From an uncultured Flavobacteriales bacterium (GTDB lineage: Bacteria > Bacteroidota > Bacteroidia > CAIKAF01): DNA of 40,762 nt. Below the pieces are notes generated by a model. The model made no database searches, was not told the DNA's origin, and saw nothing but the letters and a program-made list of their open reading frames with translations. The DNA lies in assembly GCA_903837495.1 (NCBI GenBank), contig CAILUT010000032.1, forward strand, positions 1 through 40,762, given 5' to 3'. Shown in pieces: positions 1 to 40,762 of the stretch. The translations under genes and the position numbers were made by a program. Positions within the stretch are counted from its first letter, which is position 1. Every line of letters begins with the position of its first letter.

Positions 1-2
1 CA

Positions 3-125
3 GGCAAACGGGTGGATTACCTCGGCAGGCCCGTTGTGCTTAAACCGGTGGAACCCGATCAAGATTGGGTTGATCAAATCCCCGTTTCCCGCCACGAAGC
101 CGATTTGGGTGCCGTTCGGACCTAA
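3..125 (+). CDS. C-terminal end of an unidentified protein (5' truncated by window edge)
   Basis: An open frame enters from the left edge and gives 40 residues before TAA at 123-125. The tail is hydrophilic (ends EADLGAVRT) with no recognisable motif, so I assign no family. It lies on the same strand as the envelope-polysaccharide genes that follow, and 74 nt separate its stop from the next likely start. A promoter-like box lies in that gap, so it may belong to a different transcript. The overlapping long frame from 34 to 432 runs into the ligase gene in another frame and was discounted. Confidence is limited because only the end is visible. Confidence 0.45.
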   Translation, partial: GKRVDYLGRPVVLKPVEPDQDWVDQIPVSRHEADLGAVRT

Positions 126-185
126 GCATCGGCCCATGCCCCTTTCCCTTTTTTTCAATTTTAGCCTTGGTTTGGCCTTGCCTTG

Positions 186-193
186 TATCTTTG
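186..193 (+). promoter_or_regulatory. Bacteroidota -7 promoter box TATCTTTG
   Basis: TATCTTTG matches the Bacteroidota -7 consensus TAnnTTTG and ends 6 nt before the ATG at 200. A transcript starting at the usual distance would be leaderless or nearly so. The same arrangement recurs at several other genes in this window. Confidence 0.5.
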
Positions 194-199
194 ATTCCG

Positions 200-1696
200 A
201 TGGCATGGACAAATCCCAAAAATCTTCGGCAGGCCGGCGTTTTAAGCCTGGGGCTTTTGGCTCTGGGCCTCTCTACCTCGCATACCCTCATGTCGGTCGG
301 TTTGGCCTTGGGACTCGTCTTTGCCTTGGCCTTTGCCCTACGCGTGGGTGTTCAACGCCCCAACCTGGTCCACAGCTTGCTGCCAACCTTGTTTGTTTTA
401 ATGGCCATGGCGGCCCTTCCCGCCCTTCCTGACACAGCCGCCCTTCGAGAACTCCGCCTTAAAATCCCCTTTTTGCTGCTGCCCTTGGCTTGGTTTTGGC
501 TAAAACCCCAAAGGACCGATTTAAGGCTTTGGTTGTGGACAACCGCCTTGGGCTGCATTCTTGCTTTTTTGGTTGGGGCTTTTCGTTTTTTCGAGGTTTG
601 GCCGCAGGTGGAACCAAGGCTGTTTTCGCCCTTTATTTCGAACGTCCGCATGGGAACCCTGCTCGCTCTTTGCAGCCTGGGGTTCTTTTATCTGGATCGG
701 GGCTGGCGGCCCTACGTTTTTCTGGCCTTTGCTGTTCTGTATCTCCTTTTCCTTCAAGCCATGACGGCCTTGCTGCTGTCGGCCATTTTGCTGCCAATTT
801 TGTTCCCGCCCCGGGTCCGAATCGCCTCGGCCCTGGCATTGCTGGCTTGCATTTTAGGCCTGGGTTTCTATACCTATACTGCCTATACGCCTGAGCCCGA
901 GCCGGAATTTTATCCCACGTTCAGCGCCGAAGGCCACCCCTACAAATACGATTTTAATGACCCTTCCATTGAAAATGGACATTATGTTTTTCGGTACGTT
1001 TGCCCCTACGAATTGCGCCGAGAATGGGCTAAACGCAGCCAGCTTCACATCGACTCAAACCATGCCCAGGCTTATCCCATCTATCCAACCTTGCTGCGCT
1101 ATCTTAGTTCCCGAGGACTTCGCAAAGATGCCGCCGGGCTGCGTGCCCTTGCCAACCACGAAATTAATGCGATCGAAGCCGGCGTTGCCAATTGCTTGGA
1201 ATTGGAAACACCTGCCATCCGAGCGCGCTGGCATGAATTGGTTCGGGACTTACACTATTATGTAAAAACAGGAAATCCCAACCACAAAAGCCTGCCCATT
1301 CGCATAGAACTTTGGAAAGGTGCCACCCAACTTCTTTGGGCACACCCATGGTTTGGCCTAGGCATCGATTCCCTGCGCCCTGCACTGAAAAACCAACTGC
1401 AGCAGTCCAACAGTCCGCTCAACGAGCAGTACGGCAGTCTGAATCCCCACAATCAATGGCTGTTCTTTGGTCTGACTGCGGGAATTCCCTACTTGGCCAT
1501 CTGGTTTTTCCTTTGGATTGCCCCTTTGTTTTGGTCCTCTTTTCGGAACGCTCCGTATTTTTTGTTTTACTTCGGCCTTATGACTTTGGCCATGTGCACC
1601 GAAGACGTTCTCGACACCCAAGCCGGTGTCGCCCAATTTGTTTGGTTTTGGTTGTTTACCTCAAATTCATCCTTCCGTGAAGGCCTTAAAGAATAG
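200..1696 (+). CDS. O-antigen ligase / Wzy-type polymerase family membrane protein
   Basis: Polytopic membrane protein of about 498 residues. The N-terminal half is a series of hydrophobic helices. A large soluble loop (about residues 235-395, rich in charged and aromatic residues) follows, then further helices. The segment LWKGATQLLWAHPWFGLGID followed by NPHNQWL resembles the conserved C-terminal region of the Wzy_C / O-antigen ligase superfamily, which polymerises or transfers lipid-linked glycans in the periplasmic leaflet. I chose ATG 200 over the upstream in-frame ATG at 167 because TATCTTTG at 186-193 places transcription initiation close to 200. The next gene, a flippase, overlaps its 3' end, as expected for a surface-polysaccharide operon. 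Ligase versus polymerase cannot be decided from sequence alone. Confidence 0.75.
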   Translation: MAWTNPKNLRQAGVLSLGLLALGLSTSHTLMSVGLALGLVFALAFALRVGVQRPNLVHSLLPTLFVLMAMAALPALPDTAALRELRLKIPFLLLPLAWFWLKPQRTDLRLWLWTTALGCILAFLVGAFRFFEVWPQVEPRLFSPFISNVRMGTLLALCSLGFFYLDRGWRPYVFLAFAVLYLLFLQAMTALLLSAILLPILFPPRVRIASALALLACILGLGFYTYTAYTPEPEPEFYPTFSAEGHPYKYDFNDPSIENGHYVFRYVCPYELRREWAKRSQLHIDSNHAQAYPIYPTLLRYLSSRGLRKDAAGLRALANHEINAIEAGVANCLELETPAIRARWHELVRDLHYYVKTGNPNHKSLPIRIELWKGATQLLWAHPWFGLGIDSLRPALKNQLQQSNSPLNEQYGSLNPHNQWLFFGLTAGIPYLAIWFFLWIAPLFWSSFRNAPYFLFYFGLMTLAMCTEDVLDTQAGVAQFVWFWLFTSNSSFREGLKE

Positions 1697-3131
1697 TTTT
1701 GTAGGCTATGCGGCTTTTTCGGGAGCGGTCCACCTGCTGGTCAAAATAGGCTGGGTGTTGGGCATGGAGCCCGCCGTTCAACGCACTTTGGGCAACGCCG
1801 AATGGGGCCGTTACTTTTCGGCATACAGCTTGGCCGGTATGCTGCTGGTGGTTTTAGATGCCGGTCTCAGCACCCACCAAACCCGTGTTCTTTCCACCCG
1901 CCCCGAATCCATGCCTGCCGTTTTTCGCCATCAATTGGGGCTTAAGTTGCTGCTGTTTTTCCTGTATCTTATTTGCTTGCTTGCCGCCCACGCTTTGTTG
2001 GGCTGGCCTAAGGAACAGTTTCAATTGCTTATGGTGTTGGGCCTTTTTCAGGGGTTTTTATCTTGGAACGCTTTTCTTCGGGCCTTTATGGCCGCTCAAG
2101 GCAAATTTCGGGGCGAGGCTCTGCTGGCCAATTTCGACAAGTTTTTGCTGATGCTGTTGCTGGGCATGGCTTTTGCCATGGGCCACAGCAAATGGCTTTC
2201 GGGCGGAACCCCTTTTGCCTGGCTGCTGGCTTCGGTCGCTCTTTTTTCTTGGCTTGTTACCTTGGTAATTATGCTTAGGCAAGTCGGCATGTCGGGCCCC
2301 TGGTTTCCGTTCAACGAATGGAAGCAGGCTTTGCGCCAAGGAATGCCCTATGCTGTTTTAACCTTAATCATGGGCGTATATCTGCGCTTGGAATTGGTTT
2401 GGATGCGCACCTTTTTGCCCGCGGGCCCCGAAACCGATCAAATGCTGGGCGTTTACGCGGCGGCCTGGCGCCCTTTAGAGGCGTTTTTTCAATTTTCTGC
2501 CTTGTTTTCGGTCATTGTTCTGCCCATGGCCGCACGCTGGATTGGCAGCGGAAAAAACCTGAACACCCTTTGGTGGACAGTAATCAGCAGCATGGGCCTG
2601 CTCGCTTGGGTTTTGGCGGGGCTCCTGTTCGCCTTCCCCATGCCAATGACCAAAGGCCTTTATGTTCAAGACTTGGAAGCGACGGCGGCCCTCATGTCGA
2701 GCTTAGCGCCCGGATTGCTGGGCCTGAGCATTTCGTTGATTGCAGGTGTTTTCTTAACCGCAGCAGGAAAAATACGCAGTTTAATCGCGGTGGCAGGCAT
2801 TTCAACAGGTTTTCAGGTGCTGGCCGACGCCCTTTTTATTTCCTGGGCAGGCAGCACGGGCGCAGCATGGGCATTCAATCTGGGTCAGGGAATTTCGGCT
2901 GTGCTGCTGCTGTTTTTAAGCTACCGAAATGGATATTGGAAACTTAGGCATAGCAGCGCATTCCGCAGCTTAACGGTGCTTTTTCTGGGCCTCTTTTTGC
3001 CTGTGTTGCTCTCTTTTCTGGGCATGTCAGGCACCTTGGTTTGGGTGCTGGTTCCCGGAATCATGGCCATGCTGGCCCCATTTTTTATGTGGCAAATTTG
3101 GAAACAGGCAACGGACGAACAGGGAATGTGA
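1677..3131 (+). CDS. Wzx-like polysaccharide flippase (MOP superfamily)
   Basis: About 484 residues with 12-14 hydrophobic segments, resembling the polysaccharide biosynthesis/export members of the MOP (MATE-like) superfamily that flip lipid-linked sugars across the inner membrane. The start (KNSFVGYAAFSGAVHLL...AEWGRYFSAYSL) has the feel of these flippases, with a first helix followed by a gly/tyr-rich turn. No ATG lies near the expected N-terminus. GTG 1677 is the most plausible start and overlaps the ligase gene by 20 nt, suggesting translational coupling; GTG 1626 is possible but would add an odd leader. Its stop codon is immediately followed by the T-tract of a dispersed structured repeat. 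Confidence 0.7.
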   Translation: MKALKNSFVGYAAFSGAVHLLVKIGWVLGMEPAVQRTLGNAEWGRYFSAYSLAGMLLVVLDAGLSTHQTRVLSTRPESMPAVFRHQLGLKLLLFFLYLICLLAAHALLGWPKEQFQLLMVLGLFQGFLSWNAFLRAFMAAQGKFRGEALLANFDKFLLMLLLGMAFAMGHSKWLSGGTPFAWLLASVALFSWLVTLVIMLRQVGMSGPWFPFNEWKQALRQGMPYAVLTLIMGVYLRLELVWMRTFLPAGPETDQMLGVYAAAWRPLEAFFQFSALFSVIVLPMAARWIGSGKNLNTLWWTVISSMGLLAWVLAGLLFAFPMPMTKGLYVQDLEATAALMSSLAPGLLGLSISLIAGVFLTAAGKIRSLIAVAGISTGFQVLADALFISWAGSTGAAWAFNLGQGISAVLLLFLSYRNGYWKLRHSSAFRSLTVLFLGLFLPVLLSFLGMSGTLVWVLVPGIMAMLAPFFMWQIWKQATDEQGM

Positions 3132-3285
3132 TTTTTTTAGGGCGGCAGCCGGGCTTTCAGCGCTTGTCCGCGGCTGCCGAAAGGCTGGCCCAGCGGGCTT
3201 GCGGTGGCTCCTAAAGTCGCCTCCGCGCCACGCGGGCCAGGCTTCGGCACCCTTGCGGGCAAGCTGCTTCAATCCCTGCCGCGGG
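3132..3285 (+). repeat. Structured intergenic repeat, copy 1 (plus orientation)
   Basis: Element begins with a T-tract (3132-3138) directly after the flippase stop codon and ends in CTGCCGCGGG. Four nested stems can be drawn: GCGGCAG 3142-3148 with CTGCCGC 3276-3282; GCTTGTCCGC 3162-3171 with GCGGGCAAGC 3255-3264; 3176-3191 with 3234-3248 (GCCGAAAGGCTGGCCC / GGGCCAGGCTTCGGC); and GCGGTGGC 3201-3208 with GCCTCCGC 3219-3226 around the loop TCCTAAAGTC. It is one of seven copies. A short open frame through it is a by-product of the repeat. Confidence 0.9.
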
Positions 3286-3767
3286 CCGCGTTGTTTGGGA
3301 AACGCCTCCCCCAAATGAGCCGCATTCATGCTGAAACAGCAGGATACCCCCCCCTTGGGCAAGTCCGTTCTTTTTTGCCTATCGCATGTTCGTTAAAGTT
3401 TTGCTCCGCTCTCCTTTAACAAACATCCAGCGAATCTATGTTCGCCGTTTAAAAAATGGTGCTGTGCCATTCACCCGTTTCAGTCCCTTAATTCCCGCCT
3501 CTTGAATACATTTAAGAAGCTCCTCTGAGACCCCCGAAAGAACCAAAGTCAACCTTTCGGTTTTCTTTGTTTCCCCATCAAACTTCAGGCTTATTGAACC
3601 CGAAGTGTTCCGCGCTACCCCTTTACGCAGCGAAGCAAAATGCCATCAAAAATTTGTTTCACCCCTGAGCTTCAAAGGTACGCCTGAAGCATGCATTCCG
3701 TCAAGGGCAAGCCCTAGTTTTTTAGCATTTTTTAGAAAAATCAAATCGGCAGCGGCCTAAAATTCGA
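3286..3767. other. Non-coding stretch between the convergent flippase and helicase genes
   Basis: 482 nt between the structured repeat and the 3' end of the helicase gene. The only coding-like signal is the decayed minus-strand frame reported separately at 3436-3662. No tRNA, clear terminator hairpin or promoter was seen in the rest. Confidence 0.5.
3436..3662 (-). pseudogene. Possible decayed small gene (about 70 codons, frameshifted)
   Basis: On the minus strand a frame without stops (3645 to 3436) encodes a plausible small basic protein. It includes the stretch SISLKFDGETKKTERLTLVL and a C-terminal IKGLKRVNGTAPFFKRRT. It has no in-frame ATG. An upstream GTG (3660-3662) reads VKQIFDGILLRCVKG in another frame and then meets TAG, so a single frameshift would join the two parts. 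This composition looks more like protein than random DNA, but I recognise no family. It could equally be chance; confidence is low. Confidence 0.25.
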
Positions 3768-6035
3768 CTATTCTCCTGTCCCCAAAATATCCAATTTGGC
3801 AAATTTTAAAAGCAACCGTTTTTCTCCACCTTCCTTGAACAAAACGGTGGCGGTTTTTTGTCCTGCAGGCCCATCAATCCCTATGATTTTGCCTTGGCCA
3901 AAGCGGTTGTGCTTGACCAACATACCCACCTTGTAGTCGGAAACGGGGTTGTTGTTGGCCGCTGCATTTCCGGTTTCACTGACCTTGCGCAAGCGCGAAT
4001 GGGCCGGTATGGCAAAGCTGGAACTGATGTTGCGCCGAAAGGGGTCGGGCGCATTGCCTCCAGCCCTTCGGGCGGCCACAGGCTCAATGTGTTCTTGGTT
4101 TAGCTCGGTTATAAAGGGCGAGGCTTCGCTGTGCACCAAGCTTCCATAGCGGTACCGCGTAGTAGAATAACTGATGCTCAGCTGTTTCATGGCTCGGGTA
4201 ATGGCCACATAAAACAAGCGCCGTTCTTCTTCCATTTCGGCCCTTGAGTGCATGTTCTGTTGGTTTGGAAACAGAGAGTCTTCAAGGCCAACCACAAACA
4301 CCTCTTGAAATTCGAGGCCTTTGGCGGCATGTATGGTCATCAGAGAAACCTTAGGGGTGTTGTCGTCGTCGCTTTCATCGGCGTCGGTCAACAAGGCTAC
4401 ATCTTCCATAAAGGCAGGAAGAATGGGGCGGCCATCGGGCAGGTTTTCTTCCCGGTCGGCAAATTCTTTGATTCCGTTCAGCAGTTCCAATACGTTTTCG
4501 TAGCGGCCAAGTCCTTCGGGCGATTTGTCGCTGTATAAATCTTGCAAAAGGCCGCTGTTCTGGGCAATTTCGGTGGCTAGGTCGTAGGCGTTGGCCGTCA
4601 TCAGTGCCCCTTGAAACCGCATCATCATAAACCGGAATTCTTCGATTTTCGTGCGGATGCCCGTGCCAAGGCCCAGGCCCAGGGCTTCTAGATTTTCAAT
4701 GACTTCCCATAAGGTGATGTCGTTGTCGGCAGCCGAAACAAACATTTTGTCTAGGCTGGCCTTGCCAATGCCCCGGGCAGGGTAGTTGATGATGCGTTTC
4801 AGGGCCTCTTCGTCGGCGGGATTAATAACCACTCGAATGTAGGCCAGCAGGTCTTTGATTTCTTTGCGGTGGTAAAACGACAGGCCTCCGTAAATTCGGT
4901 AGGGCACGTTTAGTTTTCGCAGGGCCTCTTCCAGTGCCCGGCTTTGGGCATTGGTTCGGTATAGAACCGCAAACTGGTCGTGGAGTGTATGGTTCCGCAA
5001 ATGGGTTTCGTGGATGCTGCTGGCCACAAATTGCCCCTCTTCGTTGTCGGTCAAGGCCCGGTACAATCTGATTTTATTGCCTTGCTCGTTCTGTGTCCAA
5101 ACGGTTTTAGGAATTTGACCCCTGTTGTTGGCAATGATGTGGTTTGCGGCCTCAACAATGCACTGGGTACTTCGGTAGTTTTGTTCCAGTTTAAAGGTTT
5201 TCAGGTCGGGATAGTCTTGTTCAAAATCCAAGATGTTTTGAATGTTGGCTCCCCGAAAGGCATATATAGATTGAGCGTCGTCGCCGACCACACAAATATT
5301 TTGATATAGAGCGGCCAGCTGTTTTACAATAGAATACTGAGCAAAATTGGTGTCTTGAAACTCATCGACCAGCAAAAACTGAAACCGGTTTTGGTATTTG
5401 TACAACACCTCTGGGAAGCGCAAAAAAAGTTCATAGGTTTTGAGCAGCAGGTCGTCGAAATCCATGGCCGATGCTTTAAAACAACGCCCGGTGTATAGGG
5501 CATAGATTTCGGCCAGGCGGGGCCGCCCTGCTTCTTCGTCTTCGGCCTTTAAAATGGGATTGTTTTGATATGCGGCAGCGGTTATCAAGGTGTTTTTGGC
5601 CGAAGAAATTCGGTTGTAAACGGCCGAGGCCTTGTATATTTTGTCTTCTAAACCCAGTTCATTGATGATGGTCTTGAGCAGGCTTTTGGCGTCGTCGGTA
5701 TCGTAAATGCTGAAATTGCTGGGAAAACCCAGTTTGTCGGATTCGGCACGCAGAATGCGGGCAAAAACCGAGTGGAAGGTGCCCATCCATAAGCTGCGGG
5801 CATCGGTTTCGCCAATGACCTTCGAAATCCGTTCCTTCATTTCGCGCGAGGCCTTATTGGTGAAGGTCAACGCTAAAATCTGAAAAGGGTCAACCCCTTG
5901 TTCCACCAAATACGCAATGCGGTAGGTTAGCACCCGAGTTTTGCCCGACCCAGCACCGGCTATAATCATCAACGGTCCTTCAACCGTTGTTACGGCGGCC
6001 CGTTGCGGAGGATTAAGTTCATTTAAGTATTCCAC
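3768..6035 (-). CDS. uvrD: UvrD/PcrA-type superfamily 1 DNA helicase
   Basis: ATP-dependent 3'-5' DNA helicase for nucleotide excision and mismatch repair and for clearing replication conflicts. All SF1A motifs are readable: Q-motif near Gln11, Walker A AGAGSGKT (26-33), DEFQD at 224-228, VVGDDAQSIYAFRGA, LEQNYRST, VSLMTIHAAKGLEF and EEERRLFYVAITRA near residue 600. The last 55 residues (KVGMLVKHNRFGQGKIIGIDG...) form the small Tudor-like C-terminal domain found in PcrA/UvrD, which contacts RNA polymerase. Length, 755 residues, is normal. The start is GTG at 6035, preceded by the purine-rich AAAAGGAAAAGGGT. It is transcribed convergently with the flippase. PcrA and UvrD cannot be told apart by sequence in this phylum. 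Confidence 0.95.
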   Translation of the reverse strand: MEYLNELNPPQRAAVTTVEGPLMIIAGAGSGKTRVLTYRIAYLVEQGVDPFQILALTFTNKASREMKERISKVIGETDARSLWMGTFHSVFARILRAESDKLGFPSNFSIYDTDDAKSLLKTIINELGLEDKIYKASAVYNRISSAKNTLITAAAYQNNPILKAEDEEAGRPRLAEIYALYTGRCFKASAMDFDDLLLKTYELFLRFPEVLYKYQNRFQFLLVDEFQDTNFAQYSIVKQLAALYQNICVVGDDAQSIYAFRGANIQNILDFEQDYPDLKTFKLEQNYRSTQCIVEAANHIIANNRGQIPKTVWTQNEQGNKIRLYRALTDNEEGQFVASSIHETHLRNHTLHDQFAVLYRTNAQSRALEEALRKLNVPYRIYGGLSFYHRKEIKDLLAYIRVVINPADEEALKRIINYPARGIGKASLDKMFVSAADNDITLWEVIENLEALGLGLGTGIRTKIEEFRFMMMRFQGALMTANAYDLATEIAQNSGLLQDLYSDKSPEGLGRYENVLELLNGIKEFADREENLPDGRPILPAFMEDVALLTDADESDDDNTPKVSLMTIHAAKGLEFQEVFVVGLEDSLFPNQQNMHSRAEMEEERRLFYVAITRAMKQLSISYSTTRYRYGSLVHSEASPFITELNQEHIEPVAARRAGGNAPDPFRRNISSSFAIPAHSRLRKVSETGNAAANNNPVSDYKVGMLVKHNRFGQGKIIGIDGPAGQKTATVLFKEGGEKRLLLKFAKLDILGTGE

Positions 6036-6087
6036 ACCCTTTTCCTTTTATGCGAAATTTAACCCGGCGGATGTTGGTTGACCCTGC

Positions 6088-6111
6088 TTGAATCCAGCCG
6101 ACCGGATTCAA
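6088..6111. repeat. Short perfect inverted repeat upstream of the helicase gene
   Basis: TTGAATCC (6088-6095) and GGATTCAA (6104-6111) are perfect reverse complements separated by 8 nt. They lie in the 207-nt gap between the helicase start and the 3' end of the UspA-like gene. There is no T-run on either side, so it is not a standard terminator; it could be a weak operator or nothing. Confidence 0.3.
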
Positions 6112-6242
6112 CAATTGGGCGCTGTGCATCAACAATGCCGGGCCTTATTTGGCCCTGTTAGCGGTTTGCTCAAAGATACGAAACGGAATAGGGAGCTAGG
6201 CTTAATTTGTGCAGAAGAAGTTAGAAACTTTTTAACCATGCC

Positions 6243-7118
6243 TTAAATGCTGACGCTGGCTCGGTGCGATGACAGCAGAGAAGGCACAAATACGATGTTG
6301 CCTTTAAATGCCCCAAGTAAATAATGGGCATGGGGGTAGCCAAATAAACTGGGCATAAATCCATTGCTTTCAGACACCATCACCAAGGTGTCGATCCCCG
6401 ATTGCTTTAAATAAGCTGGAATGTCTTTTTTGGCAGACCGGACCGATAGCATTTCGCTGCCAACCACCACATCCGGACTGTCCATTAACCCTTGAGTTTG
6501 CCGCACCAATGCTTTTAGGTGCCCCAATTCGGTGGGGTTGTATCCAAAATCCAATCCAATGACGCGCAGCTCTGGTTTCCAAAGCTTAGACAAACTTTGG
6601 GCACAGGGTATTTTGGCACGGGTATGCCGGTTTTGACTGTCAATCAACATGCCCATGCGCCGAATGGGCTCAAACAAAACCTGAGCATGCATCGACAACA
6701 CCGGAATTTTATAGGTGTGGCTAAACTCGTGAATGGGCAATTTCCCCAAGTATTCCGACATACGCCCATCGCCCGGATGAACCCGAATCAGCAAGGGCCG
6801 GCCTTTTTTTTGAAAAAAACCCTTCCAATTTTTGGGCTCGTCCGGCAGCCAAGAATAATGAATTTGAGCAGGAAACTCGTCGTGCACCTTTTTTACAATC
6901 TCGCGCAGCTTGGCAATCAAGGCTTCCTCAAAGGCCTCTCGGCTGGCAAAGGTAGAATAGGCATGTTCCTTTAAAAAAGAAGGCTTGCTGGGAATCCAAA
7001 TTTCTAAGGGCCAGTTCCACATTAAGGCCAGCTGTGCGGCCCGACGAACGTTTTCGCGTCCGCTGTCGGTTAAATCAAAAACCAAGGCCAAACTAGTGGG
7101 GGTTGACGGTGTACTCAT
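6243..7118 (-). CDS. Tandem UspA-like (universal stress) protein
   Basis: 291 residues. The N-terminal half (SLALVFDLTDSGRENVRRAAQLA...) has the beta-strand followed by a helix of a universal stress protein alpha/beta fold. The second half (about residues 145-285: MGMLIDSQ..., then VIGLDFG..., DTLVMVSESNGFMPSLFG) looks like a second degenerate UspA module. The usual ATP-binding G-x2-G-x9-G-S/T is not clear, so nucleotide binding is doubtful. I chose ATG 7118 because the frame upstream of it runs into the structured repeat at 7204-7357 and has no protein character. It lies 124 nt downstream of the helicase start codon on the same strand but is transcribed before it. Confidence 0.5.
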   Translation of the reverse strand: MSTPSTPTSLALVFDLTDSGRENVRRAAQLALMWNWPLEIWIPSKPSFLKEHAYSTFASREAFEEALIAKLREIVKKVHDEFPAQIHYSWLPDEPKNWKGFFQKKGRPLLIRVHPGDGRMSEYLGKLPIHEFSHTYKIPVLSMHAQVLFEPIRRMGMLIDSQNRHTRAKIPCAQSLSKLWKPELRVIGLDFGYNPTELGHLKALVRQTQGLMDSPDVVVGSEMLSVRSAKKDIPAYLKQSGIDTLVMVSESNGFMPSLFGYPHAHYLLGAFKGNIVFVPSLLSSHRASVSI

Positions 7119-7203
7119 AACCACTAAATTTTGGTAAAAGTTAAACAATAAAATTATAATTGTCAAGCATTTAGCATCATAAAATGGTTTTTGTTTACGG
7201 TGC

Positions 7204-7357
7204 CGCCCGCGGGCCGGATGGAGCAGGGTTGCCCGCAAGGGCCGAAGCCGGGGCTACGCGCGGTGCGGAGGCGACCTTGGGAGCCACCGCAAACCCGCTG
7301 TAGCCCAGGCTAAGGACCGCGGACTACCCGCGACAGCCGGAATTCCCGCCCAAAAAA
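7204..7357 (-). repeat. Structured intergenic repeat, copy 2 (minus orientation)
   Basis: Minus-strand copy starting at a T-tract (complement of 7352-7357). It lies between the divergently transcribed UspA-like and lipocalin genes, so it is not 3' of a gene in its own orientation. The third stem uses different bases from most copies (GGGCTAC paired with GTAGCCC, instead of GGCTGGCCC with GGGCCAGGC), which preserves pairing by double substitution. The second stem has one mismatch (GGGTAGTCCGC against GCGGGCAACCC). Confidence 0.85.
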
Positions 7358-7359
7358 CC

Positions 7360-7367
7360 TACCTTTA
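7360..7367 (+). promoter_or_regulatory. -7 promoter-like box TACCTTTA
   Basis: TACCTTTA lies 4 nt before the lipocalin ATG at 7372 and 2 nt after the T-tract edge of structured repeat copy 2. It fits TAnnTTT(G/A) and the leaderless pattern seen at other genes here. Confidence 0.4.
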
Positions 7368-7371
7368 TACC

Positions 7372-7896
7372 ATGATTCCACGCTACATCAAACGAATGCT
7401 TGGAAGCTCCCTGCTGGGGCTGCTCGGCTGCTCCGCTCAGCCTCCCCTGAAAACGGTGGAACAAGTTGACCTTCAGCGCTATGCCGGAACCTGGTACGAA
7501 ATCGCTTCCTTCCCAAACCGCTTTCAAGCCGGATGCCAAGCCACCACCGCTACCTATACCCTGAGCCCAAAAGGCCATGTGGTGGTGGAAAACCGCTGCC
7601 GCCGCGATAGCCTGAACGGCCCACTTTCTTACATCAAAGGCAAAGCTTTTGTGGTGCCCAACTCGGGAAACGCCAAGCTGAAAGTGCAGTTTTTTTGGCC
7701 TTTTACCGGGAAATATTGGATTCTAGACCTGGCTCCCGACTATGGTTTTGCCGTGGTGGGCCACCCCAACCGAGATTGCCTGTGGATTCTGTGCCGGGAA
7801 CCCCGAATGGACGAAACCCTGTACCAACAGCTCTGCCAACGCGTTCAAGCCCTGGGCTTTGATGTGGGCCGACTCAAACGCACGCCCCAATTGTAA
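7372..7896 (+). CDS. blc: Outer-membrane lipocalin (Blc family)
   Basis: 174-residue lipocalin lipoprotein that probably binds fatty acids or lysophospholipids at the outer membrane. Residues 1-20 form a short lipoprotein signal ending in LLGC, with Cys20 as the lipidation site. The lipocalin GxW motif is GTWYEIASFPNRFQ (Gly39-Thr40-Trp41). The middle Y-T-L-S-P-K-G...V-V-E-N-R-C strand pattern and the late YWILDLAPDYGFAVVG and LWILCREPRM strands are typical of Blc. Length fits the family. HemW follows after 6 nt, so the two are probably co-transcribed although they have no known functional link. Confidence 0.9.
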   Translation: MIPRYIKRMLGSSLLGLLGCSAQPPLKTVEQVDLQRYAGTWYEIASFPNRFQAGCQATTATYTLSPKGHVVVENRCRRDSLNGPLSYIKGKAFVVPNSGNAKLKVQFFWPFTGKYWILDLAPDYGFAVVGHPNRDCLWILCREPRMDETLYQQLCQRVQALGFDVGRLKRTPQL

Positions 7897-7902
7897 CCCC
7901 CA

Positions 7903-9018
7903 ATGGGCCTGTACCTCCACATTCCCTTTTGCCGAAAGGCCTGCCATTTCTGCGATTTTCATTTTACGGTGAATCTGAAAGGCATCGACGCCCTGCTGCT
8001 GGCCCTGCAGCAAGAAGCCGATCAGGCTTCGGCCGATTGGAAGCAAGGCAGCTTTGACTCTGTGTATTTTGGCGGTGGAACCCCCGGATTGCTCGGCCCC
8101 CAACGCCTTGGGCCTCTGCTTGAACACATGCACCGCTGTTTTACCCTGAACCCCGATGCCGAAATTACCCTGGAAACCAACCCCGACGACCTGCTGGAAT
8201 TCGGCACCGAAGGCTGGAAGGCTCTGGGAATAAACCGACTAAGCCTGGGCGTTCAAACCCTGAATCCACAAGTTCTGGCGAACATGAACCGCGCACATAC
8301 GGCCGACCAAGCCCGGCGGGCATTAGACCTGATTGAAGCTTCGGGCATTCCCAAGGTTTCGGTCGATTTGATGTTTGGCATGCCTGGGCAAGGAACCCAG
8401 GAATTGATTCAAAACGCCGAAGAACTCGCCGCACGCAACATCCAGCACGTTTCCATTTACGGCTTGACCGTAGAAAAAGGAACCGCCTTAGAACGCATGG
8501 TGCGCCTGAAGCAGGTCGAACTGCCCGAAGAAGACGAGGTGGCCGAGCAGTATTTGGCCCTGAACCAAGCGCTGTCAAAGGCCGGGTTTGAGCATTACGA
8601 AGTGTCCAATTACGCCCGGAATGGGCAGCGTTCCCTCCACAATTCGGCCTATTGGTCGGGCGAAGATTACCTGGGCCTGGGTCCCTCGGCCCACAGCCTA
8701 AAAGGCGATTTGCGCTGGTTCAACCGCTCCTCAAATGCGGCTTACGTTCAGGCGATGAACGGGCAAGGCGGCATCCGCGAACCCGAAGAATTGAATGCAG
8801 ACCAGAAAATCAACGAATGGTTGTTAACCCGCATGCGCACCGTAGAAGGACTCGGCGCGGCGGAAGCCCTGCAGCGCGTGGGAGCCAGACAATGGTCTGA
8901 ATGGCTGGAATTGAAACAAAAATTTCCAGACAATTGGTTCCAAGCCGATCGGCCTTTGGCCTTTTCGCCCCAAGGCTGGCTGATGATGGATGGGTTTTTG
9001 AGGGAGGCGGTGCTGTAA
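7903..9018 (+). CDS. hemW: HemW radical SAM heme chaperone (HemN-like)
   Basis: 371-residue radical SAM protein. The iron-sulfur motif is close to the N-terminus: IPFCRKACHFCDF, with Cys10, Cys14 and Cys17 in CxxxCxxC spacing. It is followed by the SAM-binding VYFGGGTPGLL. EITLETNPDD and LSLGVQTLNPQVLANMNRAH are conserved in the HemN/HemW group. It lacks the extra N-terminal region and fourth cysteine of true coproporphyrinogen dehydrogenases, and the length of about 370-380 residues fits HemW, a heme-trafficking protein. It is often misannotated as coproporphyrinogen III oxidase. The ATG start overlaps nothing and follows the lipocalin by 6 nt. Confidence 0.88.
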   Translation: MGLYLHIPFCRKACHFCDFHFTVNLKGIDALLLALQQEADQASADWKQGSFDSVYFGGGTPGLLGPQRLGPLLEHMHRCFTLNPDAEITLETNPDDLLEFGTEGWKALGINRLSLGVQTLNPQVLANMNRAHTADQARRALDLIEASGIPKVSVDLMFGMPGQGTQELIQNAEELAARNIQHVSIYGLTVEKGTALERMVRLKQVELPEEDEVAEQYLALNQALSKAGFEHYEVSNYARNGQRSLHNSAYWSGEDYLGLGPSAHSLKGDLRWFNRSSNAAYVQAMNGQGGIREPEELNADQKINEWLLTRMRTVEGLGAAEALQRVGARQWSEWLELKQKFPDNWFQADRPLAFSPQGWLMMDGFLREAVL

Positions 9019-9167
9019 AGGCTTTTCCCAATTAAATTGTGCGTATTGGTATAGGTGCGAGTGCGGAACATTTAGCCACGAATGCGCGAATGATTCTGGT
9101 AAAATTGTGTGCGTGGGTGGTAGGTGCGAGTGCCGAAAATCCGCCTAATCGTAGCTAAACACCATCA

Positions 9168-9250
9168 TTAGCATCAAGCCGTCCAGCCCTGAAGGGGCGA
9201 AATACCCTAGCACAGGGTGCAGCCCTGTGTTTTCGTTCGTCCGTCCGCGC
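9168..9250 (+). repeat. Double-hairpin repeat, copy A
   Basis: Contains CCCTGAAGGGG (9187-9197, small hairpin) and CACAGGGTGCAGCCCTGTG (9211-9229, 7-bp stem), followed by CGTTCGTCCGTCCGCGCA. It is nearly identical to 9397-9480. From memory, similar CCTGAAGGGGC...AGCACAGGG words occur as dispersed repeats in many environmental genomes; I cannot check that here. Confidence 0.8.
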
Positions 9251-9390
9251 ACCTGCGCATTCGTCCGTCCGCGCATTCGCGCATTCGTCCGTTCGCGCAT
9301 TCGTGCATTCGTTCGTTTGTGCATTCGTTTGTTCGCTCGTGCATTCGTTCGTTCGTTCATCCGGGCATTCGTGCATTCGTGGCTAAGTTA
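9230..9390 (+). repeat. Low-complexity tract of degenerate GCATTCGT / CGTTCGTC words
   Basis: About 160 nt almost entirely composed of short words such as CATTCG, CGTTCGT, GTCCGTCCGCG and GTGCATTCGT in irregular order, lying between the two double-hairpin copies. Spacing is not regular enough for a CRISPR and there are no unique spacers. Confidence 0.75.
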
Positions 9391-9396
9391 TCCGCA

Positions 9397-9480
9397 TTAG
9401 CATAAAGCCGTCTACCCCTGAAGGGGCCAAATACCCTAGCACAGGGTGTAGCCCTGTTTTTTCGTTCGTCCGTCCGCGCA
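9397..9480 (+). repeat. Double-hairpin repeat, copy B
   Basis: Second copy: CCCTGAAGGGG at 9416-9426 and CACAGGGTGTAGCCCTGTT from 9440, where one closing pair of the larger hairpin is lost. It is followed by the same TTCGTTCGTCCGTCCGCGCA tail as copy A and preceded by the same 'ttagcat.aagccgtc' lead-in. Confidence 0.8.
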
Positions 9481-9693
9481 TCCGTCCGTTCGTCCACCCC
9501 CTCCCGCCCCCGCCCCGCGTCCAAACCACCCGCAGTATCCCTGAAACCGCTCATACAAAGCCCCACCCCAATTCCAATTCCCCCCCACCCCCGCCTTAAC
9601 CTTGTTTAACATCCTATCTTTACACCAAACAACCCAAGTCTGCGTTAAGGGTGATGTTGGTTACCAAAGGCTAAATTATCCGGCGGAGCTTGT

Positions 9694-9701
9694 TAATTTT
9701 G
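9694..9701 (+). promoter_or_regulatory. -7 promoter box TAATTTTG of dsbD
   Basis: Exact TAnnTTTG match, 19 nt before the dsbD ATG (9721). A second candidate, TATCTTTA at 9615-9622, would give a leader of about 90 nt. No clear -33 TTTG is present for either. Confidence 0.45.
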
Positions 9702-9720
9702 CATTGAAATTTTTGACACT

Positions 9721-11889
9721 ATGAAATTCATTACTGCCGTTTTGGCTTGGCTAGGTTTGCTGTTAATGCCCCTGCAAGCACAACAAGAGAACATCAATTG
9801 GGCCTTGTCGGTGCAACCCAACGGAAAGGGAAACTATACCCTGATCATGAAGGCAAAAGTGGAAATGGGCTGGCATTTGTATTCCCAAACCAATCCCCCC
9901 AACAAAACCGTTTTTCAGGTTAGCCTGGGCAACCAAAAGCCCAGCGACATGCTGTTCTCAGAGCCCAAACCCAAAAAGGTGAACGACGAATACCTGGGAC
10001 CCACCGCTTTTTTTGAAGAACATGCGGTAACCTTTAAAAAAGACCTGGATTTGTGCGCCCTGCCCCCCAACTCCAAAATCCAGGTTTCGGTGATGGGGCA
10101 AATCTGCACCGAAGCCGACGGCATGTGCTTGCCCTTCGACAAAAGCTATTCCATCTCATTTAGCCCCGACGCCCAGGTTTGCCAAGGCGGAACCGCCGCA
10201 GCCATTCCCAATCCGGCAGAACCCCAGGAACTGGATTTTGATGCAGACGGGGTGGTCGATAGCCTTGATTTATGCCAAGACAAACCCGGTCCCGCCGAAA
10301 ACATGGGCTGCCCCGATTCCGACGGCGACGGAGTCCACGACGGCAAAGACCTTTGTTCGGGCGTTGCTTCTGACCGCGCCGACGGCTGCCCAGAGGGCGG
10401 AACCGGCAAAGCAGTCTGGGGCTCGGGCAACGACCCCGAACGCTTAACCGATGCAGTGCGTGCCCGCGTGCGCGAAGACGGCGGCTGCACCGGTACTGAA
10501 AGCGAAAGTCGCACCCCTTGGGGCATCTTTATTGCTGGGTTCATCGGCGGACTCCTTGCCCTGCTGACTCCTTGCGTGTTCCCCATGGTTCCCATGACCG
10601 TGGCTTTCTTCACCAAACAAAGCTCCTCCCGCGCCAAAGGCATCGCCAACGCCATCACCTATGCGGTATCCATCATCGTTATTTACACCGCTTTGGGATT
10701 CGCCATCACCAAAATATTCGGCTCAGACGCCCTGAACGCCATGGCCACCAGCGCCTTTTGGAATCTGCTCTTCTTCTTCATTTTCGTGATTTTCGCCATT
10801 TCCTTCTTGGGCGCCTTTGAAATTATGCTGCCCAACAAACTCTTGAACGCGGTCGATAAAAAAGCCAACAAAGGAGGATTGCTGGGCATTTTCTTTATGG
10901 CCTTCACCTTGTCGCTGGTCTCCTTCAGCTGCACCGGACCGCTGATTGGAACCTTGTTGGTCGAAGCGGCCAATACGGGCAACAACGTAGCTCCCCTCTT
11001 GGGCATGTTCGGATTTTCGGTGGCCTTGGCCCTGCCTTTCGCCTTGTTCGCCGCCTTCCCCGGCTGGTTGAACACCCTGCCCAAGGCCGGCGGCTGGATG
11101 ACCTCCGTAAAGGTAACCCTGGGCTTATTGGAGTTGGCCTTGGCCCTTAAATTCTTATCGACGGTGGACATGGCCTACCACTGGGACTTCTTGTTCCGCG
11201 AGCGCTTTTTGGCCATTTGGATTGCCATTTTTGGTATGCTCACCTTGTATTTGCTGGGCTTGTTCAAAACGGCCCACGACAGTTCGGGCGAGACCAAGCT
11301 ATCGGTTCCCCGCATCTTTTTGGCGGTATTTTCCTTGAGTTTCACCCTGTATTTGATTCCGGGATTAACCGGAGCTCCCTTGAAGCTGCTGGCAGGCTTG
11401 GCGCCTCCGCCCAACTACACCGAATCGGCCAAACCGCATGCTGGGGGCGGGCATTGCCCCATGGGCTTGGATTGCTTCAACGATCTGGCTCCGGCCATGG
11501 AAGCGGCAAAAGAGCGGCAAAAGCCCATATTTATTGACTTTACGGGCTATGGCTGCACCAATTGCCGGTTGATGGAAGAGAACGTATGGACCAAGGGCAA
11601 AAACATGGAATTGCTCCGCGAAAAATTCGTGGTGGTAAGCCTGTACTGCGACGACAAAAAGCAGATTCCGGCGCATTTGCAAAAAATCTCACCCGTCAGC
11701 GGCAAGCCCATGACCTCGGTAGGCAAGCTCTGGAGCGACTTTGAAATATACCATTTCAAGCAGCAAAGCCAGCCCCTGTACGTCATCATGGACGGCAACG
11801 GCAAATTGCTGAGCGAGACCTACGGCTACAATTCCGATGCAGAATTATTCCAGGAGTGGCTGGAATGCGGGCTAAAGCGGTTCAAATAG
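9721..11889 (+). CDS. dsbD: DsbD-type thiol:disulfide interchange protein with inserted TSP3-like segment
   Basis: 722 residues. It passes electrons from cytoplasmic thioredoxin across the inner membrane to reduce periplasmic disulfides. In order: signal peptide 1-20; DsbD-alpha/DsbC domain about 22-150 (WHLYSQTNPP, DLCALPP, MGQICTEADGMCLPFD); an Asp/Cys-rich insertion about 171-225 (DFDADGVVDSLDLC, DSDGDGVHDGKDLC) that reads as two thrombospondin-type-3 calcium-binding repeats; the transmembrane core from about 265, with TPCVFPMVP at about 282 and FSCTGP at about 400 holding the redox cysteines; and a C-terminal thioredoxin domain with FTGYGCTNC (Cys612, Cys615). The TSP3-like insertion between the alpha domain and the membrane core is unusual. 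ATG 9721 gives a clean signal peptide. Confidence 0.92.
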   Translation: MKFITAVLAWLGLLLMPLQAQQENINWALSVQPNGKGNYTLIMKAKVEMGWHLYSQTNPPNKTVFQVSLGNQKPSDMLFSEPKPKKVNDEYLGPTAFFEEHAVTFKKDLDLCALPPNSKIQVSVMGQICTEADGMCLPFDKSYSISFSPDAQVCQGGTAAAIPNPAEPQELDFDADGVVDSLDLCQDKPGPAENMGCPDSDGDGVHDGKDLCSGVASDRADGCPEGGTGKAVWGSGNDPERLTDAVRARVREDGGCTGTESESRTPWGIFIAGFIGGLLALLTPCVFPMVPMTVAFFTKQSSSRAKGIANAITYAVSIIVIYTALGFAITKIFGSDALNAMATSAFWNLLFFFIFVIFAISFLGAFEIMLPNKLLNAVDKKANKGGLLGIFFMAFTLSLVSFSCTGPLIGTLLVEAANTGNNVAPLLGMFGFSVALALPFALFAAFPGWLNTLPKAGGWMTSVKVTLGLLELALALKFLSTVDMAYHWDFLFRERFLAIWIAIFGMLTLYLLGLFKTAHDSSGETKLSVPRIFLAVFSLSFTLYLIPGLTGAPLKLLAGLAPPPNYTESAKPHAGGGHCPMGLDCFNDLAPAMEAAKERQKPIFIDFTGYGCTNCRLMEENVWTKGKNMELLREKFVVVSLYCDDKKQIPAHLQKISPVSGKPMTSVGKLWSDFEIYHFKQQSQPLYVIMDGNGKLLSETYGYNSDAELFQEWLECGLKRFK

Positions 11890-11927
11890 GCGCCGGGTTT
11901 TCCAAGGATTCGGGCATGCAAAGGGGG

Positions 11928-12080
11928 TTTTAGTGGGGCGGCTGCGGGCTTTCACCGGTTGTCCGCGCCTGCCAACTGCGGCCCCAGCGGGCTTGCGTGG
12001 GCTCCTAAAGTCGCCTCCGCGCCTCGCGGGGCCGTAGCCGGCAGGCTTGCGGGCAACCCGGTTCAATCCCTGCCGCGGGC
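11928..12080 (+). repeat. Structured intergenic repeat, copy 3 (plus orientation)
   Basis: Begins at TTTT (11928-11931), 38 nt after the dsbD stop codon, and ends in TGCCGCGGGC. The third stem differs in sequence from other copies but still pairs (GCCTGCC...CGGCCCC with GGGGCCG...GGCAGGC). The second stem is CCGGTTGTCCGC with GCGGGCAACCCGG. Its 3' end lies about 40 nt before the dead integrase tail, so it may have inserted into or next to that gene. Confidence 0.88.
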
Positions 12081-12121
12081 GTGGTTCAATGGTTTAGGCC
12101 ATCTCATTTCATGGCTGTTTG

Positions 12122-12220
12122 GAATGCTTGCAGCCCAGGGGCAGCAAAACCTCCGAAATCTTCAGGCATGCAAACACCAAAACCATGCAGCAAATCCGGC
12201 CGCCCTTTGGCGAGGTGTGA
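12122..12220 (+). pseudogene. Relic C-terminus of a tyrosine recombinase (integrase)
   Basis: A 32-residue frame ending in TGA aligns without gaps to the last 32 residues of the integrase fragment at 38618-38878: GSKTSEIFRHANTKTMQQIR against SSKTTEIYTHLSTKNLQQIR, then PPFGEV against SPFDDL. The DNA aligns as well. The two catalytic positions visible here are destroyed: Gly-His is Gln-Pro and the nucleophile Tyr is Phe. A stop codon (12095-12097) and the structured repeat lie upstream, so nothing more of the gene can be followed. Sequence after the stop continues to match the other locus through the att-like site. Confidence 0.75.
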
Positions 12221-12230
12221 AAAAATCAAT

Positions 12231-12310
12231 ACTTTGGGTGGCGGGAATAAAACTTCGTCAATACATCCAAATCGGTGGATTGGGGAGGGGTTAGCGGGGA
12301 TAAATGAGTT
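12231..12310 (+). mobile_element. att-like palindromic recombination site A
   Basis: About 80 nt matching 38888-38970 closely: shared GCGGG, AATAAAACTTCG, ATACATCCAAATC, ATTGGGGA and ATAAATGAGTT. The centre folds as CCAAATC/GATTGG. The arm AACTTC pairs with GGGGTT only through wobbles, showing decay compared with copy B. Similarity to copy B ends beside the final GTT (12308-12310), the position at which integron integrases cut (G^TT). Here it is followed by ATATGCC rather than AGCGTTC. Confidence 0.65.
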
Positions 12311-12454
12311 ATATGCCATTATAAGATGAACAAATGATAAAAAACAGTATTACAATATGAATTAATCAAAATAAACAACTTGACATAAAAGAAGCGTAGA
12401 CTTTCGACTAGTTGAAAACTACTTATTATATGACACATGAATTAAACAAAAAAT

Positions 12455-12646
12455 ATGAAAACAGAAAATTTAATTTACGGACTTGGTTCCGCATCAGTAA
12501 TTGCAGGAGCTATAATGAAAATTTTACATTTATCTTACGGGAATCAAATATTTTTATTTAGTCTCATAGGCATGACAATTTTCCAGTCTTGGCATGTGAC
12601 AAAGTTGAAAAAAACAATTAAAGACCTAGAAAATAAAACACAATAG
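12455..12646 (+). CDS. Small two-helix membrane protein resembling the GldL N-terminus
   Basis: 63 residues. Two hydrophobic helices (about 6-25 and 31-47) are followed by a charged tail KLKKTIKDLENKTQ. The opening LIYGLGSASVIAGAIMKILH resembles the N-terminal helix pair of GldL, the inner-membrane motor component of the type IX secretion and gliding machinery. It lacks the long coiled-coil domain of GldL, so a motor function is not implied. The gene and its flanks (12311-12750) are much richer in A/T than neighbouring genes, consistent with arrival by transfer. It is the only gene between att-like site A and an IS3 remnant and may be the cargo of an old gene cassette. Confidence 0.55.
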   Translation: MKTENLIYGLGSASVIAGAIMKILHLSYGNQIFLFSLIGMTIFQSWHVTKLKKTIKDLENKTQ

Positions 12647-12750
12647 GCTGCAAACATAGAAATCGTTTAATTAATTATTCCGAAAAAATATTATTGTTAA
12701 GTCTTTAGTATGACCTTGAATTAATAATCAATTTAAACTTCATAACACTG

Positions 12751-12868
12751 TGTAGGCTTCCCCAAAAATTGGACAGTTCAAAACTAGAATTAATTTTGAC
12801 TGTCTATGAAAAAGAGCAAGTTTTCTCCAAACCAAATCGTAAAGATTCTCAAAGAATGGGAATCTGGT
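12751..12868 (+). mobile_element. Truncated IS3-family insertion sequence (left end and orfA start)
   Basis: TGTAGGCTTCCCC (12751) followed by AATTGGACAGTTC looks like an IS3-family left end. At 12806 an ATG opens MKKSKFSPNQIVKILKEWESG, the typical start of an IS3-family OrfA helix-turn-helix protein. Similarity fades near 12868, and 39 nt later the sequence is the 3' end of lipB. The rest of orfA, all of orfB and the right end are missing, so this is a remnant. The right boundary is approximate. Confidence 0.7.
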
Positions 12869-12906
12869 CCTCCCTTGAAACGGTTCCAATTGGATTACCC
12901 TTACCC

Positions 12907-13671
12907 CTACACCGGCTGCGGAAACTCGCCCGGCCAAAGCCCTGTAGGGCAGGTCTTCAATTCCATGCCATACACCCGCGCCAATGCCTCTACGGTTTGT
13001 TCTACCACCCGATCGTAATCAACGCCTTCCACCTCCCGGTCAAGGCTGCTCACGCCTTTGTCGGGAATGCCGCAGGGAACTATGTAGGAAAAGGGACTTA
13101 AATCGGCGCAAATGTTAAACGCAAAGCCATGCATGGTTACCCAACGGCTGCTGTGCACCCCAATGGCGCAAATTTTTCGGGCCCTGGCCGGATCCGTTGC
13201 GTCCAACCAAACTCCCGTTAAGCCCTCTATTCGCTCGCCCTTTAATCCATACAATGCCAACACCTGGATGATGGCCTCTTCCATCAACCGCAAATACTTG
13301 CCGATGTCGGTAAAAAAATTCGCTAAATCCAAAATGGGATAGGCCGTTAGTTGCCCCGGACCATGGTAGGTTATGTCTCCACCCCGGTTTATCGGCACAA
13401 AATCGACCCCTTTCGATTTTAACAAGGGCTCGCTCAACAATAGGTTGCCCGGATTCCCGCTTTTACCCAAGGTGAAAACGGGATTGTGCTCGCACAGCAG
13501 CAAAAAATTTTCGGTGGGTTGAACATCCGCTGCTTCCCGCTTTCGGTTCGCTAGCTTTTGTTCTACGATTCGGCTGTGCAAATGCATTTGCAAGGCCCAA
13601 GCGGCTCTGTATTCAACCTTGCCCATGGGGCAAAGCCAAACCGCTTTGTTTTGGGGCCCAAGAACCTCCAT
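12907..13671 (-). CDS. lipB: Octanoyl-[acyl-carrier-protein]:protein N-octanoyltransferase
   Basis: 254-residue LipB, first enzyme of lipoate assembly. It moves octanoyl from ACP to lipoyl domains. Signatures: RGGDITYHGPGQL (family motif), the catalytic Lys in ARKICAIGV followed by SRWVTMHGFAFN, and the acyl-accepting Cys in VPCGIPDKGVSSL. The start is ATG 13671, which overlaps the stop of the upstream isomerase by one base (TGATG); this implies coupled translation. The 3' end lies 39 nt from the IS3 remnant but ends in a natural PQPV tail, so the enzyme seems intact. LipA is not in this window. Confidence 0.95.
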   Translation of the reverse strand: MEVLGPQNKAVWLCPMGKVEYRAAWALQMHLHSRIVEQKLANRKREAADVQPTENFLLLCEHNPVFTLGKSGNPGNLLLSEPLLKSKGVDFVPINRGGDITYHGPGQLTAYPILDLANFFTDIGKYLRLMEEAIIQVLALYGLKGERIEGLTGVWLDATDPARARKICAIGVHSSRWVTMHGFAFNICADLSPFSYIVPCGIPDKGVSSLDREVEGVDYDRVVEQTVEALARVYGMELKTCPTGLWPGEFPQPV

Positions 13672-14654
13672 CAAGACTTAGCCAGAGTCCCCTTTAAATA
13701 ATCAATCACCTTTACCTCCATCACATCTACCTGCCGCATTTCCGATAAAAAGTATGAGGCCCAATCCGTCAGGTGAATCAGGTGCAAACCTTGTTCAACA
13801 GGGTGTTCGCCTTTGGCATGAAGTTCAATGGTATGGGGAGTGTGCTTGGCGAAGATGTCTTTCATGATGTTCATCCGCGTTTGATTTCGGGGATAATCGG
13901 AAGCGCTGCGCAGCAACACTGGAGCCAATTTCGCGCTGCCTCCAGCCCAACCAACCAGTTCGTTGTGGTTCATTTCAGGCACCACATGATGCCAACACAG
14001 GTCTTTGGCGTTCTCGTTGATTTGCTGCCTAAAACGAACCGCCATGCCTTCGATGGAGGATTCAGCATAAATCACCGCCATTTTTCCATGCAAATGGGTG
14101 GCCAAAGCTTGACCTTCGCGCATGAAATCAGGGGCAGATTCCCGCAACACCGAAACCATTTCGGCCATTTTTGAACGGTAGCTTTCGGGCAAACAACCCA
14201 ACCACACAAAAACATCTACCAACTGAGTTAAGGAATAACCCAAGCAAGCTCGGGGAGGAAAGCCTCCGGGAATTTTCCGTAAATCGTAGCCATGGGTTTT
14301 TGCAAACTCTTCTAAGGTACCACCGCTGGTTATGCAAAGAATAGAAGCCCCTGCGGAGCGTGCCTTTTCAACGGCTTCCAGCGTTTCTTCGGTATTTCCG
14401 CTGTAAGAACAGGCAATAAAAAGGGTGTTTTCGTTGACGCAAGCGGGCAAACTGTAGTCTTTGTTTACCTGTACAGGAATCTTGGAGTGCGGGCGGGCCC
14501 AATCGGCCACCATGGTTCCGCCAATTCCTGAGCCGCCCAAACCAGAAACCACAATAAGACTTGGGGTTTTTAGCGTGTTTTTCAAAGGGCTGGCATCGGC
14601 AATGCCAAGGCTGGTTTCTATTTGTCCGGGAAAACCCGCTATCAATTCCTTCAT
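13671..14654 (-). CDS. Bifunctional phosphoglucose/phosphomannose isomerase
   Basis: 327 residues, two SIS domains. It interconverts glucose-6-P or mannose-6-P with fructose-6-P. The first SIS domain has VVSGLGGSGIGGTM (sugar-phosphate loop) and IACSYSGNTEETLEAV. The linker and second domain contain GYSLTQLVDV, QQINENAKDLCWHHVVPEMNHNE (catalytic His/Glu region of the PGI/PMI family) and a C-terminal DYLKGTLAK. ATG 14654 (MKELIAGFPGQ) was preferred to an upstream in-frame ATG at 14795 because TATATTTG lies 25 nt before it and the extra 47 residues have no protein character and overlap the CYTH gene. It is coupled to lipB by a TGATG overlap. Confidence 0.9.
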   Translation of the reverse strand: MKELIAGFPGQIETSLGIADASPLKNTLKTPSLIVVSGLGGSGIGGTMVADWARPHSKIPVQVNKDYSLPACVNENTLFIACSYSGNTEETLEAVEKARSAGASILCITSGGTLEEFAKTHGYDLRKIPGGFPPRACLGYSLTQLVDVFVWLGCLPESYRSKMAEMVSVLRESAPDFMREGQALATHLHGKMAVIYAESSIEGMAVRFRQQINENAKDLCWHHVVPEMNHNELVGWAGGSAKLAPVLLRSASDYPRNQTRMNIMKDIFAKHTPHTIELHAKGEHPVEQGLHLIHLTDWASYFLSEMRQVDVMEVKVIDYLKGTLAKS

Positions 14655-14679
14655 CGGGATGTTTTTAAATTCTTTAGGC

Positions 14680-14687
14680 AAATATAC
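14680..14687 (-). promoter_or_regulatory. -7 promoter box TATATTTG (minus strand)
   Basis: TATATTTG on the minus strand, 25 nt before the isomerase ATG (14654), matches TAnnTTTG and supports the shorter start. Confidence 0.45.
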
Positions 14688-14712
14688 CCTTTTGATGCGT
14701 CTCTTTGGGCGA

Positions 14713-15252
14713 TTATTGCTCGTTTTTTGATGCTGGAAATGTACTTTCCAGCATGTCGCTGTAAGAAACCGACAGCAAATCAGCGTCTTGAACATTCAGT
14801 TTTTCCATCCAAAACCGACATTGTTCTTCCAGCTTGGCTTGCCCGTATTTTCCTTCCATGTCGATGGCCTCAATTTCTAAAAACGTGCCCAAACCGCTTA
14901 CTTGGTCTAGGTGAAACTTCACATTCTCAACGAAATATATTTCGCGGCGCTTGTCCACGCACATCCAGGAACCCAATGCCTTTTCTAAAAACGCCTTTAA
15001 TGGGCTTCCCGCTTGGGTTTCAAGCAAGGCGACCTCTGAGGCTTTGGGACCGGCCTGGTTGCCGCGCCGATAAAAAATAAGGTGGTTTTCAATGTTGCCT
15101 TCCCGCAGTTTTAACCTGCCGTTTTCTACTCGAAAATAGGTGTCAATTTGGTGGTCTTCGCCTACAAAACGAGCGCCGGCGCCTTTTAAAACTTGACGGG
15201 CGGCCAACACATCGCTGCAGCGGGCTTTAATTTCTACGTTCAAATGCTCCAT
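14713..15252 (-). CDS. CYTH-domain protein (class IV adenylate cyclase / CyaB-like)
   Basis: 179 residues with the CYTH fold (triphosphate tunnel). The N-terminal signature NVEIKARC is an EIK motif lacking the first acidic residue of ExExK. RLKLREG, HLIFYRR, KRREIYFVENVKFHLDQVSGLGTFLEIEAID and a final SVSYSDML follow the pattern of the CyaB/thiamine-triphosphatase group. The real substrate may be cyclisation of ATP, triphosphate hydrolysis or another triphosphate; sequence does not settle it. It sits on the same strand as, and 58 nt before, the isomerase, and 29 nt after the acidic repeat protein. Confidence 0.82.
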   Translation of the reverse strand: MEHLNVEIKARCSDVLAARQVLKGAGARFVGEDHQIDTYFRVENGRLKLREGNIENHLIFYRRGNQAGPKASEVALLETQAGSPLKAFLEKALGSWMCVDKRREIYFVENVKFHLDQVSGLGTFLEIEAIDMEGKYGQAKLEEQCRFWMEKLNVQDADLLSVSYSDMLESTFPASKNEQ

Positions 15253-15281
15253 AGGAAGATGCCTGGAATGAGAAGGGCTGT

Positions 15282-16922
15282 TTAGGGCTTGCGAAACTCT
15301 TTAAGCCAATCGGCGAACGATTTCAAATCGCCAGGGGCTGCGGGCAAATGCCGTACGGCCACGGATTCTTCTTGCACTTCGTTCCAATTCACCTCGAAAT
15401 CAGAAAGCACTGGAGTTTCTTCGGGCGTAGAAACCGCATCGGTAGGCGCTGCGGTTGGGGCGGCCTCGCCGCTTGCGTCGGAATCGGGTTTGGGAGCCGG
15501 AAGCAAGGCTAGAACCGCTGTGTTGGACTCTGCAGTTGGAGCGGCCGATTCAATCGGTGCCGCCTCGGCTTTAGATTGGACATTGGGGGCAACTTCTGTT
15601 TCGTTGGTTGAAACTTGGGGCTGAACTGCGGCTGAGGCCCCCGATTTGCGTTGCTTCAGTTCTTGCAAATATGCATCAATGGCCCTTCGGTTTTCTTCGG
15701 GCGACTTGGCTCCTTTCAGGGCTTCGTCGATTTGCCTGGAAAGCCGATTTGCGTTTGGATTTCCGGTCGTTTCGGCCTTCTTTGGGCTTTCTTGAGCAGA
15801 TGACACCTCTTTTTCAACAAGGGATTCCGAATCGGCCCTTGGCCATTCATTGCGGGTTTCCCCTTGCTGTTCTTGTTTCTCTGCTTGTAGGGCAGGTTCG
15901 GCTGGCTCTTTTTCCGATTCCAAGTCCGTTGCTGCGGGTGCTTCTTCCTGCGGCGTTTCTTCTGCGGGTGCTTCTTCCTGCGGCGTTTCTTCTGCGGGCG
16001 TTTCTTCTGCGGGCGTTTCTTCTGCGGGTGCTTCTTCCTGCGGCGTTTCTTCCTGCGGCGTTTCTTCTGCGGGCGCTTCTTCTGCGGGTGCTTCTTCCTG
16101 CGGCGGTTCTTCTGCGGGCGTTTCTTCTGCCTGTGCTTCTTCTGCGGATGCTTCTTCTGCGGGTGCTTCTTCTGCGGATGCGTCTTCCTGCGGCGTTTCT
16201 TCTGCCGCTTCGGGTTCAGGCTGTTCTGGCTCTATGGCCTCTGCCAAGGTTTCCTCTGTAGCCTCTTCCAGCATTTCTTCAGCCTCCTCCACTCTATCGG
16301 TCGGGACTTCTTGGTTTGGGCTTTCTTGAACGGCCTCGGCGGCTTGTTCTGCCAAAAGCGATTCGGGCAGCGGTTCGGCTTGGAGCTGCAAGGCCGGTTC
16401 CTGGAAGGCGGGATCGGCCGCCTCAGGTACAGATTGGACCGAAGGCTCTTCAAGGGACTCAAGGTCTATCGGATCCCGCTGCACCGATTCCGGTTCTGTT
16501 TGAAAAACTTCGGTGGTTTCTTCGCTTGGAATTTCTTCTATTTCTGTTGGAGCTTCTGTTTCAATTTCGGCAGGGAGTTCATGGGCAGAATCCACCGGGC
16601 TTGGTTCAACCTGAATGGGCTTCGATTGTTCCACTGCGGGCCCTTGGGGTTCTTCTGGAAGGCGGCCAAGCGGTTCGGCCGGAGCAAAGCGGGCAGAATC
16701 GCCGCTGGGCGTTGCACCCATTGGGGGCAAGATTTCCTGATTCAGCTCTTCTTTCCGGGATTTTTGGCGCCTAAAAACAACCACGACCAGCAGCAAAAAT
16801 GCCAGCAGCAACAGCCCAATGGCTACGCCCATCAGCAAAAACAACTCTGCCCGGTCTTGCTGTAAAACGATGAGCCGTTCGGCAGGAGAAAGGTTCAGCA
16901 AGATCGACAAAATCAAAGGCAT
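15282..16922 (-). CDS. Membrane-anchored acidic Glu/Pro/Ala repeat protein
   Basis: 546 residues, family unknown. One strong transmembrane helix lies near residues 28-50 (LFLLMGVAIGLLLLAFLLLV) followed by basic RRQKSRKEE, so the long remainder is probably cytoplasmic. Residues about 60-360 are extremely acidic and proline-rich. About 237-330 is a near-perfect array of five-residue units of the types EETPA, EETPQ, EEAPA and EEASA. The C-terminal third has a short helical segment (SRQIDEALKGAKSPEENRRAIDAYL) and ends in DLKSFADWLKEFRKP, an amphipathic tail likely to bind a partner. Low-complexity composition makes homology claims unsafe. Confidence 0.7.
   Translation of the reverse strand: MPLILSILLNLSPAERLIVLQQDRAELFLLMGVAIGLLLLAFLLLVVVVFRRQKSRKEELNQEILPPMGATPSGDSARFAPAEPLGRLPEEPQGPAVEQSKPIQVEPSPVDSAHELPAEIETEAPTEIEEIPSEETTEVFQTEPESVQRDPIDLESLEEPSVQSVPEAADPAFQEPALQLQAEPLPESLLAEQAAEAVQESPNQEVPTDRVEEAEEMLEEATEETLAEAIEPEQPEPEAAEETPQEDASAEEAPAEEASAEEAQAEETPAEEPPQEEAPAEEAPAEETPQEETPQEEAPAEETPAEETPAEETPQEEAPAEETPQEEAPAATDLESEKEPAEPALQAEKQEQQGETRNEWPRADSESLVEKEVSSAQESPKKAETTGNPNANRLSRQIDEALKGAKSPEENRRAIDAYLQELKQRKSGASAAVQPQVSTNETEVAPNVQSKAEAAPIESAAPTAESNTAVLALLPAPKPDSDASGEAAPTAAPTDAVSTPEETPVLSDFEVNWNEVQEESVAVRHLPAAPGDLKSFADWLKEFRKP
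15932..16210. repeat. 15-bp coding tandem repeat (VNTR)
   Basis: About 18 units of a 15-nt repeat (on the plus strand, variants of CTTCTTCTGCGGGCGTTT) inside the acidic repeat protein. The units keep the reading frame and encode EE(A/T)P(A/Q) pentapeptides. High similarity between units suggests recent expansion and likely length variation between strains. The antisense frame rich in Ser/Gly/Cys is an artefact. Confidence 0.85.
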
Positions 16923-16986
16923 GGAATCAACGAATTTGTAATTTTACCGCAAAATCAAGAGCAAGCAGTCCAAGGGCCTACGGCTT

Positions 16987-17997
16987 TTGATGCTACAAAA
17001 TAACGAAAAAGAGCGAAATGCCGACCGAAAATCTGGGTTTAACCCTTCACCTTTCTACCTTGGCCCTATGCTAATAGGTTGGATACGCCGGCAACGGGAA
17101 TGGAATTTTATTTTTTCGGCCTTTTTGGCCGTACTGATTTCGATGCTTAGCCAGGCCACCCCAAGCTTTGATTTTTTTGGATTAAGCATTTACCTGCAGA
17201 AGGCCCTGTACGGATTGGGAATCTGGATGTTGGCCCAGGCCTTTCATGCCCTGTTAACCCGAATCAACTTGTACGAATCCACCAGCCAATTTCCGGTGGT
17301 TGTGTTGGTCTTATTCTTATCGGCATTTCCTATTCAAACGATGGATTGGCTCTTTTTGGGCGGTTCATTTTTGTGGATTGCCACCTTGTATAATGTTTTG
17401 AGGGCGCCTGGGGAAGTCCGCAGCCATGCTGGGGTATTTAATGCAGGATTTATGGGGGGATGCTTGATGTTGGTGTTGCCCGCCTACTTTTATTTTTTGG
17501 TTTTTTTGTGGATTTACCTCAGTATTACAGGGCCCTACACCTTTAGGCAGGGCATTATAACGGGCATTGGTTTTTTGCTGCCTGTTTCCTATTACATGGC
17601 ATTTGATTATATTTTGTTTGAAGGTTGGGGTCAAGATTTGTGGTTGCGTTCGGGCTTTTCGCCCTACCTTGGGATGTTGAGTTTGTCGGTATCGCAATGG
17701 GTTGCCTTGGGCGTTTGGCTGATTTTGACTCTGTTTTGGTCGGTAGCCTCGGTGCAGCAGAATGCTGGTTTAAAAAAGAATCAGCGGCAGGTGATTCAGC
17801 TTGCGTATGTGCATGTGTTGTCGTTGCTGCCTTTGGCATTTTGGCTTCCTCAGGCCAACCTAAGGGTGTTGTCCTGGGCCGGTTTTAGCGTGTCGGTTCT
17901 GGCGGCCTTTTATTTTATGCTGGGTCCGGCAAACCGAACCAAAGATGTGTTGTTTTGGCTTTTTTTGCTGTTTTGCATGGGCATAGGGTTGGTGTAA
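16987..17997 (+). CDS. Polytopic membrane protein, DUF6427-like
   Basis: 336 residues with about eight to ten hydrophobic helices from residue 38 onward. The N-terminal GWIRRQREWNFIFSAFLAVL and the conserved-looking motif AGVFNAGFMGGCLMLVLPAYFYFLVFLWIYL fit a membrane family widespread in Bacteroidota (DUF6427 by memory), function unknown. The exact start is uncertain: ATG 16987 gives a soluble lead of about 25 residues, and an internal ATG at 17068 (MLIGWIRR) is an alternative. The neighbouring acidic repeat gene is transcribed divergently. Confidence 0.6.
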   Translation: MMLQNNEKERNADRKSGFNPSPFYLGPMLIGWIRRQREWNFIFSAFLAVLISMLSQATPSFDFFGLSIYLQKALYGLGIWMLAQAFHALLTRINLYESTSQFPVVVLVLFLSAFPIQTMDWLFLGGSFLWIATLYNVLRAPGEVRSHAGVFNAGFMGGCLMLVLPAYFYFLVFLWIYLSITGPYTFRQGIITGIGFLLPVSYYMAFDYILFEGWGQDLWLRSGFSPYLGMLSLSVSQWVALGVWLILTLFWSVASVQQNAGLKKNQRQVIQLAYVHVLSLLPLAFWLPQANLRVLSWAGFSVSVLAAFYFMLGPANRTKDVLFWLFLLFCMGIGLV

Positions 17998-18035
17998 GGC
18001 CAATTAAATAGAAGAAATAGGGGTAGGCCTTTGGG

Positions 18036-18192
18036 CGCTTGCGGCAGGGATTGAACCGGGTTGCCCGCAAGAGTGCCGAAGCCTGGCCCGCTAGGTGCGG
18101 AGGCGACCTTGGGAGCCCCCGCAAACCAGCTGGGCCAGCCTTTCGGCAACCGCGGACAACCGGTGAAAGCCCGGCTGCCGCCCCCAAAAAAA
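18036..18192 (-). repeat. Structured intergenic repeat, copy 4 (minus orientation)
   Basis: Minus-strand copy between two convergent genes. It begins at the T-tract (complement of 18186-18192), 36 nt after the stop codon of the minus-strand membrane protein. The second stem is the GGTTG/CAACC version (ACCGGTTGTCCGC with GCGGGCAACCCGGT). The terminal stem is GCGGCAG with CTGCCGC. Confidence 0.9.
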
Positions 18193-18228
18193 TCGGATTA
18201 AAAATCGACCCGGCCCGGAATTTTGGAA

Positions 18229-18840
18229 TCAGTCGAAGTATAAATACAGGAAATAGGCCGAAAAAACGCCAATGCCTAAGGCGTAGCCTAGGCCCAACTC
18301 GACCCAGCGGTGTGCGCCCAGGGCCCGGCGCGCGCTCAACACCAGTCCGCCCAGCAAAATGCTGCCGCAAAGCAGCGGAAAAAAGGAATTTAATTGGCTG
18401 GGGCCAAAGCCCATAATCATTCCCGTAAGGCCGCCCCAGCCCACGGCATGCAAGCTAATTTTGAAAAATAAATTGATTAAAAAAGACAAGCCGGTCAGCA
18501 GCAAACCTCCAATTAAAACAAGATCTAAGTAGGAACTGGGCAAGGAACTTCTGAGCATTTGAAAGCAGAAATACTGGCAGACCAATGCCGAGAACAGCAA
18601 AAATTTTCGGTCGGAACGCTGCTCCAGTTCAAGGGTTTCTACCCAGCCCAGGCTGCGCATCATGAGCAGCAGCAAGCCGGGCACAAGCGCCGTGGCAAAG
18701 CCGATGCTGCCCACTACGCGCAAGGCCATTGTTGTGTTGAAATGCGCCAAAAAAAAGGGGTTGAAGCTAAACAGCAGAAAAGCCGAAGCCATGGGCAACC
18801 AAATGGGGTGCAAAAGCAGAGAAAGGATGCGCCAGCCCAT
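18229..18840 (-). CDS. Integral membrane protein with PAP2-like features
   Basis: 203 residues, about six hydrophobic helices. The order of possible PAP2-phosphatase signatures is RSDRK (about 77-81), KISLHAVGWGG (an SxH-G element about 127-137) and SARRALGAHRWVELGLGYALG (an R...H...G element about 168-188). This is the order expected for lipid-phosphate phosphatases, but the motifs are degenerate, so catalytic activity is uncertain. Its ATG overlaps the rpoN stop by one base (TGATG), indicating coupled translation with the sigma factor. Confidence 0.55.
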   Translation of the reverse strand: MGWRILSLLLHPIWLPMASAFLLFSFNPFFLAHFNTTMALRVVGSIGFATALVPGLLLLMMRSLGWVETLELEQRSDRKFLLFSALVCQYFCFQMLRSSLPSSYLDLVLIGGLLLTGLSFLINLFFKISLHAVGWGGLTGMIMGFGPSQLNSFFPLLCGSILLGGLVLSARRALGAHRWVELGLGYALGIGVFSAYFLYLYFD

Positions 18841-20294
18841 CAGAAAACTTTGCGCAGCCGCGCCACGGGTATTCCGAGTTGTTCTCGGTATTTGGCAACG
18901 GTGCGGCGGGCAATGTTGTAGCCCCGTTCGTTTAGAATTTCGGCCAGCCGGTCGTCGGTAATGGGTTTGCGCTTGTCTTCGCCTTCAATGCAATCGCTCA
19001 GTATTTTTTTCACCTCGCGGGTGGAAACCTCTTCGCCGCTGTCGGTCGATAAAGATTCAGAGAAAAAACTTTTTAGCAATAAGGTTCCGTAGGGCGTTTC
19101 AATGTATTTGCTGTTGGCCACCCGGCTAATGGTTGATATGTCCAATCCCACCCGGTCGGCCACGTCCTTCAAAATCATGGGTTTGAGTTTGGTTTCGTCT
19201 CCGCTCACAAAATAGTCGCGCTGCAGCTCTAAAATGGTGTGCATCACCAACATCAGGGTGTGCTGCCGCTGTTTGATGGCATCGATGAACCAGCGTGCCG
19301 AGTCCAGCTTTTGCTTTACAAACTGCAGGGTTTGTTTTTCTTGGTGGTTGGGCTGTCTTTTTTGCCGTGCTATGCCTTCCAGCATGTCGTGGTAATGCCT
19401 AGAAACTCGAAGTTCGGGGGCATTTTTTCCGTTCAAGCTCAGTTCCAATTCCTCCTCGTCCACCTGCAAGCTAAAATCGGGCACCACAACGGGCACGTTG
19501 CGTTGGGCTGCTGTTGCGCTGCTGCCGGGCTTGGGATTCAAATGGGTAATTTCTTGAATGGCCTCCTTCATTTGAGCCTCGCTCAACCCCATGCGCTTTT
19601 GAATTTTTTCGAAGTGTTTTTTGCTGAACTCTTCGAAAAACGATTCCATCATGGTTAGGGCGTGTTGCACGGAAGCGGTCTTGCTTTTCCGTTTTAATTG
19701 CAACATCAGGCATTCGGCCAAATCGCGGGCTCCTACGCCGGGGGGGTCAAATTGCTGCACCACCTTCAAAATCCGCTCCAATTCTTTGGGTTCTATTTCA
19801 ATGCCTTGCGAAAAGGCCAGGTCGTCCACCATGGCATCGACCTGCCGCATTAAATAGCCGTCTTCGTCGATGTTGCCAATAATGTGGCGGGCCAGCACTT
19901 GTTCGGCTTCGTTCAAGACATGCCAGCCAATTTGCACGGTTAGTTGTTCTTGAAAGCTGGGGCCGGCCGAGTAGGGAATGTCGCGGTGTTCGGCATCGGG
20001 CCCTTGGTTGTTGATTTGGGTTTTGTAGTAGGGGTAATCGTCGTCGTCCAGGTAATCGCCTAAATCCAGGTCTTTCTCGGCCGATTCGGCGCTGTCGTCT
20101 TGACCCAAATCGGCATCTGCCTCATGCTCGGCATCGTCGGTGCCTTCTTCTAAGGCCGGATTTTCTTCGATTTCTTCTTTAATGCGCTGTTCTAAGGCGG
20201 CCACGGGCACCTGCAACAGCTTCATCAGCTGAATCTGTTGAGGACTCAACTTTTGCTGAAGTTTTTGTTGCAAAGACTGTCGCATGGCAGCCAT
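18840..20294 (-). CDS. rpoN: RNA polymerase sigma-54 factor
   Basis: 484-residue sigma-54. The Gln/Leu-rich activator-interacting region I is at the N-terminus (QSLQQKLQQKLSPQQIQLMKLLQVP). An acidic region II (EEGTDDAEHEADADLGQDD) is followed by the core-binding domain. The helix-turn-helix lies around DVADRVGLDISTISRVANSKY. The RpoN box ARRTVAKYREQLGIP near residues 461-475 recognises the -24 promoter element. Sigma-54 depends on AAA+ activators, none of which is in this window. A TACCTTTA promoter box lies upstream at 20324-20331. The next gene downstream overlaps by one base. Confidence 0.96.
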   Translation of the reverse strand: MAAMRQSLQQKLQQKLSPQQIQLMKLLQVPVAALEQRIKEEIEENPALEEGTDDAEHEADADLGQDDSAESAEKDLDLGDYLDDDDYPYYKTQINNQGPDAEHRDIPYSAGPSFQEQLTVQIGWHVLNEAEQVLARHIIGNIDEDGYLMRQVDAMVDDLAFSQGIEIEPKELERILKVVQQFDPPGVGARDLAECLMLQLKRKSKTASVQHALTMMESFFEEFSKKHFEKIQKRMGLSEAQMKEAIQEITHLNPKPGSSATAAQRNVPVVVPDFSLQVDEEELELSLNGKNAPELRVSRHYHDMLEGIARQKRQPNHQEKQTLQFVKQKLDSARWFIDAIKQRQHTLMLVMHTILELQRDYFVSGDETKLKPMILKDVADRVGLDISTISRVANSKYIETPYGTLLLKSFFSESLSTDSGEEVSTREVKKILSDCIEGEDKRKPITDDRLAEILNERGYNIARRTVAKYREQLGIPVARLRKVF

Positions 20295-20323
20295 AGAAGA
20301 AGGAATTAAGGATACGTAGGCTA

Positions 20324-20331
20324 TAAAGGTA
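20324..20331 (-). promoter_or_regulatory. -7 promoter-like box TACCTTTA upstream of rpoN
   Basis: Minus-strand TACCTTTA about 29 nt before the rpoN ATG, in the 59-nt gap after the uvrC stop. It would allow rpoN to be transcribed separately from uvrC. Confidence 0.4.
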
Positions 20332-20353
20332 GGGAAAATCGCTGTTTTTTGGG

Positions 20354-22204
20354 CTAAAGCTGTTCCGTTTCGGGGCGGTTTTCGATGGGTTTTTCTGCGG
20401 AATTGGCGCTAAAAAATTCCAGAATGCGGTGGGCGGCCTCAAGGCCTACCACGGCCTGCAATTCTTCTTGGGTGGCGGTTTGCATTCGGCGCACCGATTT
20501 AAACCGGCTCAGCAGGTCGGCGGCCCGTTTTTTTCCGATTCCTGGAATTTCTTCCAGCTGCGATTTTTTTAGAGAGGCCCGGTGGCGGCTGCGGTAGTGG
20601 GTAATGCCAAAGCGGTGGGCTTCGTTGCGCATGTGTTGAATTACCTTCAGGGATTCCGATCGTTTGTCCAGGTACAGGGGAACCGGGTCGTTGGGGAAGT
20701 AAATTTCTTCTAGGCGCTTTGCGATACCAATTACAGCCACTTGGTTTTGCAATCCCAGTTCTTTCAGTGCATGCAGGGCGGCGTTTAATTGTCCTTTGCC
20801 CCCGTCAATCACAATGAGTTGGGGCAAGGTTTCGGGTTGTTCAAGGCAGCTGCGGTAGCGCCGAGAAATCACCTCTTTCATGGTTGAATAATCGTCGGGG
20901 CCTTCCACTGTTTTTACGTTGTAGTGGCGGTAATCGGCTTTGCTGGGTTTGGCATGTTTAAAGCAGACCATGGCCGAGACGGGAAACGCGCCTTGAAAGT
21001 TTGAATTGTCGAAGCATTCCATGTGTTCGGGCAGGGTTTTCAGGCGCAAATCGCGCTGCAGGGTTTCCAGAATGCGGCGGCTGTGGCGTTCGGGGTCTTT
21101 GACCGAGAGTTGGCTGAGTTTTTCTTTGCGGTGGTAGCGGATGTTGCGTTCGGCCAGGTCGAGCAGGGCCTTTTTTTCGCCCCGCTGCGGCACTTGACAG
21201 CTGAGTCCCTGAAAATCGGTGTCGGGCAAAAAGGGCAGCAGAGCCAGTTTGGCCTCGCTGTCAAAGCGCAGGCGCAGTTCCAGCATGGCCATGAGCAGCA
21301 GTTCGCTGTCGGTTTCGTCGAATCGGGGCTGCAATTCCAGGGTAAATCCTTGCACAATGGCGCCTTCAGAAATTTGCAGGTAATGCACATAGACCTCGTC
21401 GCTGTCGCGGTAAAAGGCAAACACATCCATGTGTTCCATGCCCAGTTGCACCACCACCGATTTGGCCCGAAAGCGGTCAATGCTCTCCCATTTTTGTTTG
21501 ATTTTCTGGGCTTCTTCAAACTGGTATTGGGCGGCCAAATCGGTCATTTGTTGCTTTAGTTCGCGCAATAGGGAGCCGGTTTTTCCGCGGACAATGGCCC
21601 TAACTTCGGCCAGCATTTCAAGGTAATCGGCTTCGTTTTGCTCACCCACACAGGGCCCCAGGCAATTTTGCAGGTGGTATTCTAAGCATACTTTGAATTT
21701 GTTTGCGGCAATGTTTTCGGGGCTTAGGTTTAGTTTGCAGCTGCGCAGGGGGTACAGGCTGCGAATCAGTTCCAGTACGGCGCGCATGGATTTAACCGAA
21801 GCGAAGGGGCCCAGGTATTCCGAGCCGTCGGGCAGCCGTTTTCGGGTGCTAAAAATGCGGGGAAAGGGTTCTTTTTTGATGCAAATCCAGGGATAGGTTT
21901 TGTCGTCGCGCAGCAGAATGTTGTAGCGGGGCTGCAGGGCTTTAATCAGGTTGTTTTCCAGCAGCAGGGCATCCCATTCGGTTTCGGTAACCAGGGTTTC
22001 GATTCGGGCGATTTTCCGCACCAGGACGCGCAGTCGGGCGCTGTCTTGCTCCTTTTGAAAGTAGGAATTGACGCGTTTTTTCAGGTTTTTGGCCTTGCCG
22101 ACGTACAGGAGTTTGCCTTCGGCATCGAAAAATCGGTACACCCCGGGCTGATCGGTCAGGGATTTCAGCTGTTCGCTCAGAGCGGCGTGGCGGGGTTCTG
22201 GCAT
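20354..22204 (-). CDS. uvrC: Excinuclease ABC subunit C
   Basis: 616-residue UvrC, the nuclease that makes both incisions in nucleotide excision repair. The N-terminal GIY-YIG nuclease domain (about 17-95) has GVYRFFDAEGKLLYVGKAKNL. The UVR motif for UvrB binding is near 205-240 (QYQFEEAQKIKQKWESI). The RNase-H-like C-terminal nuclease is near 375-540 (ECFDNSNFQG, VIDGGKGQL). A helix-hairpin-helix is at about 560-605 (LEEIPGIGKKRAADLLSRF). Length is normal. TATCTTTG sits only 4 nt before the ATG, so the message is probably leaderless. With the UvrD-type helicase, this is the second repair gene in the window. Confidence 0.97.
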   Translation of the reverse strand: MPEPRHAALSEQLKSLTDQPGVYRFFDAEGKLLYVGKAKNLKKRVNSYFQKEQDSARLRVLVRKIARIETLVTETEWDALLLENNLIKALQPRYNILLRDDKTYPWICIKKEPFPRIFSTRKRLPDGSEYLGPFASVKSMRAVLELIRSLYPLRSCKLNLSPENIAANKFKVCLEYHLQNCLGPCVGEQNEADYLEMLAEVRAIVRGKTGSLLRELKQQMTDLAAQYQFEEAQKIKQKWESIDRFRAKSVVVQLGMEHMDVFAFYRDSDEVYVHYLQISEGAIVQGFTLELQPRFDETDSELLLMAMLELRLRFDSEAKLALLPFLPDTDFQGLSCQVPQRGEKKALLDLAERNIRYHRKEKLSQLSVKDPERHSRRILETLQRDLRLKTLPEHMECFDNSNFQGAFPVSAMVCFKHAKPSKADYRHYNVKTVEGPDDYSTMKEVISRRYRSCLEQPETLPQLIVIDGGKGQLNAALHALKELGLQNQVAVIGIAKRLEEIYFPNDPVPLYLDKRSESLKVIQHMRNEAHRFGITHYRSRHRASLKKSQLEEIPGIGKKRAADLLSRFKSVRRMQTATQEELQAVVGLEAAHRILEFFSANSAEKPIENRPETEQL

Positions 22205-22208
22205 AGCA

Positions 22209-22216
22209 CAAAGATA
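22209..22216 (-). promoter_or_regulatory. -7 promoter box TATCTTTG of uvrC
   Basis: Minus-strand TATCTTTG, 4 nt before the uvrC ATG. It is one of the clearest examples of the near-leaderless arrangement in this window. Confidence 0.5.
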
Positions 22217-22278
22217 GGGTTACGGAAAGCAGATTTTTCATGCCTTGGGAAAGCCTTTGGCAGATTGGATTTCAGGAA

Positions 22279-22323
22279 TTATCCGTTGTTTAAACGTTTA
22301 ATAAGCGTTTAACGAACGGATAA
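22279..22323. promoter_or_regulatory. 18-bp-arm inverted repeat (operator-like)
   Basis: TTATCCGTTGTTTAAACG (22279-22296) and CGTTTAACGAACGGATAA (22306-22323) are reverse complements at 16 of 18 positions with a 9-nt centre. The site is A/T-rich at its core with no U-tract after it, so it looks more like a binding site for a dimeric regulator than a terminator. It lies 16 nt before a TACCTTTG box. Confidence 0.5.
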
Positions 22324-22339
22324 ACGGCAAGGGGGTTCG

Positions 22340-22347
22340 TACCTTTG
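22340..22347 (+). promoter_or_regulatory. Orphan -7 promoter box TACCTTTG
   Basis: TACCTTTG followed 2 nt later by ATG (22350), the same spacing as genuine genes in this window. The frame that follows (22350-22688) runs through a G-run, the structured repeat copy 5 and low-value sequence and is not a credible protein. The original gene seems lost. Confidence 0.4.
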
Positions 22348-22444
22348 TAATGGGGGGGCGTTTTCCCCCCAGGGGGCCCGAATCGGTAGCTCGTTTGCGG
22401 GGCAGGCTTGGTCTATGGACGGAAGGCCGCATTTTATTGGTTGA

Positions 22445-22593
22445 TTTTTTGGGCGGCGGACGGGCTTTCGCCGGTTGTCCGCGGTTGCCGAAAGGCTGGC
22501 CCAGCTGGTTTGCGGTGGCTCCTAAAGTCGCCTCCGCACCTAGCGGGCCAGGCTTCGGCACCCTTGCGGGCAACCTGGCTCAATCCCTGCCGC
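22445..22593 (+). repeat. Structured intergenic repeat, copy 5 (plus orientation)
   Basis: Begins at TTTTTT (22445-22450) and ends in CCCTGCCGC. The second stem is GGTTGTCCGC with GCGGGCAACC, the third is GCCGAAAGGCTGGCCC with GGGCCAGGCTTCGGC. No intact gene lies directly upstream in its orientation; an orphan promoter does. Confidence 0.9.
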
Positions 22594-22873
22594 TGTGGCC
22601 TGACTGTCCTGCTGTGGCAATTCCATTCACAGCTAAGTTATCGGCGTCTAATTTTACAGCCACGCATTCAAGGATAAATGGGCCATAGCTTTTGCATCTC
22701 GTTTTTTAGCCACGCATGCACGAATATATGGGGTTAAGCTCTGGAGGCTAAGCTATCCGTCGCTTAATTGCCTAGCGCCGAAACCGCCCCATAAACGCAA
22801 CATTCGTGCATTCGTGGCTAAGCTTTCTGCGGCTTAATTGCCTTGAGCCAATCTAGCACCAAAACCAGCTAAG
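22594..22873. repeat. Cluster of 'gtgcattcgtggctaa' motif copies
   Basis: Non-coding 280 nt made of full and partial copies, in both orientations, of a motif reading about CGTGCATTCGTGGCTAAG with a frequent follow-on (T/C)TATCCGC...CTTAATTGCC. Examples are minus-strand copies near 22660 and 22706, partial plus copies near 22638 and 22746, a full plus copy near 22805-22825, and a partial copy near 22865. Related copies lie at 9072 and 9366. No gene or RNA was recognised. Confidence 0.6.
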
Positions 22874-23470
22874 CTACAACCCCTTCACCAATTCTGTTAA
22901 GGGCAAACGTTGCCTTGGAGTCCATTCTCGAGTTAAATAGGGTTCATCGAGCAGTTCAGGCATTCCGGGGTAACCCAGCACAAAAAAGCAGCCAATTTCG
23001 TGGGGGCGTTCTTCTTGCACCAAGGCAGCGGCTTTTTCGGCATCGTAGCCGCCCATTAGGTGGCCCAGAATGCCCAACTCGGCCGCTTGAATAAACATAG
23101 CCGACATGGCCGCTCCCAAATCGAACATGGCATGCCGGTTGGTCACCTTGTATTCGGGCAATTCGGTTAAGGTATAGGCCAAGCCTAAAACGGGAGCGTT
23201 CCCTGCCCAAGCTTGGTTTCCAGAACTTAATGCATTGAAAAAAGCCCGATGGCGCTCTTGGTGGCGAAAGCTGATTTCAAAGCGCCATGGCTGAGCATTC
23301 ATGCTGCTGGCCGACCAGCGTGCCGCCTCAAAAATGGTGGTCAACACCTGAGCCGAAAGGGCCTCGGGGCCAAAAGAGCGGATGCTCCAGCGGTTCCGAA
23401 TGGCCGGCAAAAGGGCATCGGGCAGGTTGTCGGTTTTGGCGGCATGGGCCGAAGAAATGGGAATAATCAT
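22874..23470 (-). CDS. Nitroreductase-family FMN oxidoreductase
   Basis: 198 residues with the nitroreductase fold. RNRWSIRSF near residue 27 binds the FMN phosphate. ARWSASSMNAQPWRFEI is the usual second flavin-contact segment. DLGAAMSAMFIQAAELGILGHLMGGYD and HEIGCFFVLGYPG complete the pattern. It probably reduces quinones, nitro compounds or similar electrophiles with NAD(P)H; the physiological substrate is unknown. Its start overlaps the pirin gene by 4 nt (ATGA), and pirins are also redox-linked, so the two probably act together in a stress or detoxification operon. Confidence 0.88.
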   Translation of the reverse strand: MIIPISSAHAAKTDNLPDALLPAIRNRWSIRSFGPEALSAQVLTTIFEAARWSASSMNAQPWRFEISFRHQERHRAFFNALSSGNQAWAGNAPVLGLAYTLTELPEYKVTNRHAMFDLGAAMSAMFIQAAELGILGHLMGGYDAEKAAALVQEERPHEIGCFFVLGYPGMPELLDEPYLTREWTPRQRLPLTELVKGL

Positions 23471-24291
23471 AGCTGCATGGGAATTTCCATCAATAACGCA
23501 TAGGTGCCGCTTTTGGTTGTAAATTCAAATTCATTGGCTTCGGTCATGCCTAAGGCATCTCGGCGTTGCAGGGCTTGTTCCCCGATTTGGGCATCGCCTT
23601 CCATCACAAAAAAGTACATTCCATTTCCGGGCTTTTTTGCGCTGTACCGGTGTTGGCTGCCGGCATCGGCCTCAATCAAATGAAACCAGGCGTCTTGATG
23701 AATCCAAACTCCTTCGTCGTCGGGGTTGGGAGAAAGGATTTGTTGCCAGCGGTTCTTGCGGTCGGCCGGGGTAAAAGCCAGCTGGTCGTACCGGGGTTGA
23801 ACTTGTTTTTGGCGGGGAAAGACCCAGATTTGCAAGAGCTGGCAGGGCTCGGAAGCATGTCCGTTAAACTCGCTGTGCTGAATGCCTGTTCCGGCGCTCA
23901 TTACTTGAATTTCTCCGGCCCGAATCAGGCCCTCGTTTCCCATGCTGTCGCGGTGTTTTAGCATGCCCGTCAACGGTATGGTGATGATCTCCATGTTGTC
24001 GTGGGGATGGGTTCCAAACCCCATTCCTCCGGCTACCTCGTCGTCGTTCAACACCCGTAAGGTTCCAAAATGAATGCGCGCAGGGTCGTAATAGCCAGCA
24101 AAACTAAAGGTGTGCCAGGTTTTTAACCAACCGTGGTTGGCGTGGCCTCGGCTGTTGGCAGCATGGAAAGTGGTTTTCATGGGATTTGGAGTTGTAGGGT
24201 TGCGGGTTAAAGCCCATATACCTTGCCGGCCAATCAAACCGGTAAAGAAGGCGCCTAGGGCTGTGGCTTTAATAAATTCGGTGCGTTTCAT
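23467..24291 (-). CDS. Pirin-family bicupin with a Tat/Sec-like leader
   Basis: 274 residues. The pirin body starts near residue 38 (MKTTFHAANSRGHANHGWLKTWHTFSFAGYYDP). Metal ligands are in FGTHPHDNMEIITIPLTG and GTGIQHSEFN. The C-terminal cupin is degenerate, as usual. Pirins bind Fe(II); some have quercetin dioxygenase activity. What is odd is the N-terminal extension MKRTEFIKATALGAFFTGLIG, which looks like a Tat-type or Sec signal peptide, whereas pirins are normally cytosolic. Translation could alternatively begin at the internal ATG (codon 38). It has 4-nt ATGA overlaps on both sides, with the receiver-like gene upstream and the nitroreductase downstream. Confidence 0.85.
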   Translation of the reverse strand: MKRTEFIKATALGAFFTGLIGRQGIWALTRNPTTPNPMKTTFHAANSRGHANHGWLKTWHTFSFAGYYDPARIHFGTLRVLNDDEVAGGMGFGTHPHDNMEIITIPLTGMLKHRDSMGNEGLIRAGEIQVMSAGTGIQHSEFNGHASEPCQLLQIWVFPRQKQVQPRYDQLAFTPADRKNRWQQILSPNPDDEGVWIHQDAWFHLIEADAGSQHRYSAKKPGNGMYFFVMEGDAQIGEQALQRRDALGMTEANEFEFTTKSGTYALLMEIPMQL

Positions 24292-24590
24292 GGTTCTGGG
24301 AATAAGGCCGTGTTTAATTCAAATTGAAAATCAGACAAGGGGCCAAATCGGCGCATTGCTTTCACTTTTGGGTTTTGACGAAGGGCTTCAGACATAAGCC
24401 AGCGGTCGGTGGTTTCGCCAAAACTGCCGCTGAGCACCAAAACGTCAAAAGGCATTAGCTGCAGCAACCGCATGGCCGAAGGGGCATCGCTGGCCAACAA
24501 AAGTTCCCTATGTTCGCCAGTTCCCAAACGCTGCAACTGGGGCAATTGTTCGGGTTGACTGCCTGTAAGTAGAATTCGACGCATGGACAT
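24288..24590 (-). CDS. Small receiver-like protein of unknown function
   Basis: 100 residues. RRILLTGSQPEQLPQLQRLG, HRELLLASDAPSAMRLLQLMPFDVLVLSGSFG resembles the first part of a response-regulator receiver domain (beta1, alpha1, then a FDVLVLSG strand). The Asp pocket is not convincing: Ser replaces the usual phosphorylated Asp after VLVL, and the domain is shorter than the normal 120 residues. It may be a degenerate receiver acting as a binding module. It overlaps the pirin gene by 4 nt and begins 35 nt after the tRNA-Thr gene on the same strand. The start could also be the ATG two codons in. Confidence 0.6.
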   Translation of the reverse strand: MSMRRILLTGSQPEQLPQLQRLGTGEHRELLLASDAPSAMRLLQLMPFDVLVLSGSFGETTDRWLMSEALRQNPKVKAMRRFGPLSDFQFELNTALFPEP

Positions 24591-24624
24591 AGTAGCACCT
24601 AAACCTATTTGGTTAAAAAAACAG

Positions 24625-24697
<73 letters not shown>

Positions 24698-24790
24698 GGC
24701 TGGGGAAAAGCGGATTTTCCGAGGGCTAAAATACGAGAAAAGGACTGGAGTTGGTTTTGGGTTCTGCGTTTCAACTGAATTTTAGAGTGG

Positions 24791-24944
24791 CCCGCGGGCG
24801 GGATTGAAGCAGCTACCCCGCAAGGGTGCCGAAGCCTGGCCCGCTAGGTGCGGAGGCGACTTTAGGAGCCCCCGCAAACCAGCTGGGCCAGCCTTTCGGT
24901 ACCCGCGGAGTAGCGCTGAAAGCCCGGAAACCCGCCCATAAAAA
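24791..24944 (-). repeat. Structured intergenic repeat, copy 6 (minus orientation)
   Basis: Begins immediately after the stop codon of the minus-strand secreted-protein gene (T-tract is the complement of 24941-24944) and extends toward the tRNA. This copy gives the best covariation. The terminal stem is GGGCGGG with CCCGCCC instead of GCGGCAG with CTGCCGC, and the second stem is GCTAC with GTAGC instead of GCTTG/CAAGC or GGTTG/CAACC. Confidence 0.9.
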
Positions 24945-26357
24945 TCAATTCAAACGGCTGAGCAACTGTTGAATTTGTTTGGTGCTGTATCCTTCGGCTT
25001 GGGCCAGCCTACGAATTTCGGTGGCGGGCAGAACGCTGCTCAGGAGCGACTCGATGGGGCGGCGTTGCACCCAACTGGGGCGGGCCAGCCAGCGTAAAAA
25101 GCAGCGGGCGGCCGTTTCGGGACTGTGCAGGTACATGCTGGCCAACCATGGACTTGACTTTGATTCGGCCTGCAAGCCCCAGGATTCGGCCTGTTGCACG
25201 GCCCAATTCCAATAGGCGGGGTTGCGTGCGAATCCAAAAAAATGTTGAACGCGCTCGGGCATGCTGTCGGCCTGCTGCAAAGTGGGCTGCAGGAAATTCC
25301 AAAGGCTGTCGCTGTGTGGGCTCAAAAAACCCGCCAAATCGAAGAAGCGGTCGGCGGGCGCTGAGCAAAGTGCCTGCAGCCACCAAAAAGCGTGTTCGGG
25401 GCTGGGTTGTTGAGCAATGCTGCGCTGCAGGGTAGGCAGGGATTTTTTCAGCAGTTTGCCTTGAAGTTGTTGAATAAAGACGGCCTGAGTTGGATTAAAA
25501 GAAAGGGTGTGGCCCAGCCAAACCCGGCGCAAAAAACCGGCTTTTTGAACGTAAATCCGTGCGCTGTCGGGCCAGATGCCCGAAACGAGGGCCGCCCATT
25601 GCGTGCAGCCGCGGACCGTTTTAAGGTCGGGAAATTGCAGCTGCCTGGCCCAGAAAACTAGGGAGTCAATTTGGCCTAAATCGGCCAGGGTTTGCAGCAA
25701 AACCGGGCAATCGGGAGCCTCGTAGGGCGGCCCAGATTTCCGCAAATACGCCCAAGCCGCCTTGGGGTTTTTGTTCAACACATGCAAGCGAGCCAGCATG
25801 AGGAATTCGGCGGTATCGGCAAATCCGGCCGACTCCATGAAAGAAAAATCGGAGAGTGCCAGGTTCAGGCAGGTAGAGCGGAAGCTGCTGTCGGGGCCAG
25901 ACCAAGGGGCGGGGTTGCCTTGGTATTGCGAGCGGCCATCGACCCAGGCCTGAAACAATCCGGTGCTGCCCATTTCGTAGGCCATTAAGGCTCGGCGGCC
26001 CAGCAATTCAGGGTAGGGACCAAAGCGCAGAATGGCCGAATCGATGGCATGCATACCGGCTCGGCGCTGCCCATTTCGGAACAGGCACCAGGCCGTTGTT
26101 TGATGGCCTTGAGGGCAATCGGGCTCGCCGTTTCGCACCGAAAGGGCGAAAAGCAGCGCCTTTTCGCTTTCGTTTTGTTCTAGGCTTTGCAGGGCAAACC
26201 GCAGCTGCAAATCACTCCAATCGGAGCAGGAAGACAGGGGTTTAAGTTCCAAGCTTTGCACTTGGAGCAGCGGCGAAAAGGCGATTTTTTGGGCGGGCAA
26301 TTCAAAGGCAAACAAAAAAAAGCCGATGAAAAAAAAAGGGCGCAGAACTGGACTCAT
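24945..26357 (-). CDS. Secreted helical-repeat (TPR-like) protein, function unknown
   Basis: 470 residues with a signal peptide (MSPVLRPFFFIGFFLFAFELPAQ). The rest is mostly alpha-helical with Trp/Ala/Leu patterning such as LQSLEQNESEKALLFALSVRNGEP, TTAWCLFRNGQRRAGMHAIDSAI and AEFLMLARLHVLNKNPKAAWAYLRKSG, typical of TPR or SEL1-like repeats. I recognise no catalytic motif. It ends in a helical GYSTKQIQQLLSRLN. The start codon overlaps the upstream SDR gene by 4 nt, so they are co-transcribed. A structured repeat begins directly after the stop codon. Confidence 0.65.
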   Translation of the reverse strand: MSPVLRPFFFIGFFLFAFELPAQKIAFSPLLQVQSLELKPLSSCSDWSDLQLRFALQSLEQNESEKALLFALSVRNGEPDCPQGHQTTAWCLFRNGQRRAGMHAIDSAILRFGPYPELLGRRALMAYEMGSTGLFQAWVDGRSQYQGNPAPWSGPDSSFRSTCLNLALSDFSFMESAGFADTAEFLMLARLHVLNKNPKAAWAYLRKSGPPYEAPDCPVLLQTLADLGQIDSLVFWARQLQFPDLKTVRGCTQWAALVSGIWPDSARIYVQKAGFLRRVWLGHTLSFNPTQAVFIQQLQGKLLKKSLPTLQRSIAQQPSPEHAFWWLQALCSAPADRFFDLAGFLSPHSDSLWNFLQPTLQQADSMPERVQHFFGFARNPAYWNWAVQQAESWGLQAESKSSPWLASMYLHSPETAARCFLRWLARPSWVQRRPIESLLSSVLPATEIRRLAQAEGYSTKQIQQLLSRLN

Positions 26358-27154
26358 TTTGATTTGTTCTCCCGGTCAAAAACCTTGACAACCTGTTTGT
26401 TGATAAAGCTTGGCAAGAACTTGCCTAAAAAGTAGGTCAGCTTGCCTTGGGCGGTCAAAACCAACTTGGGTTTGCGTTGCACCACGGCATTCAGGGTGTG
26501 GATGGCGACCTGAGCTGCCGTCATCATTTTCTGCTCGTCGCGGGGCGATTCGCCTTGGGGCTTGCCTTGGGCGTTTAGGGCGGTATTGCGGATGTTGGAA
26601 GCGGTAAATCCGGGGCAGCAAATCAACACATGCAATCCTGAATCGTGGTTTTCAAGGCGAATGGCTTCAAGGAGTCCGTGCACAGCGAACTTCGAGGCGC
26701 AATACCCGGTGCGGCCGGGCAGGCCTTGAAAACCGGCTACCGAAGAAATGCCAACCAAAGAACCTTGGCTTTTAAGCAGCAGGGGCATGGCGTAGCGAGA
26801 ACAGAAGGCGGTACCCCAAAAATTCACATCCATAACTTGCTTGAGCACGTTTAAATCGACTTCGTGAAACAGGGCGCGCATGGAAATGCCGGCGTTGTTG
26901 ATCAGCACATCGAGTTGTCCGTATTGGGCCTCGATGGCCTGAATAAATTGCTGGCATTGGGATTCTTGGCTCACATCGACGGTCATGCATAGGCAAGGTT
27001 GGCCTAAGGCTTCTACTTCTAGGCGAAGCGATTCAAGCTGAGCGGCATTGCGTGCACATGCAGCAATTCGGGCTCCACGCCGCGCTCCCTCAATGGCCAG
27101 AGCCCTTCCAATGCCTGAAGTAGCGCCGGTAATGGCCAAAACAGAATTTTTCAT
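26354..27154 (-). CDS. Short-chain dehydrogenase/reductase
   Basis: 266-residue classical SDR. The nucleotide-binding TGATSGIGRA is at residues 9-18, then NNAGIS, catalytic Ser in GISSVAG, and Tyr/Lys in GYCASK. A C-terminal extension (KLTYFLGKFLPSFINKQVVKVF) looks amphipathic and may bind membranes, as in SDRs acting on lipid substrates (3-ketosphinganine- or 3-oxoacyl-type). The substrate cannot be named. It is divergent from the GNAT-like gene with only about 32 nt between start codons, so the two promoters overlap. The downstream gene overlaps by 4 nt. Confidence 0.88.
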   Translation of the reverse strand: MKNSVLAITGATSGIGRALAIEGARRGARIAACARNAAQLESLRLEVEALGQPCLCMTVDVSQESQCQQFIQAIEAQYGQLDVLINNAGISMRALFHEVDLNVLKQVMDVNFWGTAFCSRYAMPLLLKSQGSLVGISSVAGFQGLPGRTGYCASKFAVHGLLEAIRLENHDSGLHVLICCPGFTASNIRNTALNAQGKPQGESPRDEQKMMTAAQVAIHTLNAVVQRKPKLVLTAQGKLTYFLGKFLPSFINKQVVKVFDRENKSK

Positions 27155-27175
27155 ATCAACGCAAAGTACATTTTT

Positions 27176-27183
27176 TATCTTTG
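27176..27183 (+). promoter_or_regulatory. -7 promoter box TATCTTTG
   Basis: TATCTTTG 3 nt before ATG 27187 in the short intergenic space between divergent genes. This supports ATG 27187 over the in-frame TTG at 27181, which lies inside the box. Confidence 0.5.
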
Positions 27184-27186
27184 AGC

Positions 27187-28362
27187 ATGGTTTATGCGGT
27201 TGAAAAGGTAGAAAATAAAGCGCAAATACGGAGGTTTCATGCCTTGCCTTTTGCGTTGTACAAGAGCAATCCGCTGTGGATTCCGCATTTAAAGCAAGAC
27301 GTGGAAAAGGTATTTGATGCGGGCAAAAACAAAGCGTTTCGGGGCGGAGAGGCCCAGCGTTGGTTGTTGCGTGATTCGGCGGGGCGCGATGTAGGTCGAG
27401 TGGCGGCCTTTTACAACCAAAAAACGGCTAAATCGTTTGCCCAACCAACGGGAGGCCTGGGTTTTTTCGAGTGCATAAACGATGTAGAGGCAGCCTTTGC
27501 CTTGTTTGACTGCTGCAAGGCCTGGTTGCAGGAACGGGGCATGGAGGCCATGGATGGCCCCATCAATTTTGGAGAAAAGAACGCGTTTTGGGGATTATTG
27601 ACCGAGGGATTTGAGCATGAGCCGGCCTATCAAATCAACTACAATCCATCGTATTATCAAGGCTTTTTTGAGTTGTATGGCTTTAAAACCTACTATGAGC
27701 AGTATGTTTTTTGGCGGCGGACCGATGCCCCGGCTCAAGAGATTTTTGTGCGGAAAGCCGAAATGCTCAAGTTTGTTGAAGGCTTTGAGGTGCGAAGCGT
27801 GCGTGGGGTATCGGAGGAGCAGCTGGCCCTGGATTTTGTGTCGGTGTACAACGAATCTTGGGGCAATCATGCTGGGTTTAGTCCCATGAAACTGGCCCAA
27901 GCCCAAGCGATTATGAAAGCCATAAAACCGGTGAAAGACCCCGACATCAGTTTGTTTGCCTTTTATAAAAACAAGCCCATTGGATTTTACATCAACTTGC
28001 CTGAATTAAACCAAATATTCAAGCATGTACATGGGAATCTGAATGTGTGGGGGAAACTGGTGTTTTTGTGGCATAAATGGAGAAAGACGCCCCACACCAT
28101 GTATGGAATTGTATTTGGGATTGTTCCAGAATGGCAGGGCAGAGGGGTAGAGGGGGCCATGATAAAATACGCAGAGGACCACATCGTACCTAAGGGGCAG
28201 TATGTGGATACAATACTGACTTGGATTGGGGATTTCAACCTAAAGATGTTGCGGATATGCGAAAACTTGAATGCGCAGCGGCAAAGGACCTTGATAACCT
28301 ATCGGTACTTGTTTGATCGGGAAAAACCGTTTGAGCGGCATCCTTTTATTGGAAAGAAATGA
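27187..28362 (+). CDS. GNAT-fold acetyltransferase-like protein
   Basis: 391 residues. The N-terminal half (RRFHALPFALYKSNPLWIPHLKQDVEKVFD, then GGLGFFECINDVEAAFALFD and MEAMDGPINFGEKNAFWGLL) and the C-terminal half (GIVFGIVPEWQGRGVEGAMIKYAEDHI) match large GNAT-like proteins common in Bacteroidota. The latter segment resembles the acetyl-CoA pyrophosphate-binding loop (Q/RxxGxG/A). The acceptor substrate is unknown. Its last bases overlap the glycosyltransferase start by 4 nt (ATGA), so the two are translationally coupled, which hints at a role in envelope or lipid modification. Confidence 0.65.
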   Translation: MVYAVEKVENKAQIRRFHALPFALYKSNPLWIPHLKQDVEKVFDAGKNKAFRGGEAQRWLLRDSAGRDVGRVAAFYNQKTAKSFAQPTGGLGFFECINDVEAAFALFDCCKAWLQERGMEAMDGPINFGEKNAFWGLLTEGFEHEPAYQINYNPSYYQGFFELYGFKTYYEQYVFWRRTDAPAQEIFVRKAEMLKFVEGFEVRSVRGVSEEQLALDFVSVYNESWGNHAGFSPMKLAQAQAIMKAIKPVKDPDISLFAFYKNKPIGFYINLPELNQIFKHVHGNLNVWGKLVFLWHKWRKTPHTMYGIVFGIVPEWQGRGVEGAMIKYAEDHIVPKGQYVDTILTWIGDFNLKMLRICENLNAQRQRTLITYRYLFDREKPFERHPFIGKK

Positions 28363-29459
28363 AACAGGGCAACAAGCGGCTCCTGATATTATGTCCGTAT
28401 CCGCCTGGAGCGGCGCCAAGCCAGCGTTTTCGGTTTGAGCAATACATAGGCATTTTGAGTGCCGATGGATGGGAAATTCAGCAGGAACCCTTTTGGGATG
28501 CCCAGAGTTGGGAAATATTGTACCAATCAGGGCAGATTTGGCGCAAGATCAGGGCCTTGCTTCGAGGCTATTGGCGAAGGACAAGGTTGGTGTTTTGGGC
28601 CAATCGGTTTCAGGTGGTTTTGGTACACCGGGAATTGTCGCCGATGGGCTTGCCTTGGGTAGCGTGGGTATTGACACGGGTGCTAAAAAAGCCCATGATT
28701 TTTGATTTTGACGATGCCATTTGGATTCCGAATACCAGCCAGAACAACCGATGGACATTGGGATTAAGATCGAATGGAAACACCGCGCGGTTAATTCGGA
28801 TGTCGAGTTTGGTTTTTGCCGGGAATGCATTTTTAGCGGAGTATGCCCGCAGTTGTGGTGGAGGGGCAAGGATCGAGATAATGCCAACCATAATAGATAC
28901 CGAGGGGCACCACAACCGGGTATCAAGCCCAAGAAAAGACAGGTTTGTAGTGGGCTGGACAGGTTCCCACTCTACCCTAACGTATTTGGACGACTTAAAA
29001 CCCATAATGGAGCAATTGGCGGAAGAGTTTCCGGTTTGCTGGGTGGTGGTATCGGATGTTCGCCCCAGTTTTGATTGTTCTTTTTTGGAATTTAGGCCAT
29101 GGTCAAAAGAAACCGAAGTAGAAAGTCTGTTGGATTTTCATGTGGGGGTAATGCCCTTGCGGGCCGATGCCTGGGCCGAGGGCAAGTGTGGATTTAAGGC
29201 TTTGCAGTATTTGGCTTTGGGTATTCCGGCGGTGGTTTCGCCGGTAGGGGTAAACAAAGAAATTGTGCAAGAGGCTGAAAATGGATATTTGTGTTCAGCG
29301 CCAGAGGAATGGCTTGGGCGGCTGCGGGAAATGGCATCGAATGGCCCGCTTTTGGCGAGGTTGTCAAAAAATACCCGGCAGGGAATTGTTGAAAAATACT
29401 CGGTTTTGTCGCAAGCACATCGCTATTTGGAACAAGTAAACGGGCTGTTGAAACACTAA
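28359..29459 (+). CDS. Glycosyltransferase (GT4-like, GT-B fold)
   Basis: 366 residues. The N-terminal LLILCPYPPGAAPSQRFRFEQYI is a typical acceptor-side Rossmann start of GT-B enzymes. The C-terminal domain opens with FVVGWTGSHSTLTYL and has GVMPLRADAWAEGKCGFKALQYLALGIPAVVSPVGVNKEIV, the nucleotide-sugar-binding segment of GT4 family enzymes. No signal or transmembrane segment, so probably cytosolic or peripheral. Sugar and acceptor are unknown. It overlaps the upstream GNAT-like gene by 4 nt and is followed after about 70 nt by accB, which has its own promoter box. Confidence 0.83.
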   Translation: MKQGNKRLLILCPYPPGAAPSQRFRFEQYIGILSADGWEIQQEPFWDAQSWEILYQSGQIWRKIRALLRGYWRRTRLVFWANRFQVVLVHRELSPMGLPWVAWVLTRVLKKPMIFDFDDAIWIPNTSQNNRWTLGLRSNGNTARLIRMSSLVFAGNAFLAEYARSCGGGARIEIMPTIIDTEGHHNRVSSPRKDRFVVGWTGSHSTLTYLDDLKPIMEQLAEEFPVCWVVVSDVRPSFDCSFLEFRPWSKETEVESLLDFHVGVMPLRADAWAEGKCGFKALQYLALGIPAVVSPVGVNKEIVQEAENGYLCSAPEEWLGRLREMASNGPLLARLSKNTRQGIVEKYSVLSQAHRYLEQVNGLLKH

Positions 29460-29496
29460 AAAATCAGGGAAGATGCGAATGCACCAAATTTTCCTT

Positions 29497-29504
29497 TAAT
29501 TTTG
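29497..29504 (+). promoter_or_regulatory. -7 promoter box TAATTTTG of accB
   Basis: Exact TAnnTTTG match, 24 nt before the accB ATG (29529), in the gap after the glycosyltransferase stop. It probably drives accB-accC and possibly plsC. Confidence 0.5.
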
Positions 29505-29528
29505 AACCTTGCATTCAAACTACATGCG

Positions 29529-29999
29529 ATGGAATTAAAAGAAATTCAAGAGTTAATTAAATTCGTTGCCAAGGCTGGAGTGTCTGAGGTAGAATTGGAA
29601 TCAAAGGGGTTTAAGATTGTGATAAAAACACAGAATAAAGCCCCAGAAAACACGGTAACCTATGTACAGGCTGCGGTTCCGCAGGCAGCACCAACACCGG
29701 CAGCACCGGCGGTACTTCCGCAGGCAGCACCGGCAGTGCCCACCGAAGATTTGAGCAAATACATCACCGTAAAGGCTCCGATGGTTGGCACATTTTACCG
29801 GCGTCCTTCGCCCGACAAGCCCTTGTTTGCGAATGTGGGCGACGAATTAAAGGTTGGAAGTGTATTGTGCATCATCGAAGCCATGAAATTGTTCAATGAA
29901 ATTGAATCGGAGGTATCGGGCAGAGTGGTTAAAATTTTGGTGGACGATGCTTCGCCGGTTGAATACGACCAACCCTTGTTCTTGATTGACCCTTCGTAA
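29529..29999 (+). CDS. accB: Biotin carboxyl carrier protein of acetyl-CoA carboxylase
   Basis: 156 residues. It carries the biotin that shuttles CO2 from AccC to the carboxyltransferase in the first step of fatty-acid synthesis. N-terminal AccB domain MELKEIQELIKFVAKAGVSEVELE, a flexible Ala/Pro/Val linker at about residues 52-78, and a lipoyl/biotinyl domain with CIIEAMKLFNEIE, in which Lys120 is the biotinylation site. ATG 29529 gives the standard AccB start. accC follows after 33 nt. The carboxyltransferase genes accA and accD are elsewhere. Confidence 0.96.
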   Translation: MELKEIQELIKFVAKAGVSEVELESKGFKIVIKTQNKAPENTVTYVQAAVPQAAPTPAAPAVLPQAAPAVPTEDLSKYITVKAPMVGTFYRRPSPDKPLFANVGDELKVGSVLCIIEAMKLFNEIESEVSGRVVKILVDDASPVEYDQPLFLIDPS

Positions 30000-30032
30000 T
30001 TAGGGGGTAAGTTTCACCTAAAAGCAACGATT

Positions 30033-31370
30033 TTGTTTAAAAAAATACTCATTGCCAACCGGGGCGAAATTGCCTTGAGGGTAATACGCACTTGCCGTGA
30101 AATGGGCATTAAAACGGTGGCCGTATATTCTACTGCCGATCGGGAAAGCCTGCACGTTCGATTTGCCGACGAGGCGGTTTGCATTGGCCCTGCTCCGAGC
30201 AAAGAATCGTACCTAAATATGGCCGCCATCATTTCGGCGGCCGAAATCACCAACTCGGATGGCATCCATCCGGGCTACGGGTTTTTGTCGGAAAATGCCA
30301 AGTTTTCGCATATTTGCGAAGACCACGGCATAAAATTCATAGGGCCTTCTCCTGAAATGATCCGGGCAATGGGCGACAAGGCTACGGCCAAATCGACCAT
30401 GATAAAGGCGGGTGTGCCGACGGTTCCGGGCAGCGAAGGATTGATAGACACGCTGAAAGATGCGTTGAAAGCGGCCAAAGAAATTGTGTATCCGGTCATG
30501 ATAAAGGCTACGGCTGGCGGTGGAGGCAAAGGCATGCGCATTATTCGCAGCGACGAAGAATTAAAGGTGGAGTGGGACAAAGCCCGTGCCGAAGCCGGAG
30601 CCGCCTTTGGCAACGATGGCATGTACATGGAGAAATTCATAGAGGAACCCCGGCACATTGAAATCCAGATTGCGGGCGACCAAACAGGCAAAGCCTGTCA
30701 TTTGTCTGAGCGGGATTGCTCGGTGCAGCGCAGGCACCAGAAGTTGGTAGAGGAAACTCCTTCGCCTTTTATGGACGACAACCTGAGGGAGGCCATGGGC
30801 AATGCCGCCATTAAAGCGGCCGAAGCCATTCGATATGAAGGGGTAGGAACTGTGGAGTTTTTGGTGGACAAACACAAAAACTTCTACTTTATGGAAATGA
30901 ATACCCGAATTCAAGTTGAACATCCCATAACAGAAGAAGTCATCAATTTTGATTTAATCAAAGAGCAAATCAAAATTGCTTCGGGCATTCCGATTTCAGG
31001 AAAAAACTACTATCCAGAAAAACACGCTATTGAGTGCCGAATCAATGCAGAAGACCCCCACAACGGTTTTCGGCCCAGTCCCGGAAAAATAACCACCCTG
31101 CATGTGCCGGGCGGTCATGGTGTTCGGGTTGACACCCATGTGTATGCCGGCTATACCATTCCGCCCCATTACGACTCTTTGATTGCCAAATTGATTGTAG
31201 TGCACCAAACACGGGAGGAGGCCATCGATAAAATGCTTCGAGCCTTGCAGGAATTTGTGATTGAGGGGGTGAAAACAACCATTCCCTTCCACATTCAACT
31301 GATGCAAGACGAGCGGTTTCGAAAAGGCGACTACACCACCAAATTCATGGATGATTTTGTGCTAAAATAA
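30033..31370 (+). CDS. accC: Biotin carboxylase, acetyl-CoA carboxylase subunit
   Basis: 445-residue ATP-grasp enzyme that carboxylates biotin on AccB using bicarbonate and ATP. Motifs: N-terminal [23 protein letters not shown], the ATP loop [48 protein letters not shown] and [11 protein letters not shown]. The initiation codon is TTG (30033). No ATG lies near, and the residue position is exactly where AccC proteins begin, so a non-ATG start is well supported. The upstream stretch contains TAGGGGGTAAG. plsC follows after 11 nt. Confidence 0.97.
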
Positions 31371-31381
31371 GGGCACAAACC

Positions 31382-32149
31382 ATGAAGCAGGTACTTCGTA
31401 TTTTGGGGAGAATCATCCAAATTCCGTACATGGTATGGGCTTTTATTTGGTTTATTGTGTTGATGTTGGGTGCCGCGTTGTGGGCCATTCCCGTGTATGC
31501 TGTGCTGGGGTCAAAAGGCCAAAAAATCATATTTCCGGCCTATAAGGTTTGGGCACGGTGTTGGTTTTTACTTTGTGGCATTTGGGTAGTGGTTGAAAAC
31601 CGGAAGTACATAATGGCTGCCGAGCCGGCGATTATTGCGGCGAATCATTCCTCACACATAGATGTTTTGAATGGGGCCTTGGCTTCTCCACTAATGGTAC
31701 GGGCCTTGGTTAAACTTGAATTAAAAAAAATACCTGTGTTGGGGTATATGTTTCAAACCAGCAGTGTTTTTGTGGACCGGTCCTCGGCTGAAAGTCGAAG
31801 GCGCAGCGTAGAGCGTTTGCAACGCACTTTAACGGCGGGGTTTTCCCTGTTTTTGTTTCCGGAAGGCACTCGAAACAGAAGCAGCAAAGCGCTTACTCCG
31901 TTTCACGATGGGGCTTTCCGCATAGCCATCTTATCGCAAAGGCCTATTGTACCTTTGGTGGTGTTGGGGGCAACCAAAGTGATGCCGATGAAAGGCATTT
32001 CCTTGCGGCCGGGCCGCATCCGTTGCCGGTATTTGCCGGCGATACCAACCAAGGGCATGAAGGATTCCGATTTGCATGCACTGAAAGAACAGGTTTATGG
32101 GTTGATGGAGGCCGAATTGCTGCGGGAGCAAGGAGAGCTGTATGCCTAA
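31382..32149 (+). CDS. plsC: 1-acyl-sn-glycerol-3-phosphate acyltransferase
   Basis: 255-residue PlsC, adds the second acyl chain to make phosphatidic acid at the inner membrane. N-terminal hydrophobic segments (about 15-45) are followed by the HX4D motif NHSSHID, the substrate-binding FVDRSS region, the glycerophosphate motif FLFPEGTRNR and a late PIVPLVVLGATKVMP. It is 11 nt from accC, linking malonyl-CoA supply with phospholipid assembly. A few residues at the C-terminus are variable. Confidence 0.92.
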   Translation: MKQVLRILGRIIQIPYMVWAFIWFIVLMLGAALWAIPVYAVLGSKGQKIIFPAYKVWARCWFLLCGIWVVVENRKYIMAAEPAIIAANHSSHIDVLNGALASPLMVRALVKLELKKIPVLGYMFQTSSVFVDRSSAESRRRSVERLQRTLTAGFSLFLFPEGTRNRSSKALTPFHDGAFRIAILSQRPIVPLVVLGATKVMPMKGISLRPGRIRCRYLPAIPTKGMKDSDLHALKEQVYGLMEAELLREQGELYA

Positions 32150-32186
32150 TGGACCTTTAGCCTGCCCGCTCTGCATCAATATTCCT

Positions 32187-32194
32187 TACCTTTG
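32187..32194 (+). promoter_or_regulatory. -7 promoter box TACCTTTG before lptE
   Basis: TACCTTTG, 4 nt before the ATG (32199) of a seven-codon leader frame that overlaps the lptE start. Confidence 0.45.
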
Positions 32195-32198
32195 AACC

Positions 32199-32222
32199 AT
32201 GAACCGCTTGCCCAAAAAATGA
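32199..32222 (+). CDS. Possible leader peptide MNRLPKK coupled to lptE
   Basis: ATG 32199 lies 4 nt after a -7 box, the same spacing as leaderless genes here. It encodes only MNRLPKK before TGA. Its stop overlaps the lptE ATG as ATGA (32219-32222). This could be a short leader used for translational coupling of a message without a Shine-Dalgarno site, or merely a coincidental frame. Confidence 0.3.
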   Translation: MNRLPKK

Positions 32223-32731
32223 AGTGCCGAATTCCCATAAACGGCTTCTTGACCTGGACAGTCCTAGGTTTGTTGTTGACCGGCTGCAAGGTAAGTTTGT
32301 CGGGCATTTCGATTCCTGAAGCGGCAAATACCGTTTCGGTTGAGAACTTTGAAAACCAAGCGGCCCAAACCAACCCCTCTTTTCCCCAACAAATAACGGA
32401 AGAGGTCAGGCAGCGGTTTTTATCGCAAACCCGATTGCAGGTAATCAATTCGAACGGAGACTTGGGTTTTTCGGGCAGCATAACCCAATATCAAACCCAA
32501 TCTTTGGCCTTGACAGGCAATGAAACCTCGGCTTTGACCCGCCTAAATATATCGGTCAAGGTAAAGTTTGACAACCGCTTGAATCCCGACAAAAGCTTTG
32601 AGAAAACCTTTAGCCGGTTTGCCGATTTCCAAGCCAATCAACCTTTATCGGCGGTAGAATCGGCTTTGCTGCAAGAGATATCTGAGCAGTTGGTTCAGGA
32701 TATTTTCAACGAAGCGTTTTTGGATTGGTAG
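32219..32731 (+). CDS. lptE: LptE-family LPS-assembly lipoprotein
   Basis: 170 residues. The signal ends in LLLTGC, with Cys23 as the lipidation site. The rest (VSLSGISIPEAANTVSVENFENQA, then LTRLNISVKVKFDNRLNPDKSFEKTFSRFADF and a C-terminal helix) follows the LptE family of Bacteroidota, which plugs the LptD outer-membrane translocon for lipopolysaccharide. ATG 32219 is preferred to a farther upstream TTG because it gives a proper lipoprotein signal and is preceded by the TACCTTTG box. It lies downstream of plsC on the same strand. Confidence 0.82.
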   Translation: MKCRIPINGFLTWTVLGLLLTGCKVSLSGISIPEAANTVSVENFENQAAQTNPSFPQQITEEVRQRFLSQTRLQVINSNGDLGFSGSITQYQTQSLALTGNETSALTRLNISVKVKFDNRLNPDKSFEKTFSRFADFQANQPLSAVESALLQEISEQLVQDIFNEAFLDW

Positions 32732-32986
32732 GGGTTGGGCCGTAGAATTGTTGGGCCTGGCAAAAAATGAACATTTAAACGCAAAAAAGCAGGATGCGCT
32801 AAGGGGGGGCATGTTGAGCACCGCGGGGTTTCGCCCTGTGTTTAGATGGGAGTCCTTTGCTGCGCCGGGGCGAAGGGCTTCAAAACGAGGCCGAAAAATT
32901 CCCATTTGGCCTGAAAGGATTGCCTGTAAAGTTGTACCGAATTAGCATTGAAGATCCCCAGGAAAGGTTGGGGCATTGGCTTTTAA

Positions 32987-33190
32987 TTAAGGGCCAAAGG
33001 TCTCCACATCGTTCCCTTCCGCATCTTTTTTCCGGCCCATAGAATTTAAGTCGATGGTATCGGTGCGGCTTTTTGGCTGGGGATTTCCCGCCTGATTTTT
33101 ACGTTGTTCGTACCTTTTGGCCAGCCAAGAAATCAGACGAAAGACCAGATAGGCTATAAACGCCGTTCGAACGATGGCCCAGAATTTCAT
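32987..33190 (-). CDS. DUF4834-like small membrane protein
   Basis: 67 residues. One N-terminal hydrophobic helix (VRTAFIAYLVFRLISWLAKRY) is followed by a charged, disordered tail including PKSRTDTIDLNSMGRKK. Such small single-helix proteins with this tail are recognised in Bacteroidota as DUF4834 (from memory); no function is known. It starts 3 nt after the carB stop codon and is likely co-transcribed with carB. The 255-nt gap on its other side (32732-32986) holds nothing recognisable. Confidence 0.7.
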   Translation of the reverse strand: MKFWAIVRTAFIAYLVFRLISWLAKRYEQRKNQAGNPQPKSRTDTIDLNSMGRKKDAEGNDVETFGP

Positions 33191-33193
33191 TTT

Positions 33194-36004
33194 TTATCGG
33201 CTTAGATATAGGTTTCGTTCCGAATAGATTTTGGTAAAGAATCTATCGCGCAGGTTGTCGATGAAATAAATTGCCTCGCCGGTGCTTTTCATTTCGGGGC
33301 CCAATTCTTTGTTGACGTTCGGGAATTTAGAAAAGGAGAACACCGGAATTTTAATGGCGTAGCCTTCGAGTTTGGGCTCGTAGGTAAAATCGGAAATTCG
33401 ATGGGTACCCAACATCAGTTTGGTTGCCCAATTCACGTAGGGCTGCTGATAGGCTTTGCAAATAAAGGGAACGGTGCGTGAGGCACGGGGGTTGGCTTCA
33501 ATCACATAGACTTGGTCGTCTTTGATGGCGAACTGCACGTTTATCAATCCCTTTACCTGCATGGTTTGGGCTATTTTGATGACGTATTCTTCCATTTTCT
33601 CCATAACAAGCGCTCCCAGGTTGTAGGGTGGCAGAACAGCGTAGGAGTCGCCCGAGTGAATGCCGGCCGGTTCAATGTGTTGCATCATTCCAATGATCAG
33701 CACCTCGTCGCCGTCGCAGAGGGCATCGACTTCTGCCTCAACGGTTCGTTCTAAAAAATGGTCGAGCAGCACTTTGTTTCCTGGGATATCTCGGAACAAT
33801 TCGATCAAGTGCGATTCCATTTCTTCGTCGTTCAGTACGATTTTCATTTTTTGCCCGCCCAGAACATACGACGGGCGCACCAGCAAGGGGAATCCTAGGA
33901 CTTTGGATAGAACTAGGGCCTCATCGACGGTTTCAACGGTTCCGAATTTGGGGTAGGGAATGTCCAAGGATTTCAACAGGTTTGAGAACCTTCCCCGGTC
34001 TTCGGCCCAGTCGAGGGATTCGTAGGTGGTACCGAGGATAGGAATTCCGAATCGGTTTAATTTTTCGGCCAGTTTTAGGGCTGTTTGTCCGCCCAACTGA
34101 ACCACCACACCCAAGGGTTTTTCATGTTCAATAATGTCGTACAGGTGCTCCCAAAAAACGGGTTCAAAATACAGTTTGTCGGCCGTATCGGGGTCGGTTG
34201 AAACCGTTTCGGGATTGCAGTTCACCATAATGGCTTCGAAGCCCATTTCGCGTGTGGCCAGGACACCGTGAACGCAGCAGTAATCAAATTCAATGCCTTG
34301 GCCAATGCGGTTGGGGCCCGAGCCTAAGATGATTACTTTGGGTCGATCGCTCAATACCGACTCGTTTTCCTCGTCGAAGGTAGAATACAGGTAGGGAGTA
34401 AAAGCCTCGAATTCGGCGGCGCAGGTATCCACCTTTTTCCACACCCGTTTTACGCCCAAGGACTTTCGGTAGGCACTGACCTCGCTTTCTAGTCGGCCGG
34501 TTACATGTGCGATTTGCCGGTCGGCGAATCCTTTTTGTTTTAAGATGCGTAGGGTTTGGGCATCGTAGGATTCAAGTTGGGTTTGCTGCATGGATTTTTC
34601 CATGAGGGCAAGTTCTTGAATTTGACTTAAGAACCAGGTGTTTATTTGGGTAGCGCGGTGAACGGTTGAGAGGGGCATTCCGAGCAAAAAAGCGTCATAG
34701 ACATGAAAGATGCGGTTCCAACTTGGGTTTTCAAGGCTGTGAAGAATTTCATCGCGGTTGGTTTTTCCTTTGCCGTCGGCCCCAAGTCCGTTTCGGGAAA
34801 TTTCCAAGCTTTGTGCGGCCTTTTGAATTGCCTCTTGGAAAGAACGTCCAATGCCCATGACCTCGCCCACGGATTTCATTTGCAATCCCAGGCGGGTATC
34901 GGCTCCTTTGAACTTGTCAAAGTTCCATCGGGGAATTTTAACAATCACATAATCGAGGGTGGGTTCAAACAGGGCGGTGGTGCCCGTAATTGGGTTTTTT
35001 AATTCATCTAAGGTGTATCCGATGGCCAATTTAGCGGCAATTCGTGCAATGGGATATCCGGTGGCTTTGCTGGCCAGGGCAGAGGAGCGGCTTACCCGAG
35101 GATTGATTTCGATGGCCATGATATCGCTCGTTTCGGGGTGTGCGGCGAACTGCACGTTGCAGCCTCCCGAAAAATTACCGATGGAGCGCATCATCAAGAT
35201 GGCCATGTTGCGCATGTTTTGGTACACCGTATCGGGCAAGGTCATGGCCGGCGCCACGGTAATGGAATCGCCCGTATGCACACCCATGGGGTCCACGTTT
35301 TCGATGCTGCAAATAATAATCACATTGTCGTTGGCGTCGCGCAGCAATTCAAGTTCAAATTCGCCCCAGCCTGAGATGGATTTTTCAATGAGGACCTCGT
35401 GGATGGGGCTGGCGTGCAATCCCCGGTCTAGCAGGGCTTCAAATTCGGAGCGGTCTTTCACAAAAGCTCCACCGGTTCCGCCCAAGGTAAAAGAGGGGCG
35501 AATAACCAAGGGGAAGCCGATGCGTTGGGCGATGTCTTTGCCTTCGAGCAGCGAATTTGCGGTGGCCGATGGGGCTACAGGAACGCCGATTTGGTGCATC
35601 AATTGCCGAAACTGCTCCCGGTCTTCGGTGCGGTCAATGGCCTCTACATCGACGCCAATTAGGCGAACCCCATGCTTTTCCCAGATGCCGGCATCAAAGC
35701 ACTCCTTGCATAGATTTAGGGCGGTTTGACCGCCCATGGTAGGCAGAACAGCATCGATGTTTTCTTCTTGAAGAATGGCTTCGATGGATTCAGGAGTAAG
35801 AGGTTTCAGGTAAATGCGGTCGGCCATGACCGGGTCGGTCATAATGGTTGCGGGGTTGCTGTTGATCAGCACCACGCGTATGCCTTCTTCGCGCAGGGCG
35901 CGTGCGGCTTGGCTTCCAGAATAGTCGAATTCGCAGGCCTGACCGATCACAATCGGGCCGCTTCCAATAATTAAAACCGAGTGTAAAGAGGAATCCAAAG
36001 GCAT
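33194..36004 (-). CDS. carB: Carbamoyl-phosphate synthase large subunit (without C-terminal regulatory domain)
   Basis: 936 residues. It makes carbamoyl phosphate for pyrimidine and arginine synthesis. Two homologous ATP-grasp halves: the first begins [21 protein letters not shown], the second at about residue 558 with [20 protein letters not shown]. The protein ends at [13 protein letters not shown], matching the end of the second synthetase domain. The usual C-terminal MGS-like domain of about 135 residues, which binds UMP and ornithine in enterobacterial CarB, is absent. Feedback control must therefore act elsewhere or not at all. TACCTTTG is 17 nt upstream of the ATG. The glutaminase subunit carA is not here. 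Confidence 0.95.
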
Positions 36005-36021
36005 AGCTCGCTTTTGGATTT

Positions 36022-36029
36022 CAAAGGTA
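36022..36029 (-). promoter_or_regulatory. -7 promoter box TACCTTTG of carB
   Basis: Minus-strand TACCTTTG ending 17 nt before the carB ATG (36004), consistent with a short 5' leader of about 10 nt. Confidence 0.45.
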
Positions 36030-36130
36030 AGAAACTTTCCTGAGCTGGGAGTTGGGTTGGGGTGTTAAAGGGCGGGGGCTTTTCTTTGAACATGGATTTC
36101 AACCATATAATGAACCCTTTGGCTTGCTGG

Positions 36131-36287
36131 CCGCCCGCGGCAGGGATTGACGAGGCTTGCCCGCAAGGGACGAAACGGATGCCAGCCCTGGCGCGGCAGA
36201 GCGACGTGAGGAGCTACTGCCGGGCATGGGCTGGCCCGTTTTCGGACCGCGGACAAGCCCGGAAAGCCCGGCTGCCGCCCAAAAAAA
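36131..36287 (-). repeat. Structured intergenic repeat, copy 7 (minus orientation, divergent)
   Basis: Begins 4 nt after the stop codon of the minus-strand barrel gene (T-tract is the complement of 36281-36287). It is the most diverged copy but retains the fold: the second stem is GGCTTGTCCGC with GCGGGCAAGCC, and the third is CGAAAACGGGCCAGCCC with GGGCTGGCATCCGTTTCG (one small bulge). In the inner stem GGCAGTAGC pairs with GCTCTGCC. Sequence differs, pairing is kept. Confidence 0.85.
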
Positions 36288-36291
36288 GGAA

Positions 36292-37395
36292 TTAAGGACT
36301 GACCAAATTGAAGGTAACCTGCACGAACCACGTGTGGGCCAACGTGTTTTCAAGCACGTACTTTTGGTCGCCAAAGAAGCCGCGGAAAAATTCGGTGTTG
36401 TTGGGGCCAAAACTATCTACCTCAAAGGCATAATTGTAGCGCAAACCCGCTTGTATTCCAATCCAATAGAATTTCGACAAGGAGCGTTGATATTCCAAGC
36501 GCAAACGCAGTTCGCTGCGGCGCAATTCCAAGTTGGGACTGGTCACCGAAATGTCGGAATCTGCATTTTCTAGCCTGTAGCTTTGGCCTTCAAGCTCAAA
36601 ACCTACCGTAGCCAAACTGCGGGAGCTAAAGGTTCGGCGCAGGCTGCCGCGTGCTGGCAGCAGGCATTCAACACCCCATTTTCCGCTGGCCGAGGTCCAA
36701 TTGAGCAGCACCACCGGCACGTAGTTTAACTCGCCCACCCGATAGGTGCGGCTAATGCCGGCTCCCCACATAAACCGGTCGCTGACCTTACGGCCATACA
36801 TCAAAGCTCCTGAATAGCGCAGGTTGCCAAAGGAGGGCAATCGTTTCCATCCAAAATCGCCGCTGGCATCGGCAGATGCCTGAATCAACAGAAAATTCTT
36901 TTCGTCGAAGGGTTTAAACAAGGTAAATCCCAAGCCAGCCGAGCGCAGGCCGTTTCGCGACAGCCACTGTTGCAAGGGATTGGTTAGGGAACCTGCATTT
37001 TCAAACAGATAATACTGGTCTTGGTAGTTGAGGTTCATTTGCCAAATGAGGTTGTTCCGAGAAATCAGCGGAATGTTGGCCTGAAAGCGCAGGCCATGGG
37101 AAAGGCCAATGCGGGAGGCGGCGGTGTCGGTCGACAGGGAAGTATGGGCAGGATCAACCGCAGCGGGGGTGCTTAGGCTTGCCCCGCCAACGGCTTCGTA
37201 GCCAATGCTGATTAGGCGGGCAGGACTTAGATTGAGCACCTTTGAGGTGCAAAACCGCTTGGCGCCCTTGTCGGCAAAATCCAGATTGCCGTACATGTCC
37301 CAATCTTCGTCGGCCGTAGTGCTGTCGGTTTGAGAGAACCCAAGCAAAGGCAAAAGGAGCAGTGCTCCGAGCAACAATCGATTCAGCATGGGCAT
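36292..37395 (-). CDS. Outer-membrane beta-barrel protein, DUF6268-like
   Basis: 367 residues with a signal peptide (LLLGALLLLPLLGFSQ). From about residue 95 it shows alternating amphipathic strands ending in aromatic residues (GLRFQANIPLISRNNLIWQMNLNYQDQYYLF, GLGFTLFKPFDEKNFLLIQASADASG, RLEYQRSLSKFYWIGIQAGLRYNY), with a terminal strand TWFVQVTFNLVSP. This is typical of a Bacteroidota outer-membrane barrel such as the DUF6268 family. The function is unknown. Its ATG overlaps the stop of the DUF2147 gene by one base (TAATG); an internal ATG two codons later is an alternative. Confidence 0.7.
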   Translation of the reverse strand: MPMLNRLLLGALLLLPLLGFSQTDSTTADEDWDMYGNLDFADKGAKRFCTSKVLNLSPARLISIGYEAVGGASLSTPAAVDPAHTSLSTDTAASRIGLSHGLRFQANIPLISRNNLIWQMNLNYQDQYYLFENAGSLTNPLQQWLSRNGLRSAGLGFTLFKPFDEKNFLLIQASADASGDFGWKRLPSFGNLRYSGALMYGRKVSDRFMWGAGISRTYRVGELNYVPVVLLNWTSASGKWGVECLLPARGSLRRTFSSRSLATVGFELEGQSYRLENADSDISVTSPNLELRRSELRLRLEYQRSLSKFYWIGIQAGLRYNYAFEVDSFGPNNTEFFRGFFGDQKYVLENTLAHTWFVQVTFNLVSP

Positions 37396-37856
37396 TATTT
37401 AGCGGGGATTTGAAGGCGCTTCCACACATCGGTGCGTCCAAAAGTAGAAATGCCAATGTACCCACGAATGTCAAGGGTATTGGGGTCTTTCATGGTTATG
37501 GTGCAGCTGTAGGTGCTTCCGTTTTCTGGGTCGTAAATGCTGCCTTCGGCCCAAGCGTTGTTTCCTGAATAGGTAAAATCTTTCAGCAAACGGTACCCTT
37601 TTAATGGCACGGAGCGCAGGGCCTCGTCGGGATTGTTTTTATCGGTTTTAGGCTGCTGAGATTTGGGGTCTAAGGGCTCCCGAAGCCAAACGATTTTGCC
37701 GTAGTATTTGGGGCCAATTTTTTCAATTTTGACTCGGGCTTTGCCGTTGCTGGGTTCCCAAACACCGAGCAGGCGATCGGCGTCGGCTTGAGCCGAAAGG
37801 CCAAGGTTGAGCGAAAAGAACAGGAGGGCAAGTGTAGATTTCAAGAACAGATTCAT
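37395..37856 (-). CDS. DUF2147 family secreted protein
   Basis: 153 residues. Signal peptide MNLFLKSTLALLFFSLNLGLSAQA, then LLGVWEPSNGKARVKIEKIGPKYYGKIVWL, GSIYDPENGSTYSCTITMKDPNTLDIRGYIGISTFGRTDVWKR. This is the DUF2147 calycin-like pattern (single beta-barrel of about 130 residues). In Bacteroidota it is common near envelope genes, and the ligand is not known. It overlaps the downstream barrel gene by one base and starts 11 nt after the lipoprotein gene, so the three form one operon. Confidence 0.88.
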   Translation of the reverse strand: MNLFLKSTLALLFFSLNLGLSAQADADRLLGVWEPSNGKARVKIEKIGPKYYGKIVWLREPLDPKSQQPKTDKNNPDEALRSVPLKGYRLLKDFTYSGNNAWAEGSIYDPENGSTYSCTITMKDPNTLDIRGYIGISTFGRTDVWKRLQIPAK

Positions 37857-37867
37857 GGGGTTTAGGT

Positions 37868-38371
37868 TTAATAGGTGATTTCAAAGACAAGGTTTCCGAG
37901 CAGGGTTAGGGTTTCTTCATGGTCGGCCTTAAGGTCGGCATCCAGAACCAAGTAAAAGGTACCTTCGCTAAAAAAAGCTTTCAGGTCTGATTCGGCTGAA
38001 ACGCCAAGTTTGGCTTGGCCGGTATTGGCTGGCAGGGGGTTGAGCACGGCAGCGGTTAGGGATTCGCTGGCGTTGCCCATGAGGGCTAGGGAGAAGCTGC
38101 GGAACAAATCCAGAGATTGCCCGGGAGCGGGGCTAATCACTGCCGAGCGCAAACGAACCGAGGCGATGCGTTCTTTGGAAAATCCGGCAGAATCGGCCAG
38201 CAGGCTTGGGTCAATCGTATGGCTCAAGGTAAAGGTATTGGCACCTTCAAAATAGGGCCCGGCCGATTCGAAGACCACGTCGCTTAGGGTGTAGCTGCTT
38301 GTTTTTGAGGAGGTATTGCAGCCCATCGTCAAAAATAGGGCGGCGGAGAGAAAAAGGGCGAGTTGTTTCAT
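37868..38371 (-). CDS. Small lipoprotein of unknown function
   Basis: 167 residues. The signal MKQLALFLSAALFLTMGC has its lipidation site at Cys18. The mature part is beta-rich (YTLSDVVFESAGPYFEGANTFTLSHTIDPSL, IASVRLRSAVISPAPG) with no recognised domain. It reads like a cell-surface or periplasmic beta-sandwich lipoprotein. First gene of a three-gene envelope operon. TATCTTTC lies 4 nt before its ATG. Confidence 0.65.
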   Translation of the reverse strand: MKQLALFLSAALFLTMGCNTSSKTSSYTLSDVVFESAGPYFEGANTFTLSHTIDPSLLADSAGFSKERIASVRLRSAVISPAPGQSLDLFRSFSLALMGNASESLTAAVLNPLPANTGQAKLGVSAESDLKAFFSEGTFYLVLDADLKADHEETLTLLGNLVFEITY

Positions 38372-38375
38372 TGGG

Positions 38376-38383
38376 GAAAGATA
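38376..38383 (-). promoter_or_regulatory. -7 promoter-like box TATCTTTC
   Basis: Minus-strand TATCTTTC, 4 nt before the lipoprotein ATG (38371). It differs from TAnnTTTG only at the last base and fits the near-leaderless pattern. Confidence 0.4.
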
Positions 38384-38617
38384 AAAATTAGTTTAGACCT
38401 TCCGCTTTGAGGGCTCATTTTTTTAGCCTTCTGCAATGCTTAGTACAAGGAGTGGTTCGGCGATTGTGCGTGTTTAAATGCAACTCATGTCATTTGCCGC
38501 AAAAGCCTGAACTTCAATACAATAGAATCATAGTTTAGATTTGGGTATAAATTGGGTGTAATAAAATCTATGCCATCTCTACCTGATTATTGACCTCTAA
38601 ATTTCAATTTTAAGGGT

Positions 38618-38878
38618 TTGGCGACTCGTGGGCAAAAATACTGCGAACGCAGTTTGCAAGTGGTGTTAAAGCAAGCCCTGCAAAAGGTTGGCAACCCAAA
38701 ACAGGCTCGGCCGCATTGGTCGCGGCGCAGCTATGCTATCCGTCTATTTGGATCGGGAACAGACCTTAGGTACATTCAGGACCTGTTAGGGCATAGCAGC
38801 AGCAAAACCACCGAGATATACACCCATTTAAGTACCAAAAACCTGCAACAAATCCGTTCGCCCTTTGACGATTTGTAA
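38618..38878 (+). pseudogene. Tyrosine-recombinase (integrase) C-terminal fragment
   Basis: 86 residues representing only the catalytic C-terminal part. From about residue 5 it reads GQKYCERSLQVVLKQALQKVGN, then HWSRRSYAIRL (box II, His33 and Arg36 retained, the following His replaced by Arg), TDLRYIQDLLGHSSSKTTEIYTH (His59 and the nucleophile Tyr68 retained) and the tail IRSPFDDL. The N-terminal DNA-binding domain and box I are missing, and the 246 nt upstream (38372-38617) has no credible remainder, so the gene is a relic. The C-terminal tail recalls the SPLD-type tails of integron integrases. It points toward the att-like site and cassette 10 nt after its stop. Confidence 0.85.
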
Positions 38879-38887
38879 AATATCTAT

Positions 38888-38970
38888 ACTTTAGATAGCG
38901 GGAAATAAAACTTCGCCTATACATCCAAATCTGCGAATTGGGGAAGTTTTATAGCGCCTATAAATGAGTT
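38888..38970 (+). mobile_element. att-like palindromic recombination site B
   Basis: 83 nt beginning 9 nt after the integrase stop. Imperfect palindrome: AAAACTTC pairs with GAAGTTTT, and inside it CCAAATC pairs with GAATTGG around a small loop; outer arms are weaker. It ends ATAAATGAGTT. The last GTT (38968-38970) plus AGCG forms GTTAGCG, complementary to the CGCTAAC of the attC at the far end of the cassette. The whole site matches 12231-12310, and the two diverge next to the GTT. Confidence 0.7.
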
Positions 38971-39059
38971 AGCGTTCATTGGAAAAACAGAAACGACACA
39001 GAAAAACAGAAATAAAACGATAAATAAAAACGGGTATTCACAATTAAAAACAAAACAAC

Positions 39060-39548
39060 ATGACAAAAAACAAATCAAGACCCTTTGCAATGTTGCTGGC
39101 AGGACTGCTATGGGGTAGCTTGGCTCAAGCTCAAGAGTCTGCCAATTCCTCAGGTGGTAATGCCTCTGGAAGCGGTGGAACAGTTGCTTACAGTATTGGG
39201 CAGGTATTTTACACCTCCAATTCAGGAAGTAGTGGAACTGTTGACCAAGGCGTTCAACATGCTTACGAAATTTATTCTGTTGGTATTAATGAAACAAATC
39301 TAAACATTTCACTCACTGCTTTTCCAAATCCGACAACGGAAAATTTAACCTTGCAGATAAGTGACTTCATCAACGAGAAGTTATTCTATCAGCTTTATGA
39401 TTTGCAAGGTAAACTGTTAACCAGTGGTCAAGTAACAGCAAAGCAAACACAGATAAACACATCAAGTTTGCCCTCTGCAACTTACTTTATCAATGTTGTA
39501 AACCAAGAAAATATAAAAGTTCAATCATTTAAAATCATCAAAAACTAA
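39060..39548 (+). CDS. Secreted protein with type IX secretion C-terminal sorting domain
   Basis: 162 residues. Signal peptide (PFAMLLAGLLWGSLAQAQ) and a Gly/Ser-rich segment (SSGGNASGSGGTVAYSIGQVFYTSNSGSSGTVDQGVQHAYEI) that resembles the short repeats often placed before sorting domains. The T9SS type A C-terminal sorting domain follows, at about 83-162: LTAFPNPTTENLTLQIS, LYDLQGKLL, INTSSLPSATYFINVV and KIIKN. It is presumably exported and attached at the cell surface by T9SS. It is the first gene of the cassette. The second gene follows after 6 nt. Confidence 0.85.
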   Translation: MTKNKSRPFAMLLAGLLWGSLAQAQESANSSGGNASGSGGTVAYSIGQVFYTSNSGSSGTVDQGVQHAYEIYSVGINETNLNISLTAFPNPTTENLTLQISDFINEKLFYQLYDLQGKLLTSGQVTAKQTQINTSSLPSATYFINVVNQENIKVQSFKIIKN

Positions 39549-39554
39549 AAAATC

Positions 39555-40469
39555 ATGAAAAAAATAATTACAATCTGTGCAGCAATTTTAATTACTGCAA
39601 GTGTGTTTGCTCAAGCACCAAACAAAATGAGCTATCAAGCAGTAATTCGTAATACTTCAAACGCTCTAGTAACAAGCTCTGCTGTTGGTATGCAAATTAG
39701 TATTTTACAAGGTTCATCAACCGGAACTCCTGTATATGTAGAAACGCAAACACCAACTACAAATGCCAATGGGTTAGCAAGTATAGAAATTGGCGGTGGA
39801 ACAGTTGTGTCAGGTAACTTCGCTACTATTGACTGGGCAAACGGCCCTTATTTTGTAAAAACTGAAACTGACCCAACTGGTGGTACAAGCTATTCCATTA
39901 CAAGCACCAGCCAGTTGTTGAGTGTTCCTTATGCTTTGTATGCTGCAAATGCGGGCAACGCCAGTGGCAGTGGTAATTTTACCCACTACATAGGTGAAGC
40001 ATTTGGCGGTGGCGTAATTTTTCATTTATGGAAAGATGCACAAGGAGTAGAGCACGGTTTGATAGTAGATAAAACAGATTTGAGCACAAGCCAAATTTGG
40101 AGTAATGTTTCTACCCTAATTGGTGTTTCTGCACAGAGTAGTTGGGATGGCTTAGGTAATAGTAATGCTATTATTAGCCAAGTAGGCCATACCAATAGTG
40201 CCGCGGGACTTTGTATTAATTCAACAAATAATGGGCAGACTGATTGGTATTTACCGTCACAAAACGAACTAAGTATATTATGGAATAATTTATTAACTGT
40301 AAATAGGTCATTAATTATTAATAGTGGCTCTGAAGTAGGAAACTTTGGATATTGGTCATCTACTGAGGATTTATCTAATATGGTGGGTCGAACATATTTT
40401 GGTGCAGGATCAACTTACGGTAATAATAAAAACGATTTATTTCGAGTTAGAGCAATCAGAGCTTTCTAA
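39555..40469 (+). CDS. Secreted protein with Fib_succ_major/DUF1566-like C-terminal domain
   Basis: 304 residues. A signal peptide (MKKIITICAAILITASVFAQ) is followed by a beta-rich N-terminal region (MSYQAVIRNTSNALVTSSAVGMQISILQG..., conserved in many Bacteroidota surface proteins) up to about residue 130. The C-terminal part begins IGEAFGGGVIFHLW and has the hallmarks of the Fib_succ_major / DUF1566 (Lcl-like) fold: GQTDWYLPSQNELSILW, GYWSSTE and a final FRVRAIRAF. Probably exposed on the surface; ligand unknown. It lies directly before the attC. Codon use is A/T-rich compared with the chromosomal genes. Confidence 0.82.
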   Translation: MKKIITICAAILITASVFAQAPNKMSYQAVIRNTSNALVTSSAVGMQISILQGSSTGTPVYVETQTPTTNANGLASIEIGGGTVVSGNFATIDWANGPYFVKTETDPTGGTSYSITSTSQLLSVPYALYAANAGNASGSGNFTHYIGEAFGGGVIFHLWKDAQGVEHGLIVDKTDLSTSQIWSNVSTLIGVSAQSSWDGLGNSNAIISQVGHTNSAAGLCINSTNNGQTDWYLPSQNELSILWNNLLTVNRSLIINSGSEVGNFGYWSSTEDLSNMVGRTYFGAGSTYGNNKNDLFRVRAIRAF

Positions 40470-40495
40470 ATGAAAGTAATAAACCTCAAAAAAAA

Positions 40496-40635
40496 CCAAC
40501 GAAACGCTAACAGCAGCTAAAAGAAATTGGCTGCAATCTGTACCGCTGAAACATTTGTGGTAAAAGAAAAATTCTTCTCCGCAAAAGCATCTCGGTTAAA
40601 ACCCGCCAACTTCTTTTAGCCGCAAAACGTTAAGG
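40496..40635 (+). mobile_element. attC recombination site of the cassette
   Basis: R'' CGCTAAC (40505-40511) and R' GTTAAGG (40629-40635) bound a 131-nt site. The inner stem GCTAAAAGAAATTGGC (40516-40531) pairs with GCCAACTTCTTTTAGC (40605-40620) at 15 of 16 positions. The outer extension 40496-40504 is complementary to the cassette start. Size and single-strand hairpin with AAC/GTT ends fit known attC sites. The seven-base boxes do not fully match the RYYYAAC/GTTRRRY consensus; only AAC and GTT are strict. Confidence 0.75.
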
Positions 40636-40666
40636 GCAAGCTAATTTGACTCCGATAATTTATTGC

Positions 40667-40762
40667 ATGAAAGAAAAGAATTATCTATCAAAACAAAATT
40701 CAGAGAAAGGAATACTTCCTGTGCATTCTCTTGATAACGATTCTAGCCAAATAAATATTTTA
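40667..40762 (+). CDS. N-terminus of an unidentified cassette gene (truncated by window end)
   Basis: ATG 40667 opens MKEKNYLSKQNSEKGILPVH... for 32 codons up to the window edge. It starts 38 nt after the attC crossover, the usual place for the first gene of the next cassette. Hydrophilic, no signal peptide, no recognised motif. A/T-rich like the preceding cassette. Confidence 0.5.
   Translation, partial: MKEKNYLSKQNSEKGILPVHSLDNDSSQINIL

Follow-up and report, generated by a model that had tools for sequence, protein, structure and literature searches.

Two TSP3 repeats inserted in the periplasmic tether of a DsbD-type protein from an uncultured Flavobacteriales bacterium

The DsbD-type protein encoded in the window, a 40,762-nucleotide stretch of DNA from an uncultured Flavobacteriales bacterium, carries two OmpA-type thrombospondin type 3 (TSP3) repeats in the tether that joins its periplasmic domain (nDsbD) to its membrane core. 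The repeats are a real, conserved domain insertion and represent a lineage-limited variation on a well-known enzyme. They occupy positions 10231–10395 (residues 171–225) and are in frame within the 722-residue open reading frame (ORF). The original prediction had recognized the protein as DsbD and had described two Asp-rich, cysteine-containing, TSP3-like repeats situated after the periplasmic domain and ahead of the membrane core; the domain and structure-database matches given below bear out the identity of the protein, the nature of the insert and its location. The simplest reading, which we think probable, is that a module of the OmpA type acts here as a spacer, loaded with calcium and braced by disulfides, and makes the nDsbD tether longer and stiffer.

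Judged by its sequence, the ORF encodes a complete DsbD-type protein (Table 1), in which nDsbD, the tether with the TSP3 insert, the membrane core and the thioredoxin domain follow one another in that order. The three Pfam domains all score above their cut-offs (DsbD_N, 32.5 bits against 25; DsbD_TM, 100.3 bits against 27.1; Thioredoxin_7, 41.1 bits against 27), and the thioredoxin domain matches 3f9u with an E-value of 1.6e-27. The cysteine pair of each domain (Cys129 and Cys136, Cys285 and Cys404, Cys612 and Cys615) is invariant in an alignment of 43 rows (the window protein plus 42 others from named genomes), of which only two contain the insert. The NCBIfam DsbD subfamily model NF001419 gives 128.2 bits, below its naming cut-off of 330, and the protein is therefore named DsbD-type by its architecture, that is, by its domains, their order and their cysteines. 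In Escherichia coli, according to PMC7347389, electrons pass from thioredoxin to the membrane domain of DsbD, then to cDsbD and nDsbD, and from there to DsbC, CcmG and DsbG. The window protein resembles the E. coli enzyme as portrayed there in having nDsbD, the membrane core and the thioredoxin domain in the same order with a cysteine pair in each. It differs in that its tether, which runs from nDsbD to the first transmembrane segment (TM1), contains a pair of TSP3 repeats, and in having the extra Cys256 and a CPMGLDC motif.

Table 1. Features of the dsbD gene and its product, with positions in the window
Feature	Positions	Residues	Strand	Remarks
Complete dsbD ORF	9721..11889		+	722 aa
Signal peptide (hydrophobic N terminus)				judged by eye
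DsbD_N periplasmic domain, Cys129/Cys136	9823..10146	35-142	+	Pfam, alignment
TSP3 repeat 1, EF-like loop 172-183, Cys185/Cys197	10234..10314	172-198	+	
TSP3 repeat 2, EF-like loop 199-210, Cys212/Cys223	10315..10392	199-224	+	
Post-insert segment ending at Cys256	10426..10488	236-256	+	
DsbD_TM membrane core, Cys285 and Cys404	10531..11163	271-481	+	Pfam, alignment
CPMGLDC cysteine pair, before thioredoxin domain	11455..11475	579-585	+	
Thioredoxin_7 domain, CTNC (Cys612/Cys615)	11479..11649	587-643	+	Pfam, alignment

A cysteine just before TM1 (Cys256, positions 10486–10488), often followed by glycine, is found in all 16 family members analyzed, with or without the insert, and a CPxxxxC pair precedes the thioredoxin domain in 15 of the 15 parsed family members, G014 having been skipped. 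The two features co-occur in some other Bacteroidota, for example L020, L022, L038 and L095, in a count that left out G014, L034, L090 and L107 and is loose outside the family because its search stretch sometimes picks up an nDsbD cysteine. Lying outside the six usual DsbD cysteines, Cys256 and the CPMGLDC cysteines might pair together. The segment that ends at Cys256 has an equivalent in family members without the insert as well, and its helix at residues 244–253 falls in a stretch of the AlphaFold model with pLDDT below 50. Upstream of dsbD, the intergenic gap holds two copies of a 32-base element (9188–9219 and 9417–9448), each of which is followed by CGTCCGT/GCATTCGT-type simple repeats. 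Five copies of the element are present in the genome at up to three mismatches, compared with none for the backward control, and it is possibly a REP-type element.

The insert is composed of two units, DFDADGVVDSLD-x-C-x11-C followed by DSDGDGVHDGKD-x-C-x10-C, each of which opens with a 12-residue loop that has aspartates at positions 1, 3, 5 and 12 (D-x-D-x-D-G-x5-D). Its four cysteines are residues 185, 197, 212 and 223. When the 55 residues of the insert were compared with a PDB set, they matched the TSP3 array of the OmpA-family protein 5wtl with an E-value of 1.1e-21, and 5wtl was the one distinct sequence matched by this query at E-values up to 1. There were five overlapping placements on the 5wtl repeats with Asp, Gly and Cys in register, which identifies the insert as two genuine TSP3 repeats of the OmpA type. 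The Pfam TSP_3 model scores residues 170–191 at 20.4 bits (E 4e-4), below its 25-bit detection threshold, and five OmpA-type repeats elsewhere in the same genome reach just 21.4–23.3 bits each with that model. The insert shares with the bacterial OmpA TSP3 array of 5wtl the loop Asp pattern, the cysteine pair in each repeat and the GCPDxDGDG junction; it differs in that its host is a DsbD and not an OmpA-family protein, and in having two repeats where the organism's own OmpA-type ORF has eight, counted by eye. In that ORF, which is 865 residues long, the repeats precede a C terminus that by eye is OmpA-like; it and dsbD are the only two in the genome with TSP3 matches at E ≤ 0.001. In TraB, according to PMC12045341, TSP3 repeats connect the barrel and the OmpA-like domain, and the window protein is similar to TraB as described there in using TSP3 as a link between two domains. 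A weak match to the Myxococcus TraB profile NF033763 (E 7e-8) covers the TSP3 stretch at residues 163–224; it scores 30.9 bits where the cut-off is 700, and nothing outside those residues is matched.

The family was sampled by 16 genomes including that of the window, and the same 16 make up the sample of the order. Two repeats are present in the DsbD tether in 10 of these genomes, one repeat in a single genome (G009) and none in the remaining five (G015, G006, G007, G010 and G011). The two-repeat genomes span three genera, with six from g1, two of two from g4 and two of four from g5. The original prediction had raised the question of the same architecture in other Bacteroidota DsbD proteins: it recurs within the family, and none was seen outside it in the genome samples and loci covered below. 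In a search of 395 genomes of the class, 16 of them from the family, the two-repeat proteins scored 245–287 bits, values that are high by construction because six of these ten proteins went into the query alignment (A2); the one-repeat protein scored 174 bits, and family members without the insert scored 125–149 bits. With up to nine candidates scored per genome, the 379 class genomes outside the family gave no match above 125.6 bits, which was the best score among the 11 of them with a match at E ≤ 1e-33. A phylum sample of 395 genomes, again with up to nine candidates scored per genome, gave a best non-self score of 114.6 bits among the matches listed, where the window's own genome is the sole family representative. 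In both samples the matches were assessed from their scores and from the range that aligned; since insert-free family members themselves reach 125–149 bits and a limited number of candidates was scored, repeats carried by a more divergent DsbD core may have escaped notice.

No repeats were present in 40 loci that were read directly (29 from the phylum sample and 11 from the class sample), some of which are the same genes as loci of an initial homologue set, or in the 15 loci of that initial set from outside the family. Among at least 80 loci of named genomes, the pattern was found in one (L037, on a contig as long as that of G001) and was absent from 77, with two (L090 and L107) left unparsed. 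As far as the searches extend, TSP3-bearing DsbD therefore appears in one family only, and the extra-family linkers that were read agree with the earlier view that such an insert is unusual for DsbD. We found no paper describing a DsbD with a TSP3 insert, in a literature search with most subscription papers outside its coverage.

The eight loop aspartates and four cysteines are invariant in 10 of 10 inserts, compared with 5 of the 42 other columns, a contrast for which the Fisher value of 1.8e-8 is a guide only and overstates the conservation because the rows are related. The original prediction had named the conservation of the Asp and Cys residues as a check to make, and these residues are conserved. 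Within g1, the dN of the insert is lower than that of the 20-codon linker preceding it in every pair computable for both: 0.128 against 0.744 for G000/G002 (nDsbD, 0.130; membrane core, 0.040), 0.119 against 0.755 for G000/G003, 0.111 against 0.783 for G001/G004, 0.024 against 0.083 for G000/G005 and 0.008 against 0.070 for G002/G003. This contrast is limited to g1, because the values go the other way in G008/G012, where the dN of the insert (0.134) exceeds that of the preceding linker (0.056, over 8 codons), and in G013/G014, where it (0.120) exceeds those of nDsbD (0.049) and of the linker after the insert (0.070). Omega for the insert is 0.14 in G013/G014, 0.08 in G008/G012 (dS 1.68, near saturation), 0.13 in G002/G003 (three changes) and 0.42 in G000/G005 (two synonymous and three nonsynonymous changes); dS is saturated in the remaining pairs. 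These values support purifying selection on the insert.

A tree of the DsbD core, built without the tether and with the G014 row covering 23% of the columns, places the insert-bearing proteins in two well supported groups, one of g1 (100/100) and one of g4 with g5 (99/96). The one-repeat protein of G009 and the repeat-free protein of G015, which are sisters, nest inside the g4 and g5 group. The tree gives no firm order at the fork that joins the insert-bearing groups to the insert-free genera, and L026, a long-branched row from another family, lands on the family's side. Two changes are needed on this tree to separate two-repeat proteins from the rest, and three for all three states together. 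The inserts of g1 and of g4 and g5 are about as near to OmpA-type repeats as they are to one another, so that one gain and two gains are indistinguishable; by these comparisons, a single gain with losses and two gains are both possible. The DNA of positions 10150–10520 has no second match in the genome beyond itself, and consequently there is no sign of a recent copy from an OmpA-type gene.

In the mechanism that we propose, the D-x-D-x-D-G-x5-D loop of each repeat would bind calcium and the intra-repeat disulfides 185–197 and 212–223 would lock the repeats. Part of the flexible tether would then be replaced by a short ordered rod, and nDsbD would be held further out and be less free, yet would still meet the thioredoxin domain and the periplasmic clients. 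Electrons would pass via the six usual cysteines only. The proposed calcium binding and disulfide pairing, like the rigidity, are carried over by analogy from OmpA, where calcium binding by TSP3 is reported to be disulfide-dependent (Dai et al. 2017). We infer the rigidity only in this way, because AlphaFold predicted the insert with too little confidence to be of use, the pLDDT being about 30–40 in the full-length prediction (43 rows, the insert in two) and averaging 42.9 for residues 151–266 alone (two rows). The linkers that flank the insert stay low in order, and the tether may consequently still be floppy.

The insert cysteines are most likely structural intra-repeat pairs and not electron relays. 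Three points suggest a structural role: every repeat has one pair, the lone repeat of G009 has its own, and relatives free of repeats still have DsbD cores. The five repeat-free family members have the same DsbD core, so the electron relay need not use the insert cysteines. The original prediction had allowed both redox partners and structural disulfides, and of these the structural disulfides are favored and the redox partners, as a relay by all four cysteines, are disfavored on the same grounds. The repeats are not essential to the protein, because 5 of the 16 family members lack them and one has a single repeat. Calcium-dependent electron transfer would be a putative, possible consequence of the spacer.

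The distance from the second nDsbD cysteine to the TM1 cysteine is 134–153 residues in two-repeat proteins of the family (10 rows), 115 residues in the one-repeat protein (1 row) and 101–107 residues in no-repeat proteins (5 rows). Outside the family, tether length has quartiles of 72 and 107 residues in 84 rows, as given by a pattern count that is inaccurate for some proteins. The same kind of count places the first Cys pair 204–255 residues before the TM1 cysteine in twelve DsbD-type ORFs (L029, L049, L055, L057, L069, L088, L092, L095, L096, L098, L105 and L108), which, going by this length, may contain two nDsbD-type domains in tandem.

The wide variation in tether length outside the family is compatible with another explanation, in which the tether of Bacteroidota DsbD tolerates insertions and the repeats are near-neutral passengers, retained through the need to preserve their own fold and of no benefit to DsbD. 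We regard this as possible, if rather unlikely. Collagen-like G-x-T stretches are present in the DsbD tethers of L027, where they are long, and L181, where they are short, both of one other family, and suggest that the tether readily accepts repeats. The occurrence of one repeat in G009 and of none in its sister G015 would also be expected of a passenger, as would the g4 and g5 inserts, which are not clearly better kept than the adjoining linkers. It is harder to reconcile a passenger with the invariance of all loop aspartates and cysteines across ten genomes and three genera, and with an insert dN in g1 far below that of the preceding linker.

It is less probable still, and in our judgment doubtful, that the insert is a redox-gated calcium switch, in which the relay or a client would reduce the intra-repeat disulfides, calcium would be released and the rod would soften, the reach or activity of the enzyme thereby tracking redox or calcium. 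The disulfide-dependent calcium binding reported for TSP3 in OmpA (Dai et al. 2017) and the position of the module inside a disulfide reductase are consistent with such a putative switch, and the retention of the same core by family members without repeats argues against it. A putative elaboration is similarly doubtful, or marginally more so: the TSP3 disulfides would be reduced, either by the relay of DsbD itself or according to periplasmic redox state, calcium would be freed and the spacer softened, and calcium level and redox state would together determine how far DsbD reaches or what its output is.

We consider it very unlikely that the repeats are a docking module that binds another envelope protein, such as the TSP3-bearing OmpA-type protein, and so positions DsbD. 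Other TSP3-bearing ORFs do exist in family genomes (repeats were pattern-counted in 14 loci), but such ORFs are also encoded by G006, G007, G010 and G015, whose DsbD is repeat-free, and the two are thus not coupled. An assembly or recombination artefact is rejected as having almost no chance, since no point was found in its favor, the DNA of the insert is without a second match in its own genome, and the repeats, far from being absent from all relatives or variable in frame, recur in frame in ten other family genomes, of which nine have two units and the tenth has a single one.

With the insert read as a calcium-loaded spacer, the TSP3 module, known as an inter-domain link in outer-membrane proteins, is here placed in an inner-membrane redox enzyme, and an ordered module of a calcium-binding type would make up part of the connection from nDsbD to the membrane core. 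The relatives with two, one and no repeats represent a natural series for relating the length and stiffness of the tether to function.

Follow-up and report, generated by a model that had tools for sequence, protein, structure and literature searches.

The window analysed here, the whole stretch of 40,762 nt from an uncultured Flavobacteriales bacterium, contains two places, 12122-12310 (copy A) and 38780-38970 (copy B), where the end of an integrase gene is followed by a similar palindromic site and then by unrelated DNA. We asked what kind of unit is exchanged beside these sites and which enzyme family is responsible. The sequences lead us to regard A and B as, very probably, attI-type platforms at which a chromosomal, integron-like system of Bacteroidia captures gene cassettes, using a recombinase that lacks I2, the additional domain of the integron integrase IntI.

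Two platform sites in the window

Copies A and B share 32 gap-free codons of the integrase tail and the site behind it. They are 78% identical from about -169 to +1, counted from the last T of a GTT trinucleotide, and this similarity is far beyond chance within the genome (E = 9e-32). The initial annotation had reported this match, its coordinates and its stop at GTT exactly. It had also reported unlike A/T-rich genes after each copy, and we find the similarity gone within a few bases of GTT. The parts of both copies given below lie on the forward strand. In copy A, the integrase is reduced to a 3' remnant of 32 codons and a stop (12122..12220), in which the catalytic Gly-His is replaced by Gln-Pro and the Tyr by Phe, as both the sequence and the tail alignments confirm. 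The platform site follows at 12221..12310, with hairpin arms and a core in which GGGGATAAATGA immediately precedes GTT (12308-12310). The A/T-rich cargo (12311..12750, right end approximate) includes a 63-aa GldL_N-like ORF at 12455-12646. No attC was recognised in this cargo, which is probably truncated. The orthologous site in a sister species (G005:C6) holds a different ORF.

Copy B is no live counterpart of the dead copy A. Its integrase has decayed too: the ORF (38618..38878) encodes an 86-aa fragment with only the C-terminal catalytic part, so that the N-terminal half is missing, along with the first catalytic Arg. Its platform site occupies 38879..38970, and GCGCCTATAAATGA is followed by GTT at 38968-38970.

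Two other features of the window were noted by the way. Behind the cargo of copy A, adjoining a lipB-like gene, 12752-12870 reads as a possible 5' remnant of an IS3-type transposase (MKKSKFSPNQIVKILKEWESG). An array of ~8-bp repeats spans 9145-9520, alongside a weak match to Rfam Acido-Lenti-1 (9185-9229; 38.2 against a cut-off of 37).

Gene cassettes with attC-type ends

Judged by their boundaries, the units that move at GTT are gene cassettes with attC-type ends (40505-40635 in the window), a feature absent from the initial annotation. The cassette of copy B (38969..40629) begins with TTAGCGTTCATTGG after the G of GTT, and its final base is the G of the next GTT. It starts with GTTAGCGTT and ends with AAACGCTAAC, a long imperfect palindrome and AAAACGTT. 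Two ORFs lie between these ends. The first (39060..39548) codes for a secreted protein with a Por secretion C-terminal sorting domain (PF18962, E 8e-13), and the second (39555..40469) for an Lcl C-terminal domain protein (PF07603, E 1e-8). The attC-type site that closes the cassette (40505..40635) consists of the R'' box CGCTAAC, which complements the cassette start, the long imperfect palindrome, and GCCGCAAAACG followed by TTAAGG. A covariance model that we built from 12 attC-type sites (R1) scores it at 103.8 bits on the bottom strand, the site being one of the 12 training sequences. A second cassette starts at 40630 and is broken off by the contig end at 40762.

The same plan, with a GTTRNNN start, an attC-type hairpin end of ~130 nt and a left box complementary to the cassette's own start, recurs at the platforms C5 and C63 of this assembly, at G005:C29, and in G034, G025 (at least four in a row), G004 and G010. 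A gap-tolerant finder was needed to locate the sites; a simple ungapped one missed most of them. Cassettes are mostly 0.3-5 kb long with one to a few genes; in those read, we saw no recombinase belonging to the cassette itself. They form tandem arrays, for example more than 10 attC sites over ~34 kb in G043:C6. By reading, the C5 cassette (L012) seems to carry a McrB/McrC-type restriction pair, and those at L034, L021 and L041 seem to contain toxin-antitoxin-like parts (ParD-like, MNT/HEPN-like), as in known integrons.

An excised circular integron cassette carries a single attC. Once the cassette is integrated, its opening bases are therefore bound to match the R'' box at the opposite end of the same cassette. 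In 46 cassettes taken consecutively at named loci, the start agreed with the cassette's own R'' at 5.04 of 6 variable bases. Agreement was 2.38 of 6 after shuffling (sd 0.20; maximum 3.02 in 2000 shuffles) and 2.83 between the two boxes inside one site.

The attC-type sites are conserved as folded structures. In the 12-site alignment, 93.8% of the cells in 24 pairs are paired, compared with 36-49% in slid controls. Double changes occur in 16 of 20 inner pairs, with 63 double-change cells against 21 in shuffled alignments (reached in 0 of 500). Two stem positions are nearly always G.U on the modelled (bottom) strand, which corresponds to A.C on the top strand. Across 95 sites we counted 278 G.U and 50 A.C cells on the bottom strand, with the two positions showing the wobble in 94 and 90 of the 95, in an alignment fitted to a bottom-strand model that itself favours pairs. 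Predicted DNA folding energies clearly favoured the bottom strand in 9 of 14 attC sites and did not do so clearly in the other 5.

R1 finds 10 sites in the genome to which the window belongs. Of 60 relatives, 48 carry such sites, with a maximum of 44 in one genome, and of 295 Bacteroidia genomes 202 do, about two thirds (E up to 1e-6). Scanning named genomes with an integrase alignment gave 80 loci, including representatives of Flavobacterium, Algoriphagus, Polaribacter, Winogradskyella, Algibacter and Pontibacter. Sites and recombinase genes are tightly linked: 93 of the 95 bottom-strand attC matches at named loci are found on the downstream side of a tyrosine recombinase gene and share its orientation. 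The remaining 4 of 99 matches are reverse reads of strong palindromes. A platform signature, a site ending in GTT, occurs within 200 nt after 38 of 55 integrases, whereas 4.7% would be expected by chance.

Side observations at attC sites include a ~200-nt sequence (GACTGTCTAATAAC...ATGCGCATGTCGATGCCGATAATGA) that lies right after the first attC in both G000:C63 and G005:C6 (L067, L053), the two copies being 89% identical. It resembles an IS end and may mark an attC-targeting element.

The platform integrase lacks I2

We compared the platform integrases with IntI and Xer proteins. The integron integrase profile TIGR02249 matched in two pieces, ~2-180 and ~238-315, and the IntI-specific stretch between them is missing. 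In an alignment with IntI1, a 43-residue stretch is absent from the platform integrases and from Xer proteins alike, and an alignment with IntI4 likewise lacks the I2 insert in the platform integrases. The catalytic residues are conserved. The C-terminal motif SPxDxL is common to platform integrases and IntI1 and is not found in Xer. The predicted structure is nearest to IntI4 (2a3v) and XerA, and among NCBIfam families the best match is 'site-specific tyrosine recombinase/integron integrase'. XerA, XerC and XerD (NF040815, 5hxy, 4a8e, 1a0p) have a similar catalytic domain and also lack the I2 insert; the platform integrases differ from them in their IntI-like C-terminus (SPFDDL), an N-terminal HARP-like domain, and the neighbouring att sites and cassettes.

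The N-terminal domain comprises ~75 aa and is predicted with a pLDDT of 90. Pfam HARP (PF07443) matches 4 of 29 integrases (best E 8e-6), and a profile of the domain gives the HARP domain of SMARCAL1 (4o66) as its first hit (E 8e-4). Foldseek also places this chain on top (E 0.03). VIA Z scores were 4.2 for HARP and 6.5 for archaeal XPB N-terminal domains, and the latter may reflect only a common arrangement. The domain is present in most recovered integrases, including G005:C29, and absent from XerC and IntI1. HARP domains of SMARCAL1 recognise structured DNA. From this we hypothesise that the HARP-like domain helps to read folded attC sites, and in the absence of I2 it may take over folded-DNA recognition. 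The domain may not be essential, since the relatives L021 and L026 seem to be without it.

A canonical integron, with IntI and attC, that annotation merely missed would account for much of what we observe. The attC-type sites have R'' and R' core boxes and an imperfect palindrome kept in structure more than in sequence; R'' complements the start of its own cassette; an attI-type site lies beside the tyrosine recombinase gene; insertion appears to fall between the G and TT of GTT; and the cassettes form one-orientation tandem arrays. All of this is shared with chromosomal (sedentary) integrons, as are the SPxDxL motif of IntI1 and the structural proximity to IntI4. An asymmetry towards the bottom strand may be a further shared trait: the fixed wobbles favour that strand, and folding energies do so clearly in 9 of 14 sites. 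Against this explanation, I2 is absent from the proteins aligned, and the TIGR02249 cut-off was reached in none of 60 genomes, though 48 of the 60 have attC-type sites. In a small control, R1 had no match in 50 kb of E. coli K-12 or in the single class 1 integron region tried. We consider an overlooked canonical integron highly unlikely, and with none of the 60 genomes above the cut-off we rejected canonical IntI as the actual enzyme.

The I2-less capture system that we favour differs from integrons in further respects: the integrase carries the N-terminal HARP-like domain, its gene is co-directional with the cassettes, and each genome has several solo platform sites. Chromosomal integrons of the spirochaete Treponema also have intI reversed relative to typical integrons (PMC3607928; PMC9668308), but their IntI has the additional domain according to the literature. 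An earlier publication reports that IntI needs the I2 helix to capture cassettes and that no other protein has this helix (PMC7790495), so a capture enzyme without I2 runs against the accepted rule. IntegronFinder-type surveys demand the additional domain (method: PMC9668308), and one integron survey recorded for Bacteroidetes a single complete integron, that of Salinibacter, and otherwise nothing but In0 elements (PMC9024848). Because such surveys define the integrase by the extra domain, almost no integrons have been reported in Bacteroidetes. One classification of tyrosine recombinases notes incomplete conservation of the insertion within its integron-like subgroup (PMC8138268), so insertion-less proteins have already been seen. 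We found no description of I2-less or Bacteroidia integron arrays in the open-access papers that we searched. By its sequence logic the system acts like an integron, yet it falls outside the IntI definition; as the defining additional domain is absent, we do not file it as an IntI integron. A cassette system without I2 makes the origin of integron recombination directly testable.

Platform copies and exchange of cargo at GTT

The initial annotation had proposed two landing sites of one family and a repeated integrase/att module. The family and the repetition stand, and the number rises: this assembly has seven copies (C32 twice, C5, C22, C27, C65 and C63), with further ones in sister species. 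Twenty pairs among the seven can be aligned. Counted from the last T of GTT, the similarity breaks off between +1 and +8 in 19 of these pairs and at +21 in the remaining pair.

These copies could have arisen by segmental duplication of an integrase-containing island, with the downstream genes diverging later. Some flanks do point to duplication: copies B and C5 have ~500 bp in common, including sequence upstream of an identically 5'-truncated integrase, and A and C22 both follow one GC-rich intergenic repeat. Similarity continuing past GTT in related genomes had been named as the sign of such a duplication, and we looked for it in sister species. Copy A and G005:C6 are 93.4% identical over 2.2 kb and diverge from +11 after GTT. 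G003:C119 and G002:C18 are 97.8% identical over 3.0 kb, and G000:C22 (this assembly) and G005:C14 are 84.6% identical over 5.8 kb; both pairs diverge at +1, in each case over a short downstream stretch before the contig ends. Since orthologous sites stop at GTT with other cargo, duplication is ruled out as the origin of the cargo. In addition, the attC ends of the downstream units match their own starts. We conclude that segmental duplication is even less likely than a missed canonical integron, although the shared flanks indicate that some form of duplication did affect the platform modules. The orthologue comparison instead supports insertion at GTT, and the searches of this genome and its relatives bear out the earlier suggestion of a general insertion platform with unrelated A/T-rich genes behind it.

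The least probable account, that these are attB sites of ordinary integrative elements or phages inserting beside the integrase tail, draws on the recombinase's place in the phage-integrase superfamily and on tail-plus-site repeats typical of attachment sites, but it is opposed by the small units, with no recombinase of their own in those read, by their tandem arrangement with a conserved hairpin end on each, and by best-covered phage matches of the integrase that are at most 32% identical.

The capture system that we propose would consist of a tyrosine recombinase gene followed by a co-oriented palindromic site of ~60-90 nt that ends in GTT. Circular cassettes, each with one ~130-nt attC-type site, would be inserted at the platform GTT and excised again. 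As in integrons, the recombinase probably recognises attC as a bottom-strand hairpin; it would belong to a XerA/IntI-like group without the IntI additional domain. The sites and cassette boundaries, the match of R'' to its own cassette, the covariation, the orientation, the missing I2 and the unlike cargo at orthologous platforms are read from the sequences. From these we infer the circular intermediate and the single-strand mechanism, together with the role of the HARP-like domain and the action in trans discussed below.

Contig ends fall less than 2 kb downstream of 13 of 17 platforms and less than 2 kb upstream of none of the 17, which fits strain-variable or repetitive cargo. At G005:C37 (L051, reverse complement 2681-2896) two platforms stand in tandem: a second integrase tail with its site begins directly behind the first GTT, an arrangement that attI x attI recombination may have produced. 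The GC-rich intergenic repeats, ~150 nt long and in both orientations, lie in the window at 3134-3282, 11928-12076, 18041-18191, 22445-22593 and 24794-24944, with relatives elsewhere. Copy A has such a repeat immediately upstream, as do the C22, G005:C6, C14 and C37 platforms.

Platform sites outlive their integrase genes

Among PF00589 genes in this assembly, those found intact are all XerC-like or XerD-like, and no intact platform integrase was found there; current activity in this genome is thus a matter of deduction. G005 has an intact platform integrase (G005:C29). Across 17 copies from four species, mean pairwise identity is 82% in the last 66 columns before GTT, 64% in the next 64 upstream and 55% in the next 65. 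Copies without a recognisable integrase tail are 77% identical to the intact G005 copy in the site and 56% and 47% in the upstream stretches. Platform sites therefore outlive the integrase gene, a pattern that fits use in trans. Because the integrases have decayed while the sites are kept and the cargo varies between species, these platforms are probably served in trans.

Resistance genes of the tet(X) family

The cargo of this system appears to include members of the tet(X) family, which confer tigecycline resistance. Publications have noted xerD adjoining tet(X), described it as a recombinase of unknown relevance and asked about its importance (PMC7473080; PMC7494873). Searching plasmids with the platform integrase brought up this gene, xerD/tnpF, in Acinetobacter, where it ends 172 nt before the GTT of the tet(X3) unit and is a 5'-truncated relative of the platform integrase. 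On the Empedobacter brevis plasmid pSE1-3-14kb, the tet(X2) unit begins with GTTATGTGCC and ends with GGCACATAAC and an attC-type site (81.8 bits). By these ends, the Empedobacter tet(X2) unit is an intact cassette of this system. The tet(X3) and tet(X2) units have 115 identical bases from GTT on, compared with 22% identity over the 60 nt upstream and no base in common immediately upstream. The Acinetobacter arrangement xerD-tet(X3)-res-orf1-ISVsa3 (PMC7494873) resembles a platform in that a truncated gene of the integrase group is followed directly by a tet(X) unit bounded by GTT, and differs in that the attC is cut on the ISVsa3 side. In the tet(X4) unit of an E. coli plasmid, a platform-like site precedes the start, and by reading the unit is cut inside R'' on the ISVsa3 side.

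We lean, by a little, towards a wider reading of these data. A recombinase with a fused HARP-like domain would capture folded single-strand cassettes independently of I2 and drive integron-type arrays throughout Bacteroidia, its dispersed platforms would be served in trans, and the system would be the source of the cassettes from which ISVsa3 lifted tet(X). An intact tet(X2) cassette bears on whether the xerD beside tet(X) matters (PMC7473080), and it touches the mobile resistome.

The tet(X2), tet(X3) and tet(X4) units can be seen, with their GTT starts and R''/attC-type ends, in NZ_CP104735.1 (L161/L163), NZ_CP043637.1 (L164) and NZ_MT197111.1 (L166). Another plasmid, NZ_CP041688.1 from Chryseobacterium (L160), carries a palindrome-rich segment of ~180 nt (GTTGGGAAAAATCGCCC...) twice, at ~8918-9095 and 11011-11188. 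One copy lies directly after a platform GTT and the other after an attC, as if the segment were a gene-free cassette or a site-targeting element.
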